Below, piece after piece: positions 1 to 64,000 of a DNA stretch of 64,000 bases (position 1 is the stretch's first letter; the number at the start of each line of letters is the position of its first letter). Position numbers and translations under genes: made by a program. The notes beneath the pieces are model-generated. The model ran no database searches and was not told where the DNA came from. It was given only the letters and a program-made list of their open reading frames with translations. This stretch comes from Cliona cf. orientalis (lineage: Eukaryota; Porifera; Demospongiae; Clionaida; Clionaidae). The stretch spans positions 186,001-250,000 of the forward strand of contig OZ005701.1 in the NCBI GenBank assembly GCA_963930775.1, read 5' to 3'.

Positions 1-602
1 GCATGTAGCTGACTTTCAAAGTAGCTACTACACTTTACTGGGAATTCTGATTAAATTTCACTACTGAGGCAAAATACTACTAACATGGTCAGGCTCCCCC
101 CCTTCTGCAGAAATTTCGTATAATATAATTATAACAAAGAAAGGGCATAATATTGAGGCTGTAGAGAAGTTTAGTAGCAGCACTGCTAACTAGCCTACTG
201 GGCCTTCTGGTGAGGGGGTAAGGGGGTGTAGCTACCTTCTAGTGAGGGAGTGAGGGATGGTAGATATGGTATTACCAGGTTACTCATGCACCTCTACTCA
301 GTAATTCAAATGATTTCACGAGTCGGTAGCCATCAAAGTGAACCGGCAGTCTCTCCAGCCCAATCTCAAAGAAGACCATAATTAGAGGTATGCTAACAAT
401 TAGAACCCAATTACTACAAAAGATGGGTCATTCCTTGGAGCAAGACTAGATAAGTCATCAACTGTGGGCTGGGATTCATGGAAACAGGAACCAATAAATC
501 CGGTATTAATATATAATCACCACGACAACCACACAACCCCTCACCCACCTGTCACTCATTCTATATATAGATTGACCTCTGACCCCTTAAGTCTTGTCAT
601 AC
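1..602. other. Flank downstream of the minus-strand TMTC gene; no confident gene
   Basis: The missing 3' TPR exons of the minus-strand TMTC gene would be expected here or beyond the window edge, but I found no TPR-like coding on the minus strand. The only open stretch of note is about 30 codons on the minus strand at roughly 290-390, ending in a stop. It does not resemble TPR and I cannot assign it. GT-rich low-complexity sequence lies around 200-260. Confidence 0.4.
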
Positions 603-2895
603 TTAGTACCCATCACTTGTGCTAAATATAGAATGACCTCTGACCTCTTCTGCCTCGTCGTATCTCTTCAGTGCCTCCAGTAGACCTCCCAGGTTAGAAT
701 AGCCTTTCGAATGATCCGGAGCTACTTGGATCGAAGTTCGGTACAGCTTCTCAGCAAAAGAGTAGTTTCTTAATCTCCCATGTTCGATTCCAAGGTTGGT
801 CAGCATTACTCCATTCTCGGGATTGCAACGGACTCCAGATGTGTACAGGGTCAGATTCGATTCCCATACCTGATTCCGATTCACAGTATGGGCAGCCATC
901 AGTAGCAGCAGTGAAAACACTGATAGTTTGATGAGTGTTCTTGGAATGAGACTTGACGCTGATTTATGAACGGTATATGCACCATAGGCCACTAGCATAC
1001 AGAATCCCATACTTGGTAGGTAGAGGACTCTCTCTGCCACCACAAACCCAACTGGAAAGAACAGGTTGGAGGCGGGCAAGAAGGGAACGACAGCCATCGC
1101 TAGTCCAACTACTAATATTCTTGACTGTTTCGAAGTACCCTTTGCACCGTAAAATGCAAGCCCAACCACAGTGGCTAGTGTCACTGCGGAAAGAATGTTG
1201 TGGGGATCTGTGATGGAGTGTATCAGAGGGATGAGTCTGTAGCGCCAATCGGCACAGAGGTGGGTGGGGTTAAGGAGGAGCCAGGAGTTGACGAAGGTGA
1301 GGTAGAGCCAGCTGAGTTGACGGGAGGGTGTGTCCATGTAGAGGGGCGGATTAATGCTCCTGGAGTTAGGAGAGTTATTACAGCAATGTATGCTTATTAT
1401 CGATATCAGCTAGACAAAATAAAGATTGTTCAGTGCATACCTATTGAATATGTCGGGTCCACCTTTCATTAGCCACACTCGACCGACCAAGAATACGACA
1501 GAGAACGTAGCCAGTATACCAGCACGAGCCACAAAGCCAGTAAACCATGGGGGAAGGCTATGGCGGTCCACTAACACTGTCCGTAGCAACTTCAAGCCTG
1601 ATACAAGCGTCATCTGAGGGGGGGGGGAGTAGTACTGACGACCATTACCAATTACATATAATACTATTAGGGAAGTATGTTGGCATTAGAAATACAGTAC
1701 TACATTTGAGGGGGATGCTGATGCTTACATACCAACCTTGTGGAGTAAGAAGAATTCATAGACGAGACAAACTCCAACGACTGTGATGCCCTGTTCCTTG
1801 CTCAGAACAGCACACAAGCAACTCAGGACCACTCCACCCATCCACAAAACTATATAATTCGACACAATCACGATATTGTGCATGAAACAAATAAAGCTGA
1901 AACGGAGAATGATGTTATTTTTTTTTTCAGTTACAGCAGTGCCATGCTATTCACTTTTTGCTATTGCTGAATTTCTTCTATTAGCTTCTGTGCAGTTACT
2001 TATACTTTATAGTGACCTACTGTTCTGAGAGAGAGCTGCTCTGTGATAGAAGAGAAAAGACATAGTGTAGAATATTCCAGAAAGAAGTTCAGTCCTTCCC
2101 ACAAGACCAGCAACCTGGAGAGAATTAGAAGGATATGACCAAATAAATATAAATTTGATGAGCTAAGGTGTCAGACATTAAATTTCATGATCAATCAGTA
2201 GACAACAGATACCGTATGCAGATGGAGATCAAGTGGCATAAACGGCACCCAAATTTTCGCGTGCTATTGTGACAGGGTTTTAGGTCACCGGTATCTTCTA
2301 TGGTTAAAATTTTTCGTGGTGCTGTTCTTGCCACTTGATCCGATTTTTTAAGCCACGCAACGATGGTAACGTTTTAATATTATTATAGGCTTACAGCTTC
2401 AGTGTGTATGGGGTGCACAGCAAAGAGGAGTCCTGCTATCAGAGCTGGCCACACTGCTCCACTGAAAACCACACCACACAGCTGCACATACAGGTAGCAT
2501 ACTGCACCATGCAGGAGTACATTCACCAAATGGTAGCCCATGGGCTGTAGCTCATGTAGCAGGTAGTTCAGCTTGAACGTGGCCACGCACAGGGGACGAT
2601 ACGACTTGTGGCTGGTCTTGCTGTCAATAGATGCCCCCCAGAAGTCGTGGTAGAGGAGACCCGTCCATGACGCCTGTGGTCTGAGGTCCATATTCTTCTT
2701 GATAGCGGGTTCATCGTCATAAACTATGCCACAGTTGAGGGTGTTCCAGTAGACGAGAGTGGCGATCAGAGCCGAAAGAACTCCACTAGCGAACAGCCAC
2801 GTGCACAAGTTCATCACATACGCATCTCTGTATATTTCTGATCCTCCGGCATTAAGGTGTCGAGGCGTGGTTAATTTTGGAACGGCCTTGCCCAT
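603..2895 (-). CDS. TMTC-family protein O-mannosyltransferase, 3' end not resolved
   Basis: TMTC proteins are multi-span ER membrane proteins with C-terminal TPRs; vertebrate members O-mannosylate cadherins. Exons read in phase are 2895-2395, 2114-2021, 1849-1737, 1613-1441 and 1359-645. They include the luminal YDDEPAI motif of the first loop, the HPIHTEA and SKEQGIT motifs, and LPASNLFFPVGFVVAERVLY. Exon 5 reaches the first TPR and has a plausible donor (GAAGAG then GT) at 645/644. Without splicing there, the frame stops at 603, giving about 545 residues and only one to two TPRs. Length and exon phases match the plus-strand neighbour, so further TPR exons are expected outside the window. 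Exon 3 needs a weak donor (GTTGGT) to stay in frame. Start is the first ATG of exon 1. The exact TMTC1-4 orthology cannot be decided by eye. Confidence 0.85.
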
Positions 2896-3285
2896 CCACT
2901 AGTACACAACCACGCATGCGCAGATGGTATTATCGTCTCCTGTATACTATAGTACTAGACTGCGATTCCATGACATTGTGTTATTGTAATCCACTTACAC
3001 AGCTACTATATATGTAATTTTATATGATTAGATCCAGTTCAGCTTCGATATGCGATCGCTATACTATAGTGATACCGATAGTTTATACTATGATGGACAT
3101 AGTTTGGATGCCTGCTAGGCAACCGATCATCCCACGACGAATTCCATAATCTCTCTGGCCAGTTAGGCGGTCCACACTACAGTACTAGCTTACTTGGAGA
3201 TGTCTAGTAGCTAAAGAGTATTCAATTTTCTCAAGTATCTCTGGCAAAAGTGATGAAAAAGTGACCCAGAGCCCCGACAATTATT
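2896..3285. promoter_or_regulatory. Divergent promoter region between the two TMTC genes
   Basis: About 390 bp separates the two start codons, which point away from each other, so both promoters must lie here or overlap it. I see no clear TATA box in a convincing position. The genes flank this region as an imperfect inverted duplication. Confidence 0.5.
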
Positions 3286-6165
3286 ATGAAGAGTCCAAAG
3301 GTTGAAGATGCAGCTGTATTATGTATGGTTGTGGGGGTCATGATGTACCTGAACACTCTGGACTGCGGGCTGTGCTATGATGATGAGCCAGCTATCATCA
3401 AGAATGCTGATCTTCGTCCCAGCACACCATGGTCTAACCTCCTGTGGAATGACTTCTGGGGGACTCCAATGGCCGACAAAGACAGCCATAAGTCGTATCG
3501 TCCCCTGTGCGTGGCCACGTTCAGGCTGAACTACCTGCTACATGAGCTACAGCCCATGGGCTACCATTTGGTGAATGTGCTCCTGCATGGTGCAGTGTGC
3601 TACCTGTATGTGCAGCTGTGTGGTGTGGTTTTCAGTGGAGCAGTGTGGCCAGCTCTGATAGCAGGACTCCTCTTTGCTGTGCACCCCATACACACTGAAG
3701 CCGTAAATATTGCTCTTAATCTAGCACTGCTATCACAGCATAACAACTCTCTCTCTCTCTCTTCATTAAACTCAGGTTGCTGGAGTGGTTGGGAGGGCAG
3801 ATGTCTTATCAGGAGCTTTCTTTCTTGCCTCTCTTCTCTCTTACCATCGCTCAGTGACATCACAAAGTGTAGGAGGTAAGCACCACTGTACACATCATTG
3901 ACTGTGCATCATGGCCATTAATTTGCTGCACATGTGCGTGTATGCCTTGTTAAATTTAATACCTCGTGCATGCAGGATACTACGTTTGGATGATGGTATC
4001 TGTTGTCAGTTGCATCTGCTCTGCTCTATGTAAAGAACTTGGCATCACCGCAGCTGCCGTGTGTTTGGCGTGGGATATCATTATTATCCAAAAGGTATAT
4101 ATTATTATATTAAGCCTCAATTGATTGAGAACTTTTTGCTTATTAAATTTGTTTTCTAAATTCCATTCCGTTCTAGTGGAGTCTTTCCAACTTCGTTGCT
4201 GCACAGAAGTTGTTCAGTTCCCTCCATCGTTCCTTTATCAAACGAGCTTTGGTAGTGTCCTTGTATGTTGCTGTGTTCATGATGTTTCGTCTGTCCATTA
4301 TGAAGCACCAACCGTTTCTTGAACTGTAAGCCTAAACAATAATAATAATAATACAGCACAACACAGTAGAAACTGTATAAATGAGATCATGTTAATTTTC
4401 TATGATTATAGTGCATTGAATCCAGCCATGGGGCTTTCCTTTCCCTACCGACAGCTGCACTGGGCGTATCTCTGCTGCTTCAACCTTTGGCTTCTTCTCT
4501 GCCCCGCCCACCTATCGGTCGACTACTCAATGGGGACAATCCCACTAATTAACTCAGTAATGGACTCGAGGAATCTGCTCACCCTATTATTACTTTCTTT
4601 TGGTGTATACCTGGGATTCTCTCTGCTTAGAGGCAAAGGAACAAGCAGCAGAAACAAAATTCCAATATTTGGAGCTGTATTGATGATATTTCCCTTCCTC
4701 CCTGCCTCCAACCTGTTCTTTCCAGTTGGGTTTGTGGTGGCAGAGAGAGTCCTCTACCTACCAAGTATGGGATTCTGCATGCTAGTGGCCTATGGAGCAC
4801 ACAGGTTGATAGCATCAAACTTCAAATCCAGTCACTTGAAAATGATTATAACCTCTGGAGTGATTTTACTACTCGTGGTGTATTTGGTAAAGACCCTGGA
4901 GCGAAATAGAGCATGGTTTTCAGAGGAGCTTTTATATCGTGAAGCAGTCTGTACTTATCCAAACAATGCAAAAATGTTGCATAATCTAGCGACGAAATTT
5001 TCTCAGACTGATTTAGCAATGGCTGAGAAGCTATTGAGCATGTCTGCACAAGTTGAGCCGCAGTATGTGTCTGCCTTCTCTGATTTAGGAATGGTACTTT
5101 CACAGCAGAATAAGCTACAAAGAGCTGAAGAGGTAAGAAATAAACTTATGATTGTGGTAATTGTGGAATTTATCTCTCTCTCAGATTTACTGGAGGGCTG
5201 TAGAACTGATGTATCAATCATTGAATGGTGATAAAAAGGTCACAAGTTCGGTTAAAAACCTGAAGGCATTCACTCGGCTTGCAAAACTTCTCAAGCAGAA
5301 CTCCAGCCGGCTACAAGAGGCTTACCAACTCTGTAAGAATATCACCAGTCGCCTGAAAACACGTGGAATCAAGTATCCAAAGCTATACGCAGAAATGGGG
5401 GACATTTCAGTACGACTAGGCAATTATCGGTCGGCAAAAGTCGCAATAGACACTGCTCTTTATCAAGACCCAACAAATCTGGTGGCCATTTTGGCTTCTG
5501 CTAGACTCAATACAGAGCAGGGGAACATATCAGCTGCAGAGGAGTTATTGAGAGTAGCAATGGAGACGCTGGGGCTACAGCTGCCACTCGCACTGGAAAT
5601 GGCTTCCCACCTCCTTCAGCATCACCATGGCAACATGCTGAGACTGAGAGAAGCAGAATATCTGTAAGCCATGGAATAGTTGGCCTTGTCCCCATGCATG
5701 CAGGCTCCCTATAATTATTTTTCTGTGTATATACTTGAAAAGTTGGCAATAGGGCCTGAAAGTGAAATTAGCGAATTGAAATTCTTTATCTGGCTGGGAT
5801 ATAATATTATTATATCAATGCACCCTAACAATTAATTAGTCAGGAGTCATTGAAATAATTTCCATTGTGTCATGGTCTATCCTAGGTTAATGCAGGTGTT
5901 GTCAGCCGACACCAATAACACTAGAGCTCTGTTCACTCTGGGCCAGCTCTACACTGAGAGGCTCTTCTCCCAACCAATCAAATCCATCGAGCTGTTCGGT
6001 CGCGTGCTAGACCTACAACCAGCTCATCAAGACGCCATGGTGTCCTTGGCCAAGGTCTACACTGAGGCAAGAAGATGCAGAGAAGCTCTGGCTATGGTAG
6101 AGAGATTACTGAAGATGGACTCCAAACATGCCGACACTGCAAAGAAAATTCTAGAAACATGCTGA
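3286..6165 (+). CDS. TMTC-family protein O-mannosyltransferase (complete, 754 aa)
   Basis: Seven exons join in phase: 3286-3702, 3776-3875, 3976-4094, 4177-4325, 4412-5132, 5185-5663 and 5886-6165, giving 754 residues, within the usual TMTC size. The N-terminal half carries the membrane segments with YDDEPAI near residue 32, HPIHTEA at the end of exon 1, VVGRADVLSGA in exon 2, CKELGIT in exon 3, and LPASNLFFPVGFVVAERVLY in exon 5. The C-terminal third holds TPR units such as ALFTLGQLYTERL and AMVSLAKVYTEARR. The expected role is ER-luminal O-mannosylation. It lies head to head with a paralogue; two tracts are nearly identical between them while the remaining exons are clearly diverged. A polyadenylation signal follows at 6258. 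Confidence 0.9.
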
Positions 6166-6840
6166 TCATGCAATAGTAGTATTGTACTTATATTATATAG
6201 CGCATGCGGTTTCGTTTTTTAACCCATTAAAATTGTTCTCAGATTTTGTATTAATGAAATAAATCAAATCTGCACGGATCAATGCACATTAGTTTAGATT
6301 TTCACAAAACAAAATTACATAATCAGTACAATCATGGGAATTCCAGTATACACGGAGCGAAAGAATGCTGGGTCTCCAATCCAATCCATGGATCGATCAA
6401 TAAATCCAGACACTGCGTCACTAACCATTCAGTCAAAATTTAATAATACACTGAAATAATCATTATCATTAGATCACAAAGAAAAAAAAAGATAACTGAT
6501 ACAGTCGTCAAGTGATTTCGATGATTGAATTGATTTTCATGATTCGATGTTCGTCATTTGTGTCGAGGTCAAAAGTCAAAATTGAAATTAATAATCTTAT
6601 AGGTCGATCAGCCAGGTAAAATATAAAATTTAATGAGCTGTTTGCTGGCCTATTCACAACACACATGCATCGGGAACAGTACAATATCACGAAGGATTAA
6701 GGCAGCGGTTAAACAATAAGCTCTCGTTCCTTTGGAGGGTGCTAAATGTCTAATCATGGAATAAAAAAGCTGTCAAATGTCGAATTGGCAGATTTTGGAT
6801 AAATAATGCTGGGGGCAGGCCTACAGTGCCAAAAGCACTC
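6166..6840. other. Convergent 3' intergenic region
   Basis: The stops of the plus-strand TMTC gene and the minus-strand ZFC3H1 gene face each other across about 675 bp. Apart from the TMTC polyadenylation signal, this is AT-rich sequence with no coding potential that I can support on either strand. Confidence 0.6.
6258..6263 (+). terminator. AATAAA polyadenylation signal of the plus-strand TMTC gene
   Basis: Canonical AATAAA hexamer about 95 bp after the stop codon, in the correct orientation. Confidence 0.5.
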
Positions 6841-7033
6841 CTAGCTACTTGGAGGGGCAGAGGAGTGGTCTTTGACAGACTGCCAAAGATTGATACCACT
6901 CTGCTTGGATTTCTTGAGGAGTGTGGAGATGAGGGAGAGAGAGGGAGAGGGAGACGATGTGGCACTGCTGATCTTGTGGCTACTGGAAGCTTCCTTCAAC
7001 TCCAGTAAGAGGAACTGGATACGGTGGGAGAGG

Positions 7034-7071
<38 letters not shown>

Positions 7072-10000
7072 AGAGAAACAGAAAAACAGCGTAGTAGACC
7101 TACTCAAATGTTGTACAACACTGTATATGTACAAAACGGTAACACACAAGTCACACAAGGCATGATCATAATATCAAGACACTATGCTATGTATGTTATG
7201 TTACATCTTTCCATAGGTCAGCACAGGTTGGTGATGCTCTGACAGCCTGGTGATAAATCCAACGAGCCTCGTGCACTCTCCCCAGCCTCTGCTCCAAAGC
7301 GCCGGCCCTAGACACAACAAGCACCAGAAAAAATCTCAGCAAAAAATCATAAAAAATACAAGTATAAGTGTGTATAAAATTTCATTTGGCGAGTGAAATT
7401 TGGAACAGATGAGCTCACATTCTCCAGAGGAAGTCACAGTGAAGGTTGTTGGCCAGGTACGTCGCTAGAGCTGTTTGAGCTAAATCCTCTCGAATTGGCG
7501 TTTGAGCTAGCGCACACTGGACTAGTCTGAGAGAGAGAAGAGGAGAGAGAAAGGAGAGGGAGGGTGGGAGCGGAGCGAAGGGAGGGAGGGAGAGAGAGAG
7601 AACAAGGCTTGGTAGAAGATAAAAAAAAACAAAACACATGAGCATCAAAATTTTAAGAAGCAAAGCAATGCCCACACACCTGGCCACAAGCACGGGATTT
7701 CTCGGCTGAACTGAGTGAAACTTCTGGAGCTGAGTCAGCAAAAAGCTCGATGTAGGAGGAAGAACACTAGCAAATACATCCACCACCTTCAAATGGAAGC
7801 ACACATCGATTGGCAATTACAAAGAAAAATCACAAAAATTGGAAATTTAGATCGGGGGGGGGCAACTATGAATTAGCTTAAAATATGTGGCATTTCTTAG
7901 TACTACCACCTCAAATTTCACCCTCCTCTTTCCCTGCCCCCATGCCCCCCCCCCCAACAAAAAATTTGGCACTAGATACTATATACCCCCCTTCCCCCTT
8001 GAAGTGACCTTTCCTCACAATTTTTACACACACACACACACACACCCTCCCCCTTCCCCACGCCCCACACAGCACTCCTTACCTGATCATGGAATGAGTA
8101 GTCTTCATGGACACCACGACTACTGCTGCTGGACTCCCCCCCACTATCAGGATCAGCACAAGGCAGCTGCTTCACAAAGTCAACTGCTATGAGGCAGCGA
8201 TGGACTGCGCTCGAAAAAGCCCTGAAGTTGTCGAAATCAGTGAAATCGTCTTCATCGCCTAGAGCCTTAGAGCGGAGATAGAGTAGGTACTCGATCCAGA
8301 GAGAGTGCACGGCTGAGGGGGGAGAATGGACCGAGTGAATGGCCGACTCATAGGCGTCTTCGACGGAGAGATGGTGGAACTCAGAGTGGGAGGAGGGAGG
8401 GGTGGAGCTAGGGAGCATCAGCTCAACAAATAAACTGCAGATGCATGTGTGAACATAAACGACATCTTGGCTAGCTAGTTAGATTTGACACATCAACAAT
8501 AATATTATTAAGGATTTAAAAAAAAAAATGTACCAGTAGCATAGCCAGAGTGAGGCTAGTTGGTTGCCAAGGTTACCAGGAGCCACACCCTTCGCAAACT
8601 TGGGCAGCTGTAAGTCATAGGGGACCATCAGACCTAGTAGCTTCCTGGAGAGAAAAATAGAAAAGAGGATATAAAAATGCCATAATTATTATAATATATA
8701 ACTGCACATGTACTTGATTTTTCTATACCTGTAGAGTACTAAGGTCAGCTCCAGGTCAACCTCCCTCTCTGCTGGAATGGAATAGAAATTCTTCACACAT
8801 TGTCCCAGCCACTGCACAGCGCTGTCCACAGGAGTGGTGGGCGTGGCTTCACTGGAGGACTGGTGGGCAAGAGAGAGGCGGGCAGCGAGGTGAAACAACT
8901 CAGCGCTCCGAGGGCACTGGTGTACCCCCATCAGCAGCACTTCAGACCAATCAGCATCTGCTTCATCGAGAGCCCTGAGAGAGATAGGCAAAAAAAAACT
9001 TTTATGCATGTCTTCCACTCTCTCCTTTTGTCCAACTCTCTCCCCCTCCCTCCCTCCCTCTCTCTCTCCCTCTCCTCCCTCTCCACACACCTGTAGAGGA
9101 ATGTATACCTTGCATAGAGTGCCCATACTTGTGGTATACTGGGGCAAACCGACACCAGATGCTGGAGTAGAGCCAAGGCCACGCCCACATCATCATAAGC
9201 CAACTCGAACAAGACAAGGTTCTGGTAGAGGGAGAGACAGCTGGTCACTAGCGAGGCTTCAGGAGACGTGAAGAGATTGCCTTGAATATCCTCAGGGGCT
9301 CCGAGTAGCAAACCTTCTTCAAACAATTCACGGAGCTTGTCATAGTCTCGTGTTGATAGCTGCTTCGATTTGGACCAATCAATCAAAAATGGTTCCTGTT
9401 AATTATGAGGGGTAATTAAATCTCAAAATCTCGACGCTACGTTTCAACTTTGTACCTTGGATGCTAGCCTTGCTGGGTGGGTGGGACCGGAAGTGGGTGT
9501 GGCCAGCAAACAGAGCGGCACAGTGCCCGAGTAGGCCATGTGAAGGTATACCAGAGACAGCAGCTGCTTATCTTCACTAGTCAGTATGGACAGCACATCT
9601 GCAGGAAAAAAAAATTATGGCCCAGCGATAATTACTGCTGAAATTTCTATTATTTAGCGAACCAATTATCACCTATGGGCACATGAGAATGTTTCACAAA
9701 TTAAGTACCGTAAATTGCGAATATTTCATGTACAAAATACTTCGTGTGATATTTTTCATGTTAAATAACTTTCGGACAAACGATCCTATACCGCATTATC
9801 GTCAACATATTTTCATGCGTTCAATTTTCTCATAAGCCAGGCTGTCCGAAAATAATTTAACAATGAAATATTTTACAGTATAAGTTTGCTCACTGCTGTA
9901 GTAAGGGAGAGCCTTGATGGCATTGATGGTGTCAGCAGGAGGTCTGCCTCTCAGCTCGTCCAGTACACACACGTTCACTAGGAGCTCCAGACACTGGTGG

Positions 10001-13000
10001 GAGGGAAGTGGGTGTGGCTCTGGGTGTGGCTTCGTTACAAGCCTGACAATCTCTCTGATGCATCTCAGCTTCATCTCATATCCTTCGGCCAGCTTGAGGC
10101 ACTAAGAGAGGAAGGGGGAGGGAGGGAGGGGGGGAGACACACAAATTTAATACCTTAGGGCTACGATTATTTACAAATTTTTTTAGCGGATTTTGAAAAT
10201 AGTGCGTTTAGAGGGTACTCATTTTAGCGATTTTTCATTCGAAAATTTTAATATTCGTGGGTATAATATCTAGCAAAAATTGGGCAAATTGCTAACTTTA
10301 TTACCCGCAAACAAAAGTGTTCCTACATTATCAATATAATTTTTATGATTACAAGCAAAGTGAAATAGTGGACCTTCAACTGACCAATCAGATTCCTGGC
10401 CTACATTACCCTACAATACCGTACAATACCCTACAATACCTACATTACCATATAGTTGTAACAAATACTGTGATCCGATTGGTCGCTCAGAGGCCTGAGA
10501 CTGTGACAAGTGAAGTGAAATAGTGGACCTCCAACTGACCAATCAGATTCCTGGCCTACTTTACCCTATAATACCTTACAATACCTTATAATACCTATAA
10601 TACCTATATTACCATATAGTTATAACAAATACTGTGATCCAATTGGTCGCTCAGAGGCCCGAAACTGTGACAAGTAAAGTGAAATAGTGGACCTCCAACT
10701 GACCAATCAGATTCCTGGCCTACTTTACCCTACAATACCTTACAATACCTTATAATACCCATAATACCTATAATACCATAATAATATAGTTATAACAAAT
10801 ACTGTGATCCAATTGGTCGCTCAGAGGCCCGAAACTGTGACAAGTAAAGTGAAATAGTGGACCTCCAACTGACCAATCAGATTCCTGGCCTACTTTACCC
10901 TACAATACCTTACAATACCTTATAATACCTATATTACCATATAGTTATAACAAATACTGTGATCCAATTGGTCGCTCAGAGGCCCGAAACTGTGACAAGT
11001 GAAGTGAAATAGTGGACCTCCAACTGACCAATCAGATTCCTGGCCTACTTTACCCTACAATACCTACAATACCCACATTACCATATAGTTGTACACGTAA
11101 TACCTTACATTACCAATATCACCTATAGTATACATTACTGCTGCATACCTCTAGCCCCACACTGTATGAGTTGGTGGACACCATGGCTCGTAGGAACATT
11201 TGACCTTTCTCCTTTTGTTTAGCGGCACTGGTGGTGGTGGTGCTGGCTCCTCCCTCTTGCTGTTGGGTGGGCGTGGCCAAGGACATCTCACGGCTGCACT
11301 GAAGTCGAAGGTACTCTATCCAAAGATCCTGCAAAGAGAAATAATTTTTCCACTTCAAGAATGCACCAAACACTAATTTTCAATAATTTTACGAAAGTTC
11401 AAGCTTATGAGACCAATAATATTATTACTTTCTTATATCTGTGGTGAACTGTACTAGAGCACCACAGACCTTTCTATAAGTACAAGCTGCCTACCATTGT
11501 GTGTGCGTACCTCTGATGTCTTGTGGTGCTGCAGAGCATCCTTGAGAATCTTTGTCAGCGCTTCACTCCCTTCTCCCCTCGTACGCGCGCTGGAAAATGA
11601 CCGGAGAACTTCTGTCACTGAAGGGGTCGAGGAAGTACCACCAGACTTCAGTGGTTTAGCATCACTACCAGTAGCATCAGAAGAAGGTGGCTCCCCCAAT
11701 GAGGGAGAGGAGGAAGATTGGTCAGCAAATGAGAAATATCGACATTTCTGTGAACTGCAAAAAAGAAATACATGATTGTATTGTCACGAAATAAAATGTA
11801 CAAGTTGATACTAAATGGTTCTGCTGTTTAATTAGGTTCGCTTGAGCAGGCAATGGGATCCCCCTTAGGTTTGGAATTGGTAGTAGAAAATCAACCTACT
11901 GAATTTTATCAGACATGCATGTACCTTGGCAAGTCTTTCTGTTTTCCGAGTGGCATGAGCTCCTTGCTGATGGAGTCCCACTCCATCTCACTCTCTCCCT
12001 CTCCCTCTCCCTCGAGCATAGCTACCTCATCCCCACTGGGCTCACTAGCCAGCAGAGAGAGAGGATGAGAGACAACAGAACTCAAGTCATCTTCCTTTTG
12101 ACTAGCCAGCCACTCCCTGTCATCAAAGCTGATGTAGCTAGCCTTTGCTCGTGGGTCGGTCCTTAGCTTCGCTCTCTCTTTATTGACGTCGTGAACGGTC
12201 AACTTAAAGAGATCTTCGTCCGATACCTTCTTTTCGTAACGCTCGACCATTTGTGAAGCGTACGAAACAATCTTCCCCTTAGTCTCAGCTAACTGTACTT
12301 CTTCTTGTTGCTGTTCAGTTAAACCCTCACTTTCTGTCTTGGGTACACTACAGCCAGCTAGCTGAGGGGCATAGCATACTAGGTCCTGGATCAGCTCCTC
12401 CTTGTCTAGTGTGATGTCTTTAAAGTGTTGCCCAGTGCAGGAAGGGTCGTTGCATATTCCTCCAAGTTCAAACCGACACATGATGCGATTTGGATCGATT
12501 TTGTTCGAATGAGAGAGCGAGTGTAGAGTGAGTTTCTCATTTGTCCGATAGAGTGGATTTAGCCTGTATGATTGAAACATGAGCAGAGGGGAGGAGTAGG
12601 GATGGTAGGTTGTGTGTCTCTGTATTAGCGACGACATGCCACCTCCGCTATGATGTAATGATAATGTCATCTGCTTCTTTGGCTTATCAAGCTTTTCGAC
12701 ACCAGCGACAAACTTTTCACTGACAGTTGGCGGAGAGAGGGACATGGTGAATTGATGACTAGGCAAAAAAGAACCACTCGTAGAAGGCGTGACAGGAAGT
12801 GGGTGTGGCACTCTATCCAATAACACTTCCTGGTTTGACTGCCACAATTGATGAAGATTATCGCTCATAGTCTGAACATCACCCAATAAAGCACTGGTAC
12901 CACCGCCAACTTTTTTAGTAGCCTTTCTAGCTTTGACAATCTTTCCAATTTCACTCATTGCAGCTTCTACAGTCAACTTGCCTCCCTTCTTGGCTGCTCC

Positions 13001-16000
13001 TGAACCGCCAGCTACCTTAGCAGCAGAAGAAGTAGAAGATTTGGCAGCCAATTTACCTTTACCTCCTTTCAATGGAGCAGCTGTCTTAGTCTTTCTAACA
13101 TAACCCATCGTTCTTGCACATGTCATCCCTTCATCTTTATCATCTACACCTTTGCTATCTTTGGAGGTTCCTGCAACAGCCTTTTTCTCTGCAGTCTTAG
13201 CTGATGCTGCTAATTTTGGCTTGCTGACACTACTACCTACCAATTTACTAGCTGTTGAAGCCTTCTTCGGAGATGCTGTTTTTGTCCCTGATTTAGCAGT
13301 ACTGTGCTGACCCTTTGCAGACCCAGCTGGCTTATCTGAAGGTTTAGTAGTCGCCGATTTTGTACCTTTCATTGATTTCGAGGTAGCCACTAACTTTGCT
13401 GACTTGCTGGTTGAAGGCTGACTATTTGAGGCCGCAGTAACTTTGCTGCTGGAAGTTGAAGTTTCAGCAGCAGTGGTTGTAGTCTGTGGTGCCGATGACT
13501 TCTTTGATGCCAAATGTCCCTTCAATTCTTCCAACCTGGCCATGTGCATTTTCAATTGCATCTGTACATTCATCCCGCTGCCACTCTCCTTAGCCCCACC
13601 CACTGACATGCCCTCTCCCTCCTTCACCTTTGAACCTGTGGAAGACACAGTAGCTTTGGAAGCTGTTGCAGCTGGAAGTGGTTTTTTGCCGGTTTTTGAA
13701 GATTTCTGTGCCTTAGCTGATGACGTTGTTTTAGCGCGTGATGCTGTAGCTGCAGATTTAGTGGGTGAAGAGCTCACCTTATCTTGCTGTGAATCTGCTT
13801 TAGCCTTTTTACTCTCTGCACTCCTCCCCCCTCCTACCTTGGGTACGGTATCACCCGACGACAGAGCTTGCTGAGTCAGCAAATTTTGAGTGTGCTCCTC
13901 GGAAGTGGTGGACTGACTGAGTTCTTCCAGCGTTGGAGTTCTATCTCTCTCTTCGCTTTCTCTACTCCCGCTACTAACGATGGGGGGTTTACCCTCAGCA
14001 GTGGACGTCACAGACTGCACTTGGACCCCCTCATCAGTCCCAGCCACATCATCACCATGGCAACCGACACCAGGAGCTTTGTCTGAAAATTCTGACAGTT
14101 CAGTTAATTCTGATTCGGTTACATCGCTCGATAGATCGCTGCTGCTGCTTTGTGTAGCGTGTATGATGCCTTGTCTCGCCACGTCCAGAGCTACACTACT
14201 AACAGCTGCGGGGTCAATCTCGAGGGGGAAATCCCCTGCACAGGCCAGTCTTGGCAGAATAAACAGCGGTGGTTCCTCGGGTCCAAGTGTGAACAAGAAA
14301 TCGCTTCCGGGATGGAACAGTGAGTCGGCATCGATTCTCTCTCTCCTTCCTCTCACTCTTTCTTCCTCCTCACTCTCGTATTCCTCTGAAGCTTCACAGC
14401 CAGAAGTGAGGGTGTTCACTTCTTCCGAGTCCGTGGGAAGGGGGGAGAAGGGAGAAGAATGGACCTCCACCTCCATAGCGTGCTGCTGCATCGCTATCTC
14501 CACGTCCATACCTTCTTCTGTTCTCGATGTTGCCGACACATTTGCTGAGTCAGCAGAAAAGGATGCATTTATGGTCTCCGAAGTGAGATAAGTAACGAGA
14601 TTGTTCACGATTCCCGATACTCCTCCCCTGCTGTTGCTAGGAAACCTTTGTTGGCTTGAAATGGGTGGTGGTGAAGTGACTCCAGCCTGTGCCATAGTCT
14701 CTGTATTGAGACTAGTCACTAGATCACTCAAAATCCCCGTCACCCTGTCATTATTAACACCACGATCCCCACCCCTCTCCTCCCGCTCAGATCCACGAGC
14801 TAGGCGTGTGGTGGAGGTAGAATGGGGCGGTGAAGTCAATGTTTCGGTGTTCAGACTCGTAACAAGGTCCGTTAGTATCTCAGGCACCCTATTATCACTG
14901 CTGAATCCATTCTGTAGACAATGCGTCACCGAATTAGCTGCAGCAGATGTCGACGATGATGGTGTGTTGGGTACACTGCTACTACTGGAGCACGGTGGTC
15001 GACTCTGAACGACAACCTCCGGCAGTTGGAAAGATCGAGTGAGAGATGAGTAGCCATCTGGGGATACTATTGAACTCAGAGCTGGACACAGTGCCGTGTT
15101 TATTGCTTGAGAGAGGGCAGATCCTAGGGGGGACTGCATGTCCAGTGAAGCTGGGAGGCTAGCCTGACGCTGAAGTAGCTGGATGTCTCTGGGTCTTCTC
15201 TTAGCAGATGGTGTTCTGCCGTGAGTAGTGGATGCCCTTCGCTTTCTCGGTCTCCGTCTCCTACCTGACGATGACGATGGCTTGTCCTTCCTTGGCAGCG
15301 GTGGTGTTGGAGGCTCTGCTCTCTTCTTGAATGTCTTTTTGGGCAAGAGAGAGAGAGTATGTCGCGATGGTGGTGGTGATATGTCCACCTCTGGCTCTTC
15401 AGTTTGATCAGCTATGTCATAGACCAGAACCTGAGGTACTTCAGTGACAGTAACCTGCTCCACAATACATACTGAATCTTCTTCTTCGCGGGATACAGGA
15501 CCTGGTGGCTCTTCAGATGTCTCAACTTCCACGAAACTGCTCACCAATGGTGAAGCAGGTGCAGATAGCGTTTCCATATATGGGGGTATACTCGCATCAC
15601 TTGGAGTATCTTCTTGATGTGCTGTGCTGGATTCGAAGTTACAGTAGTTGTGCTCCAACCGTAAAAGATCGCTAAGACTCTGTTGATTACGAGTAGCTAT
15701 ATCACTAGCGTCCGGTTCTGCATCATCAATGGCCGCCATCCCTGTACTAACAGGAGGTCTGAGAGAGCCTTGTGAGGAGGAGGGAGTGGATTTGAGGCTG
15801 TTGATGTCTTTCTCCAGCTGCTCGATGCTGGAGTTGGTCGTGGCAATTGTCTTCTTCATGTCACGTACCTTGTCTTGTAGCTCACATCGCCTCTGCTCAG
15901 CCTCTCCGTGGGCAATCTCTGCAGCCTGTTCGAAAAAAAATAAAAAATCAGGGAACCTAGGAATTAATAGTTATATGTACTTCTTAGGCGTTTGGTGCCA

Positions 16001-19000
16001 CCCCCTTTCCCTATGAAAAAGGTGGAGTGAATGTGTGCTATTAGTTGACTCACTTTGAGTGCTTTTCTGAGATTCTCCATCTTCAACTCGAGCTCTTCAA
16101 TCTCTGAGACTGTATCAGTGAGCTGGTGGGTAAGGGTCGTCAGTTCTCCTTGGCACTTATCGATGGTAGATTTGTGCTCCTGCACAGTCCCTTCCATTTC
16201 GCATATCTTCTTTATCTCTTCATTCCTCTGCCTCTCTTCCTGGTCAACTTGCCGCTGAAGGGTTACAGGACCTCTTGTCTTTGACTCCTCCCCCTTTTGA
16301 CCTATGACCTGTCCTCCTTGCGGCAGCCCTGTATTATTTCTCACTCTCCCTCCAGCAGCACCTCCACCACTGCTCTCGGCTTTTCTCTTTCGTTCAATCG
16401 TTGGCAAAATACTCGGTTCAGAATTACTTCTAATTTTTCCCTTCACTGCAGCCACTTGTGTAGAAACAGGCTTCTTCTTCAAAGGTAATCCTTTGCTACC
16501 ACCCTTCTTAGCCGCCAACTTATCCTTCGAATTCTGTCCACTCTTAGGCATACTCCCCGCTAGCTGCTGTGCTTTCCCGCTGCCACTGCTTATCTGAGCT
16601 AGAGAGGGGGGCTTAGTCGTGGCTCCCAGAGCCTTCTTCTTGGCGTGAAGGGCCAGCTTTCTCTGGAGCTCAAGGTATTCCTTCTTTTGAGCAGCCGTGA
16701 GGGAGGAAGGAGGGGCTGGCAAATTCAGAGATTCTTCCTGAGCCTTCCTCTGGTCTTCAATTTGAGCATTCTCCTATAATATGGATAATTAGAGAAAGTA
16801 ATATCAGACAATACACAAACTAGTACTATGATTTCCAAGAATGTACATTGTATATGTAACTTTGCTATAGCACAATCTTTTATTGGCCAAGCCACGCCCA
16901 CAGACCACACCCACCTCAGCTGCTTGTTTGGCCTTGAGGAGCAGTTTGCTGATTTCCGAGAGCTCTGGGGAGGTTGTTGGGGGCGTGGTCTCTTCTCCAT
17001 CGGATTCCGAGCTGCTGGACTCAGTCTCACTCTCATTCTCCATGTCACTCGTGTTGATGATCAGGAAACGAGGGATGTCCCATGTCGCCTTGTTGCTAGG
17101 CAACACCTACATGTAAACACATAGACAGAGTAACCAAATCATCTATGTAGTTATAACAAAAAAATGAATTTATTTTTTGGTATGTGCATACCTTGACACA
17201 AGATCCACTCCTATGCCTCACCCTGATATCACTGGATGAAACTCCACCCACTGCCCCACCCACTCCTTGGCTGTCAGTACTGCCCGAGGGGCTGGGGGCA
17301 TGAGTGGGAGAGAGACAGGGGCTGTTGGCCTTCGACCCCGATCGAGAACTGGAACGAGAGAGAGACTTTTTGAGCGATTTGACAGCTCCTGAGTCAGCCA
17401 CTTTACTACTGAGGCCTTGTGTTTGAACAGTTTTACTCCCAGCAGCTTGACCAGCCTTTTGTCCTGAAGAGGAGGGTTGGCTAGCTTTACCTAGAGCACT
17501 CTGGCTAGATTTAACTGATGAAGCCTTCACAGAAGGTGGTTGGCTGGTCTTAACTTGGGTGGCCTTGGCTGTAGAAGAAGGTTGTCTTGCCTTTGTAGAA
17601 GCCACTGCTGTCTGCTGACTGCTGGCTGGTACAGAGCCTGTGACTGCCTTAGTGGCTACAGGTGGCTGATTAGTAGTAGTCTTACTTGTAGAAGTTTTGA
17701 ATAGGGAAGGCTGGGTCAAAGATGATGGCTGGGCTGTTTTAGAAGGAATGTCAGAGCTTTTACTCCTAGTAGGAATAGCTGAGGGTGGCTTTTCAGTGAC
17801 TGATGAAGGTTGGCTATTTTTAGTTGTAGATGACTGACTCGGCTTACTAGCAGAAGGCTCAGACGATGTCATAATAACAGCAGACGATTGGCTACTTGAA
17901 GGTGCTGCGGGTGACTGGTTGGACGATTCATTTGTTGGGACGGACTGTTCTCCTGTCGTTGCCGATGGCAATGATTGTTTCATCGTAGCAGTTGGAGGCT
18001 TGTCACCCCGTGCTCTACTAGGAGCTGATACAGAGCGACCCACAGTAGTAGCAGAAAGGGTCTGTGCAGGGATATGTGTAGCAGGCACAGTGGTTGAACT
18101 CTGATTGTTACTTTTCTCTTTCTCAGCCAGGAAGGTAAGTGTGTCAGCTGTTGAGGGTTTGTCTTGCGGCCTAGCTGCCACATCATAGTCCACTATAAAA
18201 TCTTCTTCAGAAAGCTCAAGTCTACCATCAGTTTGCTGATTCTTCCAAGCAGCCTCACTCTGAGTCGCAGATGCATTGACAGGCTTGCCAAAAGTCACCT
18301 CAATTCCGTTATTATCATCAACTATTACATTACTACTGTCACCTGCTACATTACCTTGACTGCTACCATCATCCATCTTACCTGTTTCTCTTCTGCCCTC
18401 ATCAATACTACTCACCCCCTCCTCATCTTCTCCAGACGATGACTCGCTACACAGCTCCATGTCCGCCTCACCCTCTCCCCCTCCTCTCTCTCCCTCAGAA
18501 CACTGGCTACAAAGGTCCATATCTGCTTCCCCTCTTTCGCTGACATAGTCATTTTCCACCCCATCTCTCAAATACTCCTCGTGGGTGCTCGTCGATTTTA
18601 CAGCATCTCCAGCTGTCATCTGTTTCATTGATGCTAGTGCCTCTCTTTTCAAAATCTCCAGCTCATCTTCCGAGTCTGTAGAGCCTTTCCCATCCTTACT
18701 TCGACTGGCTCGCCTCTGAGCTCTCTCAGTAGCGTTCGATTTCTGACTGTGTGATCTTCGTGCAGGGGATCGTGATTTTCCTCGAGATTTCGATCTAGTT
18801 CTTGAACGGCGATACCTCCTATCACGGGATCGTCTATCATGTGACCTTGATCGGCGGTCACGTGACACTGACCTTCTTCTCCTGTCATGTGACCTCAACA
18901 TCCTGTCACGTGACCTTGATCTCGACCTATACCGCCTCCTCCTATAGAATCGATCGGGGGAGGACCCTCTTCGTTGAGGACTAGACGATCTTGAGCGTGG

Positions 19001-22000
19001 GCTACGTGTACGATAGGACCAGTGCCTGTGCCTCTGTTGTGATAATTGTCTCTCTCGACTGTTAAACCCTCTCCATCTCCCCGGATCGCTATGGACCACA
19101 GGTAGAGGGGCCGTCTGCTTCTCTGGCGGGGGTGAAGGGGCGGGGGAAGGGGTGGGGCTTATAATTTCCCCGTCTTCCGTTTCAGTGGTAGAGTCATAGC
19201 TCTCGGAGGTAGTGGCAGTCAAATCCACACCGCCGACTTGGCGTTCACTCGTGGTATCCAACTTGCTAGAAGAACCAAGATCATCCTTTGTTCCTACAGT
19301 ATCTGAAGTAGCTTCCTCTGCCACTACATTGGATGGCCCAGGGTGATCGGCAATGGTGGGTGTGATTTCACTGCGTTCCTTGGCACCAGACAAAATCACG
19401 TCCATGGTCACTTTTTCGCCAGCCAACGATGGCTCTTCATCAGCCCGGTCACTGGACACCTGGGGAGGACACATGTACGGATCTGCCAAATCTTCTCCAG
19501 CTAGGTCTATCTCGACCATTGCCTCGCTGATACTAGGCGCAGTCCATGTACTGGTAGAGCTACTAGTGCTGCTACTTCGAAAGCCATCGGGCCCTCGTCC
19601 AGCTTCTAGCTCGGGATCAAGGCTGTAGTCTGCAGAGCGATCCACAGTGAATAAAGAACCACCTTCTTTCTCGTGTGATTCACTCGGCGTGCCACAAAGA
19701 GGCTTGAATGTGCACGATGACTCGATATGTGTTGACTGACCATGGAGAAGGGTGATGGGTTTTTTTGGACTAGTAGCAAGCTTGGCTCTAGAGTCACTCA
19801 ATTTTGAAGATGAATGATTACTGGGGGATGACGGTGTGCTAATGACAGGAGTGAATGCTGATGATGGTCGAAGAACTTTAGAATGAGGAGGAAGTGGGAG
19901 GGGCCTAGCCTTATGAGAATCACTTGGGCCATCCGAGTCAGAACTAGCATGAGATTTTGTATTGGTGGGTGGAGCAGTTGGGTGTGGCTTATCCTTACGG
20001 GGATCAATTAAGTTGGAACTAGGATGAGCTTTTTCCTGAACTGTAGCTGCAGTGGTGGGTGGAGCAGATGGGTGTGGCTTAGCTTTACGAGAGTCAACTG
20101 GCCTATCACCATCAGAATCTGACGCACTGGACAACCGTATTACTTTAGTAGCTTCAACGCTCTCCATTAGAGTTTTCTGATTTTTAACGAAAGCATCGAG
20201 ATCTTTCTTCTCTTTGGGCAGAGTGCCAGCTCGAAGGATGTAGCGCTGAAGCTGCTCCTTCCATTTTGAAACACAAGGGCCACATTTCTCCTTCAGTGCT
20301 TTCAACTCTTGCTTGCATAGATCCGCAGGAACATTTAGTCGTTGATTGAGACTACCTGTCACAAATCCATGAAACACCTTCTTGTAGTAAGACGCAAAGA
20401 TGGGGGTGGCCGGCTTGCTCTTGTACTTCCACTTCAGACGCTCCGTTACCAAGACCACTGCCTTGAAAAATCTCCTCAGCAAATCTTGCTCCATCTCATC
20501 TCCCTCTAACAGTTTCTTCACAAACTCACTGCCAATGGCACTCGAGGCCAGCTTCTTGGCTCGCTGAGCGGCAGGCATGATGCTTCGATGACGAGCGCTG
20601 AGTGATGCTAAAACTGATGATTTACTTCGCTCGCTTCCGCTTGAGGTTGACTCTGGTGTAAGACGGTGTCCCCTAGTAGTAGTATTGCTATGCAATGCTT
20701 TGCCACTCTGGCTCGATGTGGAGCTGGATATACTGTCCACTGTACTGACGCTGAGGATCTCACAGTCCGGGCTGCTAGGAGGCTCCTTGCGCTCGATGAT
20801 GTCGCTAATGTTCGTGATGGACGAAGAGAAGCTTAAACCAACTTTCGACAATTTCTCACTCTCACGGATAGATTTATCTTTCTCGGGGCTGGCTTCATTT
20901 CCGTTTTGACTCACAAAGCTCTCATCAATAACCAAGCCCCCTTCATTATCAGAGTCTGTGTTGACATCTGGACAAAGAGTATCTGAACTTTCAGAAGAAC
21001 GAATTACAATTTCTTTCGTACGAGGTGAAGATTTCTGTCCACCACTAAGATACGAGTCAGACACACCAACTGCGGGCTGAGGGGTGTCCGTTTCAAAGAA
21101 CCCAAAGAAGGGGAGAGACTTCTTCTCGGGTTGAGAGAGAGGTGAGGGAAAGGCAGGGTCCCTGGGCACACCGCTTAGAAGAGGTAGAGAGACGATATCA
21201 GCCGATTTCGATGAGTTTAAATTTTCGAGATTCATCACAGAAGAGCCCTCAGTAGGGGAGATGGTACTACTAGTCCTACTGCTGGGAGCTTTGGACATAC
21301 ATGTACTGTCACTGGAAGCAGACAGTGACTGCTCTTGAGAAGGAATTCTCTTTCTAAAACTGAAATCCATCAAGGGTGGGATGGAGGGAGAGGGAGAGGA
21401 TGAGTGAGGAGAGCTGGTACCTGTATCCGAGGGGGCTTGTTTTTGGCGATTCTCACCTGGACCAACACTGGATTTGAACTCACCAGCTGCCTCCTGACGG
21501 TGCAGGTCATGTGACAACAAGCCGCGGCTCTTGCCACCACCACCACCAGGAGGAGGAGGAGGAGGACCGGGTGAAGGATCGTTAGAACTACTTCTGACAG
21601 GGGCAGGGGGAAGGAATCGATTTGCAGAGGGCCCAGGGAGGGGTACACTATCTATCTTGGATTTGGCTGCACCCATCCTGTCAGCGCTAGATGCGGACTG
21701 TCTACGGTGCAGGGGGTGAACTCTTGAAGAAGTAGGCATAGTAGTTAAGTCATCATTGTGAGATGGCATCTGTAATACATACACATACATGCAAAGAGAA
21801 ATATCAGATAATAATATCGAGACTACACTGATGAAAGCGCCTTTATTACATGTACATGTAGGCATGCAAGTAAGCAGTACATTGGACATTCTCACCAGGA
21901 CAGACATACCATCACAGATATTATCGCCCACAGTCACATGTAAACATGTGTCACTACATGTACATAGAATTACATTAATAATTCATAAAATTCCATGTAT

Positions 22001-24808
22001 ACCTTCTTTGAAGAACGCTCCGCTGATGAAGACTTTCTCTTCGATGGACCCAGCGATAATTGCGGCTGTTTCTCAGATGAACTTTCACCCTGACGACTCA
22101 GTGAGCTTTTAGTCTTGGTCTGGGGCCGGGGGGACTTGGCTCGATGGGAAGATGACCTTCTTCTCGAGCTAGAAGGAGATAGTGAGCTGGTGTCCTTACC
22201 CAAAGATGATCTCTTCTTGGTGGATGGTGAGGGTGATCGATGAGACTTCTGTCGAGGGGAGGAGGGGGTTCTCTTCTTGATCCCTGTTTGAATTAGGACG
22301 CAATGATAAAGGATACTCCACACACAAAATATGTCAATTATGTAAGATAAGCATTGCCATAATTATGTACATGTATAATAATATGTAGAAGCACACAATG
22401 GCACATTGTTACACACAAATGCCAATAATGCTAGCATCTTCCATACATGTACATGTACTCCATACATGCATGTACATGTACATGTACCTGAATTTGATGG
22501 AGGTGACTTGATTTTCCCAGAGGATGATCGTCTCGTGTGTCTGGTGGCTGAGCTGGAGGTAGTAAGAGGAGGAGGAGAGGGAGGGGGAGAGCTGATAGAA
22601 TGTCTGCTACTACCATTGTCGCCATCGCCGGAAGAGGTGTGATGCTTCTTTGTCCTAGTGGTGGAGCCAGGGACGGGAGAGAGAGGAGGGGAAAAGTACC
22701 TTGAGCAATGCCTGGATCGAGAAGGCTGCTCCTCTTCTTCTCCTACTCCTCCTCGTAGTAGTAGAGGCTTTGATAAATTGCTCGTGGGCAACTGAGCATG
22801 CTCAGTAGTGTGCTTGGCTGGGGAGATGGGACGAGAGGAGAAAGAAGAAGGGTGTTGTTGCCCAGGAGATGGTGATCGGATCCGTGGCGACTGCAGATGC
22901 TTAGTAGGTGACGAGTGATGCCTAGAAGGTGATGATGTTGCTAGTTGTGGGCGTTTAGACGGACTTGGTGGGTGAGACCTAGGGGTTGGTGCTGCTGTAG
23001 GTGATAGAGGTTGTCTTCCTGACACAGAAAGACCTCTTATTGGCGAGAGTGGACCTCGTCTATTTGGTGAAGCTAGATCAGAACCTCTTACAGGAGACAT
23101 CGTTCGCTGGCTTGGCGAATGAGATCTTCCAAACAAAGGCACAGCTCCACTTGGACCGCTTGAAAGATGTGGTGGTGGGGACTGCAGAGATCTTGATAAT
23201 GGATTGTAGCTCTCAAGCTCTCGTCTCAAATCTGGCAAAGGAGAGAGAGGTTCGCTCCTAGTAGCTAGCAGAGGTGCAGGACCTGCAGTATTGAAGGGGA
23301 CTAGACCTTGATTATGATCGAGAGGTTCAGTTATTCTCGGAGGACCGAGCCTAGCTTGAACGGAACGTGCCATAGAGTCGGGTGACCCTCCTAGACGATC
23401 CGCTAAAGGGGTAAACAGAGGTACCGGCTGTTGTGAAGGTACGGCGGGAGGGGGACGAGAGGGGGGAGGGGGGCCTAGTCTATCATTGACAGTAAAAGGA
23501 GGATTGAAACCTTCTTCAAGCCTCTGCCGATGTTCTGGAGGATGGTGATGTACAGGAGGAGGGGGGGATGAGTGGCGACCTCGTGACTGAGAGAGAACGG
23601 ACGACGGCCGCGAATGTGTTGAGAGATGTTCAATAATTTCCACATCTGGCAGGGGAGGGCGCGCTTCTCTTTGTGCACCACGAAGATGCCTTCCTTCAGC
23701 GGAGGACGGGGTCGGTCCTAGACGGTCCTTAACACTTTTGTCAGGTTTTGGACTCCTCACTCGAGAGGAGCGATGATGGCTGCCTCCATACGTGGTGTCA
23801 TATCCCCTCCCTCCCCTCTCCCTGTCGCCTCTCTCCGCGCTTCGGCCACGACGTGAAGATTCACGATATTCCTGCTGACGTTGATCGCCACGAGACTCGG
23901 AGCCATGCCCAAGTAGAGCAGGAGCGTCACTCCAATGAATAGGGTTATCCTCGTGGTGAAATGCACCATTTCGAGCGTCAGAGGGAGGTGGAGGCAAGTG
24001 GCGACGATCAATAAAATCTCGTCTAGGGTCATCATGATGCAGATCTCTAAAGGGAACATCACTTCGGTCCCCCCACCTCCCTCTGACGATGTCCGAGAGA
24101 GGTGGTGGAGGGGGCCGACCCGTCTCCAAGGGACCGTGGAAGCTGCGCTGTTCCAAGGGGTAGGGGCTAACGGGGGGACCGCCAAGACTGGATCTTGGGG
24201 GTCCTACGGGAATGCTAGACTGAGCCATGTGGTTACAAGCATCAACAAACACCTCTGATGATAGCACAGCAAGTCAAGGAGGAAATGTGTTGATAAGTAA
24301 TTGTTATCACAAATTTGAGGTAGAAAAAGTCACATTAAAAAACACACTCAAGCTTAACACAATTTGTGAACTTTTGCACCTACAATTTCTAATCCCGCAC
24401 TATCTACACTTTCTCAGATGTAGTACTCCAGTCTTATCTAACATCCAACTTATTTTCATAAGCTAAAGATATGCACATACTGATAAAGCTCATGGTATAC
24501 TGCATAAAATTAAAAATTTACCATCATGAATATAAAAAGATACGTAGTGCAACGTTGGGTGATATGATATCGGGTTGATATGGATCTGCTGCTCCAGGGC
24601 CCGGGCCACTAAAATACCCGGGAACTGGAGGGGGTTCTTGAAAGGGAGACAGCTGCTCAGGACGCTGCTGGTAAGGATAGTAGCCAGGACTGGGCGCGGG
24701 GTAGCCGCCATGGAGGGGCCCGCGCCCGCCCGTTGCTTGATACAAATGCTCCGTAGGCGACCATTCTGACGGATGGCCCCCTACGTGTCTTGAGCGAGAA
24801 CCATGCAT
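6841..24808 (-). CDS. ZFC3H1: ZFC3H1, zinc-finger scaffold of the PAXT nuclear RNA decay pathway
   Basis: In mammals ZFC3H1 links the MTR4 helicase and the exosome to polyadenylated nuclear RNA. Nineteen exons join in phase: 24808-24544, 24254-22488, 22283-22003, 21769-17192, 17106-16915, 16773-16054, 15925-11925, 11754-11511, 11328-11149, 10101-9894, 9598-9456, 9395-9091, 8974-8729, 8644-8534, 8434-8083, 7786-7680, 7526-7419, 7307-7205, 7014-6841. This gives 4,694 residues (human: 1,989). Recognisable in order: a long disordered Pro/Ser/Arg region, an RS domain (about 19060-18700), the PRFLIIN acidic segment (exon 5), a coiled coil (exons 6-7), a PYSSPLLMFQSYR block followed by the C3H1 finger CRFELGGICNDPSCTGQH (about 12480-12430), and HAT/TPR-like helical repeats to the C-terminus. 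The C-terminal third aligns with human ZFC3H1 along its length, for example LWIEYLLYLRSKA and HEARWIYHQAV. The extra N-terminal ~2,000 residues are lineage-specific, or a fusion. Confidence 0.88.
10361..11098. repeat. Minisatellite, five units of about 155-170 bp, in a ZFC3H1 intron
   Basis: Unit starts marked by the same GAAATAGTGGACC phrase fall at 10361, 10516, 10680, 10850 and 11005 (spacings 155, 164, 170, 155); the last unit is incomplete. Each unit contains CCAATCAGATTCCTGGCC, a run of TACCCTACAATACC variants of different length, and an inverted CCAAT (ATTGGTCGCTCAG). Length differences come from the TACC-rich run. It lies between exons 9 and 10. Confidence 0.85.
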
Positions 24809-25289
24809 AGCTGGCCGGCCGCTGGCTATACCTCACCGTCTTCTTGATCTTCGCTTCTTGATCTTTGACACGACCTCGTGCATGCTGAATAAAATGGCGC
24901 CACCCAATAATGACATCATGATGACATCATTGGATAGGCCAGCGGTCTATCACCACGCCCACTTACGTTACATGATTAAATCTCGCAGGTCCCGTTCGAT
25001 TCTCGTAGCCCTTCTTCAATCAGTATATCGAGGTAAGATCTGTCTAACTTCATGTGGTCATACTTTAATATATAAAACTTTTGATTCACTTAGAAAAATT
25101 TGTACCCTATGATCCCATGATCCAGTAGTCTCTATTCAAAATTTGCCCCTGGCAGCATGGCAACATGAGTCCCCAATAGCCCCATGTTCAATAGCATAGA
25201 GATATTCTCCACTCACGTGCATACGCGATGCTATCTCTGTCCCCTGCAGTGTGATCACAAGGCATAGAGCATACAGCAGTGGATTTGTG
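24809..25289. promoter_or_regulatory. Bidirectional promoter region of ZFC3H1 and DNM1L
   Basis: The two start codons point outward from this 481-bp interval. It contains an AAATGGCGCCACC element near 24891 and repeated TGACATCA/TGATGACATCA (CRE-like) sequences around 24910-24930. No coding is evident. Confidence 0.55.
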
Positions 25290-27903
25290 ATGGAGAAGCT
25301 GATACCAGTCATCAACCGTCTCCAAGATGTCTTCAACACCGTCGGCCGAGAGACGATCCAGCTCCCCCAGATAGCCGTCATCGGGACACAGAGCACAGGG
25401 AAGAGCTCCGTGCTCGAAAATATCGTCGGGAAAGACTTTCTACCTCGCGGTTCGGGCATTGTCACCAGGAGACCGCTCATACTCCAATTAGTGCACATCA
25501 CCGAGTTGGAGGCAGATGGGAAGTGGGGATGGGGCAAATTTCTGCACGCAGAGGATAAGACTTTTGAGGATTTCTCCAAAGTCCGTGATGAGATTGCTTC
25601 TGAGACCGATCGTTTGGCGGGCACTAATAAGGGTATCACAAACGAGCCAATTCGACTTCGAATCTTCTCCCCTCACGTCCTCAACTTGACCCTGATTGAC
25701 CTCCCTGGAATCACCAAGGTCCCTGTTGGCGACCAACCAGACGATATTGAGACGCAGATTCGTAGCATGGTCCTCGAGTATATCTCCAACCCCAAATGCA
25801 TCATTTTGCCGGTTCATGCCGCCAACACTGACCTAGCTACGAGTGAGGCTCTGAAGCTAGCGAGAGAAGTAGATCCAGATGGGTTACGTACGCTGGCCGT
25901 CTGTACGAAGCTCGATTTGATGGACCACGGGACAGACGCTTTTGATCTTTTGACTGGCAAGATTATTCCCGTTAAGTTGGGGATCATTGGGGTTGTGAAT
26001 CGAAGTCAGCAGGATATCATCGATGAGAAATCGATCGAAGATTCGCTCGTGGACGAGCAGAGGTTTCTACGGAAGCACTACCCGACACTGGTGTCTCGGA
26101 ATGGGACCCCGTACCTAGCCAAGACCCTCAATAAATTGCTGATGCAGCACATTCGTGAGACGTTGCCCGTGCTTCGACACGACATCTCCACTAAACTGCA
26201 GCTCTACGAAGGACAACTACAGGCAAGTCCTAATGTGTGAGGCTCAATTATTATGTCCAAAAGTTGCACAAATCATGCAGATTGACTATAGACTTAAGAT
26301 GATCCAGTATTTGTAGCAGTTTGAGGAAAATTACTTTTCAGTTGGCTAGATACGTGTACTTGTAACCACAAAGTCTGCGCTTCCCTTGTAGCTAGCTTTG
26401 AGCATGTAGGGGTGTGCTGTATTAGGTTGCCAGGGTAACAGAGGAATGACAGTTCAGTGTGCTTATTGTGTGTAAGGCTTCAAAGTTTTAGGAAGCCTTT
26501 GATGTTGGGAGTGGTGTCATTCTAGATGACGATACATCCAGCAACTCCTATCAGGCCTTGAATCCTATTTGGAAGAAAAAGGAGATCAATTTAGTATGGG
26601 AGATAATAATTCAACTTTATATCTCATTTATCCTGTGCAGGCTCTTGGTCAGCCAGTGGAGAACAAAGGCTCCTCCCTTCTCACCACCCTCACCAAGTTC
26701 TCCACTTCCTACTGCCAGAAGATAGAGGGGACATCGCGGGACATCGAGACTCATCAGCTCTCCGGGGGCGCTAGGATCTGCTACATCTTCCACAACACGT
26801 TCTCCGATGCATTGAACGCAATTCAACCCCTGGAGGGGCTAAATCGCACAGATATTCTTCATGCCATCAGCAACGCCATGGGTCCTCGACCTGCTCTCTT
26901 TGTTTCTGAGATGGCATTTGAGTTACTTGTCAAGCGTCAAATCCGTCTCATGCTTCAGCCTAGTCTTCAGTGTGTGGACCTAGTGTACGAGGAGTTACAG
27001 AGGATTATACAATATTGTCTCTCGAATTTACGAGATTTTCAACGATTTCCAACACTTCGCGAGCGCATGAATAGTGTCGTGATGAGCCTGATTCGTCGCC
27101 GTCTACCGATAACCAATCAGATGGTAGAAAACCTCATCTCGATTGAGCTAGCGTACATCAACACCAATCACCCGGACTTCGTGGACGGAACTCGTGCGGC
27201 GTACGAACTCTACATGCTCTCACAGACGCAGAAGAAGCAAGCCTCTCTCCAACGACAGCTCAACGAAAAGACCCCTTCCCAGAAGAGCGAAGCCACCAGC
27301 ACGACGACAGCCTCTGCTTCTGCTCCTTCGATTAGTGCGCAAACTGACAAACATCAACAAAAGCAGGGTGGTGGTGGTTGGCTAACGTCCATTTCTCCCC
27401 TCTTCGGAGGAGCCAAGGTTCAGTCCAGCAAGAGCAGTGCATCGGGCGCTTCTTCGTCTAGCGCGGGAAACATCAGTGGTCTCAACAGTTTCGTGACGGC
27501 TTCTGAGGCTGGAGGAGACAGTGAGTGGGCGTTGGAGGCGGGGCCAACAAATCCCTCCGCTCGCATGGTGAATCGACAGCAATTCGACTGCGAGCTCATC
27601 GAGAAACTGATTACGTCGTACTTTCTGATCGTTCGCAAGAGCATCCAGGATAGCATCCCTAAGGCTGTGATGCACTGCCTAGTGAATTATGTTGCTGAGG
27701 AGCTCCAGAGTGAACTGGTTAGCGAGCTCTATCGGACGGAGAGTTACGACGAGCTAATGGAGGAGGCCACAGAAATGATTGTACGGAGGAGGGAGGTCTC
27801 GGAGATGGTCAAGGCGCTGCAGAAGGCTTCAAAGATTCTCAGTGAGATCCGAGACCTTCAGTTCGAAGCAAAGATTGTTGGATTTTCAGACTTTGAACAG
27901 TAG
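25290..27903 (+). CDS. DNM1L: Dynamin-1-like protein (DRP1), mitochondrial and peroxisomal fission GTPase
   Basis: Two exons, 25290-26222 and 26641-27903, encode 731 residues (human DRP1 736). The GTPase domain begins at once: [20 protein letters not shown]-loop GTQSTGKSS (residues 32-40), switch I TRRP, DLPG and TKLD. The middle domain ([26 protein letters not shown]) and stalk follow, then a low-complexity variable loop and the C-terminal GED starting near [12 protein letters not shown] and KAVMHCLV. No PH or proline-rich domain is present, which separates it from classical dynamins. It would constrict mitochondria and peroxisomes as a cytosolic helical oligomer. The intron uses a GC donor (CAG then GCAAGT) and a normal AG acceptor. 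The ATG at 25290 is preferred over an in-frame ATG at 25251 because family members start with this MExLIPVIN sequence. Confidence 0.96.
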
Positions 27904-28097
27904 GGAACCAACTCTGTCCTCGTTTAGTAGTTAATGTAAGGATAAATACAGGGGCAATATTATTATTATTATTTAATACTCTTGCGTATGTAATTATAGC
28001 ACTTATGCTCTTGTATAACTTGAAGAGAATAATGTTAGATATCATTATACTAAGATTATAGTTTGTCTTTTGGCGAGTGCCTTGGTATCCTTGTAGC

Positions 28098-28103
28098 AAT
28101 AAA
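28098..28103 (+). terminator. AATAAA polyadenylation signal of DNM1L
   Basis: Canonical hexamer about 195 bp after the DNM1L stop and only 76 bp before the RBM28 start codon. The two genes are tail to head with almost no spacer. Confidence 0.55.
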
Positions 28104-28178
28104 GGTGCTGATTGGCACAATGTCATGGTGTACTTTGACCTCGTCTTGCACCACCCACGTGGTTCGTGTATATAAAAG

Positions 28179-31100
28179 ATGACTTCGAAAACGCTGTTCG
28201 TTCGTAACTTACCTTACAGCACGTCTGACTCGCAGCTCGAGGAGCTGTTCTCCCGCCACGGACCACTCAAGGCTTGTTTCACTGTCAAGGATAAAGGTCT
28301 GTGCACGCATAGATTATACTAAAATATAAAAAAAATCTATGGTCATTCATGATGGTGCATATGAATTTATTACTGGCTTGTTACTATTTAACCTCAGGCA
28401 CCGTTGATCGATGTCGAGGGTTTGGATATGTGACATACGAGAGCAGGTATATTATGAGCTAGCTACATAAATGTGTAGGCTCGTATTTATTAATTACAAC
28501 ATCCAGAGAGCATGCTGAAAAAGCTAGATCCCTCGTCAAGATGGTGGGCAGTCGACCGGTTCAGATAGTCTTTGCCAAACAGAGAGAGCCAAGGAAAATT
28601 ATAAAAAAAAGCAAAAAGAACGATTCTGGAGTACAGAATGATGCTAAAAATAGAAAGGAAGCTGACAGTGATGCTGCTATAAATAGTGACAGTGATGCGA
28701 GTGATGGAAAAGAATTGGATGAAACTGTTGACCAGAGTGATTCGGAGGATGACTATGAGGCCATCACGGCTAAACGACTAAATAATAATAATGACAGGGT
28801 GAGGGGGAAGAACAAACGAAAAACTGAGCGAGGGGGTGCAAGATTTGACACGGGACGCGTAGTTGTTCTCAGTGGCTTACCAGAAGTAGGGATGACTGAG
28901 AAGATATTGAGAAAGGAGTGTGAACACATAGGGAAGGTGGAAAGCATTCAGTATCCTGTGCCAGGGAGGGAAATCCCCTCGGCTTACATCACCTACTCCA
29001 CCCACAAAGAGGCGAGGGTCGCGGTCAGTCGGCTGAATGGGCGGAGTTTCGGTGGTGAGGCCAAGGGTGCTGCTGACTTGGCAGAAATGACGGCTCACCT
29101 GCTGTCACGAGAGGGGAAGAGTCTGTCTAAGAAATTGTTGAAAAAGTCACGACTGATTGTGAGAAATCTGAGCTTCAAGTGCTCAGAAGATGACGTGAGG
29201 CGAGCGTTTGAGAAATATGGCAGATTACTGGAGGTACACATACCAAGAAAACCAAATGGACACATGCTGGGGTAAAGGAGAAAAGAGAGAGAGAGACAGA
29301 GAGAGATTTGATGCATGTTAGCATAATATCCAATTGTTGCAGATATGCCTTTGTTCAGTTTGAGTCCTATTTCGCTGCTAAGAGTGCCATGGAAGCTGTC
29401 AATGCAACAGAGATCAAAGGTCGTCCAGTGGCCGTAGACTGGGTGGTGCCAAAGGACCAATATGAGCGGTCGGTGCGGAAGGAGGGAGAGAAGGGAGAGA
29501 GGGGAGAGAGTGATGAGAGAGAGGATGAGGAGAAGACGGAAATTGAGGATGAAGATGAAGAATCTGATGATGAAAGTGATGCAGAATCACATGATAGTGA
29601 TACTGAGTCACATGACAGTGGTGCTGAGTCACATGATCAGGATGCTGAATCACGTGATAGTGATGCAGAATCATGTGATAGTGATGGAGAGTCACATGAC
29701 AGTGCTGCCAAGCCGAAGGATGGTGTAGAAGCAGACACTAAGAGAGACGATGTTAATGAGGGGAAGACCCTTTTCATTAGGTAAGTATCTACATCATAAA
29801 AAAATTGATATTGATACTCCTTACTTTAATTACCAGGAACCTCCCCCTCAATGTGGAGCACAAGGAGCTGAAGCAGCTGTTCTATGAGTTTGGTAGAGTT
29901 CGCTACTGCCGGGTCATGTTCAGCCCTGACACTGGACTATGCACAGGTGCAGTGCATGTATGGAAAATTCTTTTATCAATTATAATTCTACAAGTATAAA
30001 AAAAAACAATGAAATTGAAGGATGAAGTAGGGATGGCAGGGTCAGAAAGTACACAAACAAGATTAATTTCATTATACATCCCTACGCTTTAGTACCCACA
30101 AACAAAAGTGTCCTGAAAATTTTCTCCCACAAATATTAATGATGCTATTGACCGATTTATGCCTATACTAAATTTTCATCATTATGAAACTTTTTATTCT
30201 CCCTTTAGGTTCAGCATTCGTTCAGTTCCAGGACACTGCGTCGGTCCAGTCCTGTCTGGAGGCGAGCTCCTCTCGGGAGCAGGGGATCAGCTACGGGGGC
30301 CAGCGATTGGACGTGACCCTGGCCGTCAGCCGGGAGGAGGTGGAGAGGGTGTGTAGGGAGAGGGGGGACGAGGGGAGGAGGGGGAAGGGAGATGACAAAC
30401 GAAACCTTTATCTCGCCAAAGAAGGAGGTATGATCATTGATCAATTGTGACCATCTGTTGCTCATTAAAATATTTTTTTCTTTATTAGTGATTTTGCCCG
30501 GGTCAGAAGCAGCGGCTGAACTAACAAAGACTGACATGGCTCGAAGAATGAAGGTAGAAAAATAAGCAAAAATGTTGTCAGCTTAAGATCACTACCCAGT
30601 GTATTCGCACATTATCTCATTAACGTAGGTACATTCTCAGAAGAAGTCGAAGCTGGTGAATCCTTACTTCTTTATTTCGTTGACTCGTCTCTCCGTCCAC
30701 AACCTTCCTGTCAACATTGATGAACAGAGACTGAAGAGAGTGTTTCTCCGAGCAGCGGCTGCAGCTGCAGAGAGTGGTGAAGAGGCCCGAGTTACACAGG
30801 TAGTTAAAGGAAATTATTACTATAATATGCTCAAATCTGCCATAAATGTTAAATCTTGGCCTCTGAGAATTGGAGCGTAACTTTTTGTGCCAAATTTTAG
30901 AAGAAATATTTTTTTTTGTTTTTCATTCTCTAGGTTAAGATTCTTCGTTCTTCTGAGCGAGTGAACTCAAAGGGGATTGGTCGTTCCCTGGGCTACGGTT
31001 TTATCGAGTTCTCTAGCCACGAGGCTGCATTGGCTGCTCTCCGTTCCACCAACAACAACCCAGCCATCTTCGGAGACAAGAGAGTAAGCAAAATAATTTT

Positions 31101-32232
31101 AGCTAACTACTATGTGGTGGACTTCTGAGCTACTAAGTGTTGCATATTATTACTATTTCAGGGTATTTTTGTAGAGATTAATTTTGTATATTATTATATC
31201 ATACGTATACTAGCTATAGTTAGCTTGGGGGTGGGGGGCCCGGGGGGGTGGGGGGCCCGGGGGGGTGGGGGGCCCGGGGGGTGGGGGGCATGGAGGGGAG
31301 TATTGTAATAATGAAAGTTTGTCTTATAACCAGCAAGTGTTATTAAATCCTGTTCCTTGGAGTGGGGTCCATTGTTGATAACTTTCCTGTTGTGAGTATA
31401 GCTACTCTAACCATGCGTGACGCGTGTTATGCCTCCGCATGCAGCGACTGATAGTTGAGTTTGCGGTTGAAGACAGTCGAGCTATCAAGCTGAGAGAGAG
31501 GAGAAAGCAAAGACAGCAAGTAAGTTGAGTGTAGTGGGCGTCTAATTCAAGTGACGGCAGATTAGCTACTATCATAGTAGCTACTTTAATGTCCAATAGC
31601 TTATAATCTTTCTATACACATAATAGCTAATCCCATCACCACATGCAGTGACTGACTGTGCCCGTGGCTCTGGCACATATTATATTATTAGTACATAGGG
31701 CACCATGTCCTATTATTATTTCTGCACCCACTGCTATTTATAGTAACTTTTATCCATCTCATATTATTATGTTTAGGTGAAGCCCACTATTGGTGGTGGT
31801 AGTGGCCCAGAGTCCAACGCTGGTGGAGTTGGTGGGGATAAATCTGCTAGTGTTGACCCAGAGAAACCTCTATCGAAACGACAAAAATGGAGATTGAAGT
31901 GCAGAGCTAAGCGATTGAGACGAAGAGAAAGAAAGAAAAACTCAACTTTAGAATTGACAGGCGACTCTGAGGACGCAGAGAGGGGACAGGCCAAGGGAAC
32001 TAAAAAAGCTGACTCAGCAGAAATCCCCATATACAAGGCCACAGGCGTTGCTGGTAGTGATGCGAGATCAAGGAGGGTCAAAATTCAAAGATCAACAGAC
32101 CCACGCGCTGGTACCGTGAAACTGTCTGGCAGGAAGAGGAAGAGAAAAGGGGTGGAGTCAAACAAGGAAGAGGCGGAGTTTGCAGAAATGGTGGCCAAGT
32201 ATCGAAGAAAGCTACAACGGACAACTGTGTGA
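28179..32232 (+). CDS. RBM28: RBM28 (Nop4-like) nucleolar RNA-binding protein, four RRMs
   Basis: RBM28/Nop4 acts in the nucleolus in 60S ribosome assembly. Eleven exons join in phase: 28179-28296, 28398-28446, 28507-29271, 29343-29780, 29837-29946, 30209-30427, 30489-30553, 30629-30799, 30934-31083, 31445-31519, 31777-32232, giving 871 residues. RRM1 starts at [13 protein letters not shown]. The second and third RNP motifs are [20 protein letters not shown] with YAFVQF, then [20 protein letters not shown] with SAFVQF. The last RRM contains [11 protein letters not shown] and [10 protein letters not shown]. The order of linkers (NLYLAKEG, a DMA.R basic patch, NNNPAIFG) and the C-terminal [13 protein letters not shown] match RBM28. 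An acidic Ser/Asp/His repeat sits between RRMs (about 29565-29705). There is an extra, divergent RRM-like segment at 28855-29050. Confidence 0.93.
29565..29705 (+). repeat. In-frame acidic minisatellite inside RBM28
   Basis: About eight degenerate 18-24 bp units encode variants of ESHDSD ([18 protein letters not shown] and so on). Codon-level variation between units (tca/tcg, gat/gac) shows expansion of a coding repeat that keeps frame and acidity. Human RBM28 has an acidic linker at the equivalent place but not this repeat. Confidence 0.75.
31219..31300. repeat. G-rich tandem repeat, G-quadruplex candidate, in an RBM28 intron
   Basis: Three to four units of about 20 bp made of runs of five or six G, a T, six G, then CCCGGG. 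Multiple runs of at least four G on the plus strand meet the usual G-quadruplex pattern; transcription of RBM28 places the G runs in the pre-mRNA. Confidence 0.75.
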
Positions 32233-32240
32233 CTATAATT

Positions 32241-33203
32241 AACCCTCGGCGCATGCGCCGCAGGGTTACTGTAGTCGTTCTGTGTGTCATTCTGTCTGTT
32301 ACCACGCTAGCTGCTACATACCTCGTTTGCGAGTCCAATTTGCGGTGCTATAAGGTTCCTTATGACGTTCCAAACGCATGATTTGTGTGGATTTCGCCGA
32401 AAACTCTTTGTTCACCAGTTTTGGCGTCATTTGCTGATTCTAAGCTTCTTGGCTTTTCCAGGCTACCGCTGGTATGCCTCTACGTATAAATAGAACATTG
32501 TTTTGTGTGTCATGCGCTATATACGGTAAGTTTCTAATCCTCAGTGCATGCATGCGCAGTAGGATAATCGTTGATGCTCAGTCACCGCCGCCTTCTTCGC
32601 TCGCTGGCGGAGCCTTCGATGGATTCGGGATGAAGCTGACGACTAGTCTGTGTGCCAGCCCCTTTCTCTTCTTGTGAAGGGGCTGGCATCCAGACTAGCT
32701 GACGACAGTGGCTTCATCCTTTCAACTCAAAGAGATCCAACTAGATGACTAGCTCATCACTGATTGGAGCACTGTGGCAGCGCTGACTTGGCCGGCAAGA
32801 CAGTCATTTGCTTGCATATGGTCATTGTCCTCAAGGACTCCTGGAGGCTGGAAGCTGACTTGATGCATGCATGTAGGCACTGCCATGAGTGTGTAGGCGA
32901 GACAGGGATGTTATAGCTACTTACACAGCAGTGTTTAATATTCTTCGGTGCGTTGCATGACATTAGCTGCATACATGTAAGCAGTTGATGACAATACAAT
33001 GTTGCACATAGAAAACTTAGGATAAAGGACCCACTGCATGAGGGTTGGGGGTGAGGCTGACTCAAGGTTTATAATGGCTCACAGCAGCAACAACCTTGAT
33101 GTACTAACAGTGTATCGATTTCGGCCCCAGCCCTTTAGCTACCACCTTTTTTGCATGCAACTGTTGAACCATGTAGCTAATGCCATGCAACGCGCCGAGG
33201 GTT
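32241..33203. repeat. Candidate non-autonomous inverted-repeat element
   Basis: Bounded by AACCCTCGGCGC at the left and its reverse complement GCGCCGAGGGTT at the right. The left end is itself a near-palindrome (AACCCT-CGGCGCATGCGCCG-CAGGGTT). No transposase coding is seen and no convincing target duplication was found, so this remains tentative. Confidence 0.35.
32628..32719. repeat. Foldback hairpin of about 92 bp
   Basis: Left arm GGATGAAGC...GACTAGTCTG...CCAGCCCCTTT pairs with the right arm AAGGGGCTGG...CAGACTAG...GCTTCATCC around a short loop. The arms match over about 40 bp with a few mismatches. Confidence 0.7.
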
Positions 33204-34133
33204 TTGTGCTCGAGAGAGCTCTAGTATTATAGTGTAATCACTATAATATTATTATACAGCTAGTGTCAGTTGGTGTATAAAAATCTGTCATCATGTGATA
33301 TAAAATATTGCTCTGCTAACACTTTCTAATTATTGATGTGTAGCCAATAATATCATCATCTGTGCATTTAGTGACTGATAAAAATGTTGCTATTTTTTTA
33401 AGACGTGCCATGGCCAGATCATGTTGCGATGATTAGCTATGGCCCAAGGAAATGCCGCTGTTACACTAGAGCTAGCTAATGGCCGACAGCAGTATTATCA
33501 TGCTGATGAGGGCAGGATTTATAATTATTTGCTTCTCTCTCTACATTATATATAGACTGTGCATGCTAGGTTACATGCTAATTAAGTATAATTATTAACA
33601 TTATAGCTACTATTAGCTAAGCCTTTAGAAACACAGAGAGCCACTGTCAAAATTTACATTTAGTCAGACAGCTGTGTACGGTTAGTGCTAGCTATGTTTT
33701 GACTTAAGCATCATTCTGTTTGTGTGTGCTAATGGTGCCATGTCGACAATGTTATTATAAAGTCTTAGTTGCTTTATGAAAGTTATTTTTCACCCACTGT
33801 AAATATCATATCAGTACTATAATATGATATAGCGCTATGTGTTTAGTTTCGGAGTCTATGTAAAGTTGCTCAGCTTAATAAACATACCTGAATTGGGATT
33901 ATTATATTTTTCTATAGAGTATAACCAGTGCCTATACCCAAAACAAGATTAGATTCCCTATGTCTTAGTGAAAGCTAATAATAATATATATTGTGTAGAT
34001 CACTATGCTTGTAGTGTACATATTCATTGCAAGTGTGTAATTTATAATCAAACCTTATTCAGTAGATCTAGCAACAAATATAACTTGAAGTGGTTGAAAA
34101 GTGAATAACTAGCTATTTAGAGTAACACTTATA

Positions 34134-36149
34134 ATGACCAGCAACACAGCGAATTTTGAGGAGAGAAGGCGATTGCTGGTTCCTCCGGTTAGCTCCCATG
34201 GAGATGACCCAGCAGCTGATGCAGTTCAAGCCATTTCTCCTCTCCAGCGCACTGACCCTCGGCACGGACCCAGGCTGGTGGTGACGTACCTTTTCCAGCG
34301 ATTCTCCTGTCGTCTGTGCAACATCTGCATCAAATCGAAGCCAGCTATTCTCATCCTAGTCTGGAACCTCTACATTGGAGGAATATACGCCTGTTTGCTC
34401 AATATATTCGCTGTACTAGGATTTCTCTGGCAGAACAAATGGGGCGACTCAGAAACCAAGGAGAAATTCAACGTCGTCATATGGACCGTCCTCTCTGCCT
34501 ACGCCCTCCTGGCTCTGACCTTACTTGTGTACCCACTGAGCGGATTTCTAGCTGATGTCTACTGCGGCCGCTATAAGGCAGTCACTGTGAGCTTTGTGGT
34601 CCTCTGGGTGGCCATGCTAGCCTCCTCCGTCACACTGGTGATGTCATACTTTGAGGATAAAACTAACTGGCATATTGAGCCTCTCAAGTACATAGCGGCT
34701 TTGTTTATAGTTGGTAGTATCTGCTTGATCATAGTGGGTCTTGCCGGCTACCAAGCCAACATCATCCAGTTTGGACTAGATCAGCTTTTTGAGGCTCCCA
34801 ATGTCAGCCTTGGCGTGTTCGTGCACTGGCTTATGTGGTCTGAGGCTGTTGGTAGCACGCTGATACTTTTTCTGTTCTCGTTCATGCCTTGTTATATGAG
34901 CCACAATGGTATGATTTACTCTCTGGCAAGCCTACCTCTGGTGTTTCTGCTACTCTCGACGATTCTTCTAGTATTCACCTGCTACAACTACGGGTGGTTC
35001 TACTCAGAGCCAGGTCAGCATAATCCTTACAAGACTGTGTTCAAGATTCTCAACTTCGCCAGAAAGAACAAGTACCCACTCCGACGCAGTGCCTTCACCT
35101 TCTGTGATGACTTCAGACCCTCGAGGATTGACTTTGCCAAGGAGAGATTCGGAGGACCTTTCACCACCTCTCAAGTCGAAGATGTAAAAACTCTCTTCAG
35201 GATAGTGCTTATTCTGTTGGCTCTGGGGCCCGTGTTTGTTATAGAGGTTCCAGGAGCTTACTATCTCTTCCCAAATTATTCTCTACACATTGCGAAGTAC
35301 GATCAATTCATGAACAATTCCGAAGTCCTGTTTTGTCGATCGCCTACTGAGTGGATACTTATTCAAAGTGGTTGCCTTGGTTACATCATTTCCATCATAC
35401 TAATGCCTCTCTATATATGGCTTGTGTACTCCTTTCTACGAAAGAGGGTGCCATTGATTTTGAATCGATTAACGCTCGCTTTTGTCATATCACTAGCTGG
35501 CATACTATACATGCTCATTACAGACATAATTGGCCATGGGGTTTACGTTCGAGACAAGCATCATCTCTCTGGAGATAAAATGTGTCTTTTCACTACTATC
35601 TACAGTGATTCGAATAAGAACCATACCCTCCTGAACATGCACTGGAGCGTGCCCATACCGCCTAGTATTCTGCTAAATCTCGGCTTTCTTCTGGTGCACT
35701 CTACTGCAGTTGAGTTCATCTCAGCCCAGAGCCCTCACTCGATGAAAGGTCTTCTTGTTGGAGTCTTCTTTGCCATCAAAGGTCTATTCCAGTTCATCAG
35801 TGCAGCTGCTGTGGTGCCTTTTGCCATTCCCAAGATTTGGAACGGAATCCACTCGGTGACTAACTGTGGCTTTGGCTACTATCTCTTCACCATAGTGGTG
35901 GCTTCAGTAGGTCTGGTGGTGTTCTCCATAGTCGTCAGAAGGTACAGCTATCGTCAGAGGGACGAGAGGCCTTATGATTCACGCTTTGCTGAACAGTACT
36001 ATGAACGTTACATTGGATTGGGTTCGTCTTATTCCAGAGGGACAGACAATGAAGAGCCTGCGTTGTCCAGTGGTGATGAAGAAAGTTTGACTACTTCTGA
36101 TAATGGTGGCTTAATCAATGCTGTAGTAAGGGATTATGGAATTGATTGA
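34134..36149 (+). CDS. Divergent POT/SLC15-like major facilitator transporter, copy 1
   Basis: A single coding exon of 671 residues with about 12 predicted membrane segments. Family assignment rests on the block RIDFAKERFGGPFTTSQVEDVK, which resembles the cytosolic region preceding TM7 in peptide transporters (SLC15/PTR2), on AGYQANIIQFGLDQL in the position of the POT GIKPCVSAFGGDQF motif, and on LLYPxSGxLADxYCGRYKAV, an MFS loop 2-3 signature. The ExxER motif of TM1, which couples protons in POT transporters, is not visible, so substrate and coupling are unknown. A conserved cysteine motif (CRLCNICIKSK) lies just before TM1 and a Ser-rich acidic tail follows the last TM. First of three tandem paralogues; likely at the plasma or lysosomal membrane. 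Confidence 0.8.
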   Translation: MTSNTANFEERRRLLVPPVSSHGDDPAADAVQAISPLQRTDPRHGPRLVVTYLFQRFSCRLCNICIKSKPAILILVWNLYIGGIYACLLNIFAVLGFLWQNKWGDSETKEKFNVVIWTVLSAYALLALTLLVYPLSGFLADVYCGRYKAVTVSFVVLWVAMLASSVTLVMSYFEDKTNWHIEPLKYIAALFIVGSICLIIVGLAGYQANIIQFGLDQLFEAPNVSLGVFVHWLMWSEAVGSTLILFLFSFMPCYMSHNGMIYSLASLPLVFLLLSTILLVFTCYNYGWFYSEPGQHNPYKTVFKILNFARKNKYPLRRSAFTFCDDFRPSRIDFAKERFGGPFTTSQVEDVKTLFRIVLILLALGPVFVIEVPGAYYLFPNYSLHIAKYDQFMNNSEVLFCRSPTEWILIQSGCLGYIISIILMPLYIWLVYSFLRKRVPLILNRLTLAFVISLAGILYMLITDIIGHGVYVRDKHHLSGDKMCLFTTIYSDSNKNHTLLNMHWSVPIPPSILLNLGFLLVHSTAVEFISAQSPHSMKGLLVGVFFAIKGLFQFISAAAVVPFAIPKIWNGIHSVTNCGFGYYLFTIVVASVGLVVFSIVVRRYSYRQRDERPYDSRFAEQYYERYIGLGSSYSRGTDNEEPALSSGDEESLTTSDNGGLINAVVRDYGID

Positions 36150-37180
36150 AGAGAATTATAACTACTAATAACATTTTGTAATTATTTAATTTAGTATTTA
36201 AGTAGCCATGGTGCCCCGCCCCCAGGCTCCTCCCCTGTACTGCCTGTTACGTTAGTTTTAGCTTTACAGTCTGTAGCTGACATGAAGACTGGGAACGGGC
36301 CTGGGACGATCGAGGCTATTAAAATTTATTTTTCTGTGGAGATCAGTTTAACAACAGTTGTCTTAGTAAGTTTCCATAGCGCTATCTCATCATTCTAGCA
36401 TGTACTAAACTGTTTGTGCAAGAGTGGTTTCAGTGTTGCCGTTGAATCACTGCAGCTATATACACACACTCACATCAGAGCTGCATGTACCTATCAGGGT
36501 GAGGATATCGCATGGTATTGCATGCACTGTTTGACCTTATTCAAGGAAATCTTTCAATCGTGGCTTGAACCGCACCCGATGCATACTATTATGAATAAGG
36601 ATTCAGTATCTCTGAATAGCCTGAGCATGCATGGTTTACAACACATGCATAGTGATTTATCAATCACAGTATACATACCGTAATAAATATTATTACGAAT
36701 GTATTATACTGGGTAATATTGTGATGTCTCTTGATAGTGGAGTTTATGAAAGCATAATTAATGTACAAAGTCTGTTGATTTTGATTTGGGACCATTAATT
36801 TGGAAACAGGCTTTATCTATCAGATACCATGATTGCTTTCAATGGATCTGATATTTTCTATGTAACTTCAATGTCACAGGCCATTTCAGTATGTCAGCAT
36901 GCAATGTCACAGTGGTGATTTCTGAGACAGTAAAGAAAACTCTGTAGTTAGTCATTCTGCTGACTGAGTGTAGCTATAATATTATAACTGTATTGCTATA
37001 GTCTGTTAGTATTAATGCACGTGACTAGTCATTAGCTATACAGTTCACTGAATATAAGGACATTTCCCAAGAGTGTATAGCTAGCTACTGCTGTAGGACA
37101 GATTATTTATTTTGAGTCGGCAAAGCCAGCTAGCTAATATCAAGTTACTCTCTTGCTGCTAATATTAATAAAGGGAGCTA
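36150..37180. other. Intergenic region between transporter copies 1 and 2
   Basis: About 1 kb of AT-rich sequence. No conserved coding is visible; the longest open frame (36414-36683) has no recognisable features. Regulatory sequence for copy 2 is presumably near the end. Confidence 0.5.
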
Positions 37181-39166
37181 ATGGCACATCGAATACCAGA
37201 AGAAGGTGATCCATTGCTTTACCCTCCTTCTTCCAACCGTCGTAGGGAGATACAGCCATCTCTACCTTCCCCTATTCCTGAGTTGGAGGGGCCCCTTTCT
37301 TGGGTCAAACAACTCTCCTGTTGTTCCTGCAACATCTGTATCAAATCCAAAGCAGCCATGCTCATTCTTATCTGGAGCATCATGGTCGGTGGATTTTATC
37401 TCGGAGTGCTGATCAGCTTCTGGGGAGCTGGTCTAGTCTGGCAAAACTACAATCGTGTATATAACAAAGATATTACACCTTCGGTCAATTTGGTCGTCTA
37501 TACTGTCCTGGCAGCCTATGCTTTTTCAGCCTTGCTCCTCCTTCTCTATCCTATAAGTGGATATTTGGCCGACATCTACTGTGGTCGCTACAGAGCTGTT
37601 ACCTTGAGTGTGTTGCTCCTCTGGGTGGCTATGGTATTCCTATCGGTGGCTGCCGTGATGGGTATAATAAAGGATTTTGATAGATTTGATGACTTGAAAA
37701 TCCCATTTGGCCTGCTAGTCGTGATTGGCCTGATTTTAATCATCATCGGTCTTGCGGGCTATCAAGCTAATGTCGTTCAGCTTGGCCTTGATCAGTTACT
37801 TGAAGCTCCTAGTGAGAAACTAGGCCTATTCGTGCACTGGCTCATGTGGGCCTACAACTTTGGAGGTATATTTATGGTCGCAATATTTGTAACGATTCCC
37901 TGCTACATTAGTGTGGAGGCTATAAAGGAGAAATTTATACATATTCTAGGCAGTACTCCTTTCATCTGTTTGGCTGTTTTGTCGTTTCTTTTAGCCTTCA
38001 CCTGCTACAACCACGGGTGGTTCTACTCAGAGCCAGGTCAGCATAATCCGTACAAGACTGTGTTCAAGGTTCTCAACTTTGCCAGAAAGAACAAGTACCC
38101 GCTCCAACGCAGTGCCTTCACCTTCTGTGATGACTTCAGACCCTCGAGGATCGATTTTGCCAAGGAGAGGTTCGGAGGACCTTTCACCACCTCTCAAGTC
38201 GAAGACGTAAAGACTTTCTTGAGGATAGTGGTCGTTTTGCTCGCCCTTGGACCCATCTTTGTGGTCGAGATTCCTGGCTCTTACTATCTCTATCCTGTCT
38301 TTGCCCTTCATGTTGGCAAAAACCTGCAGTTTCGTGATGATAAACCATGTAGAAAGCCAGTGGACTGGGCGCTTCTCCAAAGTGGTGCATTTGGGTGTAT
38401 ATTTTCGATGCTATTCCTGCCTGCATACATCTGGGTTGTTTTCTCTCTCCTTCGTAAACGAGTGCCAAGGATACTAAACCGTCTGTGGTGTGCAATGGTC
38501 ATGTCACTGGCTGGTGTCCTTTGCCTGTTGATAATTGATCTAGTTGGGCATTTTCAATATCACCATCGTCACGGTACCAAAAATAACACATGCTTATTTA
38601 CGTCGAACTATCTATACACAGTGAAGAAGCACCATCCTGTACCAATGCCAATTGTCCTAAAAATGCATATTGGTGCGATTATTGTTCCCACTATCATGCT
38701 AAACATTGGCTATCTGCTGATTCAGGCCACTAGCTTTGAGTTCATCTCAGCTCAGAGCCCTCACTCAATGAAAGGTCTTCTTGTTGGAGTCTTTTTTGCC
38801 ATCAAAGGTCTGTTCCAGTTCATCAGTGCAGCTGCTGTGGTGCCTTTTGCCATTCCCAGGATTTGGAACAACATCAACCCAGTCACAAATTGTGCCTTTG
38901 GCTACTACCTCTTCAACATCATCGTAGCTTTAACAGGTCTGGTGATTTTCACCATAGTGATAAGAAGATACAGATATCGTCAAAGAGACGAACGACCTTA
39001 TGACCCTCGCTATGTTGAGCAGTACTACGAACGCTATATCGGAGACCCTTCTCGTAGCTCAACTAATGGTGGGTACTCTTCGAGTGAGGAGCGCATGCAT
39101 CATGAAGAGTTGGGGCACACATGCTCTGATAGCACTAGTACCGTAACAGTGATGTCATCTCACTAG
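37181..39166 (+). CDS. Divergent POT/SLC15-like transporter, copy 2
   Basis: 661 residues, single coding exon, with the same architecture as copy 1: pre-TM1 CSCNICIKSK, MFS loop LLYPISGYLADIYCGRYRAV, AGYQANVVQLGLDQL, the FYSEPGQHNPYKT block, the FAKERFGGPFTTSQVEDVK block, and EFISAQSPHSMKGLLVGVFF near TM10. Outside these blocks it is clearly diverged from copies 1 and 3, especially in the extracellular loops, where substrate or partner differences could lie. The tail is Ser/Thr-rich. No ExxER motif is seen in TM1. Confidence 0.8.
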   Translation: MAHRIPEEGDPLLYPPSSNRRREIQPSLPSPIPELEGPLSWVKQLSCCSCNICIKSKAAMLILIWSIMVGGFYLGVLISFWGAGLVWQNYNRVYNKDITPSVNLVVYTVLAAYAFSALLLLLYPISGYLADIYCGRYRAVTLSVLLLWVAMVFLSVAAVMGIIKDFDRFDDLKIPFGLLVVIGLILIIIGLAGYQANVVQLGLDQLLEAPSEKLGLFVHWLMWAYNFGGIFMVAIFVTIPCYISVEAIKEKFIHILGSTPFICLAVLSFLLAFTCYNHGWFYSEPGQHNPYKTVFKVLNFARKNKYPLQRSAFTFCDDFRPSRIDFAKERFGGPFTTSQVEDVKTFLRIVVVLLALGPIFVVEIPGSYYLYPVFALHVGKNLQFRDDKPCRKPVDWALLQSGAFGCIFSMLFLPAYIWVVFSLLRKRVPRILNRLWCAMVMSLAGVLCLLIIDLVGHFQYHHRHGTKNNTCLFTSNYLYTVKKHHPVPMPIVLKMHIGAIIVPTIMLNIGYLLIQATSFEFISAQSPHSMKGLLVGVFFAIKGLFQFISAAAVVPFAIPRIWNNINPVTNCAFGYYLFNIIVALTGLVIFTIVIRRYRYRQRDERPYDPRYVEQYYERYIGDPSRSSTNGGYSSSEERMHHEELGHTCSDSTSTVTVMSSH

Positions 39167-40179
39167 CTAGGTGGGGGGAAGTAGCTATGTACAGCAGCCA
39201 ATGCAGTGCAGGGGGGTGCAAATCTTGTGGGGTGTATATAGAGAACAGATTTTTAAAACTGTTTTTGTAGATAGATAGAGGCTAATTTTTTTGAGTGTAT
39301 TTGCCAATTTTATCTGTGATCATCTGATTCAGTTGACACTGTTCAGTTACGAAATCAATAATCAAAAGTGTTATTTTGTAAGCTGCAGTTCAGTTTACTC
39401 TGTCACATTACACAATGTTATGCTTTATGCTTATTGACAGCCTCACACCTTCTAAAAATTTCCAAATTAGCTATATATAGCAGCTACCTATAGCTAGCTA
39501 TGAGACTTTTTCCATGAAAAATTCTCAGGACTTGTATACAAGTGCTACGATATAGTATATAGCCATATATAGGATCGAGCAGAAATTGAAAGGTTTATGA
39601 ATATAATACTATACTACACTGCTAGTACAGCACTATTTGTAGTACCGTAGTTTATGCATGATGTAGTTGGTGGTTGTACGTCAACAGTTACTACAGTACT
39701 CTGCAGCTGACATTATTTCCTTTATAAGTTTCCCATTTTCTATCATGTGAAGCACTTTAGTCCTTTGAACATGTTTGGGAAAAGCACAATTTTTTTTTAT
39801 ATCCGATGAGTAGCTATACTCCATGCACTACTGTAATATATATATGCATGCTATAGGATGTATAGCACTGTTATTGTAAAATGTCATGTTCCGTGACTAT
39901 ACATTCATAAAGTTTACGAAACCCGTGTTTAGAAAACACGGTTGACCATACATTGGCTGTGGATGCAAGCAAAAGGCATGATACTGGCCATCATGAATTA
40001 TTAGTCATACAAGCAGAGGTAGTTTATAAGGAGAGTTGAAAGTTAGTATAAAGTGAAGCAATTTGGCATGCAGTTCCAAGTAGAACCGTGAGCAAGTAAA
40101 CTATACAAGTATTATTATTTTTGGCAGATCAAAATAAGATTTTACTCGTGTATACGATTGCTGATTGATATAGCTAGAT
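39167..40179. other. Intergenic region between transporter copies 2 and 3
   Basis: AT-rich with short GTAGCTA-type simple repeats. It contains a short hairpin, AACCCGTGTTT then AAACACGGTT, at about 39918-39943. No gene seen. Confidence 0.5.
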
Positions 40180-42243
40180 ATGGCTCATCGTACTGGAGAG
40201 AATGATCTACTGATTCATCATGGAGCCAGAGCCAGGCCAAGTGAAGCACAGCCATCTCTCCCCTCGCCCATTTCAGAGCTACAAGGAGTCCGTTCTTTGC
40301 TCAGACAGCTCTCCTGTCGTTCCTGCAATATCTGTATCAAATCCAAACCAGCAGTGCTCATTTTAGTGTGGAGCATCGTCATTGGAGCTATCTACCTCTG
40401 TCTGCTGACAGTATTTCTTGTGGTCGGGTTTGCCCTACGGAATAACGTGTCCAAACGTATTGACAAAAAGCTCAACCTGGTCATTTGTGCATATGTTGTT
40501 GAATGTGCCATACTAGCGCTGGTCATGCTGCTCTATCCAGTGAGTGGGTACATAGCTGATGTATACTGCGGCCGCTACAAGGCTGTCACATGTAGTTTTA
40601 TCTTTCTCTGGATTGCTGCATTTTCTCTCTCCTGTGCCTCAGGAATTGGAATAAAAGTGAATTTTGATCGTTTTGGAGGCCTTGCAGTTCCAATGGGGCT
40701 ATTCGTGGCCGTATCTCTAATTTTGATAATTTTGAGTCTGGCCTGCTATCAAGCCAATGTCTTTCAGCTTGGCCTAGATCAGCTCTTTGAAGCTCCGAGT
40801 GAGAAATTAGGCCTATTTGTGCACTGGCTCATGTGGACATATACGTTGGGAAATTTCATAGCACTTATGAGTCTTTTGCTTCTGCCATGCTACGTCGACA
40901 AAAAAGATCCAGTCCAGATGAAGCTACAGGACGGTCTTGCATCTGGGCCATTCGTATTGTTGGTCGTCCTTACCTTTCTCTTAGTATTCACCTGCTACAA
41001 CCACGGGTGGTTCTACTCAGAGCCAGGTCAGCATAATCCTTACAAGACTGTGTTAAAGATTCTCAACTTTGCCAGAAAGAACAAGTACCCACTCCGACGC
41101 AGTGCCTTCACCTTCTGTGATGACTTCAGACCCTCGAGAATCGACTTTGCCAAGGAGAGGTTCGGAGGACCTTTCACCACCTCTCAAGTCGAAGACGTAA
41201 AGACATTGCTAAGAGTGGGGTCTGTCTTACTAGCTCTTGGGCCTTTATTCGTGCTCGAAATTCCAGGCTCATTTGGCATGTTTCCTCTTTTTGCCCTACA
41301 CGTTAGCAAAAATGTCCAGTTTTTTGCGAATCGTTCCTGCTCCTCACCTGTGAAATGGATACTAATCCAAAGCGGTGCTATTGGATACATTGCATCCATC
41401 ATATTCCTTCCATTGTACATGTGGGTCGTGTACTCGCTTCTCAGAAAGAGAGTCCCAAGAATTCTCAATCGGTTACAGTTTTCTGTTGTGCTATCAATAG
41501 TGGGCGTGTTGTGTTTGTCGATGATTGATCTCATAGGACATTTTCACCATCAGCATCAATACCCAAATGCAACAAACAGCACCTGCCTTTTCACATCACC
41601 CTACCAGGTCTCAGATGAAGGCACTCCAACCATACTTGACATGCACTGGAGTGTCAGTATTGTGCCTTGTGTTCTGCTAAATGTTGGATCTTTGCTTATC
41701 AGAGCGACGGCGTTTGAGTTCATCTCAGCTCAGAGTCCTCACTCGATGAAAGGTCTTCTTGTTGGAGTCTTCTTTGCCATCAAAGGTCTGTTCCAGTTCA
41801 TCAGTGCAGCTGCTGTGGTGCCTTTTGCCATTCCCAAGATATGGAACGGAATCCACTCGGTGACTAACTGTGGCTTTGGCTACTATCTCTTCACCATAGT
41901 GGTGGCTTCAGTAGGTCTGGTGGTGTTCTCCATAGTCGTCAGAAGGTACAGCTATCGTCAGAGGGACGAGAGACCTTATGATACACGCTTTGCCGAGCAG
42001 TACTACGAGCGGTACATCAGCAGCGCACATAGCTCGACGACTGGAGCGTGCAGTTCTAGCGAAGAAAACACCTACAATGAGGAACTGGGTTACACATGTT
42101 CCGACAGCAGTGACCCTATGACCTCTACCAGCAGAGATTATGGAACAAGTAGAAAAATGCAAAACGGTAGAAATTTCCTACAACCACATCAGTTGAGTGA
42201 TAAACTGACGGGTAATGGTGTCAATAGAAATACCAGAAAATGA
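40180..42243 (+). CDS. Divergent POT/SLC15-like transporter, copy 3
   Basis: 687 residues, single coding exon. It shares the family blocks with copies 1 and 2. Its last third, from EFISAQSPHSMKG to RQRDERPYD, is almost identical to copy 1 at nucleotide level (compare 41716-42000 with 35710-35994), whereas its N-terminal half resembles copy 2 at least as much (SEAQPSLPSPI.ELQG, FDRFGGLAVPMGL). This mosaic pattern suggests gene conversion. It has a longer hydrophilic C-terminal tail than its neighbours. Substrate unknown. Confidence 0.8.
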   Translation: MAHRTGENDLLIHHGARARPSEAQPSLPSPISELQGVRSLLRQLSCRSCNICIKSKPAVLILVWSIVIGAIYLCLLTVFLVVGFALRNNVSKRIDKKLNLVICAYVVECAILALVMLLYPVSGYIADVYCGRYKAVTCSFIFLWIAAFSLSCASGIGIKVNFDRFGGLAVPMGLFVAVSLILIILSLACYQANVFQLGLDQLFEAPSEKLGLFVHWLMWTYTLGNFIALMSLLLLPCYVDKKDPVQMKLQDGLASGPFVLLVVLTFLLVFTCYNHGWFYSEPGQHNPYKTVLKILNFARKNKYPLRRSAFTFCDDFRPSRIDFAKERFGGPFTTSQVEDVKTLLRVGSVLLALGPLFVLEIPGSFGMFPLFALHVSKNVQFFANRSCSSPVKWILIQSGAIGYIASIIFLPLYMWVVYSLLRKRVPRILNRLQFSVVLSIVGVLCLSMIDLIGHFHHQHQYPNATNSTCLFTSPYQVSDEGTPTILDMHWSVSIVPCVLLNVGSLLIRATAFEFISAQSPHSMKGLLVGVFFAIKGLFQFISAAAVVPFAIPKIWNGIHSVTNCGFGYYLFTIVVASVGLVVFSIVVRRYSYRQRDERPYDTRFAEQYYERYISSAHSSTTGACSSSEENTYNEELGYTCSDSSDPMTSTSRDYGTSRKMQNGRNFLQPHQLSDKLTGNGVNRNTRK

Positions 42244-42922
42244 CAGTACAAAGAGAACATGATTGTACCTGTGCATGCAAAGGTACAATAATATGCTAGC
42301 TATAGGAATACACATACTCATACTGGTAACTATGATTACACATGTTATTATGGTGTATTATGGTGCACTGTTAGAGCCATGCATTAGCAGCTTTAAAAGA
42401 AGTGATATTGCTTTATTGTTTAGCAAACTTTCCAAAGAGTGAGGAACACCTCTCTTTTCACGTGATATTCACCTAGGAATTGCAATCACTGTTGACAAGA
42501 TTGATATCTGTTTATTTGTTGGCCGTGCATGGGAATAGTGTGCTTGTCAAAAGATAATTACCAGTGACTGAGATTTCTTCTTTTGTCACTGCATGTATGT
42601 GCTATTTATATACCTGCAGTCATTAGTTGATGTATAAAAGCTACTGGTGTACTAGAGCTACGAGACCACTTGAGTTGGTATGAATAATAAATATTGCATG
42701 GGGTGTGGGAAGTAACTACGTATGTTGAAATTATTATTTTATCTCTATTCAATCTATAGCAGCATTGAAAAGTACAATTTGTGGATAAAATTAAAATTGA
42801 GAACAAAAGGTGTAGCCTAAGATTGGATAGTTATTAATAGCTAGCTAAGGTTGATAGCTTAATGCATGCAGAATCAGATGGTTTTGATCGCTGTGAAGTA
42901 GTAGCTAAGCTGTAGCTGTCGG
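42244..42922. other. Convergent 3' intergenic region
   Basis: About 680 bp between the stops of transporter copy 3 (plus) and the four-TM protein (minus). AT-rich; nothing supportable. Confidence 0.55.
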
Positions 42923-44682
42923 TCAGCCTGTAATGGCCTCTTTGATGGTGTACTTGACAACCTTGTCATTCCACTCCTTCACCATGAAGATAAGAGACCA
43001 CACCCCCAGGAAACCAAATAGAAACACGGTGATGAAGCAGAACGCCTACAAGAAAATAATTTTTGTAAAATCTATTGCTACCATCATCTAAAGTTAGCAT
43101 GATTATAAAAATTTAATGTTGCATCACAAAACGTACACTAGCGACTGCCATTGAAGTGGTGATTCTGTCAAAAGTTGTGTCGGCCCAGTCTGCAGCATAC
43201 ACAGCCGTGACCACACCCCCAGCAAGGTGACCAACCGCAAAGAACATGCTGAAGATAAAATCCTGTAGTCAAAATGGCAATAGTACAAAAAAATTAATGA
43301 CCCAATACAGAGTTGAATGGCTAATTCTGATAAATTTATATATAGCAATATTTCTGTTTGAAACCACGTATGGCTGACTGCTCACCCATTAGCTCAGTTG
43401 GTGGTCAACAAGTCATAATAATTAAGAATGTTGGTTGCTAGGCAATGATGAGCAAGTACGATGACATGGCAACTACAAAGTGTTAGGGTGGGGCAGTTGG
43501 CTGCTGTGTGGGGTGATTGAAGTATGCCTCTTATGGGACTTTGAAGACATGCCAATACACTGTTTGTGATTGTTCAGTAAGAGAATGGCTTCACAGCAAA
43601 TTAAAAACTATACTGTCACCACCTGAGCCTGTCTTCAGTGAATTCTATATTCATGTTCAATCAATAATAAGCAAGTTGCAGCAATTGAACGTGTGTGTGC
43701 TTGTGAGTGTGTGAGTGCTGTGTGTTGCATCACAGCTTTGAACTGATCTGAGTCAATAGAAGCTTTAGACAATGCAATACCAGAGAACCTGATAAAGGGT
43801 ATCAGGTGCACGTAACTGTTGCCAGGCTCAGGGCGAAAAAATAAATAAGGGATCAACATAGCAAACCAGTCACTCATTGTTGCCTAGCTACCAGCCAACC
43901 AGCTTAACAATTTAGGCAGCCATAGTCCATTAATTAATATATAGCTACAACAGCTCATACCAAATTTACATCAAGTTAGGAGTGTAGCTATAAGTCTCAC
44001 AATAATAATATATTATTGTAGCTACCCAGGCCTTTCAATTATACCGTGAAGGTTGAGAAAATAATATAGAGATTGTCACAAACATGGATATGCACTAGTA
44101 CTTGAGAATACTTACAATGATGAGGAATATCTTGATCTTCAAATTGATCAAACCAATGTTACAGATCCGCACAATGATGAAGAGTAGCTCCACGATAATA
44201 GCAAGAGCAGCAATCCCTATCACGAATCCGGCCGACCCATACGAGTTCGGATCAACAAGGTTAGTGACACGACTTGAACTATTGCTGCTGCTCAGTGCCA
44301 TCCGGAATGCTTTCAGCTGATCGTCTTCAGCAATGTACCCCAGAGCCACTGCAGCTGCAACCAGAGCGGGGAGAGAACCAACCTAAGGATAAAAAATTTC
44401 AATAGCATCAATCATCCTGGTCAACGATTTACCCCGGGGCCCATGGCCAACTATCATAGAGAGACTGAGACTCAGTGAGAGCACATAACAATCTGTGCCA
44501 TTTACAAGTATAGCATATTAAAAAAAACCGGAAAGAAAAGATCTAGTGATATGACTAGATTACCCAAAACTTACTAGCGGTGCAATGATTCTTAGCGCCG
44601 TCTCAATGCCTCCCTGCCAGAAGCTGCATATTGCTCGACCAGGACGCGGGCCCAGTACCTCGCCAGCTACAGATGCTGCCAT
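42923..44682 (-). CDS. Four-TM MARVEL-like membrane protein (207 aa)
   Basis: Four exons join in phase 0: 44682-44575, 44382-44116, 43262-43137 and 43045-42923. The 207-residue product has four hydrophobic helices: around residues 22-50 (IETALRIIAPL into VAAAVALGYIA), 75-105 (SAGFVIGIAALAIIVELLFI), 115-145 (KIFLIIDFIFSMFFAVGHLA) and 165-190 (AFCFITVFLFGFLGVWSLIF), with short cytosolic ends. Size and layout fit the MARVEL group (synaptogyrin/CMTM/MAL-like), which works in vesicle traffic and membrane apposition. The TM3 start with an acidic residue next to aromatic ones (DFIF) is typical. The exact family is not decided. It is transcribed divergently from the first 2A gene across about 450 bp. 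Confidence 0.7.
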
Positions 44683-45130
44683 GCTTAAGCTTCGACTTTT
44701 TCTCTTGAATTGAACAGAGCTGATGATCAAGGCTACAGATCACTTGCTGTGATGATGTTTAGTGCGCATGCGTACTCATGGATCAGCCCCACCCTGCATA
44801 CCATACAAGCGCAGCGCCGCACTGAAGTGAGCCCCACCCTTTTTGGAAGTATTCCCGTGATCCCTATTGGTTCGCGAATCCAGCTAGGTTACGCCCCCCT
44901 TGCCATCGAATTGGTACTAATTTTCGTCTCCCAGTATCAAGCGTAATCGACGTCTCTGTGAAATTCTCTCTCGTTTTCGCGTTGGATCAACCATATCCTT
45001 TTATTATTTCACGACTGATTTGCAGTCAACTCGACTAGAAAAGGTACTACCGTACTCAGGCGCGTGTGATAAACATCCGCCATTTTGTTGCTTCTTGTAC
45101 ACTAGTGCAGGTCCCATTACCAGTGCTCCG
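44683..45130. promoter_or_regulatory. Divergent promoter region upstream of 2A gene copy 1
   Basis: Contains the block shared by all three 2A gene copies: GCGCAGCGCCGC then GAGCCCCACCCTTTTT (here with TGAGCC), TTTTCGTCTCCCA.TATCAAG and TCGTTTTC.CGTTGGATCAA, at about 44812-45000. The same order occurs at about 52532-52700 and 62949-63130. Such conservation outside the reading frame suggests promoter and 5' UTR function. Confidence 0.55.
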
Positions 45131-48100
45131 ATGATGGATGGAGTTGATCTCGACGTTTCCCAGGCTCGCGCCGATCTTCTCCCTGACAAGTATGATCGTC
45201 GCCGGATCAGCGGGGCCCTTACAATTAGGAGGTTGTCCAGCCGTCACTACAAGAGGCAGATGAGTGAGGGGGACGTGTGTAGTGTATGGGTGCTACTGCT
45301 CCTTCTCGTCTGCTCCCTACATCACGTGATTCACTCCAAGCAATGGCGGTCGTTCAAGAGAAGGCATGCCGTGCTGATCTGGTTTGTCTCTTTGCCGGTG
45401 GTTTTTTGTTGGAAAGTTGGGAAGAAGCTTTGGAAGGTGTTGGGGCTGTCGGATGTGCTCTATTATTGCTTGGTCTCTTTGCCGATGGCTTTGTGTGGGA
45501 AAGCTGCTCAGATTTGCCAGGAACTTTGGAATGAGTTTGTGGAGTCGGATGCGGTGTGTGATGGAGTGGCGATGTTAGGACTGTACTGGGAACTCATTCT
45601 TGACCTGTGGCTGTTTCTAGAGAGATACTGGCCGACTACCGAGATTCATATAACGTACATGCTGTGTATCATAGAGCCGGACAATGCTAGACCAAGGAGA
45701 GGGAGGGGGAGGGAGAGGTCAAAGGCCACCAAGGAGCCTATCGTTTGTGTCGTGTGTGAAGTGGTCCTGTGCTATGGGACGGGGTGGGCGTGGTTTAGGT
45801 CACTCCTGATTGGACCGTCCCATTTTGTCATACGTCGACTGCTGATCATGTCTGGAGACGTGGAACTCAACCCTGGACCTCTCACTGGTAAGGAGCTGTG
45901 TCTGTGTCTGCAGCATGGATAATAATATTTGTGATCAACTCCATCTTTTTGTAGATCATAAGACGGTTGAAGAAATACTTGAAACTATTGACGACACTGT
46001 CTTAGGTATACCCCTGATTAATATCATATTATAGCGGGAAATTTTTGAGGGATCCAATTTTCATGGATAATTGACCAACTGCGAAATTAAATAGTAAAAC
46101 TCGCCTATCTGTGAAAATTCCACCCTTCAAAAATTCCCCTCTGTACGGTAATACATGTAATTTCATTGCTACGACTATCACACTGCACAGGAGTGGATGA
46201 CTGGAATATTGTGGTGATAGAGTGCAAGTCACTGGCTGCCAAGTGGGAGCAGTTGAGCATCTACCTCGGACTCTCCTTTGAAGTGACTGAGAACATCAAG
46301 GGCTCTGGTGACAACTACCACTACTGGAGTGAAGCCCTCAAGCACTGGATCAAACGGAATTACAACACCAAGAAGTACGAGTTACCATCTTGGAGGAGCC
46401 TCCTCAAAGCAGTGGCTAAGGAAGACAAGCTGATGTTCTACAATTTAGCAGCGCAACACAAAGGTATGCATTCTCTCTGCTGAATAATATCATATAGTAA
46501 GAAATTTTTGAGGGAGAAAATTTTCGCAGATTGGTAGAAGGGAGCATTTTGTGGAAAAAATTTTTGTGGAATGGTAAACTGATTGCATAATGGGTGGGGC
46601 ATGCCTAAAGTTTCATGGAGAAACTTTTGCAAGTGGTTGTAAAATTACGAAATTCGTGAAAACTTTCTCCCTCAAAAGTTTCCCACTATATGGTACGCTA
46701 CCAATGTATTTACAGTTTACTATTATTTATTTCAGTAAAATCTGATGGTGCTGAACAAATAGAGGCTGGAACTACTGAAAGTAGTTTACACGAGTCTAAA
46801 GGTGAGCTGGTAGTTCATCGTTATTGTATATTATTGATTTAAGATTGTGTCTTATTTCATAGGCGCTGAGGGACTCGGTTCTCCAGATACCACTAAATCA
46901 TGCAGAACACCCTCAGAGTCTCTTACAACTTCTCCACGGAGCCATATTCACCCAGCAAGAAGAGGAAGCAGCAGATCTAGGTCACTGGGGAGGGTCTTTA
47001 AACTATTATCCAAGGCAAGGAGAAAGTCCAAGAGCACAAAAGAAGTCAAAGGTGAACATTGCTAAGTTGTCATCACTGCGGTTTGTTTCTAAGGTCATGT
47101 TAACATGTATGCAGGTGCTGAGGGAGGTACTCCAGACACAGCTGAACTAGGCTGTGCTCCTTCTCCCCCCACTCCTCCCTCTATCAGTTCGAATCCTGAA
47201 GAGAAACAGCGCCATTTCTTGCTCTCAGGTGCTGAGGGAGGTACTCCAGACACAGCTGAACTAGGCAGAGCTCCCTCTTCCCCCATCTCTCCCTCAAGCT
47301 CTGACTATTTGACTCCTGCAGTGAAAGAGAAGCTGTATGAGAAAGTCAGCCCTAAGTCAGAGGAAATGACTTACAAATTTCAAAAGCTCTACACAGCTAC
47401 CAGAAGATCTCTCCGGGATGAAAAGGTGACTGTCGCAGAACTGGTTCGTCATTTGGAGTGCTTGGGAACAATTAAACCCATTTACAAGGATGCAGGTCAA
47501 AGTCCATTGCGACACCAACTACCAGGACTAGCAAACATACAACATGTGGATGATGTCATGTCTGTTGTCAAGGACTACTGCTCATTCTTTAATTACCACA
47601 TCGTGGCTCATATAATTGAAGAGTTCGGGACCCCAAAAGACAAAGATAACTTGGCAGCTTATAGGAAGGACTTTGAAGATTACGCTCAGTGCTGTGTCGT
47701 TGAGGGATTGATGAAAGTTGGTGAAATGAGCGAAGAAGGCTTTTCAAATATCTTTGTGACACTGGACGATTCATTTGACGATTGCACTTTAAGGTACCTG
47801 AATGTCTTCATCGCTGACGTAAGAAAGGTTCTCAACATATCATCAGATGTCGAACTCAGACTGTGCTACATCAACCTTGGCAGTATAAAGCTGACCTTTC
47901 AACTCCCCCTCTCTCTCCGTCAAGACATCTTTCCTCTCTCTCCTGAGCAAGAAGCATCACTAGCTGCTCTAGGTGTTGTGGAGCTCTCCTGTGGGGACTA
48001 CCAGTTCACTAGACAACAGAATAAGGTAAGCTATGGCTAATGACATCATTGGATGACTGGTTGACCTTTGTCCTGTGTCTGTCCCGGCCGGCTGTCTGGC

Positions 48101-49542
48101 CAGCAGGAGGTAGAGGATCCCTGTGCTTCTGATGATGAGGGATACACAGGCTATGCTGACAGTGAGCCAACAATAGGCTAGTCCACTACAACCCTCATGT
48201 TGGTGTTTCATTTCCCCCAGGTGTCACTGAGTTGGCGTCCATGGCCACTGAACTGACTTTGCTGGACAAACCCTCTGTCATCATCACTGACTCTGGACTG
48301 GGGAGGAGTAGACACACTGGCACAGTGGCCACTGAGGTGGGCCACACTCAACTCTTATAACAACATCATAATAATAATTATGCATGATTATGGTACTTAT
48401 TTGAAGTGGGGAAATTCCGTTAGTACGCTTAATTTTCTTCTCTTGTTATCAACAACCTTTTATCCCTCTACCAACTGATCTCACTGACTGCTATTCCTTC
48501 CCTTTGTGTACATGTATTCCCACTCTAGGATACACTGCACAGGCCAGATGTAGAGTTTCCAGACATGGGAATGGGACATGACTCCAGCAGTGCACATGAA
48601 CTACGTCTAGCATCACAAAAAGGAGACTTGAAAGCTGTCAAATATCTGACTGAGGAGAAACGATTAAACCCACTACAGGAAAATAAAGATGGACTAAATG
48701 CTATTCACTACACTGCTTGGGGAGGACAGCTAGCTGTTCTCAAATATTTTATCGAAGATCAGGGACATAATCCAGCAAGTGCAGGTTCTACTGGAAGGCT
48801 AGCTGGATGGACACCGCTTCATGTGGCAGCACGATTCAACTATCTTGAACTAGTACGGTATCTGGTTGCCGAGCAACAGGTGGACCCAATGTGTCAGGCT
48901 GAAGATGGTGATACTCCACTACATAAAGCTTGCCTTGATGATAACAACATGGATGTAGTCGTCTACCTAGTGAATGCCATGAGTCAGCACCTCCCACTCA
49001 AGGATGTAGTTAGCTGCCGAGGTAAAGATGGACATGCTCCACTACACAGTGCTGCTTTGTATGGACAGTTGAAAATCATCAAATACTTGATCAACAAATT
49101 AAACTGTGACCCCAGTATCGTGATAACTGGTGAGCATCACGGGAGACCTACTAAATGTGGTGGTAGAACTGCCCTTCATCATGCTGCTCAAAATGGACAC
49201 CTACATGTGGTGAAATTCTTAATCGAGGATCAGCACTGTGATCCATCACACTGCAGCTATAAGAAAACAACTCCACTGCACCTAGCTGCTCAAAAGGGAC
49301 ACTTAGCTGTGGTGCAGTATCTCACCTTGGAGCAGCACTGTGACCCACTGTGTATGGACAATATTGATACTCCTCTTCACGCTGCTGCCTTAGATGGCCG
49401 CCTTGAAGTGGTCAGATTCATGATAGAAACACTCCACTGTCCTCCTGACGTTAGAGGATGGCGCAACAGGACACCACTTGAACAAGCACGTAGCCGAGGT
49501 CGCCACCATGTCGTCAAATATTTAGAGTCAATTATGTCCTAA
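45131..49542 (+). CDS. 2A-split membrane protein / death-domain / ankyrin protein, copy 1
   Basis: Nine exons join in phase: 45131-45887, 45955-46005, 46191-46463, 46736-46801, 46863-47051, 47115-48025, 48107-48161, 48221-48336, 48529-49542 (1,143 codons). Exon 1 encodes a basic N-terminus and about four hydrophobic stretches (residues 49-67, 79-95, 105-123, 145-165), then FVIRRLLIMSGDVELNPGP. Ribosome skipping between G249 and P250 would release the membrane part from an 894-residue protein. That protein has a death domain (about 270-360: WEQLSIYLGLSFEVTENIKG, HYWSEALKHWIK, SWRSLLKAVA), a linker with repeated GAEGxxPDT starts, a conserved helical module (about 490-749), and nine ankyrin repeats (about 810-1143, such as WTPLHVAARF and DTPLHAAALDG). 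I infer a role in death-fold signalling, perhaps immune. The MMDG start is chosen because it is conserved in all three copies. Confidence 0.82.
45857..45880 (+). other. 2A-like ribosome-skipping motif DVELNPGP, copy 1
   Basis: In frame at the end of exon 1, ten bases before the splice donor region. It fits the D(V/I)ExNPGP consensus and is preceded by an amphipathic helix-like RRLLIMSG, as in functional 2A peptides. The peptide bond between Gly (GGA, to 45877) and Pro (CCT, from 45878) would not form. Confidence 0.9.
47115..47290 (+). repeat. Duplicated GAEGGTPDTAELG coding segment
   Basis: The segment beginning GTGCTGAGGGAGGTACTCC occurs at 47115 and again at 47230, each after an AG acceptor-like sequence (ATGCAG and CTCTCAG). 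A more diverged relative starts exon 5 at 46863. Copy 2 has only one such segment, at 54436. This looks like exon-start duplication, so the second AG could be an alternative acceptor. Confidence 0.7.
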
Positions 49543-49588
49543 TTACGTACCCTGTCTTTGTTACTTTTTTCACCTTTCATCAATATGA

Positions 49589-49594
49589 AATAAA
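49589..49594 (+). terminator. AATAAA polyadenylation signal of 2A gene copy 1
   Basis: Canonical hexamer 47 bp after the stop codon. Confidence 0.5.
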
Positions 49595-50386
49595 TTTTTT
49601 GATTGGCTATGACATTAATATTATAATTATTATAAACTTTGTGTGCTTGGAAAGACTAAAACAATGTTTAAAAAACATCACTATAGTATAGTTACACAGC
49701 AAGTATTTCCTTGGCTTGTGGGTGTGGCTGCTGTTGGAAATGAGACTTGTATTTGCCAAATATGGAGTAGAGTACTCTCAGAGTGCTCTTCAGGTCCTTG
49801 TGGACAATGTCTGCAGGCAGAGAGAAATGGCAGCCAGTGTGATGTACGTACTGTATAGTTGAGGGAGAAGAATTTCATGGTTCGAAAGCAAAGCCACCCA
49901 TGAAAGTTTTCTCCACAATATTATATACATACATGATTTAGCTCACTTCCTATATTATTATACTGATCTGTGAAAGGTTTCTCCCCTGAATATTTTCCGC
50001 TATATTATTATGGGTCATTTCTCCCTACTTACCTTCAGGCTTGGCCCTCTCCTGAGGTATCCCAGCATCCTCCATCAGTTTGAAAGCCAGCTTCACATTG
50101 TCCAGCTACACAGGGGGTGAGAGAGCACCACATTATGATATTGTGTGTGTAGTTTCATCCATTGGATTACCTACTTCCTTTGCTAGCTTTCTTATCACAG
50201 AGTTGGTCATGAAGGGTACATGATATTGTACATGTATCTAGGGACCTAGGCGATGGTATTCAGGCCGTTTTATCCCCTCCCACCCTCCCTCCCACACACA
50301 CACATGCCCCCAACTTACATACCCTTTCCTCGAAGTTCTTGGGTGAGTAGTGCCAGAGGTAGTGAGGTATGTAGTATCCCTCAAAG

Positions 50387-52349
50387 AGGCGAATTTCAAA
50401 TTTGGGCGTACTTTATGGGGTCAAAGGTCAATATGTGCCAATTTTTAACCCTGTACCAACGACATTTTGAACTTGGCGAGTCTGAAGTGGAGGTACAGGT
50501 GGGGCCGGGGCCATAACTATCTCAATGGCACCGTAGATCAATAGATGAATCAATATCATCGCTGGATCACCGATGGCTAATTTTATCAAGGTTTGTTTAT
50601 CGTATCTACGTAGCTATATGGCTACTCTTCAAGTATTAAATAATTTAAATTAATTATATAACTCTCTTGGTACTAGGTCCATTTAATCATCATCGCCAGT
50701 GTCATCCATAATATGATATTATCCTTTAGCCTGTGATAACTGTATATAAGGTGAGTTTAAACTACTATTATTAATTTTTGATTGTACTATACGTAAATCT
50801 AGTCTCGCATGCCAGCCCCTCCTACTCAAGAAGTAGTCTCGCGCAGCCAGACTCTTTCTCAGGGAAAAGGGGGAGGGGGAAGGGGAGGGAGAGAGTCTGG
50901 TAAAGTGCTATACATCGAGTTGTCCCAGCGCCTCATACGAGGCGCGACCAATCAGATTGCATCTTTAGTTTTGCGGTGGCATATCCGATTGTGAACGGAG
51001 AATAAACACGCGTGCGCAATAGTATCTCGTCCATTCACAGTTGGATACGCCATCCACAAACTATGTAATGCCATAAAGATGCAATCTGATTGGTCGCGCC
51101 TCATACCAGGCGCTGAGACAACTCGATGTATGGCACTTTACCAGACTCTCTCCCTCCCCCTCCCCTCCCCCTTTTCCCTGCAGAGAGAGAGAGTCTGGCT
51201 GGGCGAGACTACTCAACAAGAGCGGCTGAAAGATTCTAATAACGTACCATCTGCCTGTCTACCAATGAAATGGCAGTATGTAGTCTCATGACCATCTATA
51301 ACACGAATTAGCTGTTTAGTTGTACGTGCAAAACTCTTTCTGAAATTAATTTTTGTGCATAGAGCTAGAACACTTCATTGTGTATGATCATTCGCTGCAA
51401 TGGCTTGTCCACACGCAAAACAGAAGCGGACATTTTACCACAGTCGAAGCGTAAAATAAAATGCACAACAAGGGTGTATATATGTACGCACAAAGCTGTT
51501 TGCAGTTTGTGACATCACGTTTGACGATGTCATGTGCATTCCATGGGGCAAGTGGATCGTACGTTATTTGCCAGACCCTTTCTCTCTTGAGTAGGAGGAC
51601 CTGCCCCGCGAGACTATACTGCTGCGTCCACCAGACCTGGTACCACACTTATGCATCAATACGTTGCTCAAATGAGCACCTGTCCATTCTAGAGTCCATC
51701 TCGTGGTGTGGAGGGTACAATGAGAATAATTAATTTTATACCATGTCGTTTGCTGTATTAACACCTGTATTGACTCAAAATGTGCTATACATTGCGTGCA
51801 AGTCAGTAATTTAGTTATGGTACAATACCACACCATATTATTTGTATGGCAATAATAATAATCATTGTGTTACCCATCTTAACATTATCCAGGAGATGAG
51901 AAGTTACCGTGACAGCAACAGAAAAAAGCTCATGAGTGTCATTCTGTCTGTGTTTACGTGTCAGTTCAAATTGTGATGTTAATTTATTTTCTATCTATAA
52001 TGAGAATTTGAGCAATAATTATCATGTAGCTATCTGCTAATGGAGATTTGATAATAATTATATGACCATCCCAAGAGTACCTGAGCTGTTCAGTAGATGC
52101 CAGGGACCTAGCTATCACTGGCTGTGACTCAAGAGTGGTAGCTACTACGAAATTGCTTAGTTTTCAAGTATTTTACTCAAACTGAAGTGAAATGCATTCT
52201 GCACTGTAGATGATTGACAGCAATTTGATAACTCTCCTCGCTGTGTCAAACTGGCTGTGCGAGTGCTGGCAGCCAAATTCAAAATCGAGTTAAAGCGGGC
52301 AACAATGACCTTTGACCCCATAAAGTACGCCCAAATTTGAAATTCGCCT
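50387..52349. mobile_element. Non-autonomous 1.96 kb TIR element inserted in the parvin exon
   Basis: The terminal inverted repeats (left 50387-50431, right 52305-52349, both beginning AGGCGAATTTCAAATTTGGG when read inward) match over about 45 bp and weakly beyond. The flanks CAAAG (50382-50386) and CAAGG (52350-52354) look like a 5-bp target duplication with one substitution. Removing the element and one copy restores the expected GLLEGY junction. No transposase open frame is present. It carries a nested foldback. Confidence 0.78.
50801..51615. repeat. Nested foldback inside the TIR element
   Basis: Two levels of inversion. An inner foldback spans 50832-51213, with arms of about 180 bp (AGTAGTCTCGC... 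against ...GCGAGACTACT) containing the purine/pyrimidine tract of GGGAAAAGGGGGAGG type and ATCAGATTGCATCTTTA. Outer arms at about 50801-50831 and 51586-51615 (AGTCTCGC...CTCCTACTCAAG) pair with each other. Confidence 0.7.
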
Positions 52350-52529
52350 CAAGGAGACCCATCATCAGGGCCCCATGTTGATTCCAGACTGAAACTCCAG
52401 GTCATTGCTACAGAACTGGCACAGGGACTGTGACATGGGGAATGGGAATAAAACACATTTTCCAAAGGGAGGTCTACTGGTTCAGAGTGCTAGCACTTAT
52501 AAATTGATCGATCCCGTACCTTATTATCG

Positions 52530-52839
52530 GCGCAGCGCCGCGCTGAAACGAGCCCCACCCTTTTTTGTAGTATGCAAACTCCGTAATCTCACTAATTCCC
52601 AGCGATACTGTGCAACAAATTGGTGTAAATTTTCGTCTCCCAATATCAAGCGTAATCGACGTCTCAGTGAAACTCTCTTTCGTTTTCCCGTTGGATCAAC
52701 CATATCCTTTTATTATTTCACGACTGATCTGCAGTCAACTCGACTAGAAAAGGTACTACCGTACTCAGGCGCGTGTGATAAACATCCGCCATTTTGTTGC
52801 TTGTTGTACACTAGTGCAGGTCCCATCACCAGTGCTCCG
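52530..52839 (+). promoter_or_regulatory. Conserved upstream block of 2A gene copy 2
   Basis: Carries the same ordered blocks as copies 1 and 3, starting with GGCGCAGCGCCGC. Just upstream is CACTTATAAATTGA at about 52495, also present at copy 3 as CACTTATAAGTTGA (about 62912), a possible TATA element. The frame is open here but conservation of the reading frame across copies begins only at MMDG. Confidence 0.5.
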
Positions 52840-55800
52840 ATGATGGATGGAGTTGATCTCGACGTTTCCCAGGCTCGCGCCGATCTTCTCCCTGACAAGT
52901 ATGATCGTCGCCGGATCAGCGGGGTCCTTGCAATTAGGAGGTTGTCCAGCCGTCACTACAAGAGGCAGATGAGTGAGGGGGACGTGTGTAGTGTATGGGT
53001 GCTACTCCTCCTTCTCGTCTGCTCCCTGCATCACGTGATTTACTCCAAGCAATGGCAGTCGTTCAAGAGAAGGCATGCTGTGCTGATCTGGTTCGTCTCT
53101 TTGCCGGTGGTTTTGTGTTGGAAAGTCGAGAAGAAGCTTTGGAAGGTGTTGGGGCTGTCGGATGTGCTCTATTATTGCTTCGTCTCTTTTCCGATGGCTT
53201 TGTGTGGGAAAGCTGCTCTGATTTACCAGGAACTTTGGAATGAGTTTGTGGAGTCGGATGCGGTGTGTGACGGAGTGGCGATGTTGGGACTGTACTGGAA
53301 ACTCATTCTTGACCTGTGGCTGTTTCTAGAGAGATACTGGCCGACTACCGAGATTCATATAACGTACATGCTGTGTATCATAGAGCCGGACAATGCTAGA
53401 CCAAGGAGAAGGAGGGGGAGGTCAAAGGTCACCAAGGAACCTGTCGTTTGTGAAGTGGTCCTGTGCTATGGGACGGGGTGGGCGTGGTTTAGGTCACTCC
53501 TGATTGGACCGTCCCATTTTGTCATACGTCGACTGCTGATCATGTCTGGAGACGTGGAACTCAACCCTGGACCTCTCACTGGTAAGGAGCTGTGTCTGTG
53601 TATGCAGCATGGATAATAATATTCATGATCAACTCCTTTTTTTTTGTAGATCACAAGACGGTTGAAGAAATACTTGAAACTATTGATGACACTGTCTTAG
53701 GTATGTCCCTGATTAATATATACCAAATAGCGAAAAATTTTCCGAGGAGTCCAATTTTCATGGATAATCAATGAACTGCGAATTTTAATTGTACAGCATA
53801 ATATAATGGATATAATCGTACTTGTCTCCATATATTATACCCATGGAATAGTAGAGATCGCATATCTGCGAAAATAAAATTCCTCCCTGTAGCTATGGTA
53901 ATAATTTTCTGCTACAACTTCACATGAGTATCACACTGCACAGGAGTGGATGACTGGAATATTGTGGTGATAGAGTGCAAGTCACTGGCTGCCAAGTGGG
54001 AGCAGTTGAGCATCTACCTCGGACTCTCCTTTGAAGTGACTGACAACATCAAGGGCTCTGGTGACAACTACCACTGCTGGAGTGAAGCCCTCAAGCACTG
54101 GATCAAACAAAACTATAACACAAAGAAGTTTGGTGAGCCATCTTGGAGGAGCCTACTAGCTGCTGTCGCTAAGGTAGACAAACTTCAATTCAAAGATCTG
54201 GCTTCTGAACACTTGGTTCAAGGTAGTTAAGCAACTTTCTAATTGTTATATTTTCTGCCGCTACTGGTATAATATAGTTGTTATATTTGATATCATATAT
54301 TCGTGCAGAATCCTCTGAAGAACACCATCCTGAGCAAATGGAGGTCAGTGCTACTCCAGTCAGAGACACACATTCAAAAGGTGAGCATTATATTAAATTT
54401 TATTGTGATTAATTTGATACTAACTCATGTTTCAGGTGCTGAGGGAGGTACTCCAGACACAGCTGAACTAGGCAGAGCTCCCTCCTCCCCCATCTCTCCC
54501 TTGAGCTCTGACTATTTGAGTCCCGCAGTGAAAGAAAAGCTCTATGGGAAAGTCAGCCCTAAGTCAGAGGAAATGACTTACAAATTTCAAAAGCTGTACA
54601 CGGCTACAAGAAGATCTCTCCGGGATGAAAAGGTGACTGTCGCAGAACTGGTTCGTCATTTGGAGTGCTTGGGATCAATTAAACCAATTTACAAGGACGC
54701 AGGTCAAAGTCCATTGCGACGCCAGCTGCCAGCACTAGCAAATATACAACATGTGGATGATGTCATGTCTGTTGTCAAGGACTACTGTTCATTCTTTAAT
54801 TACCACATCGTGGCTCATATAATTGAAGAGTTCGGCACCCCAAAAGACAAAGATAACTTGGCAGCTTATAAGAAGGACTTTGAAGAGTACGCTCAGTGCT
54901 GTGTTGTTGGGGGATCGATGAAAGTTAACGAAATGAGCGAAGAAGGCTTTTCAAATATGTTTGTGACGCTGGACGATTCATTCGACAATTGCACTGTGAG
55001 GTACCTGAATGTATTTGTTGCTGACATACGAAAAGCTCTCAACATATCATCAGATGTCGATCTCAGACTGTGCCATATTATGTGTGGCAGCATAAAGCTG
55101 ACCTTTCAACTCCCCCTCTCTCTCCGTCAAGACATCTTTCCTCTCTCTCCTGAACAAGAAGCATCACTAGCTGCTCTAGGTGTTGTGGAACTCTCCTGTG
55201 GGGACTACCAGTTCACTAGACAACAGAATAAGGTAAGCCATGGCTAATGACATCATTGGATGACTGGTTGACCTTTGTCCTGTGTCTGTCCCGGCCGGCT
55301 GTCTGGCCAGCAGGAGGTAGAGGATCCCTGTGCTTCTGATGATGAGGGATACACAGACTATGCTGACAGTGAGCTAACAATAGGCTAGTCCACTACAACC
55401 CTCATGTTGGTGTTTCATTTCCCCCAGGTGTCACTGAGTTGGCGTCCATGGCCACTGGACTGACTTTGCAGGACAAACCCTCTGTCATCATCACTGACTC
55501 TGGACTGGGGAGGAGTAGACACACTGGCACAGTGGCCACTGAGGTGGGCCACACTCAACTCATGCACTATGTTAGGCTGTGCTTCAGTCACGAAGAACAC
55601 ATTTTGCTTATTAAATTTGATTGCCTCAGTATAATATACTTGTATGGTACTTCATTTTAGTCAATTTTCTTCTCATTAAGCTTTGTTATCAACAACCTTC
55701 TATCCCTCTACCAACTGATCTCACTGACTGCTATTCCTTCCCTTTGTGTACATGTATTCCCACTCTAGGATACACTGCACAGGCCAGATGTAGAGTTTCC

Positions 55801-56794
55801 AGACATGGGAATGGGACATGACTCCAGCAGTGCACATGAACTACGTCGAGCATCCAAAAAAGGAGACTTGAAAGCTGTCAAATATCTGACTGAGGAGAAA
55901 CGATTAAACCCACTACAGGAAGATAAAGATGGAAGGAATGCCATTTTCTGTTCAGCTTGGGGGGGACAGCTAGCTGTGCTGAAATATTTTATCGAAGACC
56001 AAGGACATAATCCAGCAAGTGCATGTTCTACTGGAAGGCTAGTTGGATGGACACCACTTCATGTGGCAGCACAATACAACCATCTTGAACTAGTGCGGTA
56101 TCTGGTTGCCGAGCAACACGTGGACCCAATGTGTCAGACTGAAGGTGGCGATACTCCGCTACATAAAGCTTGCTATGATGATAACAACATGGATGTAGTT
56201 GTCTACCTAGTGAATGCCATGAGTCAGCACCTCCCACTCAAGGATGTAGTTAGTTGCCGAGGTACAGATGGAGTAACTCCACTACACAGTGCTGCTTTGT
56301 TTGGACAGTTGAAAATTATCAAATACTTGATCACCGAGTTGAACTGTGACCCCAGTATAGTGACGACTGGTGAGCATCATGGGAAACCTACTAAATGTGG
56401 TGGTAGAATTGCCCTTCATAATGCTGCTGTAAGGGGACATCTGCATGTGGTGAAATTCTTAGTTGAGGATCAGCACTGTGATCCATCACGCTGCGACTAT
56501 GAGAAAGTAACTCCACTGCACAAGGCTGCTGGACTTGGACACTTAGCTGTGGTGCAGTATCTCACCTTGGAGCAGCACTGTGACCCACTGTGTACTAACA
56601 TTTGGAACGACACTCCTCTTCATAATGCTGCCTTAGATGGCCGCCTTGAAGTGGTCAGATTCATGATAGAAACACTCCACTGTCCTCCTGACATTAGAGG
56701 ACAGCTCAACATGACACCACTTGAACAAGCACGTTACGAAGGTCACCACCATGTCGTCAAATATTTAGAGTCACTTCGTCCACAACTCAAGTGA
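52840..56794 (+). CDS. 2A-split membrane protein / death-domain / ankyrin protein, copy 2
   Basis: Eight exons join in phase: 52840-53581, 53650-53700, 53944-54222, 54309-54380, 54436-55232, 55314-55368, 55428-55543, 55769-56794 (1,045 residues before skipping). Products after 2A skipping would be 244 and 801 residues. Domain order equals copy 1: membrane module with hydrophobic stretches, SGDVELNPGP, death domain (VDDWNIVVIECKSLAAKWEQ, CWSEALKHWIK, SWRSLLAAVA), conserved module (YKFQKLYTATRRSLRDEKV to PLSLRQDIFPLSPEQEASL), then nine ankyrin repeats. It lacks the 189-bp exon at 46863-47051 of copy 1 and has a different short exon 4 (HHPEQMEVSATP). The two copies are very similar overall, including introns near exon 6/7, so the duplication is recent. 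All exon phases are kept, suggesting function. Confidence 0.82.
53551..53574 (+). other. 2A-like ribosome-skipping motif DVELNPGP, copy 2
   Basis: Nucleotide-identical to the motif of copy 1 and in the same place at the end of exon 1. Gly ends at 53571 and Pro starts at 53572. Confidence 0.9.
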
Positions 56795-57796
56795 ATCAAC
56801 AAGATCATGTGATACCCTCTCAATAGTTTGTGCTCTTTTTTTGTGTGTGTACCAGTTTTGTTATAATTATTACTTTTACAATAGTTATTGTTTTTTTGTG
56901 TAACATTTTTTGTTTATTGTGAGCAAGATTAATTAATTTTTGTTTTGCATTATTCATTAAAATTTGAAACATACCACAAAAATTAATTTTGATACTCACC
57001 AACCAATGTTTTACCCATGCTGTCAATAATAATCTTGAGATGAGAAAGAGAGATCTAGAGAAGAGGGGAGGGGGGAGAGAGAGGGAGACAAAATGACTAG
57101 TTGATTAGTCTTCTTCAGGAAAGTGTAGGTTTAAACGAGAGTGACATCATCGCTCTTAACCGAAACACACGCCAGTACAGCTCCGTTGCTATGGAAACAA
57201 TAAAAAATTAATGGTACACACAGACACATCTACATGTACACATACATCCACAGAGTGGACTTTGCCACTCACCATCTAAATCTCATAATTCCCTTCTGAA
57301 TGTGTCCAATCATAATATTCTATGGTCCAATGCACATGATTGTAGAAATTAAAAGGTGCAAGAGTCTGCAAATTAAAATAATTGCCAAATCCAGTGATTG
57401 CTAACTATAAATTTTGACCATATATTTGCTGCATGTTTGACCATATATGGGAAAATGACTATAACTTTCGTTTGACCATGTATTTGAGTTTGAGCATATA
57501 AAATTTGACCATATATTTGGCTTTGACCATATATAGGCAACAATTTGACCACATATTTAAGTTTGACCATATATCTGACTCAAGTTTGACCATATATTTG
57601 AGCTTGCCAATTTTGTCAGTATTGGAATGCCATACTATTGCCAGCTCAAGAACCTTGCTGCAAAACTGACACAGGAACTGCGTCATGGGAAATGAGAATG
57701 AACATTTACAAGTATAGACTGGTGACTGGCAGAGGAGGTAGGACAAGCTTGACCTTTGGCTAATAGTTCACTAATTAAATTGCTAGTATAGGCTTT
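56795..57796. other. Intergenic region after 2A gene copy 2
   Basis: Holds a TTTGACC repeat (separate entry), a GA-rich tract near 57060-57085, and at about 57640-57700 a degenerate relative of the parvin-derived sequence at 52390-52440 (both read MTQFLCQFCS or MSQSLCQFCS on the minus strand). That supports duplication of the flank along with the gene. No intact gene. Confidence 0.55.
57413..57604. repeat. Irregular TTTGACCATATAT repeat
   Basis: Eight to nine copies of TTTGACCATATAT (variants CATGTAT, CACATAT) with variable spacing of about 15-35 bp. One copy extends to CCATATATGG, a perfect CArG-box sequence. Confidence 0.8.
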
Positions 57797-57928
57797 TGTC
57801 GTGACTTGGCACAGTGAAGTAAAACTTTTCATTAATACTTTTTACTTGTCGACAATATTGCAATGCACACATATATAGATTCACATAAACCACAAAACAG
57901 GATACACAAAATAACCACGAACATTACA
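57797..57928 (-). repeat. 3' LTR (132 bp)
   Basis: Starts TGTCGTGACTTGG and ends AACATTACA on the plus strand. It matches the other LTR once the inserted MITE and one TTA duplication are removed (48 + 84 = 132 bp). Confidence 0.92.
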
Positions 57929-58045
57929 CTTCCTTCCCTCTTAAGATGATAACTACACAAACCAAAAATGAGGAAAGCATGTACATGTGTATGCATGAAG
58001 ATTGCACAAATGAATGAGCATGAAGTGATACAACCAGAAAATAAC

Positions 58046-61000
58046 TCAAGTCCAGGTAGGTTCAAATCTCTCAACAGGAACACGGTTACGCTTTGGATAG
58101 GATTTCTCACGAGTAGGATTTACTCTCACTGCATCTGGGTTAGTTGGAATAGGATCAGGTGATGCAGGCTCTGAATTCGTGTTCTCAGTTGGCATAGTCT
58201 CAGAAGCAGGACTAGCAGTAGAAGATTCTGTATTAGCAGATGTAGTTACTGGTGAAGATGGTGGAATGACAATATCTGGAATATCAGGCTCACGATGAGA
58301 GTCCTGAGGTACTTCCACTGAACGTTTGCGAACTTGATCTTGATGACAACGTCTAGTTTTACCATTTGCAAGTTTCACTCTGTAGGAAACAGGACCAGTT
58401 TTCTGTTCAACAGTACCTGGCAACCATTTGTCTCCATGATGGTAATTTCTCACGAAAACATCATCTCCAGCTTCAAAGTTTCTCTCTCTGGATCTAAGAT
58501 CATGTTTCTCTTTCTGTTTCATCTGATTCCTCTCTACTCTCTCAGCAGTATCGGGTTTCAAGAGATCCAGTCGTGATCTAGGACGGTGTCCCAACAATAG
58601 TTCACTCGGAGAGATTCCAGTAGTGGATTGCGGAGTGAGGCGGTAGGTTAGGAGAACTTGAGCAAGGCGAGTACGCATAGTACCATGAGTGATCTTCCTC
58701 AATCCTTTCTTAACTGTCTGTACAGCGCACTCAGCAAGCCCATTGGAGGCAGGATGATAGGGTGCTGAGGTTAGATGCTTGATGCCATTACTTTTGAAAA
58801 ATGCTTCGATTTCTGCGCTGACAAAACACGTACCATTATCAGTAACAACTGTCTCAGGAATTCCAAATTGTGCGAATATCGTTCTCAGTTCCTCAATCAC
58901 GGCAGTAGAAGTAGCATTCGGAGTGCAAATAGCCTCAATCCATTTGGAATGAGCATCGACCATAACAAGTATCATCTTTCCTTGTACCGGTCCGGCGTAA
59001 TCGAGGTGTAAGCGTGCCCACGGCCTAGTAGGCCAACTCCACGGGTGCAATGGGGCAACTGACGGTGTTGATTGGTGCAATTGACAAGCAGAACATTGTT
59101 GGACAGTTCGTTCGATATCCTTCGTGATACCAGGCCACCATACATACATCCTAGAGAGTCCCTTCATTCGTGTGACACCAGGATGACCTTCGTGAAGCTC
59201 AGTGAGTACAGCATCTCGGCAGGCATGAGGAACAATGACCCTAGTACCCCACAGTAGACAACCTTCATAAATTGAGAGCTCTGCTTTCTTCTCGAAAAAT
59301 GGGGCAAGTTTGTCCGGATCTGGACATACACTAGGCCATCCCTGCTGCACAAACTGAACAATTGGAGCAAGCTGTGGATCCTTTCGAGTGCACTCTTTGA
59401 TTTGGTGAGCAGTAACAGGAGAATTATCAAGGTGATCCACTAGCAATACAATCTCCGGTGGTGGCTGCTTAACAGACGGTTGAACGGGTAAGGGAAGGCG
59501 ACTCAACGCATCGGCATTTGCGTGAGCGGTCGTATTTCGGAATTTCAACTTGTATTCGAACATCGATAGGTACAGTGACCAACGTCGGATTCTCGCTGAT
59601 GCTTGCGGTGAAGTAGGCTTCTGGCTATCAAGGAGGCCCAGCAGCGGCTTGTGGTCGGTGATTAGGGTGAATGAATGACCAAACAAGTAGGAGTAAAACC
59701 GCTTGATTCCAAACACTAGTGAAAGGCCCTCCTTCTCGAGCTGTGAATAATTTCGCTCGGCGGAATTCAAGGTACGGGAGGCGTACCCTATCGGCTTCTC
59801 TGAACCGTCTGGCATTCGGTGAGCCAGAACTGCGCCAATGCCGTAAGCAGACGCATCGCAGGCCAGAAGTAACGGAAGTTTCGAGTCGTAATGAACGAGT
59901 AATTGCGAGGACGTGAGTAACTCCTTCGATTCGTTGAACGCTTTGTCTTGTGCGGATGTCCATTCCCACGGTTCTTTCTTGCTTAGAAGCTTGTAGAGCG
60001 GTGCTAGTCGAGTCGATAAGTTCGGCAAGAATTTCCCGTAATAAGTAAGCAATCCGAGGTAGGACTTCAACTCAGTAACATTATTGGGAGTAGGAGCTTG
60101 GCGGATAGCTTCAACTTTCTCAGGGAGCGGATGTAGACCCTCTGAGTCAATCACATGACCAAGGTAAGGTACGGACGGTACCATAAATTTGCATTTTTGT
60201 TTCTTTACCTTCAACTCAGCCTTGGCCAACCGTTTGAAAACTTCCTCCAAGCTCTTCAAGTGCTCAGCCTCGGTCTCGGAATGGATCAAAATATCATCGA
60301 TATACACGGTAACGCGCGGAATACCCTGCAACAACTGCTCCATGGCTTTCTGAAATATTCCAGGGGCAGAGGAGATACCGTATGGCAGGCGTGTGTAGCG
60401 GAAGAGGCCCTTGTGGGTGCTGATAACCACGTACTTGCTTGACTCCTCCTCCAGCTTGAGCTGCAGGTACGCCTGGCTCAGGTCTAGCTTGGTGAATAAC
60501 TTCCCTTGCTTAAGTGTGGCGAAGATATCCTCTGTCTTAGGTATGGGGTAACGGTTCAGCTTGGACACGGGGTTAATCGTCATTCGAAAATCTCCACAGA
60601 TACGCACACTCTTACGGTCACTCTTCATCACTGCAACGATAGGAGCTGCCCAGTCGGAGTAGTCAACTGGCTCTAGTGTTCCTTCAGCCACTAATCTGTC
60701 CAGCTCCTCCTCGACCTTCTCTCGTATCGCATAGGGAACTGTGCGGGCTTTGCAGAAGCGGGGTGTAGCACCTGGATCCATCTCAATCTTTGCCTCGTAA
60801 TCTTTGAAGGTTCCAAGGCGTTCCTGAAAAAGCTCATCATACTGGCTCAGTAAATTATGCAACTGGGGGCTCTGCATGTAGTGGATCTTATCCCAATTCA
60901 ATTTAGTAAGCCAATTTCTTCCCAGAAGGGTAGGCCCATCTCCCTTGACAACCACCAAAGGTAGTATAGCTGTCTGACCTTGGTAAACAACTTGTACATC

Positions 61001-61570
61001 TGTGCTACCCACCACTGTAATAGGCTCCTTTGAGTAGGTCTGCAACCTGATAGTGGATGTACTTAGGCTCCTCCCCGGCCACAACTTGTGGTACCTGTTC
61101 TCAGAGATTATGGAAACACAGGCACCTGTATCTATCTCCATGGAGATGGAGACCTTATCTACTTCAACTTGTACCTTTATGGGAGGTGTGCGGCCATCTC
61201 GTCTTTGTCCAATAGTCAGGATTGGCTGCATGGAGTCATCTGTGTCCGAATCGTACTCCTCGTCTAGCTGGCGAACAGGTTGTGAAGTAGTTCTCTTAGT
61301 CGACTTTCCTTGATGTGCAGGTTGGGGTTGAGATTTGCTCTTGCAGACTCTAGCTAGGTGTCCCTTCTTTTTGCATTTGTGACACACACTGTCTCGGAAT
61401 CTGCACACAGTAGCCAAATGGCCTGGCTTGCCACAGCGGTGACAAATCACTTGAGCTCCACCCTCTGCTGTGCTGGCTCTTTTCCCTGCTACCTTGTGCA
61501 CTGGCTCTGACTTGACATGTACCCCTGTGCTGCTTCCAGAGGTTGACTCAGCTTTGCCGGGCGATTGCAT
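58046..61570 (-). CDS. pol: Retrotransposon pol polyprotein (1,174 aa)
   Basis: One uninterrupted frame. In order: two CCHC zinc knuckles (CHRCGKPGHLATVC and CHKCKKKGHLARVC), an aspartic protease with DTGA, reverse transcriptase with LPYGISSAP and the catalytic YIDD, RNase H with CDASAYGIGAVL and TDHKPL, an integrase with an HHCC zinc domain (HEGHPGVTRM... CSAC), a D,D(35)E core (LDYAGP, VTDNGT), and a GPY/F-type C-terminal module (TGPVSYRVKL). This order (RT-RNH-INT) is that of Ty3/gypsy (Metaviridae). The zinc knuckles sit in this frame, which is -1 relative to gag, so a frameshift or reinitiation at the ATG is needed. No disabling mutation is visible. Confidence 0.93.
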   Translation of the reverse strand: MQSPGKAESTSGSSTGVHVKSEPVHKVAGKRASTAEGGAQVICHRCGKPGHLATVCRFRDSVCHKCKKKGHLARVCKSKSQPQPAHQGKSTKRTTSQPVRQLDEEYDSDTDDSMQPILTIGQRRDGRTPPIKVQVEVDKVSISMEIDTGACVSIISENRYHKLWPGRSLSTSTIRLQTYSKEPITVVGSTDVQVVYQGQTAILPLVVVKGDGPTLLGRNWLTKLNWDKIHYMQSPQLHNLLSQYDELFQERLGTFKDYEAKIEMDPGATPRFCKARTVPYAIREKVEEELDRLVAEGTLEPVDYSDWAAPIVAVMKSDRKSVRICGDFRMTINPVSKLNRYPIPKTEDIFATLKQGKLFTKLDLSQAYLQLKLEEESSKYVVISTHKGLFRYTRLPYGISSAPGIFQKAMEQLLQGIPRVTVYIDDILIHSETEAEHLKSLEEVFKRLAKAELKVKKQKCKFMVPSVPYLGHVIDSEGLHPLPEKVEAIRQAPTPNNVTELKSYLGLLTYYGKFLPNLSTRLAPLYKLLSKKEPWEWTSAQDKAFNESKELLTSSQLLVHYDSKLPLLLACDASAYGIGAVLAHRMPDGSEKPIGYASRTLNSAERNYSQLEKEGLSLVFGIKRFYSYLFGHSFTLITDHKPLLGLLDSQKPTSPQASARIRRWSLYLSMFEYKLKFRNTTAHANADALSRLPLPVQPSVKQPPPEIVLLVDHLDNSPVTAHQIKECTRKDPQLAPIVQFVQQGWPSVCPDPDKLAPFFEKKAELSIYEGCLLWGTRVIVPHACRDAVLTELHEGHPGVTRMKGLSRMYVWWPGITKDIERTVQQCSACQLHQSTPSVAPLHPWSWPTRPWARLHLDYAGPVQGKMILVMVDAHSKWIEAICTPNATSTAVIEELRTIFAQFGIPETVVTDNGTCFVSAEIEAFFKSNGIKHLTSAPYHPASNGLAECAVQTVKKGLRKITHGTMRTRLAQVLLTYRLTPQSTTGISPSELLLGHRPRSRLDLLKPDTAERVERNQMKQKEKHDLRSRERNFEAGDDVFVRNYHHGDKWLPGTVEQKTGPVSYRVKLANGKTRRCHQDQVRKRSVEVPQDSHREPDIPDIVIPPSSPVTTSANTESSTASPASETMPTENTNSEPASPDPIPTNPDAVRVNPTREKSYPKRNRVPVERFEPTWT

Positions 61571-61575
61571 CTCTT

Positions 61576-62088
61576 TCAGGTAGCCGTTTCGAATCCTTTC
61601 GCTATCGACACAGCTTTAGCGTAGGTGAGGTCAGTCTCCTGTAGTAGCTTCTTTTGAATCGGCTCGTCGTTTATTCCCCAGACGATTCGATCTCTGAGCA
61701 TTTTATTCAGAGTCTCGCCGTAGTTACAGTGCTGTGCAAGACGACGCAGCTCCGCTACGTAAGCGGCTACAGATTCTCCAGCCTGTCTCGACCTGGAGTT
61801 GAAGCGAAAACGCTGCATGACCTCGGAAGGTGTCGGACTGTAGTGCTCGGTAAGTTTTGCAACCAGCTCGTCGTACTTCTTTTCTTTTGGCTTCGCAGGA
61901 GCAAGGAGGCTTCTCAACAGTTTGTAGGGCGCCGGCCCGATGACCGAGAGGAAAGTAGCCCGTCGCTTGTCCGCTTTCGCGTCTCCAGTGAGATCGTTAG
62001 CCTCGAAAAATTGCTCTAGCCTCTCCACATACTGAGGCCATTCCTCCTGCTCGGGATCATACTGCTCTATCTTTCCCAGCAGTGCCAT
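61576..62088 (-). CDS. gag: Retrotransposon gag (capsid) protein, 170 aa
   Basis: Starts at MALLGKIEQYDPEQEEW just after the primer-binding region; an in-frame ATG inside the LTR (62157) would add 23 residues. It contains the Ty3-type capsid features YVERLEQFFEANDL, LRSLLAP, and the RFNSRSRQAGESVAAYVAEL with LRDRIVWGI segments. It stops 6 bases before the pol ATG. It lacks its own zinc knuckles, which are encoded at the start of the pol frame. Confidence 0.88.
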   Translation of the reverse strand: MALLGKIEQYDPEQEEWPQYVERLEQFFEANDLTGDAKADKRRATFLSVIGPAPYKLLRSLLAPAKPKEKKYDELVAKLTEHYSPTPSEVMQRFRFNSRSRQAGESVAAYVAELRRLAQHCNYGETLNKMLRDRIVWGINDEPIQKKLLQETDLTYAKAVSIAKGFETAT

Positions 62089-62121
62089 GAGTTCGAGATC
62101 CCGTAACTCGTCGCCAAAATA

Positions 62122-62812
62122 TGTCGTGACTTGGCACAGTGAAGTAAAACTTTTCATTAATACTTTTTAGGCCAAACAAACTTAATTACTAGTTTCTCAG
62201 GCTTTCAAATTTCAAAACCCATGCGGGAGGCGGGTTTTTATTTTTTAATGAAAAATGGGCGTGGCGATAGTGACCACGCCCATTTTCGCTAGTGCTGCAC
62301 GTGGTTGATACACAAGCTAGTGCTGAAATACAAGTATTGAAGTCCTACCAGAGAGAATATCTAGCCTAACAATCAAGTTTACCTTTCTATTTAGTAGAGA
62401 AAAGTTTTATCAGTCGTACTAACCTTGTAAGATGACAAGATTAGCCTGCACCAGATGACGTCATCATCTTTGAAGAAAATAGCTAGCTAGCTGCTGGCTA
62501 AATACCACTTTCACGGAGACTTCAGTTGTGAGATGTCAACCAAACTATCCCGAGATGCCAGAAAACAGTTAGTTTAATGAACTCTTTACTGTATGTTCCA
62601 ATTTTTGTCTGTTAATTAAATTAATTAGCACGTGACTGCTCACGTGAAAAATAATAAAAAAGTCTTGCTCTCTCAAAATTTGATGCGGGCGGGCCTGAGA
62701 AACTATTAATTAACTTTGCTTGGCCTTACTTGTCGACAATATTGCAATGCACACATATATAGATTCACATAAACCACAAAACAGGATACACAAAATAACC
62801 ACGAACATTACA
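62122..62812 (-). repeat. 5' LTR, interrupted by a MITE
   Basis: LTR halves 62122-62169 and 62729-62812 flank the MITE insertion. The promoter of the retrotransposon would lie here, so the insertion may affect its expression. Confidence 0.9.
62170..62725. mobile_element. Harbinger-like MITE (556 bp) inside the LTR
   Basis: Imperfect terminal inverted repeats of about 33 bp begin GGCCAA at both ends (GGCCAAACAAAC against GGCCAAGCAAAG). The target duplication is TTA on both sides (62167-62169 and 62726-62728). A TWA duplication and GGCC termini are the marks of PIF/Harbinger elements. No transposase is encoded. Near 62250-62285 there is an inner palindrome around AATGGGCGTGG/CCACGCCCATT. Confidence 0.82.
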
Positions 62813-63270
62813 GCTTTCGTGAAGGTATTTAGAGGATACTGTTGCAGTTTTCAAACTCAGCGCTATTGATTTAGTGGGGGTCTGAGGTAGATGTTTGACG
62901 TCCCAGCAAGTGCACTTATAAGTTGAGCGACCCCGTACCTTATGTAGGCGCAGCGCCGCACGCGCACAGAAAACGAGCCCCACCCTTTTTGGGAAGTGCC
63001 CCCCGTGATCGCTCTCGAATCCAGGAACTCCCCCTTGCCAGCGAAGCAAATTGGTACTAATTTTCGTCTCCCAGTATCAAGTGTAATCGACGTCTCTGTG
63101 AAATTCTCTCTCGTTTTCCCGTTGGATCAACCATATCCTTTTATTATTTCACGACTGATCTGCAGTCAACTCGACTAGAAAAGGTACTACCGTACTCGGG
63201 CGCGTGTGATAAGCATCCGCCATTTTGTTGCTTGTTGTACACTAGTGCAGATCCCATCACCAGTGCTCCG
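62813..63270 (+). promoter_or_regulatory. Upstream region of 2A gene copy 3
   Basis: After the retrotransposon target duplication, the sequence resumes with CACTTATAAGTTGAGCGA and CCCGTACCTTAT, then GGCGCAGCGCCGC and the other blocks shared with copies 1 and 2. The retrotransposon lies about 140 bp upstream of the GC-rich block. Confidence 0.5.
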
Positions 63271-64000
63271 ATGATGGATGGAGTTGATCTCGACGTTTCC
63301 CAGGCTCGCGCGGATCTTCTCCCTGACAAGTATGATCGTCGCCGGATCAGCGGGGTCCTTGCAATTAGGAGGTTGTCCAGCCGTCACTACAAGAGGCAGA
63401 TGAGCGAGGGGGACGTGTGTAGTGTATGGGTGCTACTGCTCCTTCTCGTCTGCTCCCTGCATCACGTGATTCACTCCAAGCAATGGCGGTTGTTCAAGAG
63501 AAGGCATGCCGTGCTGATCTGGTTCGTCTCTTTGCCGGTGGTTTTGTGTTGGAAAGTCGGGAAGAAGCTTTGGAAGGTGTTGGGGCTGTCGGATGTGCTC
63601 TATCATTGCTTCATCTCTTTGCCGATGGCTTTGTGTGGGGAAGCTGCTCAGATTTGCCAGGAACTTTAGAATGGGTTTGTGGAGTCGGCTGCAGTGTGTG
63701 ACCAAGTGGCGATGTTAGGACTGTATTGGGAACTCATTCTTGACCTGTGGCTGTTTCTAGAGAGATACTGGCCGACTACCAAGATTCATATAACGTACAT
63801 GCTGTGTATCATAGAGCCGGACAATGCTATAGCTAGACCAAGGAGGGGGAGGGGGAGGTCAAAGGTCACCAAGGAGCCTGTCATTTGTATCGTGTGTGAA
63901 GTGATCCTGTGGTATGGGACGGGGTGGGCGTGGTTTAGGTCACTCCTGATTGGACCGTCCCATTTTGTCATACGTCGACTGCTGATCATGTCTGGAGACG
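63271..64000 (+). pseudogene. 2A gene copy 3, exon 1 with premature stop, cut by window end
   Basis: The same MMDGVDLDVSQARADLLPDK start and membrane module as copies 1 and 2. At 63667-63669 TAG replaces the TGG (Trp) of the other copies. The frame remains open after it, through ITYMLCIIEPDNA, WAWFRSLLIGPSHFVIRRLL and into SGD, where the window ends two codons into the 2A motif. The lesion is a single substitution, so this is either a very young pseudogene, an allele, or a copy where only the upstream product is truncated. Downstream exons are not visible. Confidence 0.7.

Follow-up and report, generated by a model that had tools for sequence, protein, structure and literature searches.

The window analysed here, a 64,000-nucleotide stretch of the genome of Cliona cf. 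orientalis, carries two tandem genes on the + strand (45131–49542 and 52840–56794, Table 1), and exon 1 of each stops just past an in-frame SGDVELNPGP. DVELNPGP is encoded exactly twice in the window, at 45857–45879 and 53551–53573 on the + strand (a shuffle expectation of 0.06, with 2 mismatches allowed), and in both copies RRLLIMSG lies directly before it in exon 1, in frame. The sequence-only reading had described this arrangement, SGDVELNPGP after RRLLIM at the end of exon 1 in both copies, and codon search and exon models bear it out; the exon models also return the product sizes that it gave, with copy 1 encoding 1143 aa (249 through NPG and 894 after it) and copy 2 encoding 1045 aa (244 and 801). 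In both gene models, which use predicted splicing, each intron has a GT donor and an AG acceptor, there are no internal stops and the frame stays open past the 2A; position 45131 is the earliest in-frame ATG of copy 1. By eye, a counterpart of the short exon 2 of copy 1 can be read at three loci whose leaders belong to other families. The two genes had been called a tandem array, and they are part of one that extends beyond the window: a third leader exon begins at 63271, its leader interrupted by an in-frame TAG and its intact 2A straddling the window end, and nine window-type leaders lie on the chromosome at 231–350 kb.

Table 1. Positions of the predicted exons and 2A cores in the window.
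Feature	Positions	Strand	Basis or remark
Copy 1 exon 1: 249 aa leader, 2A at end	45131..45887	+	hydropathy (5 peaks), frame, leader pN/pS
Copy 1 2A core SGDVELNPGP, predicted Gly/Pro skip	45851..45880	+	
Copy 1 exon 2: short acidic linker, phase 1-1	45955..46005	+	gene model
Copy 1 exon 3: death domain	46191..46463	+	profile comparison, gene model
Copy 1 exon 4: linker	46736..46801	+	gene model
Copy 1 exon 5: linker	46863..47051	+	gene model
Copy 1 exon 6: module with TRADD-N-like domain	47115..48025	+	Pfam, gene model
Copy 1 exon 7: linker	48107..48161	+	gene model
Copy 1 exon 8: linker	48221..48336	+	gene model
Copy 1 exon 9: ankyrin repeats, stop	48529..49542	+	Ank_2 E 7e-54, gene model
Copy 2 exon 1: 244 aa leader, 2A at end	52840..53581	+	gene model
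Copy 2 2A core SGDVELNPGP	53545..53574	+	codon search
Copy 2 exon 2: short acidic linker	53650..53700	+	gene model
Copy 2 exon 3: death domain	53944..54222	+	profile comparison, gene model
Copy 2 exon 4: linker	54309..54380	+	gene model
Copy 2 exon 5: module with TRADD-N-like domain	54436..55232	+	Pfam, gene model
Copy 2 exon 6: linker	55314..55368	+	gene model
Copy 2 exon 7: linker	55428..55543	+	gene model
Copy 2 exon 8: ankyrin repeats, stop	55769..56794	+	Pfam, gene model
Third copy: leader exon, continues beyond window end	63271..64000	+	one in-frame TAG

Downstream of the 2A a death domain and ankyrin repeats had been read from the sequence, and both are there. The ankyrin repeats are plain in each gene (Pfam E 7e-54 and 1.5e-50). 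The death domain is assigned at the level of the family, as the exon of copy 1 alone gave no Pfam score: 12 of 15 aligned members matched Pfam Death at E up to 1 (best E 4.3e-6), and a profile of the domain compared with PDB gave 29 matches at E up to 1, with RIPK1 (best E 2.5e-4) and FADD (best 5e-4) among them. The ‘conserved module’ of the earlier reading exists and is probably a TRADD-N module of a kind known from sponge proteins (DD-TRADD-N-ankyrin). With E up to 0.1 allowed, PF20694 (TRADD-like N-terminal domain) matched 17 of 18 members, the best at 5.4e-8, whereas copy 1 itself scored 19.4 bits, under the Pfam cut-off of 23.7 bits.

The core at 45857 and 53551 fits the StopGo/2A consensus (D/G/C/N)(V/I)ExNPGP. 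Among 15 copies the last 10 codons of the leader have a pN of 0.000 and a pS of 0.148 (all 124 pairwise differences being synonymous), as against a pN of 0.162 in the next 10 codons. When the window leader was aligned with 25 of its 53 relatives, all 26 sequences having the core, 9 of the last ten columns were invariant compared with 24 of the 240 others. Among inspected leader relatives in public proteins D(V/I)ExNPGP is kept in 246 of 254 (51/53, 118/120 among the matches listed, being the best 120 of 181, and 77/81 new identifiers), and the core of the listed relatives varies only at the free x position, between V and I, and by one D-to-N change, all within the functional consensus of PMC12846837. 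This bears on a reading in which the 2A is inactive in its hosts, the leader being the membrane anchor of a one-piece receptor and the motif being kept for some other reason. Such a receptor would have company in the membrane-spanning TRADD-N family described in an oyster (PMC8195603) and in the NLR architectures of the sponge Dysidea avara that include transmembrane segments (PMC12909245), but the residues needed for skipping are under exact constraint and their few variants stay within the functional range, and we regard this reading as very unlikely.

The leader is coding and under purifying selection, with a pN/pS of 0.40 among six copies of one set (C13) and 0.33 among seven of another (C18), values that rule out a non-coding leader. 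In the 60 codons upstream of the ATG the ratios are 0.70 and 0.89, falling to 0.49 and 0.61, on few differences, in the last 25 of these; the contrast before the ATG is weaker when the diverged C1 copy is left out, and the start codon is not pinned down by selection. Leaders in the genome range from about 40 to 249 aa and fall into several families, the long ones being multi-span by hydropathy. Kyte–Doolittle peaks (19 residues, cut-off 1.6) were present in 40 of 45 distinct loci, the leader of copy 1 having five; in the other five loci, read from the first Met, the peak is absent at this cut-off. Because the AlphaFold model of the leader was poor (pLDDT 54, pTM 0.22), a membrane fold is predicted for it from hydropathy only. 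Three leader families have an N-terminal motif in common: across 8 sequences 18 columns are invariant, and half of these, 9, lie outside the last ten. This motif, the invariant columns far upstream of the 2A in the 26-leader alignment and the purifying selection all favour a reading in which skipping is essentially complete and serves co-expression, the leader being a separate membrane protein made 1:1 with the receptor and any tethered pool being irrelevant. However, leaders of only about 40 residues elsewhere in the genome (e.g. L022–L024), as in the sea urchin, hardly extend beyond a hydrophobic helix plus the 2A, and it is hard to see an independent protein function for them; we consider co-expression as the sole purpose rather unlikely.

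The whole genome contains 105 codings of DVExNPGP and 47 of DIExNPGP, with 0 and 0 for the reversed patterns, and a broader 2A pattern had 160 matches against 1 in its control; these reversed-pattern controls and the shuffle control rule out a chance motif. With the 105th DVExNPGP match left out, 151 sites were placed, and 113 of them are followed on their own strand, in the next 4 kb, by a death-domain exon (0.3% by chance), compared with 1/151 with such an exon upstream and 0/151 with one on the opposite strand. The genes behind the 2A leaders are of two kinds, death domain-TRADD-N (with ankyrins at the end in the window) and NACHT. The Pro codon is followed, after 1–13 nt, by a phase-1 GT[AG] donor at 37 of the 45 distinct loci. 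The 2A-leader system is not universal: for 88 of 144 window-type death-domain matches the 4 kb upstream contain no 2A of the DV, DI or listed N type. The sequence-only reading is partly supported, in that it agrees with an in-frame 2A core kept by selection, a coding leader and conserved phase-1 junctions to a death-domain gene, a pattern repeated at more than 100 loci. The layout is no isolated curiosity, since NACHT (NLR-type) genes of this genome also lie behind 2A leaders, which is the sea-urchin situation.

No adjoining death-domain exon was detected at the remaining 38 of the 151 sites, one of which is the retrotransposon L020; ten DV sites, L020 among them, have no detected neighbour domain. 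Many non-LTR retrotransposons carry 2A, and Odon et al. in 2013 reportedly described the 2A of APE-type elements. It might be supposed, then, that the leader exon is a fragment of such an element lying outside the gene, since this very genome has one in L020, a non-LTR element whose 2A precedes a PHD-endonuclease-reverse transcriptase frame; a DIEVNPGP family dispersed on chromosome 1 may be another. The 2A of APE-type elements has the same motif as the window genes, but in seven Pfam-scanned exon pieces of the latter there was no endonuclease, PHD or reverse transcriptase. Moreover the window-type leader, with its phase-1 donors and its purifying selection, was found upstream of a death-domain exon at all 36 matching loci and nowhere else. 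A transposon fragment is accordingly accepted for L020 and rejected for the window-type leader, for which we hold it to be extremely improbable; an ancient retroelement origin of the 2A itself is possible.

The conserved in-frame core, the selected leader, the phase-consistent predicted splicing and the recurrence on two receptor classes are directly supported. The reading that we favour, with moderate confidence, is that the leader brings an active 2A to a cytosolic immune-type gene. The genes would be cytosolic adaptors or receptors (death domain, TRADD-N, ankyrins) with a shuffled 5′ exon that encodes a membrane leader and, at its end, an active 2A (StopGo) element. Ribosomes would skip the Gly–Pro bond, and one mRNA would probably give two separate proteins, a leader protein inserted in the membrane and a free receptor starting with Pro followed by its death domain, while a minority of unskipped product would remain fused and hence tethered to the membrane. 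How much receptor is free and how much tethered would then depend on the efficiency of each 2A, as was shown for a sea-urchin NLR 2A. We infer the joining of exon 1 to exon 2 in the mRNA, the skipping, the entry of the leader into the membrane and a function of the tethered form. A further and decidedly speculative idea, which we think unlikely, is that the 2A itself is a sensor: since the condition of the ribosome and of its factors governs skipping at Gly–Pro, infection or stress that disturbs translation would alter how much of the death-domain receptor is tethered and how much is free, and the genes would guard translation. Translational stress as a regulator of the 2A outcome has been postulated for the urchin case (PMC4981915). 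If the sensor idea were true, 2A and death domain, paired in sponges as in sea urchins, would be an immune design of animals that is either ancestral or was selected more than once.

In one animal genome, then, death-domain exons are directly preceded by 2A codings more than 100 times, and these codings are maintained by selection and occur with two receptor classes. Ribosome-skipping 2A has been regarded as almost exclusively viral. If active, these elements would take cellular 2A far beyond a sea-urchin curiosity, would be a source of natural 2A sequences that probably differ in efficiency, and would offer a testable route by which translation alone divides immune receptors between membrane and cytosol. 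No sponge 2A gene was found in the literature searched, a provisional result, as the eukaryote-wide survey of Rao et al. 2025 (Cell Rep 44:115822) stood outside that search; this survey reportedly covers 2A sequences of eukaryotes and viruses, and sponge 2A genes may be among them. One sponge paper came up for ‘2A-like’ (PMC5890393), where the words belong to the name of an unrelated protein.

Among viral elements the window 2A can be set beside the LLLLSG-like class of Li et al. 2026 (PMC12846837), which its hexapeptide LLIMSG resembles when compared by eye. It shares with this class of RNA-virus StopGo/2A the core octapeptide, Gly at p11, Asp at p12 and an L-rich hexapeptide upstream, but at p15 (the free x) it has Leu whereas Ser is preferred in LLLLSG-like motifs, and it is cellular, at the end of the first exon of multicopy immune-type genes, whereas the elements of that class are in RNA viruses (PMC12846837). 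All four LLLLSG-like motifs tested, including motif 6, were active in reticulocyte lysate (PMC12846837). As regards the rest of the protein, the domains that follow the 2A, with the TRADD-N as a probable one, come in the order (Death-like, TRADD-N, variable C-terminus) of the sponge DD-TRADD-N-ankyrin proteins, of which an NCOA6-clade expansion in Amphimedon has 357 (Kaur et al., 2021, PMC8195603); the C-termini of sponge DD-TRADD-N proteins are most commonly ankyrins or SH3 plus LRRs (PMC8195603). The term ‘2a-like’ has 0 occurrences in the main text of that paper, which leaves the leader unmentioned under that name.

The nearest known case is that of the NLRs of the sea urchin S. purpuratus, about 35% of which (85/241) have a 2A-like sequence (Roulston et al., 2016, PMC4981915). 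As in the sponge, an N-terminal 2A joined to a hydrophobic segment is found on death-domain immune receptors; recoding was about 80% for the one tested, and a recoding-dead fusion enters the exocytic pathway (PMC4981915). The urchin leaders sit on DEATH-NACHT-LRR genes and are tabulated at 26 aa (PMC4981915), whereas the sponge leaders, of about 40 to 249 aa, sit on both DD-TRADD-N and DD-NACHT genes, those of the window having a probable TRADD-N and ankyrins, not the NACHT and LRR of the sea-urchin type, and NACHT being found at other loci of the genome. What appears to be new here, provisionally, is that two classes of receptor are served by 2A leaders, some of which are long and multi-span.

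In exon models with a GT donor and an AG acceptor at every predicted intron, both complete death-domain/ankyrin genes of the window (copies 1 and 2, see table) carry an in-frame SGDVELNPGP, the core of a predicted 2A (StopGo) ribosome-skipping site, and exon 1 ends a few bases later. This is as the sequence-only reading had it, and the product sizes that it predicted for each copy are reproduced by the models. In both copies the 2A is followed by an acidic exon of 51 bases, then by the death-domain exon, linkers, a TRADD-N-like module (the TRADD-N match of copy 1 taken alone is below threshold) and an ankyrin exon. The first five introns of copy 1 and the first four of copy 2 are all phase 1. 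The genome searched comprised 216.8 Mb in 149 contigs, the window being C13:186001-250000.

Features of the window, in window positions
Feature	Position	Strand	Exons	Remarks
Copy 1	45131-49542	+	nine	1143 residues, divided 249/894 at the 2A bond (exon model)
Copy 2	52840-56794	+	eight	1045 residues, divided 244/801 at the 2A bond (exon model)
Open frame	58046-61615	-		1189 residues; by eye resembles the polyprotein of a Gypsy-type retrotransposon; lies between copy 2 and third leader
Third leader	from 63271, past window end (63271-64000 inside)			one in-frame stop (TAG); 2A coded across window end

Pairwise pN/pS in the exon 1 protein segment (the leader) was 0.40 among six copies on contig C13 and 0.33 among seven on C18, 0.41 and 0.37 once the C1 and C3 copies were included, and 0.56 when all 15 copies were compared; in the 60 codons upstream of the ATG it was 0.70 (C13) and 0.89 (C18). 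The start codon is not fixed by selection, because the 25 codons adjoining the ATG gave only 0.49 (C13) and 0.61 (four C18 copies only), with few differences; the start given for copy 1, 45131, is no more than its first in-frame ATG. This bears on where the leader begins, not on its coding status. The stretch 45056-45130 and matching stretches before the other leaders show a fair degree of in-frame conservation, which may mark a start codon further upstream or else constraint on the 5' leader. The predicted leader would be a membrane protein on its hydropathy (its structure model was unusable).

The 2A core itself is strongly conserved. Pairwise comparison of the ten codons of SGDVELNPGP gave 124 synonymous differences and 0 nonsynonymous, as against 167 and 381 over the ten codons preceding it, these being pairs rather than independent events, with positions counted back without gaps and copies chosen by motif. 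When loci were found by the leader and not by the motif alone, the exact core was present in 36/36 that reached the leader end, although 12 of these match mainly via that end itself. D(V/I)ExNPGP was also kept in three sets of relatives in public protein data (51/53; 118/120 among the matches listed of 181 found; 77/81 new identifiers among 120 matches listed of 239 found), counts which overstate independence as the queries included the 2A and some proteins may be from the same species. Of the eight exceptions, seven stop or go out of frame ahead of the site; in the eighth Asp is replaced by Asn, which is permitted by the expanded 2A core of PMC12846837. Five relatives (P0005-P0008 and P0010) are 74-77% identical over nearly the whole query, with no counterpart among 42 matches in the Cliona genome, and are probably from another species. 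In two others (P0015, P0029) intron 1 is seemingly open, and exon-2-like sequence continues after the 2A in one frame.

The genome codes DVExNPGP (DV sites) at least 105 times and DIExNPGP (DI sites) at least 47 times, as against 0 times for the reversed patterns. Of the 151 placed sites at least 113 (DV 89/104, DI 24/47) are followed within 4 kb by a death-domain exon of the same strand; among the matches listed this exon lies upstream in 1/151 and on the other strand in 0/151, the chance fraction being 0.3%. These positions come from three queries, all from genes behind 2A sites, with 144/144, 91/151 and 92/150 matches listed; three further matches of the second were added by hand, and the assignment of one DI site depends on one of these three. 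For the 89 DV sites the death-domain exon is a median of 340 bases away. Using part of the module matches and allowing the death domain within 6 kb, the 104 DV sites were followed, among the matches listed, by death domain and TRADD-N (at least 48), death domain and NACHT (at least 22), death domain only (21), TRADD-N only (2), NACHT only (1) or nothing found (10), and Pfam confirms NACHT in both loci scanned. When an NLR-type death domain was the query, a 2A (DI cores and cores with Asn for Asp included) lay within 4 kb of 29 of the best 32 matches; the cores with Asn are undercounted, 100 of the 160 matches to a broader pattern being listed. The layout claimed earlier (leader, 2A, death domain, module, ankyrins) stands for the window genes, but 2A leaders are not confined to it, being found also on NACHT genes.

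Not every death domain follows such a leader: among the matches listed, 88/144 of the window type have no 2A of the DV, DI or Asn type in the 4 kb upstream, and DVExNPGP is upstream of 0/27 window-type exons clustered at 7.9-8.8 Mb on C10. Death domains and leaders are therefore separable. Elsewhere on C10, paired cores 200-370 bases apart on one strand (760125 and 760495; 773803 and 774007) lie upstream of one death-domain exon and are possibly double 2A sites. On C2:1335799-1404922 (minus strand) there are five NIELNPGP variants, each with a TRADD-N-type module match within 3.2 kb downstream, which could be 2A leaders of other efficiency. C1 carries 16 dispersed DIExNPGP between 18 and 36 Mb, of which 13 read DIEVNPGP; the matches listed place no death domain near them, and they are perhaps a retrotransposon family.

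A GT[AG] donor lies 1, 4, 7, 10 or 13 bases past the 2A Pro codon, in phase 1, at 37/45 distinct loci. By eye, six short-leader loci have GTTGGT at the 10-base place instead; two loci have no such donor, L046 and L020 (C13:1374287), the latter a non-LTR retrotransposon in which DVEVNPGP immediately precedes PHD, endonuclease and reverse transcriptase domains, an instance within this genome of the other natural use known for 2A. Inspection by eye of L004, L006 and L007, which belong to other leader families, showed a comparable short exon (phase 1-1) after the leader, followed in L004 and L006 by a death-domain exon. Leader families A, B and C have an N-terminal motif in common as well as the 2A end (18 invariant columns in eight sequences, nine outside the last ten). 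The short leaders, of some 40 residues, are similar to the final part of the window-type leader, 11/12 of them with 64-69% identity over 34-45 residues. From these sequences we interpret the leader as a 5' exon unit that became attached to various receptor genes.

In the window the six residues preceding the core are LLIMSG; among the matches listed, NLR-type leaders most commonly have LLLISG or LLLLSG there. In the available text of Li et al. (2026; PMC12846837) an LLLLSG-like class (motifs 2 and 6) is linked to Asp at p12 and to Ser at p15, and 4/4 motifs tested, motif 6 included, gave separation in lysate; the window 2A shares the Asp but has Leu at p15. For one urchin NLR 2A, the accessible part of Roulston et al. 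(2016; PMC4981915) gives recoding of about 80%, and shows that a fusion unable to recode is sent to the Golgi/exocytic pathway. By analogy we infer that leader and receptor would be made as separate products and that the unskipped fraction would stay tethered.

The 2A leaders of the window would act in the way of the 2A signal sequences on urchin NLRs, but the window genes are not NLRs. As far as the sponge DD-TRADD-N-ankyrin class is described in the text available of Kaur et al. (2021; PMC8195603) they fit it, the 2A leader being extra. A 2026 sponge NLR paper (PMC12909245) lists transmembrane segments among NLR architectures, and '2A-like' and 'ribosome skipping' are absent from its available text. 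N-terminal 2A sequences on immune receptors are already known from the urchin; what is new, provisionally, is sponge DD-TRADD-N-ankyrin genes bearing a 2A leader.
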